From Ramicandelaber brevisporus (taxonomy: Eukaryota > Kickxellomycota > Ramicandelaberales > Ramicandelaberaceae): a stretch of DNA of 20,579 nucleotides. Positions 1 to 20,579 of this stretch are shown piece after piece; the first letter of the stretch is position 1; every line of letters begins with the position of its first letter. The notes beneath the pieces are model-generated. The model saw only the letters and a list, made by a program, of their open reading frames with translations. It was not told the DNA's origin and made no database searches. Where the stretch lies: positions 31,186 through 51,764 of the forward strand of contig MU602741.1 in the NCBI GenBank assembly GCA_025201865.1, given 5' to 3'. The translations under genes were made by a program, and so were the position numbers.

Positions 1-2
1 AA

Positions 3-1475
3 GCGTTTCCGCTGCTCACGGTCTCCAGCCAGTTCCACGATTTGTTCGCTTGTGCAGTTTGGCGTATTGTCGACTCCAAACAATTCGCACTGGACCCGGT
101 CACTCGTTCTGTAGCTTTTGCACGCTATGGGCATCTTGTTCGCTTTGTCAAGCAGAGTAACTTTTCTCTCATGCATCCACTCAACTGGCATCTGAAGCTG
201 CCGCATGTGGTTGGATTCACCTTCACCATTAACTACAAGCTCGGTGCTGAGTTCAGACGCCGCATATTTGTGGGCATTCGCTCGCTGATCAACTTGCATC
301 GTCTCACCGCATTCTTTATAGCTGAGGCAGCGCCATATACAACCGATGGACTGGCGAGTATCATTCTGGCACGTCATAGAGATGCATCCAAGCGCAAGCT
401 ATTTGAGGTGTCTTTGTTTGTCACAAAAAACTATGGATCATCTCCGTGGGATGCTTGTGTGCGGTTCTGCAAGAAACTAGAGCCGCTGAACATTCCCAGA
501 ATTCGTGTGGATGGGTTTCCAGCCCTGGAAACGCCTCCACCGCCAGTGCGTCAGTGTCATGCTTTGGCACCATATCTGCTAAATCTTGAACCACCCATTG
601 GACACAGCGCCGGAAGCTGCGCATCTCAGGTGAATGGTCGGTACTTCAATGACAAGTCACTGGTGTTTCCGCTACTTGAGACTCTGAATCTCACTCTTTG
701 CTGCCATCGAACGGAAGTATTCGATCCAAACTGTGTGTCATCCGAGAAAATTACCAGTCTCAAAAGGCTCCAGATCTATGAATCAGACACTTGTGTACAT
801 TCTGTCGAAGAGTTCAGAGCTGTTTGTTTGGCTATCTGCGCGAGACATTGGCCAAATCTAGAGCGGATAATGGTGCGTGGAATGATTGATCAGGCTGACT
901 TGGAGCTCATCTTCCGAGCGAATCCACAACTCACGAGCTTTATTCTTATGTACCGGAACATTCATATGAGAATTAATGGAGGTGCCAAGTATAGTGATGA
1001 AGCTATGCTGAATCTGGATTGGCTAGTGCATATCCTTCCAAAACTGCAAACAATTCACTTGGTTGCTCCGACAAGTCTCCATTTAGATTACGATCTGCAA
1101 GCAGTATCTGGCAGTATTGTAGGCAAATACTTGGATAAAGTAAACATTGATGGATGCAGTGTATCACCTGGTGTGCTGATCTGGCTGTTATCGCTTCCAA
1201 AACTTAGGGAAGTATCATTAGAGAATGTGATGCTAGTCGATCCCAAGTCAGCATTGAAGCTAGTCAAGCGCATTCACAAGAAAGCTATTCAAAGCCGCTC
1301 ACACCAGTCTGTCCGCCTGGCGTTCCCTGACGTTATTGTCAGTGAAGAATGTTCCAAAGTACTTGTTGAATGGGTGGCTGCAATGCCAACACTTGAGCAT
1401 TTTAGTGGCGCAGATGCTTCTCTCCGTCAAAAGATACACCGGCGCTGCCCACATCTCAAGTTTAAGAACTGCTAA
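3..1475 (+). CDS. F-box/LRR-like protein, 5' end missing (partial)
   Basis: The frame is open from the left edge of the window, so the true start lies outside. The first residues in frame (A-F-P-L-L-T-V-S-S-Q-F-H-D-L-F-A, then C-A-V-W-R-I-V) look like the second half of an F-box, whose usual end is a Val-x-x-x-F/W...L...LWR pattern. The rest, about 470 residues, has irregular leucine-rich segments such as LETLNLTL, LKRLQIYES, LPKLQTIHL, LPKLREVSL and MPTLEHFSG, as in fungal F-box/LRR proteins. Such proteins bind Skp1 through the F-box and present substrates to SCF ubiquitin ligases through the LRR region. No ATG lies near the start of the visible frame, and the first apparent start in this frame (position 42) is a TTG inside the domain. 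The stop is TAA at 1473-1475. The F-box half is an inference from a fragment. The LRR character is clearer. Confidence 0.6.
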   Translation, partial: AFPLLTVSSQFHDLFACAVWRIVDSKQFALDPVTRSVAFARYGHLVRFVKQSNFSLMHPLNWHLKLPHVVGFTFTINYKLGAEFRRRIFVGIRSLINLHRLTAFFIAEAAPYTTDGLASIILARHRDASKRKLFEVSLFVTKNYGSSPWDACVRFCKKLEPLNIPRIRVDGFPALETPPPPVRQCHALAPYLLNLEPPIGHSAGSCASQVNGRYFNDKSLVFPLLETLNLTLCCHRTEVFDPNCVSSEKITSLKRLQIYESDTCVHSVEEFRAVCLAICARHWPNLERIMVRGMIDQADLELIFRANPQLTSFILMYRNIHMRINGGAKYSDEAMLNLDWLVHILPKLQTIHLVAPTSLHLDYDLQAVSGSIVGKYLDKVNIDGCSVSPGVLIWLLSLPKLREVSLENVMLVDPKSALKLVKRIHKKAIQSRSHQSVRLAFPDVIVSEECSKVLVEWVAAMPTLEHFSGADASLRQKIHRRCPHLKFKNC

Positions 1476-2004
1476 TGTTGTTTAATTTAAGTAATTATAT
1501 CCATTCATTTAAAGTTAAGGTATTGTTAAGCAGTGCCAATTAGCGCCGATTGAAGCTGATGTGCGAGAACAGCTGCTCTGATTTTAATACTCGGGTCTTT
1601 CTTCTTATCCACCTCATGTTCAATATCTTGTTCCCTATTAATTGTACTTTGCTGTGCCATAACCGTGGGGTGGAATGCAATAAGCGATCGGACAGCCTAC
1701 CATGAGTTGCAGCTTTGTTGTATATTGTTTACCTGCAACAATATATATATAGAATTAGAATACAATACAAAAATAACTATATAATCTCATTCAACTTAGT
1801 GTACAGTTACTAGAGTAATAATACGATTCACGTTTTGCCACAAGATGGTTCTCATTAATAAAAATAAAAAGTAAAAAAGATAAAAGGGAGGGGACTAGAT
1901 TATCAATTACTTTTCATTTTATTTAATAAGAAGGCCGATTAGGAAGGGGGACATATGTGACAGGTTCAAGCTTGCCGCTGGGAAGCAGAGTTTAGAGCAA
2001 GTAT
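1476..2004. other. Tail-to-tail intergenic region, AT-rich
   Basis: This lies between the stops of the F-box-like gene (+) and the eS12 gene (-), so it should hold both 3' UTRs. I see no coding sequence or tRNA. A perfect 9-bp stem with a 7-nt loop lies at 1721-1745 and overlaps a TGTATATT word. AT-rich runs fill 1740-1890. An AATAAA for the eS12 gene reads on the minus strand at 1918-1923. Confidence 0.6.
1918..1923 (-). terminator. Probable polyadenylation signal of the eS12 gene
   Basis: TTTATT on the plus strand reads AATAAA on the minus strand, about 80 nt downstream of the eS12 stop codon. Spacing and sequence fit a canonical polyadenylation signal. Confidence 0.5.
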
Positions 2005-2445
2005 TTAAGCGCTCTTGAAGGACTCGAGGAGGACGTTGCGGCCCTCAGACTCCTCACCCCACTCCTTGACAACGACGCAGGAAGCCTTGACGACCTTGCG
2101 TGGGTTGCCATCCTTGTCGATCTTGCACAGACCAGCCCACTGGCCAAGGGTCTCACCATCGGAAACCTTGACGAGTGGAATGTTGTGGTGAGCGCACAGA
2201 GACTCAACGAGGCGGACGTAGTTTGGCTCGTCGCAGGACTCGGCGAGAACGGCGAGGACGGCGTGGCGGCGGTCAAGAGCCTTGGCGCATTCACGGAGAC
2301 CGCGAACAAGCTTGTTGTGCACAAGGGCCTTCTTGAGAACCTGCTGGATAGCATCCGAGATGGAGAGGGTGGAGCCAACTGGGACGGCGTCGGCGGCGAC
2401 CTCAACGTTCACCGGAGCATCAACCTGGGCATTTCCGTCAGACAT
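2005..2445 (-). CDS. RPS12: 40S ribosomal protein eS12
   Basis: This encodes a 146-residue protein, close to the usual length of eS12 (143 in budding yeast). eS12 is a small-subunit ribosomal protein of the L7Ae fold. Diagnostic blocks are visible: A-L-V-H-N-K-L-V-R-G-L-R-E-C-A-K-A-L (about 40-57), A-V-L-A-E-S-C-D-E-P-N-Y (about 64-75), C-A-H-H-N-I-P-L (about 84-91), and L-G-Q-W-A-G-L-C-K-I-D (about 100-110), followed by R-K-V-V-K-A-S-C-V-V-V-K-E-W-G. The first 25 residues are the variable acidic and Ala/Val-rich extension. The start is ATG at 2443-2445 and the frame is uninterrupted, so no intron is needed. Codon use is strongly biased to C- or G-ending codons (GTC, AAG, GCC), unlike the neighbours, as expected for a highly expressed gene. 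Confidence 0.97.
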   Translation of the reverse strand: MSDGNAQVDAPVNVEVAADAVPVGSTLSISDAIQQVLKKALVHNKLVRGLRECAKALDRRHAVLAVLAESCDEPNYVRLVESLCAHHNIPLVKVSDGETLGQWAGLCKIDKDGNPRKVVKASCVVVKEWGEESEGRNVLLESFKSA

Positions 2446-3148
2446 TTTGTATCGAACTAGCTGGTGTTGTAGTAGCTTTGCTTGGCGTCCTCAATGCACA
2501 GGGGGGGTGGAGGGGGTAGATGGTTGTTAGCGTTGTAGCTTGTGGATCTTGTTTTTTTGCTTGATCAAAGTGGAAGGAAGAAATCACAAGCACCTCACTC
2601 ATCGCAGCTGCAGATTAGCCTCTTTCTCTGTAAACTACTACACAAAAAATTTGCTGCATATTTTTCTGCATATTAAAATCACGCCGTGCTTTAAAAAAAA
2701 CAAAAACAAAATAGACCAATAAAAAACACATTTGAATCCAATCTGACACTTTGAGATTGGTAACGGCGCAGTAATTGAATACAGGAGGGAAGGGGGAGGG
2801 AGGAGGGGAAGAAGGGTGCGTGATGTTTGCACGTACACCATGGTATATCACAAGCGAGGCCGTGTCGCTGCCGGCTGGGTTGTTGCTCGCCCCTCCCTCC
2901 TCCCCTTTCCCTTTCCATCTGTCTCTTCCCGCCACGTCCACCAAACCCAAACACACACACACACACACACACCTGCAACCCACAGACACCAAACCGATCG
3001 CCTTCTGCAATACTGACCAAGAGCCATTGGCATACCTCTTTCTGTGCTTGTTCTTCTTATCGTTTTTTTTTTGACCATTTTGATCGCATTTGACCAGCTT
3101 GAGCTTGTTTTCTGATCCATTCCAGGTTCCATTTCCAGAGTGCTACAC
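2446..3148. promoter_or_regulatory. Shared divergent promoter region between eS12 and the surface-protein gene
   Basis: This 0.7-kb region separates two genes that point away from each other, so it must hold both promoters. It has a purine-rich G-run block at 2784-2817, a pyrimidine-rich counterpart at 2890-2916 and an (AC)11 run at 2951-2972. T- and A-runs lie near 2690-2705 and 3060-3072. Short frames here come from the low-complexity sequence and show no protein-like character. No TATA box could be assigned with confidence. Confidence 0.5.
2951..2972. repeat. (AC)11 dinucleotide microsatellite
   Basis: Eleven uninterrupted AC units lie in the divergent promoter, about 180 bp upstream of the surface-protein ATG. 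Confidence 0.95.
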
Positions 3149-3538
3149 ATGCCATCTTCCTTCTCATCCTCTTTCTCATCATCATCATCGTTGTCGTCCA
3201 TTGGGCATAATTCTACTGATCACAACCACCCAGTCAAACGAGGTGTGCCTGGCATTCACAATCATTTGACCGCTGCTGCTGCGCTGATACTCTTGCTGGT
3301 GTGTTCTCTGCCAGGTTCAATAGCAGCTAGCCATGAGTGTCTGAACGGCAGTGGTGCAAACTGCGACCTACCGCCTCGGTTGCAGCCATCTCCATCAATT
3401 AAAGCTCAAGACTTGCCTTGGAAAAGGGATTCTAGTGGTCACGTGACAAGAACCGCCTCCTTGGCAACACCGTCCACAAGGGTAACACATCCAACTGCAT
3501 CATCCTCTACACAATGGCACAAGAAACAATCTCCACAA

Positions 3539-3572
<34 letters not shown>

Positions 3573-4405
3573 AAAGACAAACTGGTGCTCGGCCCCATAG
3601 TCAAGAGCCCGGTCAGCCGGCCAAAATGCTGCCTCAAATCATTGGGCAAGGTCAGCGCGTACGACCAGACGATGATTCCGAGTTCTGGTCGCTTTCTTCT
3701 TTGGCATCGCCATCCAACAGACCATCATTGCATCAATCACAGGCCGCGCCATCTCCTCAACCGCAGCAAGCCGTAGATGGCGGCGGGATGGTGGCTCTGC
3801 CACTGGACACAATCGGCGCGCTTGCCAATACAAGGGCATCGCCTATTGTGGATCTTTCCGGCAGTAGACCTGGTGGCGACATTGCCAATCCAGATCCACA
3901 AAGACAGCAAACGCCCGCTGTTGATCTAGTATCCGTTGACGGGATTGCCAGCAATGGTGGCAACCCGCTAGACTCACCTGCTGGTGCTGGTTCCACTATT
4001 GGCGGCAGTGGCTCCAGTGATTCGAATGTGGCTGACTCTGGTCCAATTGTGCTTGGCGACGGCTACATTGCCATTGATTCTGAGCCTCTGCTATCGTCAG
4101 CATCAGCCAGTGCCTCACCATCTGCCACATCCTCACTATCAGCATCGCATTCGACAGCCGCCAGTTTCAGCGCATCTGTACTGCGAGCCTTGCCCAATGG
4201 AAGCCTTATCCAAAGCACATCTGTTACCCCGCTGGTTCTCAATGATCAACAAAGTTCAGTTGGCAGTGGCGGCAGTGGTGGCAGTGGCGGTGGCTCGCCA
4301 TCCGCCAGGATTAATGGTGCTTCATCTTCGTTGTATATTCACTTGTATTTCCAATATCTACTTTCATTTGTTGCCATTCTGTTTGCCATTGTTCATGTTC
4401 TCTAA
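3149..4405 (+). CDS. Ser/Gln-rich cell-surface protein, probable GPI anchor
   Basis: The protein has 418 residues from ATG 3149. The frame extends three codons further upstream only through a GTG, and an in-frame TGA lies at 3113. A Ser-rich N-terminal stretch of about 40 residues precedes a hydrophobic segment (A-A-A-L-I-L-L-L-V-C-S-L-P-G-S-I-A-A-S, about 42-60) that could be a signal peptide with a long n-region or a signal anchor. The middle is low complexity: nine Gln near residues 132-140, many Ser/Pro/Gly, and an S-G-G-S-G-G-S-G-G-G linker near the end. The C-terminus is an N-G-A-S-S-S site followed by about 23 hydrophobic residues ending in IVHVL, typical of a GPI attachment signal. 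No catalytic domain is visible. The likely role is a cell-wall or plasma-membrane mannoprotein, but function is unknown. The long n-region leaves the start uncertain. Confidence 0.65.
3542..3568 (+). repeat. (CAG)9 polyglutamine tract
   Basis: Nine pure CAG codons encode residues about 132-140 of the surface protein. The pure codon array is prone to slippage and likely varies in length between strains. Confidence 0.9.
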
Positions 4406-4994
4406 TGTCTATTCCTTTTTTTATTTGTTCAATCTCACCTTAACTGCGATACTAACCTTTTTTGTTACGTCTTTAAACACATTTCGACTTTTTTCTTCTT
4501 TTATAAACCAATTCATTCAACATTGTTCATTTGCCCCTCGTATTGCTGGATATCGTCCCCATTCTGTGACTCCAATCAGCAGTGGCAACTTACACACTCA
4601 TTGCTGCTGCGTCATGCTGTAGGATGTATAGCTGCGCCAGCCTGTTTAAATAGCGATGCGATAGTCTGCCAGTGGAATATTTGACGTGTTGTTCAGTTAT
4701 GTTCGATCTATTAGGATTTCGTTCTGATTGGATGATGCCAAAGCAGCAGCAACAGCAACAGTCCACTCTGGGCTAGCTAATCGGGATGTGAGTCCCCCGG
4801 CAGTTCACAAAATTGACGTGCCGACTCGTACACATATGCACAGCTGAGCTCAGCCTCATCTACCACTCGACTGCTCTGTCTCTCGAACCTCATCACCACC
4901 CACCTTGCAGCCTGTTGTCCCCTCCTCCTTCCTCCCCCTCCTTTTCTCTCTTTCTCTCAGAGTGTGCAAAGACGTCTTGTCTTGTCTGTGTCAG
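4406..4994. other. Intergenic region between two co-directional genes
   Basis: This should hold the 3' UTR of the surface-protein gene (T-rich, 4415-4500) and the promoter and leader of the phosphoribosyltransferase gene. The last 90 bp are a CT-rich tract (about 4917-4960) ending in TCTCTCAG at 4953-4960, which could be a 3' splice site of a leader intron. I could not find a convincing partner 5' site. A frame overlapping the end of the surface-protein gene runs to 4622 but is out of frame with it and has no protein-like features. Confidence 0.45.
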
Positions 4995-5049
4995 ATGACT
5001 TGCCCCGCACCACCTAACGAACGTGCTTCGTCTTCCTCCTCATCTATCG

Positions 5050-5088
<39 letters not shown>

Positions 5089-5945
5089 CCATGCGTCGCA
5101 CGTCACTTTCTGCAACTCGCTTTGTCGACCGTGCCCAATCGGGCGAATTGCTTGCTGCCAAGCTGTCCCATTTTGCTAACCATCCCGATACGGTTGTGCT
5201 GGCAATCTCCACAATGGGTGCCATTGTTGCCGAAGCCGTTGCCCGCAAGCTCAACCTGCCGCTGCGTTCGTTTATAACACGCATGATTTCCGCACCATCG
5301 CAGCCCAATATTTGGATTGGATGCGTCGCCACTACAAGCCATGGCGGATTTCGTGTAGTCTCGCCAGAGATTGTCAAAGGCATGGGTGTGTCTGGCGAAG
5401 CACTGGATCGGGCGTTTGGCGAGATGCTGGATGAGATTAAGACGGACGAGGAGCAGATGCCGGGATTGAGTGTGCCTCCAGAAGAGTGGGGGACGTTGTT
5501 GGCAGATAAGACGGTGATTGTTGTGGACGACGGCATTGCAACCGGTGCATTTATGCGCTATGTAGTGCAAACGCTGGAAAGTAGCCGCCATGTGAGACAT
5601 TTGGTGGACGGAGCTGTGGCCGCAACTCCACAACCTCAGAACTCGGTGCATGTTGATGCTGCTGCTGCTGGAGCGGCGACAAATCGACCTGGAGGGCACA
5701 ATCGTCGTAGCAGTTTGATTGCGTCGGCGGACGGGCAAGTTCCGCTGACTTCGCCGCGTCAATTGATCTTGGCGGTACCAGTCGCCAGTGCCGATGCCAT
5801 TCATCAGTTATCACGCCATGCCAACGAGATTGTTGTGGTCCATGCACCGCCATTTAGCAAGCCAGTCGACCATTGGTTTGAGAGCGGCTCTCAGCTATCC
5901 GAAGATGACAATGCAGCCCTTAATCGTCTCAAGTATGATTATTAA
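4995..5945 (+). CDS. Type I phosphoribosyltransferase-domain protein (bacterial COG1926-like)
   Basis: The protein has 316 residues from ATG 4995. The frame reaches 4905 only through a TTG. A Ser tract and twelve Gln (20-31) precede the domain, and an in-frame ATG at 5091, just before the domain, is an alternative start. The fold reads T-R-F-V-D-R-A-Q-S-G-E-L-L-A (about 40-53), the strand/loop V-V-L-A-I-S-T-M-G-A-I-V-A-E, then P-L-R-S-F-I-T-R-M-I-S-A-P. The PRPP-binding signature V-V-D-D-G-I-A-T-G-A is at 176-185, followed by L-I-L-A-V-P-V-A-S near 257-265 and a C-terminal P-P-F-x-x-P-V-D-H-W-F block. This order matches predicted bacterial phosphoribosyltransferases (FxDR start, VDDGxATGAT loop, AVPVA strand, F-x-x-V-x-x-W-Y end). 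An insert of about 50 low-complexity residues lies between the PRPP loop helix and the AVPVA strand. The substrate base is unknown. The gene is tail-to-tail with the methyltransferase gene, 91 bp apart. Confidence 0.82.
5052..5087 (+). repeat. (CAA)12 polyglutamine tract
   Basis: Twelve CAA codons encode Gln 20-31 of the phosphoribosyltransferase. CAA is used here, whereas the surface-protein tract upstream is pure CAG, so the two arrays arose separately. Confidence 0.9.
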
Positions 5946-6036
5946 ATCGTCTTCAGATCCTGTCTTTTTTAATTTGATTTGACATTGTACATCCTAATTT
6001 TTTTCTTTCAAGCAATTCAATGATGTGACAAGTAGT

Positions 6037-9000
6037 TTAGGAGAACTTCATGAAGATGAGATAGTATGTGTGCACAATGGGGAATGGCTGGCAGTGTTCA
6101 GGATCAGTCAGAATGCAAGGTTCGTTGACATGAGTAAACGCTGCAAGGTCAATCGCCATGTTGCGGTTCTTCTGATAGCCATCTGGAACTGCAATCACGA
6201 GTTCCTTCAGCCTCAGCCGACTCGATGGAATAGCGTTGTTGATATCCTCACGAACCAGCATACCCATCGGCCAAAGCTTCGACGACGACTGGCGAATATC
6301 CTGAGTGCCAACAATAAGTAAGCCAGATGGTGCAAGTTGCACAAAAGCGGTTGATACGATGCTGACGATGGCATGTTGATATGCTGCAACATCCATTTCA
6401 GTGGACCAGCTGGACCAGCTGAGATGCGGGATGACAACCAGTGATAGTGGCAATGCAGCGCTACTGATGACTGGTTCATTCATGAGGCGGTCATAGTACT
6501 TGATGTCATTCTCATGTTTGCCCAGTTCCGATGCAAATCCAAGAGTAAATAGTGCATGTTCATTACTCCGGATTCGAGTCTGCCGTTTGCGTTCATACTC
6601 TGAATCTGCGTAAGCGTCATAGTTGTTGTCCGGTGTTAGTGACACATCTTTATCTGGACAACTATCAGTCGATAATAATAATGATGACGATGAAATCGAT
6701 GACTCTGTTGACACTGGCTGTAGTTGAATGAGCTCCCAAGCACTGTCATTGCGGCCAAACCGCTCAACCAGCCGAGATATGCACAGACTCTGCAGGGTGT
6801 GACAAGTGTGAGGCTCTGGTCGAAACACCCAAACTGTGCCCATAAACACCGACTGCCGTTCGACAGTGGCACGTGGAATCTGCCGACGCTCACATTGCGT
6901 CTTATAGCGCGCAGTTACTGGCACCATCTCAATAGGAGGCAGATCCATCTGATGGTTAGCTGTGTTGCTTAATCGCAGCGGCTTGCGCAGAGTAAAGATG
7001 AACTCATGTGTAAGCAGCAAGAAGTCATGCTTGACACTCAAGAATGTACCTCTGCCAAATTCGTGATTATCCCTCAGACGCTTTACGATGAGCTCCTCCA
7101 GCTCGAATCCAGCACTGATATACGTGCGAAGCGTCTCGAGTCCAACATCCACATAGAATGTGTTCTTGCGGTTATCGCCAATCCCGAGAGTGAGCCACCG
7201 ACCTGGTTTCAACACACGCCACGACTCCTGGGCAACCTTGGCCATCTCCACCTGGAACTGCGCATGGTCAGGAATACGGCTCAGATCACCATCCATGTTG
7301 GAATACGCAATGCAATCTTTGTATGGCGGATGGGACAGAACGTGGTCAAACGACTCGTCATCGAACAAAGTGGCCATCTTGTGCAAATCTCGCGCATCGC
7401 CTTGAAGAACTACCGACCGATTCTTGGCATTGATGTAACTGTGACGGGGCAGGCCGAATGAGCAGTTCTTTGTTGCAAGAGCAGTTGCAGCGGGGCTGAT
7501 GTCGATCCCAATGCAGAGACGGTTATTGAGGAAACACTCAATGGCATCTGTGCCGCGGCCAAGGAAGTTGGACAAGACACGCTCGTCAGGTAGAGTGTAG
7601 CGCAACAGATTACGACGAACAACCTGAGGAAGCCATGTGCCACGGTAGTCACTGCCACTGTGTGTTGCCCAGCGTGGAGTGTGGTCAGGAATGTCGTAAT
7701 AGGACGAGTCAAACCCAAGCGAGAAGTACTGCGATGGCCGAGGACCAGTTTCTGTGAGGATGAGCATGTCTGAAGGCAACTGTGACTTGGATGATCTAAA
7801 TGGATATGGCGAGTAAGTCGATGCACCGCCACGCTGGTTAAGATCACCTTTGCTATCCATGCTGTCCATCCGCGAATCAGTTACTGAAGCAGCGTTTACA
7901 GACTCATTACCCATTGGTGAAGCGTCTGGGTTGAGCATGAAGCAGTCATCACAAATGCGAACATTGTTGTAGACATATCTCCATTCACTCGAATCTGTCC
8001 GCCAACAATATGCACAGCGAGTACTAACTGTAGAGTAATCTGCTCCTGGAACACTGGCTGGAGAATTTGAGTGAGCACCGCGTTTGTGATGACCCAGTGA
8101 GGACTTGACCACACCAAGCACCTCGGAAATGGCAGATGAATTTGGAATGACAGAGTCACAACCAGTCGTATCAGATGATGCCACAGACTTAGTAAGAGTC
8201 TCTGACGCAGCAAGAACTGCTAACCCACGCTTCATCTTGGATACAACACGGCTGCTGCTGATATTACTACTGATATTGCTTTGATCATCAAAATCCAGTG
8301 GTATCGACCGTGGCTCATTGGACAGTGTATCAGCTAGTGACCACTTTGCAAAAGACAGATATGGATGCTTATGGCCAATGTCATCAAAGGACTCCCTGAA
8401 GCAGCGGACGCACAGATCAAACGACTCAAAGTAGTTTATGCACTCGCGGCATGTAAACCAATACTCACTCTCTGCAGTAGTTTCTGAATGCGGCCGTGAA
8501 GCATCCTTGACTGTAGAGCTGACTATGGATTCAATGCGGGATACTCTGCCTTTGTTCAGATTCACACCACAATGATCGCATGTGTACACATCCACATAGT
8601 TATCATGAGCATCATACTGCAAATTGTGGGTTGGGCACAAGAAGATGGCACCATCAGCAAGCATTTGCAGTGGTCGACCAGTGCATCCAACATGATAAAC
8701 ACGACTACACTTGCCATCACAACAACTGACAGTTGCACCACGAGTCTTGCAAAAGAAGCAAGCTGTATGGCGACCACGAATGAGAGCAATATTGACATTG
8801 TACCAATCACCAGATGGACTCACATAGACTTCGGGAGAAAAGCGAGCACATGCGTCATGAACCCAGAAATTGCGAGAGCTAATGCCGCCAAGCCCAGTCC
8901 GCGGAGCCATGTTCTTCAACACGCCTGAATCCGCTCCACCGTCAGGGAGTGGACTGCCACCCTTGGCTGCAATAATAAGTGCTAAATTGACGGATGAGTT

Positions 9001-11370
9001 GACCAGGAAAGGATACGGCAAGAATGGCCCAAGGCATTCTTCGTCGGACTCTTCACAGAATGCACATCTCTTTGCCACATCCACAGAATACTCTGGCTGA
9101 TCATTCATTGTGGTGCTGCCATTATTATTACCAAGATCAAAGTAATCACGCTCATAAAACTGCACATCGCCCAGTCGGGCCTGTAGAGATGATCTGTTCC
9201 TGCCCAATGTTTGCTTGGATGCCATCTTATGGATACGTGCAATAGGATCGCGTTCCAATAGTTTAAAGTTTGCACTTGACAGAACCAGCTGTGTTGCAAA
9301 CGATGAACGTGGATGTGGATGGTTCTCCGGAAATGCATGAATGTAACAAATGAAACAGAGATTGAACGGTCGAGCACGAGTGTTGTTTGGTGGTTGGTGC
9401 TGTTTGGTTGATGCTGATGCTGATGACGAGGATGGTGATGGTGATGGTGATGGTTCACAGCCTGTACAATAGTAGCGCCTGTGTCGCAAAATCAGCGAGC
9501 ATACTTCACACACTGGCTCATTTGTGGACACTTGACTGCTGCAATCACGAGGCAATCGAGTGTGGAACAAATGTAAGATGCTCTGGTAGAGACTGCCATC
9601 GAGTTCGTGGCATTTGTCATTCTCTAGACTTGGACCATGGCTGGATGCTGCTGGCAAAGCTGGCAAGTCACTCACTTTGTGCTCGAGTTGTTGTGCATGC
9701 TCAATAATCTGCTGCTGCTGTTCACGTGATAGTGTGAGGCGCTTCAATGAGGTGGAGGATGGTTGTAGACGACGAGAGTTGAGAGGCAGCCATTCATATG
9801 TGATAGATGGCGACTGTGGTCGCATTATATCATCAGATGTCTCGATGGGTGGAATGGACACAAGTACACTCACTTCTCGACATCGTACAACTGTGGCCGA
9901 TATCCATTCATCATTAAGCAACTGGAGGCGCACTCCATCACCAGCACAATAAATGAGTCGATATTCACGAATTGTCATGTTTTCATGCTGCTGCTGCGAT
10001 AAAGTAAGCGAATCGGTCTGTTCCTGCTGCTGCTGCTGCTTATGCTGCTGTCGTTGCTGCCGTGTAAAATCAACTGAAGAATTAGCATCCATATACTCAT
10101 ACGAGCTGGATGTTGTACTGACTGCTGCATATGCTCGTCGCTTCTCCACAGCATGCGCTTTGTACTGTGCCAATTCCTGCAATCGTTTAAAGCATGGCAT
10201 GAGTCGGTCACTGTCCATAAACAGCAGAATATCACCACTGCTTGAGCTGTCGCTATCGCTGCTGAATATATTAACGCGTTGCAGTGTCAATACATCATCT
10301 GATCCAATATCCACAATGCGAACCAATGTCCAGCAATCTGCGGGCGAATCGAGCGTCAAGCGTACAATGTCGCCAACACGATACACTATATCCCAGTCTT
10401 TCTTACCGAGCTTCTTAACGACTCCATATTGTTTCGACTTGACACCATGATCATTCAACAACTGTTCCATCATGGAGTTAAGGGCAGTTACCATCGTTTT
10501 CGCATTGGGGAACACCATATCAGATGCAAAACCACACTGTCTGCTGCTTGGTGATTCGGGTAGTGTGGATAGAGATGAGCGGATTGCCTGTTGATGTGCG
10601 CTTGAAGACGACGGCTGGGCAGGTAGCACCTCTCGACCACCGCCACCACCACCATTTGACATGATTAATGGAGATGGCACTGCAGCTTGAGCTGGAGATA
10701 ATGACATTGATACGGACGCGCTCTGTGGAGAAGAGCCTTCTCCTTCGAGTATGCGTTGCTTGCGAGGACGACCTCCGGATTGCTGGCTAGGCGGCTGACT
10801 AGCTACTGTGTGCACTGAGCGAGCTGGTGCTGATTGAAGGTCATCCAAGCCTGATGGTGCTCGCAGCTGTTTAGCTGGAGATGCTGCAGAGAATCGCTGC
10901 TCGTCTACCAAGGTATGCGCGTGATTTCGCACCTGTGGCTGCCGCCGTTGCTGTTGCTGTTGCTGAGCTAGTGGGAGCACTGGTATGACATCTGGCCGTA
11001 GCGACTGTTGCGTTGGTTGATATGTTTTTGTTGTTTGCTGATTTCGAGAAGTTGTCGAGTGACGCGAAAAAGGAACAACATCTGGCTGTGTGAATGCATT
11101 CTGTTGATGATCATCACATCCATCGTCAGCTATCGCATCATTTGGCCGTTTGCGTGGTATCAAGCTCTTCATTACAGCAGCTACCGGTTCAGTTGCAGTT
11201 AGAACAGCTCGAGAAAGTGGAGAAGATGGATGGTGCACCGCTGCTGCTTGGGCTGAGGAAGAGGAAGCGGTGGTTGCTCGTCTTCTCCCTGTGTCAAGTA
11301 AAGGGAAAGATGCGTTCTTTGATGTGAATATCGATGATAACGACGACGACGATGGTAGTGATTGAGGCAT
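6037..11370 (-). CDS. Tudor-like/ZZ/ePHD/GATA-like protein fused to a prokaryotic-type DNA methyltransferase
   Basis: The protein has 1777 residues from ATG 11370. The frame extends 20 codons upstream only to a GTG. Domains in order: disordered N-terminus with an AT-hook-like G-R-P-R-K (about 199); Tudor-like barrels at 330-405 and 472-550; a ZZ-like finger at 618-690 (C-E-V-C...Y-Y-C-T-G-C...L-C-F-I-C...H-P-H); an extended PHD at 769-915 (C-A-F-C, W-V-H-D-A-C-A, then C-F-F-C...C-C-D-G-K-C...Y-H-V-G-C...C-P-T-H); a second ZZ at 931-1005; and a GATA-like CX2CX17CX2C at 1119-1143. The methyltransferase domain spans about 1225-1460, with Y-R-G-T-W-L-P-Q (1242 on), motif I F-L-G-R-G-T-D (1269-1275) followed by I-G-I-D-I, and catalytic motif IV S-H-P-P-Y (1346-1350). 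It then has G-D-L-S, R-V-L-K-P-G-R and L-G-I-G-D. This pattern is known from prokaryotic amino-DNA methylases (N6-adenine or N4-cytosine). A degenerate Rossmann-like region lies at about 1640-1731. The likely role is nuclear chromatin-guided DNA methylation. Activity and target base are inferred. Confidence 0.85.
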   Translation of the reverse strand: MPQSLPSSSSLSSIFTSKNASFPLLDTGRRRATTASSSSAQAAAVHHPSSPLSRAVLTATEPVAAVMKSLIPRKRPNDAIADDGCDDHQQNAFTQPDVVPFSRHSTTSRNQQTTKTYQPTQQSLRPDVIPVLPLAQQQQQQRRQPQVRNHAHTLVDEQRFSAASPAKQLRAPSGLDDLQSAPARSVHTVASQPPSQQSGGRPRKQRILEGEGSSPQSASVSMSLSPAQAAVPSPLIMSNGGGGGGREVLPAQPSSSSAHQQAIRSSLSTLPESPSSRQCGFASDMVFPNAKTMVTALNSMMEQLLNDHGVKSKQYGVVKKLGKKDWDIVYRVGDIVRLTLDSPADCWTLVRIVDIGSDDVLTLQRVNIFSSDSDSSSSGDILLFMDSDRLMPCFKRLQELAQYKAHAVEKRRAYAAVSTTSSSYEYMDANSSVDFTRQQRQQHKQQQQQEQTDSLTLSQQQHENMTIREYRLIYCAGDGVRLQLLNDEWISATVVRCREVSVLVSIPPIETSDDIMRPQSPSITYEWLPLNSRRLQPSSTSLKRLTLSREQQQQIIEHAQQLEHKVSDLPALPAASSHGPSLENDKCHELDGSLYQSILHLFHTRLPRDCSSQVSTNEPVCEVCSLILRHRRYYCTGCEPSPSPSPSSSSASASTKQHQPPNNTRARPFNLCFICYIHAFPENHPHPRSSFATQLVLSSANFKLLERDPIARIHKMASKQTLGRNRSSLQARLGDVQFYERDYFDLGNNNGSTTMNDQPEYSVDVAKRCAFCEESDEECLGPFLPYPFLVNSSVNLALIIAAKGGSPLPDGGADSGVLKNMAPRTGLGGISSRNFWVHDACARFSPEVYVSPSGDWYNVNIALIRGRHTACFFCKTRGATVSCCDGKCSRVYHVGCTGRPLQMLADGAIFLCPTHNLQYDAHDNYVDVYTCDHCGVNLNKGRVSRIESIVSSTVKDASRPHSETTAESEYWFTCRECINYFESFDLCVRCFRESFDDIGHKHPYLSFAKWSLADTLSNEPRSIPLDFDDQSNISSNISSSRVVSKMKRGLAVLAASETLTKSVASSDTTGCDSVIPNSSAISEVLGVVKSSLGHHKRGAHSNSPASVPGADYSTVSTRCAYCWRTDSSEWRYVYNNVRICDDCFMLNPDASPMGNESVNAASVTDSRMDSMDSKGDLNQRGGASTYSPYPFRSSKSQLPSDMLILTETGPRPSQYFSLGFDSSYYDIPDHTPRWATHSGSDYRGTWLPQVVRRNLLRYTLPDERVLSNFLGRGTDAIECFLNNRLCIGIDISPAATALATKNCSFGLPRHSYINAKNRSVVLQGDARDLHKMATLFDDESFDHVLSHPPYKDCIAYSNMDGDLSRIPDHAQFQVEMAKVAQESWRVLKPGRWLTLGIGDNRKNTFYVDVGLETLRTYISAGFELEELIVKRLRDNHEFGRGTFLSVKHDFLLLTHEFIFTLRKPLRLSNTANHQMDLPPIEMVPVTARYKTQCERRQIPRATVERQSVFMGTVWVFRPEPHTCHTLQSLCISRLVERFGRNDSAWELIQLQPVSTESSISSSSLLLSTDSCPDKDVSLTPDNNYDAYADSEYERKRQTRIRSNEHALFTLGFASELGKHENDIKYYDRLMNEPVISSAALPLSLVVIPHLSWSSWSTEMDVAAYQHAIVSIVSTAFVQLAPSGLLIVGTQDIRQSSSKLWPMGMLVREDINNAIPSSRLRLKELVIAVPDGYQKNRNMAIDLAAFTHVNEPCILTDPEHCQPFPIVHTYYLIFMKFS

Positions 11371-11378
11371 AGTAGATA

Positions 11379-11443
11379 CTTTTGTTAGAAATGTGATGAA
11401 ATGGTGACTGAACGAGAGTGAAGGTGGCACATTTTCAACGTAC
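11379..11443 (-). other. Possible 5' UTR intron of the methyltransferase-fusion gene
   Basis: On the minus strand a good 5' splice site (AG|GTACGT) begins at 11443, and a CTAAC branch-like word followed by AAAAG ends at 11379, just before the chosen ATG at 11370. The 65-nt length suits fungal introns. The branch-to-acceptor distance is very short, so this is tentative. If it is spliced, the GTG-led extension of the frame is untranslated. Confidence 0.3.
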
Positions 11444-11635
11444 CTATTTCAAATACTGGCGGTACAGCTTGTTTCAGCAGTTTGTTTGATTGATGTTATA
11501 ATAACGTCATATTTGAGCACTGCATCCGAGGTCGACGCTAATGCAACAGAGCCAATTTGATAGAATGAGTGTTCAAGTGAAGAAAAAAAAGCAAAGAGTA
11601 AAGAGTAAAGAGTAAAAATAAAAATAAAACAAAAA

Positions 11636-11665
11636 GCTAGAAATGGCTAGAAATGGCTAGAAAAG
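11636..11665. repeat. Three 10-bp tandem repeats (GCTAGAAATG)
   Basis: Two exact copies and one copy with a changed end lie back to back between the WC-2-like stop and the fusion-gene promoter. No known element was recognised. Confidence 0.8.
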
Positions 11666-11741
11666 GCGATGAGGCAGTCGATGATGGAGAGCGAGAGAGT
11701 GTGACAGAAGTTACATGGTCGAATTGACAATTAATTACGAG

Positions 11742-13613
11742 TTAGAAGTCTTCATAGGAGCGGTCATCTGATGGCAGTTGAAGGCTTTGAACTGGAGGTG
11801 GTAGTCTTGGTTGCAAATGTGGCCGAGTCTGCTCATGTGTTACTACTGCTGTAGTTTGATGCGGAAGTGGCAGTGATGACTGCTGGAGTTGAGACTGTGA
11901 CTGAGATTGTTTCTGATTTTTAGCATTGCCATTGCCAGCCTTCTTTGGAGCTGGCACTCTTGTAAGGTCAGGAGCTTGATCGCCCGTTGATTTCAACACT
12001 TTTGCATAGCGCAAGCCACATGCATTGCACAGTGTTTTGGGACCGGCAGGACCTTTGCGCCATTCGGGCGACTGAGTTGTTCCACATTCATGGCAGAGAC
12101 TGGATTCGGCTGGCTTGCGAACTCTGCGGCGCTTTGGTGCGGCTTTGGAGTCCTGATACACAGCTGTGGCGTCAATTGGGGAGCCAGGTGGATGGACGGT
12201 TGACGGACTAGTTACCATGGACTGCTGTTGAGTTGTCTTTAATGTAAATTTGCGTGAGTTTGATTGAGTTGGAGTTGTGATTGTATTTGGACTAGTTGGA
12301 ATGCCATAAGTTGCTATTGGCCTCGAGGTAGATGCAGCGGCTGCTGTATCGACTGATAGCGGGTTGTGACTTGGTTGTTTAGCGACTCTGGAGGGAATTG
12401 GTATTGGCAGTCTCCCTGACTGTTCATGTTCACGTTCATTGGATGTATTTGCAACAGTCGTAGCAGTGGTAGTATTAGTATTAGCAGTAGTAGCGATAGT
12501 ATGAATGGCGATAGCAGTTGGTATACTATTTGACTGAGCAATGGATGGAGATGAGCTGGCTGGGGACGATGCAGTCAAAGCTGGACCGATTAAAGCAATC
12601 AATTCGTCCTGAGTTCCACCCATTGCTAGAAATTCTTTTCGCAACATTTCATGTTCAAGATGCAGAGCTGCCAACTCATTAATACAGCATGAAATGCTAT
12701 TTGTATACTGTTGAAACGTTAAAACAAAGTTAATCTGTCTTTCTTCTTCTTTATTATCTTCTTCAATTTTACCATTGCTGTTGTTATTATCAATGCTATT
12801 ACTATTTGACATTCCATCAAACTGTTCATCAAACAAACCATAGACAGCTCTACCATGAACATATTGCATTTCCCATCCATCCGCTGATTGAGCTTGTTTA
12901 GTTCTCATTCTCAATACAATATCCACTACACTTACTTCATCATCGTTACCATTATCATCATCACCAATTACACGCGCTCCGCATAATTCAGATGCATTTG
13001 CTGGTCGCTCTGCTGCTTGGTTCATTGCATCTTCCAAATGTTCAACATCTTCTGGATGTACAAGCTGCATCAACTCTATTCCATTCAATGAATCTGCATT
13101 ATGTGTCTCTACATCACCGCCACTATTATCGACATTGCTATTAGCATTGTGAATTCCTGTGCTGAATACTGCGTTTGCTGCTCCTGTTGCATTCAGAATA
13201 ACTCCAGCCTTGTTCAATAGAAGCACAGGATCTCCACCATCGCTGATGAGCCGAACCAGTAAAGCTGCGTGTTTACTGGCAAATTCACTAGCAATATCCA
13301 TCCGTTGAAACGTTGAGCGAGCAACTTCTACACTGGCGCTTGACGACAAAGCTGATGATGCCTGCTCAAGTGACAGCGAACGGGTGATGTCTGGGGACTG
13401 ATGCATAAATAAAAAAGAAAAGAAAAGAAAAGAAAGAAAAAGTAGATGAAAAAGGAAAAGTATCAAAAATTGTAATACTATACTGTGCACACAGACAGAC
13501 TCACAGATACACACAGACACATACAGAGAGAGAGAGAAGAAAAAGAAATAAAGAAAAAGAAAAATATGAACTGGTGGAAGAACATTGATCACCTTCTCCT
13601 TGACATTTGACAT
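11742..13613 (-). CDS. wc-2: WC-2-like PAS/GATA zinc-finger transcription factor
   Basis: The range runs from ATG 13613 to TAA 11742 and includes a probable intron (13592-13398). Without it the first 70 residues would be an implausible Phe/Leu-rich stretch read from a pyrimidine tract. Splicing gives 558 residues starting M-S-N-V-K-E-K then S-P-D-I-T-R-S. Alternatives are ATG 13406 (554 residues) or ATG 13301. A PAS fold follows at about 45-235 of the spliced product, with D-P-V-L-L-L-N-K-A-G-V-I-L-N, V-H-P-E-D-V-E-H-L and strands through I-N-F-V-L-T-F. Two low-complexity inserts, one Asp/Asn-rich, interrupt it. Near 438-463 is a GATA finger C-H-E-C...S-P-E-W-R-K-G-P-A-G-P-K-T-L-C-N-A-C, spacing CX2CX18CX2C, as in White Collar proteins, preceded by basic R-R-R-V-R-K. 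In fungi WC-2 partners the flavin photoreceptor WC-1 and binds GATC-type light-response elements. No LOV-type flavin-binding Cys motif is visible, so it is WC-2-like rather than WC-1-like. It shares a 235-bp divergent promoter with the tyrosinase gene. Confidence 0.85.
   Translation of the reverse strand: MSNVKEKVINVLPPVHIFLFLYFFFFSLSLYVSVCICESVCVHSIVLQFLILFLFHLLFLSFLFFSFLFMHQSPDITRSLSLEQASSALSSSASVEVARSTFQRMDIASEFASKHAALLVRLISDGGDPVLLLNKAGVILNATGAANAVFSTGIHNANSNVDNSGGDVETHNADSLNGIELMQLVHPEDVEHLEDAMNQAAERPANASELCGARVIGDDDNGNDDEVSVVDIVLRMRTKQAQSADGWEMQYVHGRAVYGLFDEQFDGMSNSNSIDNNNSNGKIEEDNKEEERQINFVLTFQQYTNSISCCINELAALHLEHEMLRKEFLAMGGTQDELIALIGPALTASSPASSSPSIAQSNSIPTAIAIHTIATTANTNTTTATTVANTSNEREHEQSGRLPIPIPSRVAKQPSHNPLSVDTAAAASTSRPIATYGIPTSPNTITTPTQSNSRKFTLKTTQQQSMVTSPSTVHPPGSPIDATAVYQDSKAAPKRRRVRKPAESSLCHECGTTQSPEWRKGPAGPKTLCNACGLRYAKVLKSTGDQAPDLTRVPAPKKAGNGNAKNQKQSQSQSQLQQSSLPLPHQTTAVVTHEQTRPHLQPRLPPPVQSLQLPSDDRSYEDF
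13398..13592 (-). other. Probable intron near the 5' end of the WC-2-like gene
   Basis: The minus-strand sequence is rich in T and CT repeats and, if translated, gives runs of Phe, Leu and Ser. It can be removed in phase 0 from AAG|GTGATC (5' site, 13592) to CATCAG| (3' site, 13398), with a long pyrimidine tract before the acceptor. The 195-nt length is a multiple of three and has no in-frame stop, so the frame looks continuous. A stronger internal donor, GTGAGT, starts at 13504 and could serve a 5' UTR splice form. The exact donor is uncertain. Confidence 0.55.
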
Positions 13614-13848
13614 CTCCTGAGCATGCCCTCTAGCACAGCTAATAATACACTAGCTGTCACGTATTCTATCGTTTCTATTCTGTCCTTCTTTCCTTCCGTC
13701 CTTCTTTCGACTTTCTCTGGAAATCATTGTTCTGCTCCCGCATTATCACTTTCTTGTAACTCTATCACCAAAAAATACAATCAGAGACTACGCTTCGATT
13801 CCCGCGATCCAATTCAGTTCAGTTTAGTTCAGTTTAGTTCAGTTCACA
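13614..13848. promoter_or_regulatory. Divergent WC-2-like/tyrosinase promoter with CGATNC repeats
   Basis: This 235-bp region is bounded by the ATGs of two oppositely directed genes. CGATTC at 13796-13801 and CGATCC at 13805-13810 form a direct repeat resembling fungal light-response elements (GATNC and CGATN half-sites). A 5-bp repeat, (C/T)AGTT, runs from about 13813 to 13845, directly before the tyrosinase ATG. Confidence 0.45.
13813..13845 (+). repeat. Tandem (C/T)AGTT pentamer repeat in the tyrosinase leader
   Basis: Alternating CAGTT and TAGTT units run up to 4 bp before the tyrosinase ATG, so the repeat probably lies in the 5' UTR. Confidence 0.8.
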
Positions 13849-15456
13849 ATGTATTACCGACAGCCTATCACTCTGTGCACATTGCTGTGCCTAGTTCTAC
13901 TGCATTACTGTTCACATGTATTTAGCCAGTGCGTGAATCCGTTTGTTCGCAAAGAAGTCCGTCAACTTAACCTGGATGAATTCAATGCGCTCATCAATGC
14001 ATATCGCCGCTTCAAAGAGAACTCGGGACCGCAGTCGCTTGATGGATTCACTCACATGCACATTGAGAACGCCTGGCATGTTCATGGAACACCTTTATTC
14101 TTGGCTTGGCATCGCCGCTATATCCGTGCATTTGAAGAGGCATTGCGTATTTATGATCCATCAGTCTCTTTACCTTACTGGGACTGGGGAGTTGATGCAG
14201 CAGCCCCAGATATGAGCATAGTGTTTTCAGATGGATACTTTGGTGGAAATGGCAGAGCCGGAGATGGATGTATAGTCAATGGCCCATTCTCAGGATGGAT
14301 GATGAATATTCCTTATTATCACTGTCTACAGCGTCAATTCAATTTAGGCGATAAAATCAGTCCATTTTGGCCAACTGAGGCTATAATTCACATGCAGCAG
14401 ACTGTAGCTTCCCAATCTGAGTTATCAAGGACTATTGAAGGTGGATGCCATGGTGCAGTTCATCTGGGAATTGGTGGTGAGATGGCATCAATGAACGCAC
14501 CCAATGACATATTCTTTTTCATGCATCATGCCACTATTGATAAAATCTGGGCTGAATGGCAGGCTATGGATTTAACTAACAGATTGTACATGTACGATGG
14601 CATTGACAACACTGGACGGCCCGTGTCTGTGTACGACCCTTTGCCTGGCTTCACGGAGCGTGTAGTTGACGTGATGGATTTAAGAAGTCCTCTCAATTGT
14701 TACTACTATGCACCAACTACTGTGCAGGCGAGAACTAAATCCGCACTGTCCAGTTTGCCATCTGATTTCCAGCAACACTGGTTTGGTAGATCTCTTCATC
14801 TAAAGGACTCGATGAGCATATTTAATATTAGTCATGGTATTAGTCGTGGCAGTAGTAATAGTAATAACAACAACAATGGTAATAAAACAATAGTGGATGA
14901 CATGGGTAGAGCAACGCGTGGTATACTCGCTAACAAAGCATCACCATCAACAGTCGCAGGCAAAGCACTATTCCGAGCAGCATCTTCAAACAAAGTGACG
15001 ATATCTCAAGCATCACCTTCATCACCTGCTGCACCTCAGCCGTCCGCTACTTCATCAAACTCAGCATCGTCAGCATCTCCAGTCTCACAATCCCAGTCGC
15101 AGTCATCAAGCTCATCACAATCTGGCCCAACTCCAACTCCAACTCCAACTCCAACAACGCCGCCAGGTTCGCTCACTCCTGGCCGCTCAAACCCACACGA
15201 AGAAGATGAGAATGATAATACACTGCCAGCTGGTCGACAAATGAGATATGGCGCTCTGCTCAGTAATTTAACCGATCTCGAAAATGGCATTGGATCAACT
15301 GGCTCAAAGGCGCGATATAGACCAGTTCTGCGTGGAAAGGACTTTAACCAACAGCAATCAAATCAACAACTGGCATCGCCAGAATCGCAGACAGCGCCAT
15401 CGAGTATAACACCAACGTCAATCCATCCACATCCACTTTTATCCTCTGACCAGCAG

Positions 15457-15489
<33 letters not shown>

Positions 15490-15738
15490 AAATCGCCGCA
15501 TCTATCCAAGTCATCCAAGTTGATTGCACCTCAAGAATTACCATTGTGGTGGATTAAAATGAATAATTTGGATCCAGATCAAGTCAAAAAGACTCATCAG
15601 AAGTTACTTGACTTCATTGGTGCACTCAACAAGTTTGAACAATACTTGTCTCCAAATGCAATAGCACAATATGCAGCTGACGAACTAAAGAAGCTTATTT
15701 TGGTTGGTCGAAGTCACGAAGTCATCAAATCACCTTGA
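13849..15738 (+). CDS. Secreted tyrosinase (type 3 copper polyphenol oxidase)
   Basis: The protein has 629 residues. The start is ATG 13849, followed by a signal peptide (C-T-L-L-C-L-V-L-L-H-Y-C core, cleavage near F-S-Q-C at 25-28). The copper A site is F-T-H69-M-H71-I...W-H77-V-H79-G-T-P-L-F-L-A-W-H88-R-R-Y, with the classic nine-residue gap between H79 and H88. The copper B site is C200-H201-G-A-V-H205-L-G-I-G-G, then N-D-I-F-F-F-M-H226-H227-A-T-I-D-K-I-W-A-E-W. All six copper ligands can be placed. Tyrosinases oxidise mono- and diphenols to quinones, the route to melanin. The catalytic core ends near residue 295. A long low-complexity linker follows (Ser, Gln, repeated P-T, 13 Gln at 535-547), then a C-terminal block of about 75 residues beginning P-Q-E-L-P-L-W-W-I-K-M-N-N-L. 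In other tyrosinases a C-terminal part shields the active site until it is cut off. That role here is inference. The head-to-head WC-2-like gene suggests light control. Confidence 0.95.
15451..15489 (+). repeat. Mixed CAG/CAA polyglutamine tract (13 codons)
   Basis: This encodes Gln 535-547 of the tyrosinase, in the linker before the C-terminal block. The mixed codons suggest an older tract than the pure arrays elsewhere in the window. Confidence 0.9.
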
Positions 15739-16045
15739 AATCCAACTTACAAAAAATAACATACCTCACATCAACCCACCTCAACTTACATCATACTATT
15801 TCATCTCATATCATCTCGCCTAACAAAACTTGAATTGTGCGCACTTGCCTTGTTCATTCTCTTTCCTTTCTTTCCTTTTTTCCTTTTTAATAAACCGCTT
15901 ATATACATCTCTTACTCGCCCATTTTAGTTGAAAGAATATATAAATTCTTTTTATATCGAGTAATCCTTATGGCTGAAAGAAAAAAATAACGAGTGTAAA
16001 AGCAAGTAGAATGGAAAGGAAGAAAAGAAAGAAACTAAGGAATAA
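15739..16045. other. Tail-to-tail intergenic region
   Basis: This separates the stops of the tyrosinase (+) and the FG-motif gene (-) and is AT-rich. It contains the tyrosinase polyadenylation signal near 15889 and CT-rich tracts at 15857-15888. No gene or RNA is seen. Confidence 0.6.
15889..15894 (+). terminator. Probable polyadenylation signal of the tyrosinase gene
   Basis: A canonical AATAAA lies about 150 nt after the tyrosinase stop and follows a T-rich stretch. Confidence 0.55.
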
Positions 16046-16609
16046 TTAATCAAACTGCATTCCGTTTGATGAAGAAGCAGCGCGCGCCATCATTGAATGA
16101 GGTGTTGCGATTGGCCGACGACTGATTTCCTTCTTCTTTTCATACGCAGCTTCCTTTGCCTTCATTTCTGCTTTACGTGCCTTTGCCAGTTCAGTTGATT
16201 TGGCCAATGGGATTGTAATTTGTGGCGTGGATGATGTAGACGATGAAGATGATGTAGACGATGCTGGCTTTATTGCAGATGTATTTTGAGAACGAGTGGA
16301 TCCAGTGGAACCATATGAGACATGGCGACTGCTGCCGCTGCTTCCGTTTGATTGCTGTGGAATTGGTATCCGCAGTTTGTTTTTGGAAGAGTCTGCTGAT
16401 GATAACGATGAGGAGGATGTGGAAGAAGTTGATACAGAGCGGCTGAATGTGGGAGCAGCGCCAAATGATGGGGTTGACTTTGAAACAGAGAGTGGGCCGT
16501 TGCCGGTGCCAAACTTGCCAGATGACGACCCAAACGTGGCTGTAGACGGCCACGAAACACTCTGTGGCACCGTAGAAGCGGTACTGGTCGTATTACCAAA
16601 GGTGAACAT
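16046..16609 (-). CDS. Small Ser/Thr-rich protein with FG motifs, function unknown
   Basis: The protein has 187 residues from ATG 16609 (M-F-T-F-G-N). The frame extends 42 codons upstream only to a GTG. A CTTTCAG just before the ATG could be the acceptor of a leader intron. The N-terminal third carries spaced Phe-Gly motifs (T-F-G-N, T-F-G-S, K-F-G-T-G, S-F-G-A) in Ser/Thr-rich sequence, as in FG nucleoporins. The middle is Ser-rich, with L-R-I-P-I-P. The C-terminal 55 residues hold a charged helix, A-K-A-R-K-A-E-M-K-A-K-E-A-A-Y-E-K-K-K-E, ending S-N-G-M-Q-F-D. This could be a small nuclear-pore or transport-related protein, but I recognise no family and the FG motifs alone do not prove it. 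It lies 222 bp downstream of LRP1 on the same strand. Confidence 0.55.
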   Translation of the reverse strand: MFTFGNTTSTASTVPQSVSWPSTATFGSSSGKFGTGNGPLSVSKSTPSFGAAPTFSRSVSTSSTSSSSLSSADSSKNKLRIPIPQQSNGSSGSSRHVSYGSTGSTRSQNTSAIKPASSTSSSSSTSSTPQITIPLAKSTELAKARKAEMKAKEAAYEKKKEISRRPIATPHSMMARAASSSNGMQFD

Positions 16610-16724
16610 ATTACTGCTGCTCTGCAACGATCTGAAAGATGGCTGATGCGCAAGCGTTACAATTATTTTTTTATTGTTTTGTGTGCTTGTGTTTGTGTTT
16701 GTGTTTGCGTATGGTATTTTCAAA

Positions 16725-16748
16725 CACTCATTCACTCATTCACTCATT
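16725..16748. repeat. Three 8-bp tandem repeats (CACTCATT)
   Basis: Three exact copies lie back to back in the gap between LRP1 and the FG-motif gene. A GTGTTT-type repeat lies beside them at about 16680-16707. Confidence 0.85.
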
Positions 16749-16831
16749 CACACACTGATTCATCCACAGCTGTTTTAATTGGTTCAATTGGCTGCTCTCG
16801 TTTCAAAGGAAGCGTATTTACTTTATTGATA

Positions 16832-17455
16832 TTACTTTTTACTGCTCTTGGACTTCTTTTTCTTCTTGCCGTCAGCCTTGGTCTCGCCGCCGGATGTTGC
16901 TACAGCAAGGGATGGTTCTTCCGTTGCGTCGTTTGCTCGTTTTCTGTTGCTATTACTTTCAGCCCCATTCTTTGCTTGCTCTGTACTGCTCATATTGCTC
17001 GCATTGTTTGATGCCTCTTCCTGTAGCTTCTGTGACTGTTGTTGTTGCTGTTTAGCTTGCTCATTCTTCAGCTTTTGCTCGGCATCTTTGATTCTCGCAA
17101 AGTACTTTTTTGTTTTGTCCAATGTCAGCATAATTGGATGATCTTTTGTATTGATTCCCTGTGTTCTCAAATACATCCAAATCGACGTCGCAATTGCATA
17201 CGCCAATGTTACCGACTGTTTCGCCCGTTCCACTGACCGCTCCGGACCGTCTTCAAGATGTCTACTAGATGCGCTGTGAGAAATGCTGCCATCGTCGTCC
17301 TCGTCGATATCCATACCGTCGTCATTATCGCCGTTGTGTCTGGAAGGAACAGAAGCGTCGCTGGCAATCGCCTTCAAGAGTAGAGTCAGCTGCTGATCAA
17401 GCTGTGAAACCTCTGCGGCCAACGTATTGACCGGTGCCAGCAACTCTGTCGACAT
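16832..17455 (-). CDS. LRP1: C1D/Rrp47 family nuclear exosome cofactor
   Basis: The protein has 207 residues from ATG 17455. It belongs to the Sas10/C1D family, whose members bind the exosome nuclease Rrp6 and structured RNA and help process rRNA, snRNA and snoRNA 3' ends in the nucleus. The N-terminal helix (about 5-33) contains L-D-Q-Q-L-T-L-L-L-K-A-I. The signature is A-Y-A-I-A-T-S-I-W-M-Y-L-R-T-Q-G-I (85-101), then T-K-D-H-P-I-M-L-T-L-D-K-T-K-K-Y-F-A-R-I-K (103-123). Between these halves is an unusual insert at about 38-70, rich in Asp (N-D-D-G-M-D-I-D-E-D-D-D). A Gln tract and a Lys-rich tail (K-K-K-K-K-S-K-S-S-K-K) close the protein; basic tails of this kind bind RNA in Rrp47. Two minus-strand AATAAA words follow, 5 nt and about 160 nt after the stop. 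Confidence 0.92.
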   Translation of the reverse strand: MSTELLAPVNTLAAEVSQLDQQLTLLLKAIASDASVPSRHNGDNDDGMDIDEDDDGSISHSASSRHLEDGPERSVERAKQSVTLAYAIATSIWMYLRTQGINTKDHPIMLTLDKTKKYFARIKDAEQKLKNEQAKQQQQQSQKLQEEASNNASNMSSTEQAKNGAESNSNRKRANDATEEPSLAVATSGGETKADGKKKKKSKSSKK

Positions 17456-17932
17456 GATTCACTCCACAAACCCGTTGTCAATCCGTCTGAATCTCGAAGG
17501 TAAAAAAAAAATTTATAAAAAAAATGGAAACAATGACTTTTCAAACGAAGGAAAAATTAAACTACAACACATTTGGAGGCGATTGATGTAGGTATCCAGT
17601 GATTGACAAGATTGGTCTCGGATATGGATAGAACACGATTTATATATTATATGGAAGTAGATCTATTCAGTTGCGGTCTACTATTACTCCAAGCAGTGAT
17701 GCTTCGTTGTCATTGACGATAAACCTGTTTGTTACTGCGATATACAGCGTGGATGATGAAGCCGATTTGTCGACTTTATTCGTGTTTGCTTTGTTTGCTG
17801 TCGCGAAAGGAGGTGACTGGTTTACTCTCTCTGATCTCAACTAATACTCGACTGAAGATTGACCAACAAAAATACTAAACAGAACAGAACAGAACAGTAG
17901 ATCTACCCAGCCAGCCAGCCAGCCAACCAGCC
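17456..17932. promoter_or_regulatory. Divergent promoter region between LRP1 and the zinc-finger gene
   Basis: This 477-bp region lies between two ATGs pointing apart. It has an A-run at 17502-17523, three AGAAC units at 17880-17897 and six CCAG-type units at 17907-17930 that run up to the zinc-finger ATG. No coding sequence or tRNA is seen. Confidence 0.5.
17907..17930 (+). repeat. (CCAG)6 tetranucleotide repeat in a 5' leader
   Basis: Six tandem units, one changed to CCAA, end 2 bp before the ATG of the zinc-finger gene. Confidence 0.9.
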
Positions 17933-19960
17933 ATGTCGACCGCGAAGATCAAGACAGAGCCAACAACAACAGCAGCAACAGCAGCAACAGTCGACAGAGT
18001 GCAAGTCAAGCTCGAGCCGAGTCTCTCAACAGGTGATATCAAACTCGAACAGCACACTTCAGACATTGACACCAAAGTCGAGCCTGACTCGGAAGACTAC
18101 ATCAAATCAGAGAGCGACGATGAAGATGACAGTGACAATGACCAGAACCAGTTCACAATAACTCCCAAGAATCAACGACAGTTCATCTGCAAATACTCTG
18201 GATGCGGTCGTAGTTACAATTCGGCCGGTAATCTGGGAGTGCACCAACACGAGCACAGACTCCAAACCGAGCTCACTACACATGGAAAGACTTACACTCT
18301 GGCTCGGCAATCGTTAGGTGATCGATGGACGTGTCCTATTCCGGATTGTACCTCAACATACAAGACTGTTGATTCTTTATGTGATCATATACGAAGATAT
18401 CATAATAATACTGTGGAACAACATCAGCAATCCCCATCCCATCTAACTCGGAACAAACTGTATTTCATTAATGTGGATGACTTTTATGTGAACGCAGTCC
18501 GCTGTGGCTACTATACTACTATTGGAGTATTTATTTGTTACGAATGCAGGCTGGTGCCAGAATGTCTGCTAACTCATTTTCAACAGAAACATGGATATGA
18601 CGAAAAGGCTATTGACAACTCTGTTCTGCCAGAGAGTGCAGTAAATGCAAATACTGATCCTAACATTAATCAGCACACCGGCAATCCACATCTCGCAGCA
18701 GCAATTGGCCAGCCATATCAACAACATCATCAGAATATTGTACAAGGCTGGCTGTGTATTACATCCGATTGTCGTTATTGTAGCTACACAGCTCTGAATA
18801 AAACAGATCACAAAAGAAAGGTTCATCAAAGTGAACAGATGGCAACTGTTTCAGCACTCGTACTTCGATTGCTTTATCGGAAAACACAAGCTTCGTGCTT
18901 TCTCATTACTCGCATAGATCAGGCAAGTGGTGCTGTCACAGCCAGTGGTAATAGAGTGAACCAGTATAGACTCGACTACGGTCACAATGGATTGAACGCT
19001 CAAGATGAGAATGGAGATGATGTCAATCAGAATGAGACCACAGAGGAATCCAATAAGAAACGACAATGGGTGTGTGAATATGAGGATTGCAGGAGATTCT
19101 TCAACTCGGCTGCTCACCTTAGCGAGCATCGACGTGAACACAAAATGGAAGTTGTGATTAATGTGCGTGGTACGGCCTTCAATCTCACTCGTCAGTCCTT
19201 AGATGATCGATGGGCATGTCCAGTTCCAGACTGCGAAACAACATGGAAAACAGTTGATACTACTCATAACCATATTCAATATTTTCATGATACATTGTTA
19301 AAACATAAACGTGCTAGTATGGAGGACGGCGACAACAGTCTGCAGCAGCCAACTATCAAAAAGAGACAACTTAATATTCGTTATTTAAAGGTGGATGATT
19401 TCTACGTTAGTGGTACTAGATGTGGCTATCATACTACGACTGGATTATTCATTTGTCACGAATGTAAGCTGGTACCAGAATGTCTGCTGACTCATTTACA
19501 ACAGGAACATGCATATGATGAGAGATCAATTGATATTGCATTTCTACCGGAGAGTGCTAGAATAACTGGAAGCGATCCAAACATTAATCAACACACCAGC
19601 AACTCAGATCTCGCAGCAGCAATTCGTGGTCCAAATCAACTACAGCATCCGGACGTTGTCCAAGGTTGGTCGTGTGCTACAACTGATTGTGGTTTTTGTT
19701 ATCCCACTAAAACGTCTATGTATCAGCATCAATGTAGAGAACATAAAGGCGAACAAAAGTTGATAGCTCCGGCTCTCGTATTGAGATTACTTTATGGGAA
19801 AACACAGTCTTCGTACTTTCTCATTACTCGACTGCATACTACCACCATTAGCAGTACCACGCCAAGTAACTCAGTGAGTCAGCATAATAGCGAGTGTGAT
19901 TACGATGATGGCGATGAGTTAGTGCTGAGTGATTATAGTGATGAAGATGATATTCATTAG
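17933..19960 (+). CDS. Duplicated C2H2/OrsD-like zinc-finger protein with a SUMO-motif N-terminus
   Basis: The protein has 675 residues from ATG 17933. Residues 1-70 hold five K-x-E motifs with lysines at 7, 26, 37, 48 and 58, four of them ΨKxE. An acidic stretch follows. The rest is two copies of one module (about 84-327 and 378-633). Each copy has two C2H2 fingers (C86/C91/H104/H108 and C134/C139/H152/H157; C381/C386/H399/H403 and C429/C434/H447/H452). Next is a block V-D-D-F-Y-V...R-C-G-Y-x-T-T...F-I-C-x-E-C-x-L-V-P-E-C-L-L-T-H, with C-x2-C-x9-H-x4-H (C202 and C508). A finger after V-Q-G-W (C275/C280/H293/H298; C581/C586/H599/H604) and a P/S-A-L-V-L-R-L-L-Y...F-L-I-T-R end close it. The ICxEC...H-x4-H plus later G-W/F-x-C finger resembles the OrsD-type (DUF3505) double finger of fungal proteins. 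The C-terminus is D-E-L-V-L-S-D-Y-S-D-E-D-D. It is probably a nuclear DNA-binding regulator. Targets are unknown, and no transposase or helicase domain follows the fingers. Confidence 0.8.
   Translation: MSTAKIKTEPTTTAATAATVDRVQVKLEPSLSTGDIKLEQHTSDIDTKVEPDSEDYIKSESDDEDDSDNDQNQFTITPKNQRQFICKYSGCGRSYNSAGNLGVHQHEHRLQTELTTHGKTYTLARQSLGDRWTCPIPDCTSTYKTVDSLCDHIRRYHNNTVEQHQQSPSHLTRNKLYFINVDDFYVNAVRCGYYTTIGVFICYECRLVPECLLTHFQQKHGYDEKAIDNSVLPESAVNANTDPNINQHTGNPHLAAAIGQPYQQHHQNIVQGWLCITSDCRYCSYTALNKTDHKRKVHQSEQMATVSALVLRLLYRKTQASCFLITRIDQASGAVTASGNRVNQYRLDYGHNGLNAQDENGDDVNQNETTEESNKKRQWVCEYEDCRRFFNSAAHLSEHRREHKMEVVINVRGTAFNLTRQSLDDRWACPVPDCETTWKTVDTTHNHIQYFHDTLLKHKRASMEDGDNSLQQPTIKKRQLNIRYLKVDDFYVSGTRCGYHTTTGLFICHECKLVPECLLTHLQQEHAYDERSIDIAFLPESARITGSDPNINQHTSNSDLAAAIRGPNQLQHPDVVQGWSCATTDCGFCYPTKTSMYQHQCREHKGEQKLIAPALVLRLLYGKTQSSYFLITRLHTTTISSTTPSNSVSQHNSECDYDDGDELVLSDYSDEDDIH
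18182..19831 (+). repeat. Internal gene duplication: two copies of a four-finger module
   Basis: Copy 1 is about 18182-18913 and copy 2 about 19064-19831. All zinc ligands are kept in both. Over the OrsD-like block about two thirds of 95 residues match by eye, including L-V-P-E-C-L-L-T-H and D-P-N-I-N-Q-H-T. DNA-level similarity is lower, so the duplication is not recent. Confidence 0.85.
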
Positions 19961-20299
19961 TCGGAAAAAGCGGCAATATCTGCAAAACCTTAGATATCAC
20001 AAGCTAACATTCATAATATGAGACTACCCCTATGCCCCCAGAGTTGAATAGCTCGCATTTTGCAGTTTGAACGTATTCTAATTTTTAGTATTATTGCAGT
20101 ACAGCAAGTCGAGTGTATATAATTATCACGGCAAGAATTGTGTGCGGCTCAAATGTCTCTCATAGTCTTGTTTATTTTTAATACCACGCGTACATGTTCG
20201 CAACTCAATACGCAATCAGCATGGCAGAAATGCATGACAACGAAAAGTGAGGAAAATGTTGTGTAATGTCAAGAGAAGGAGGAGAATTGAAGAAAGCAG
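19961..20299. other. Intergenic region before the tRNA
   Basis: This should hold the 3' UTR of the zinc-finger gene. It is AT-rich, with T-rich words near 20081 and 20167. No AATAAA and no coding sequence are seen. Confidence 0.5.
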
Positions 20300-20372
20300 A
20301 GCGTCGTGGCGCAGCGGCTAGCGTGTTGGGCTCATAACTCAAAGGTCGGTAGATCGAAACTACCCGACGCTA
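20300..20372 (+). tRNA. tRNA-iMet(CAU): Initiator tRNA-Met (anticodon CAU)
   Basis: The 73 nt fold into a full cloverleaf without intron. The acceptor stem AGCGTCG pairs with CGACGCT, followed by discriminator A. The D stem is GCGC/GCGT, the anticodon stem TTGGG/CTCAA with loop CTCATAA (CAT at 20333-20335), and the T stem GGTAG/CTACC. Initiator traits are present: an A1:U72 end pair, a T loop ATCGAAA giving A54 and A60, and G29-G30-G31 in the anticodon stem. The usual third G:C pair is replaced by G30:U40. The A box (TGGCGCAGCGG) and B box (GATCGAAAC) for RNA polymerase III are intact. The 3' CCA is not encoded, as expected in eukaryotes. Confidence 0.95.
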
Positions 20373-20377
20373 TACTC

Positions 20378-20381
20378 TTTT
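20378..20381 (+). terminator. RNA polymerase III terminator of the tRNA gene
   Basis: Four T residues on the sense strand begin 6 nt after the tRNA end. This is the minimal Pol III stop signal. Confidence 0.65.
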
Positions 20382-20579
20382 CCTTTCCTTGCTTTTATTT
20401 CGTTCGTTCTTTTTGCTCGTCTGTGCTGTTCACCGTTGGTTGTTGCCTGGCTGCTGCCGTTTGCTTCGGAGGTGAACCGCGACGCATCATATAGACCCGG
20501 CGTGTGTAATGCACCAGTACAATCGCTGCTCATCCAAAGTGCAGCGGCATTCAACAGATGCAGATTCACGCTTTCGAGT

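Follow-up and report, generated by a model that had tools for sequence, protein, structure and literature searches.

To our knowledge, few eukaryotic writers of amino-methylated DNA are known, MT-A70/MTA1c, MetB and the bdelloid N4CMT being among them. A long minus-strand frame of the fungus Ramicandelaber brevisporus raises the question of whether early-diverging fungi possess a further one. The frame lies in a stretch of 20,579 nucleotides (hereafter the window; assembly GCA_025201865.1, contig MU602741.1, positions 31,186 to 51,764), and an earlier note, made from the letters of the sequence, had read it as a prokaryotic methylase that was captured, fused to chromatin readers and turned into a histone-guided writer of N6-methyladenine (6mA) or N4-methylcytosine (4mC). 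The analysis described here supports this interpretation in part, namely the prokaryotic kinship, the fusion to readers and the separation from MT-A70, and extends it by a second domain. The best explanation of the whole, to which we assign a probability of about 0.7, is that the gene would encode a reader-guided, two-domain DNA amino-methylase of early-diverging fungi.

Reader modules and two methylase-fold domains in one frame

The frame is open from position 11430 (GTG) or 11370 (ATG) to the stop at 6037, corresponding to 1797 or 1777 residues (Table 1; residue numbers are those of the 1797-residue frame). Its translation, the Pfam matches and the homologues confirm the observation that ordered methylase motifs share one uninterrupted frame with chromatin-reader modules, and the proposed series (I, IV, GDLS, RVLKPG, LGIGD) is present completely and in that order. 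Besides motifs I and IV, the minus strand carries IGIDI (its D at 7501-7503), GDLS (7279-7290), RVLKPG (7201-7218) and LGIGDNR (7168-7188). PF01555 (N6_N4_Mtase) matches residues 1362-1535 of the window protein with 29.7 bits (cut-off 26.7). The motif order is I then IV, i.e., not permuted, and differs from the IV-before-I order of PF01555 itself; in the prokaryotic relatives described below, the front part aligns to the end of the PF01555 profile. The catalytic consensus of PF01555 is [DNS]PP[YFW], from which HPPY departs in every fungal protein and in every sequence taken as prokaryotic (123/123 and 94/94). Note also that a PF01555 scan of the fungus's own genome returned nothing at E<=1e-3 and missed even this gene, so the scan is insensitive here. 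The structure model of residues 1225-1797 has a pLDDT of 82 and a pTM of 0.87.

Table 1. Features of the methylase frame, with positions in the window
Feature	Position	Strand	Evidence
Whole coding frame, readers and two-domain methylase	6037..11370	-	ATG 11370; frame open to 11430
ZZ-like zinc module 1 (CxxC pairs and HxH), aa 641-711	9298..9510	-	Cys/His columns, 24 fungal proteins
Extended PHD (ePHD/zf-HC5HC2H), aa 785-935	8626..9078	-	PF13832 37.3 bits, PF13771 32.7 bits
ZZ-like zinc module 2, aa 951-1027	8350..8580	-	Cys/His columns; PF00569 in 2/24 (E<=0.01)
GATA-like CxxC-x17-CxxC finger, aa 1139-1163	7942..8016	-	Cys columns; PF00320 in 3/24 (E<=0.01)
Predicted catalytic amino-methyltransferase domain, aa 1225-1486	6973..7758	-	PF01555; prokaryotic relatives 38-45% identical
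Motif I FLGRGTD (SAM site)	7546..7566	-	Column conservation
Motif IV SHPPY (catalytic loop)	7321..7335	-	HPPY 123/123 fungal, 94/94 taken as prokaryotic
C-terminal domain, aa 1523-1797, degenerate second methylase-fold copy	6040..6864	-	Profile-profile match to domain 1

Among the readers, the extended PHD (ePHD), a module that the earlier note had named, is above the Pfam cut-off in the window protein (residues 852-919; PF13832, 37.3 bits against 27) and, among PDB chains, matches KMT2D (MLL-type; E 4.7e-13). A full-length Pfam scan of 24 chosen fungal members (E<=0.01) found ePHD in all 24, PF01555 in 23, MBT in 18, a chromo-like MORC2 model in 12, Agenet in 10, GATA in three and ZZ in two, so that a reader domain (ePHD in 24/24, MBT in 18/24) shares one chain with the methylase. 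The ZZ-like, GATA-like and Tudor-like modules that had also been proposed have no Pfam match in the window protein itself. For the first two, conserved columns in the 24 aligned fungal proteins speak in their favour: the CxxC pairs 641/644, 655/658 and 692/695 with HxH 704/706 in module 1, the pairs 951/954, 994/997 and 1007/1010 with HxH 1020/1022 in module 2, and the GATA-like finger are all invariant or nearly so, and Pfam recognises ZZ and GATA in the few relatives just mentioned; for the Tudor-like module, the MBT matches in 18 of the 24 relatives take this place.

The conserved unit extends to the C-terminus (residue 1797), beyond the region that had been named earlier. This second domain is without motif I and without PPY; its model has a pLDDT of 84, and its best matches, which are weak, are class I methylase folds. 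The long prokaryotic form (about 460 residues) carries it too and can be aligned up to the very end of the fungal protein, where the fungal pattern TVWxF...RFG...G.L.VG.QD.R...LKELV..VP...HxYYL.F.K corresponds to TTVWxFPE...RY...VIQTQDIR...LKEIIVVT...HxYLLVYEK in bacteria. Profile-profile comparison matched bacterial domain 1 to bacterial domain 2 at 97.3% (E 1.7e-11; controls: eight column shuffles, 0.021 or worse; reversed, 0.25), and hhalign matched bacterial to fungal domain 2 at 98.5% (E 2.3e-15). The two domains are an internal duplication, of which the second copy is degenerate.

Residues 1225-1797 have 152 relatives at E<=1e-3, and all organisms named among the matches listed (120 of 152) belong to groups that we take to be early-diverging fungi: Mucoromycota, Mortierella kin, Glomeromycotina, Kickxella kin and Entomophthorales kin, together with Dimargaris, Piptocephalis and the chytrids Spizellomyces and Geranomyces. 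The SAM and catalytic motifs are intact across this family: FLGRGTDAIE, LSHPPYK, GDLS and TLGIGDNR exceed 95% conservation in every column of 119 aligned proteins, HPPY is kept in all 123 fungal proteins retrieved by two protein searches, and [IM]GDxR in 122 of them. The motif I loop reads GRGT in 118/123 fungal proteins and GxGTT in 92/94 sequences taken as prokaryotic. Scores above the Pfam cut-offs, the 152 relatives and the invariant HPPY place both the methylase and the ePHD beyond chance. A capture specific to this species was ruled out, since the family spans many fungal genera. A protein search aimed at other eukaryotes, in which scoring was limited to the 8000 candidates with the most shared words, yielded four fungal proteins only, an outcome that does not bear on absence elsewhere. 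Two short metagenome proteins with ePHD and methylase, P0161 (456 aa) and P0192 (439 aa), group with the fungal sequences yet apart from them.

The C-terminal 573 residues, which were the part searched, match the R. brevisporus record GQ42DRAFT_177452 at 100%, and the genome was seen to contain this region once; contamination was ruled out by this match, the single long frame with eukaryotic readers and the relatives across many genera. At window 11004-13301 (minus strand), the deposited model GQ42DRAFT_177452 (2141 aa) begins in an upstream PAS/GATA-type frame, skips about 845 bases and enters the methylase frame at residue 143. It is probably a fusion of two genes, because Pfam GATA (PF00320) is annotated only for it and for P0103 among the relatives listed (120 of 152). 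By eye, other frames of the window read as a phosphoribosyltransferase-like protein with VIVVDDGIATG and a poly-glutamine stretch (4905-5945, plus strand), a white-collar-2-type light regulator with a classic GATA finger and a PAS-like front (11742-13613, minus strand), a tyrosinase-like protein with HGTPLFLAWHRRYIRAFEEALR and later HHATIDKIWAEWQ (13849-15738, plus strand), and two long, similar halves of a C2H2-type zinc-finger unit (17933-19960, plus strand).

Prokaryotic relatives and their partner genes

Profile A1, built from the methylase domains of ten fungi, matches 551 proteins. The named bacterial and archaeal matches, among the 120 of 551 listed, have E values of about 1e-66 to 1e-53 and identities of 38-45%; names on some of the listed matches are 'DNA methyltransferase', 'DNA modification methylase' and 'TRM11 family'. 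Prokaryotic members take two forms, one of about 250-300 residues, the catalytic domain alone, and the two-domain form of about 460 residues. The prokaryotic motif counts refer to P0139-P0241 (103 proteins) minus nine fungal-like or fragmentary ones left out by hand (P0140, P0144, P0145, P0147, P0149, P0161, P0165, P0192 and P0234), i.e., to 94 sequences. Genome contigs yielded no relative to the fungal profile and were then scanned with the prokaryotic one; searches of phages and plasmids gave partial or distant matches, the best of which, in a Fusobacterium record of 2.1 Mb, reached 55.7% across the methylase domain.

In an unrooted tree of 87 methylase domains, one branch (support 100, starred) separates the prokaryotes from the eukaryotes, the latter meaning fungi and the metagenome sequences that group with them. 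A second unrooted tree, from which seven long or partial rows were removed by hand (EUKMETA_P0137, P0130, P0132, P0134, P0147, L082 and Massospora P0102), resolves eukaryotes, two-domain prokaryotes and single-domain prokaryotes as one group each and joins the eukaryotes to the two-domain form with a support of 74 (unstarred), which is not strong; the shared domain 2 points the same way. By profile search and both trees, the nearest relatives beyond the family's own eukaryotic clade are thus prokaryotic. Of the proposed capture, the kinship is borne out by the 38-45% identity and the fully supported branch; the trees being unrooted, we infer a direction from prokaryote to fungus from the presence of the gene in many prokaryotic phyla and in one eukaryotic group, within what was searched. 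Most likely, the C-terminal ~570 residues were acquired whole from a prokaryote; from an early fungal ancestor onwards the gene would then have been inherited mainly vertically, as its branches in chytrids and terrestrial fungi suggest.

The prokaryotic gene keeps company that bears on its ancestral role. We took the best 80 of 559 stretches that the long form detected in prokaryotic genomes, and three from viral contigs; at 79 of these 83 loci, the methylase frame could be recovered and the neighbouring genes were grouped into clusters. Within three ORFs of the methylase, four partner families are met repeatedly: proteins of mostly 402-459 aa (19 loci, 11 named phyla), DpnII-like proteins (17 loci, eight phyla), and two small families of about 185 aa (17 loci, nine phyla) and about 180-195 aa (12 loci, seven phyla). 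Seven of the 17 members of the ~185-aa family and seven of the 12 of the ~180-195-aa family start inside the methylase stop codon, and these 14, chosen by a gap of -3, all have an ATGA or GTGA overlap. With three further small families (~170-190 aa, five; 356-384 aa, three; ~275 aa, three), at least one of seven partner families lies within two ORFs at 64 of the 79 prokaryotic and viral loci, exactly one at 56; 15 loci are without a partner, four of them without a downstream ORF in the DNA examined.

Among 100 neighbour proteins scanned (of 114 listed) from 30 loci, DpnII is the commonest Pfam family (5/100), and PADLOC type II restriction enzyme models likewise match five, other defence models shown matching one to three each. 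The DpnII cluster, found at 17 of the 79 loci, places a restriction endonuclease beside the methylase; of its 18 proteins, 16 match PF04556 (best E 1.5e-85) and two the D12 methylase family. Frames with [DNS]PP[YFW] are absent from the DNA examined at ten of the 17 DpnII loci, at five the sole such frame falls in a cluster reading as inositol monophosphatase, and at two (L078 and L082) other methylases with DPPY are present. A second amino-methylase-like gene was observed near the HPPY gene in L010, L078, L081 and L082; those of L010, L081 and L082 form one cluster, and L078 and L082 have the DPPY frames.

The non-DpnII partner families have no Pfam match above cut-off in the members scanned singly. 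Ten partner proteins gave just two Pfam matches, both below cut-off (NucS_N 13.2 bits and a glycosyl hydrolase model 14.5 bits), and a set of ten that included DpnII-like members gave no NCBIfam match; the PDB returned nothing for profiles of three partner families (E<=0.1) or for one DpnII-like protein (E<=0.01). These partners may be nucleases and candidates for unnamed restriction endonucleases. DpnII enzymes cut GATC; if this is valid here, the methylase would need to modify the A (6mA) or the C (4mC) of GATC. A constant methylase with exchangeable partners, a restriction endonuclease among them, is the pattern of a restriction-modification module, and the ancestor was very probably a DNA methylase of this type, despite Trm11 being the closest solved fold.

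Predicted activity and alternatives

Sequence profiles and folds give different neighbours for domain 1. The bacterial profile matches, in the PDB, the putative modification methylase 2zie (7e-18), M.MboII (6e-10), CcrM (2e-9), DpnA (2e-8) and an N4-cytosine methylase (6e-8), with Trm11 behind at 1.7e-5; except for 2zie, the best DNA-methylase stretches span only some 50 residues around motif I. PF01555 gives five prokaryotic relatives 88-115 bits, as against 26.5-37.5 for PF01170. The closest solved fold of domain 1 is that of Trm11, and Foldseek and VIA gave no DNA methylase among the matches listed (50 each), lists that cannot exclude them. In the comparison of DNA methylases with Trm11 that the earlier note had called for, the fold lies nearest Trm11 and the bacterial sequence profile nearest DNA methylases. 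Archaeal Trm11 is a tRNA m2G10 methylase with a THUMP domain and a DPPY motif. Pfam finds no THUMP in the window protein, nine relatives or the 24 fungal proteins, and TIGR01177 does not match the window protein at E<=1 and gives seven prokaryotic relatives 33-61 bits, far below its cut-off of 316.55. Although Trm11 is the nearest fold, membership in its family was ruled out by these scores. MT-A70 was excluded as well, in line with the earlier reading, given that PF05063 is absent and the motif is SHPPY, not DPPW; so was MetB, as PF02384 does not match the window protein.

In the mechanism that we propose, the readers (ePHD, two ZZ-like modules, the GATA-like finger and, in most relatives, MBT) would recruit the enzyme to nucleosomes that carry a particular histone state; such histone guidance is plausible from the readers present. 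Domain 1 would then methylate adenine or cytosine in nearby DNA at the exocyclic amino group, giving 6mA or 4mC, whereas domain 2 might serve as a built-in, non-catalytic partner that helps to hold the DNA, by analogy with Mta9 and METTL14, which do so for their catalytic partners. From the evidence of its motifs and kin, the fungal protein is likely to be an active DNA amino-methylase.

When it would act is a separate matter. Activity may be confined to a narrow window (spores, mating or replication) or to mobile elements, a special case of the main reading that would be hardly visible in the methylomes studied. According to the available part of one study, Mucor 6mA is, under the conditions studied, assigned to MetB (asymmetric; PF02384) and the Mta1 complex (symmetric), and deletion of metB cuts it by 70-75% (PMC11258239); the window protein is neither MTA1 nor MetB, which argues against a role in bulk 6mA. 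By analogy, the bdelloid N4CMT marks transposons and tandem repeats, as stated in the accessible text of its description (PMC8885841). We regard such restricted activity as a serious prospect, with the odds nevertheless somewhat against it.

A Trm11/TrmN-like RNA methylase, or one acting on nascent RNA at chromatin, is an unlikely reading, under which 'DNA methylase' would be a misnomer. Against this reading stand the low TIGR01177 scores, the missing THUMP, the proximity of the bacterial profile to DNA methylases, and the DpnII-type and other exchangeable partners that adjoin the prokaryotic gene; moreover, a collinear fold search presumably penalises permuted DNA methylases. More doubtful still is a non-catalytic chromatin adaptor with the methylase fold merely as a binding module, for which domain 2 (already such a degenerate copy) and the fungal GRGT loop (versus GxGTT) could be quoted, since a pure binding module is not expected to retain the catalytic loop without exception, together with [IM]GDxR in all but one protein and invariant SAM-site residues.

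Returning to the reader-guided DNA amino-methylase, the family may be a further way in which early-diverging fungi mark their own DNA. A bolder proposal, which we hold tentatively and just short of even odds, is that these fungi have, next to MTA1c and MetB, a third system for the amino-methylation of DNA. It would be a writer that carries its pseudo-methylase partner in the same chain, predates the split between chytrids and terrestrial fungi, is guided by histone marks, places 6mA or 4mC at a short palindrome (e.g., GATC) that its restriction-modification ancestor guarded, and is perhaps limited to certain life stages. A conserved, reader-fused methylase with intact catalytic motifs in many early-diverging fungi would be a candidate second histone-read, DNA-write system, and a single gene deletion could directly test whether these fungi use 4mC or a further 6mA pathway. 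For prokaryotes, the analysis points to a family of two-domain HPPY methylases, several of whose unnamed partners may be new restriction endonucleases.

Comparison with known systems

In the genome of R. brevisporus, the one MT-A70 frame found, L084 (C127:28094-28630), has DPPF instead of DPPW; among solved structures it matches 'Methyltransferase MT, putative' (8xyl_B) best and MTA9 next. No catalytic MTA1 was seen, though its gene could be intron-split; PF02384 had no match and one C5-methylase frame, DNMT2-like by eye, was seen, in scans that can miss intron-split genes. A comparative-genomics article by Iyer, Zhang and Aravind (BioEssays, 2016) may list the present architecture.

The closest sequence kin, the prokaryotic two-domain HPPY methylases (P0139, P0143, P0164 and P0171; L001-L080), have both domains and all motifs in common with the fungal protein, with 29-36% identity over both domains and 38-45% over the methylase domain. 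They differ in being without chromatin readers, in having GxGTT and not GRGT, and in that many lie beside DpnII or unnamed partners. Archaeal Trm11, by contrast, has THUMP and DPPY, and the prokaryotic relatives of the fungal protein fall far below the cut-off of its family model. MTA1c (Mta1/Mta9/P1) and METTL3-METTL14 resemble the present protein in pairing a catalytic with a non-catalytic methylase copy; they are of the MT-A70 family, with DPPW and two chains, whereas here the motif is HPPY, the domain is related to PF01555 and the chain is single.

Among fungal writers, a 2026 review names MTA1c and MetB for 6mA in early-diverging fungi, and its available text makes no mention of 4mC or PF01555 (PMC13297926). 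MetB is likewise a bacterial-type amino-methylase retained in these fungi; it differs by PF02384 and a target recognition domain, and no reader is named for it in the accessible part of the report (PMC11258239). In the literature searched, 6mA, fungi and PF01555 occur together only in the paper on the bdelloid rotifer N4CMT (PMC8885841), which is the closest functional parallel. As described in the available text, N4CMT is also a captured bacterial amino-methylase (N6_N4_Mtase) fused to a reader of histone marks, but it is a permuted, beta-type methylase with a C-terminal chromodomain, whose 4mC activity was demonstrated (PMC8885841). The fungal protein differs from it by the order I-IV, by the extra degenerate domain, by its N-terminal ePHD, ZZ-like, GATA-like and MBT modules, and by an activity that is predicted from sequence.
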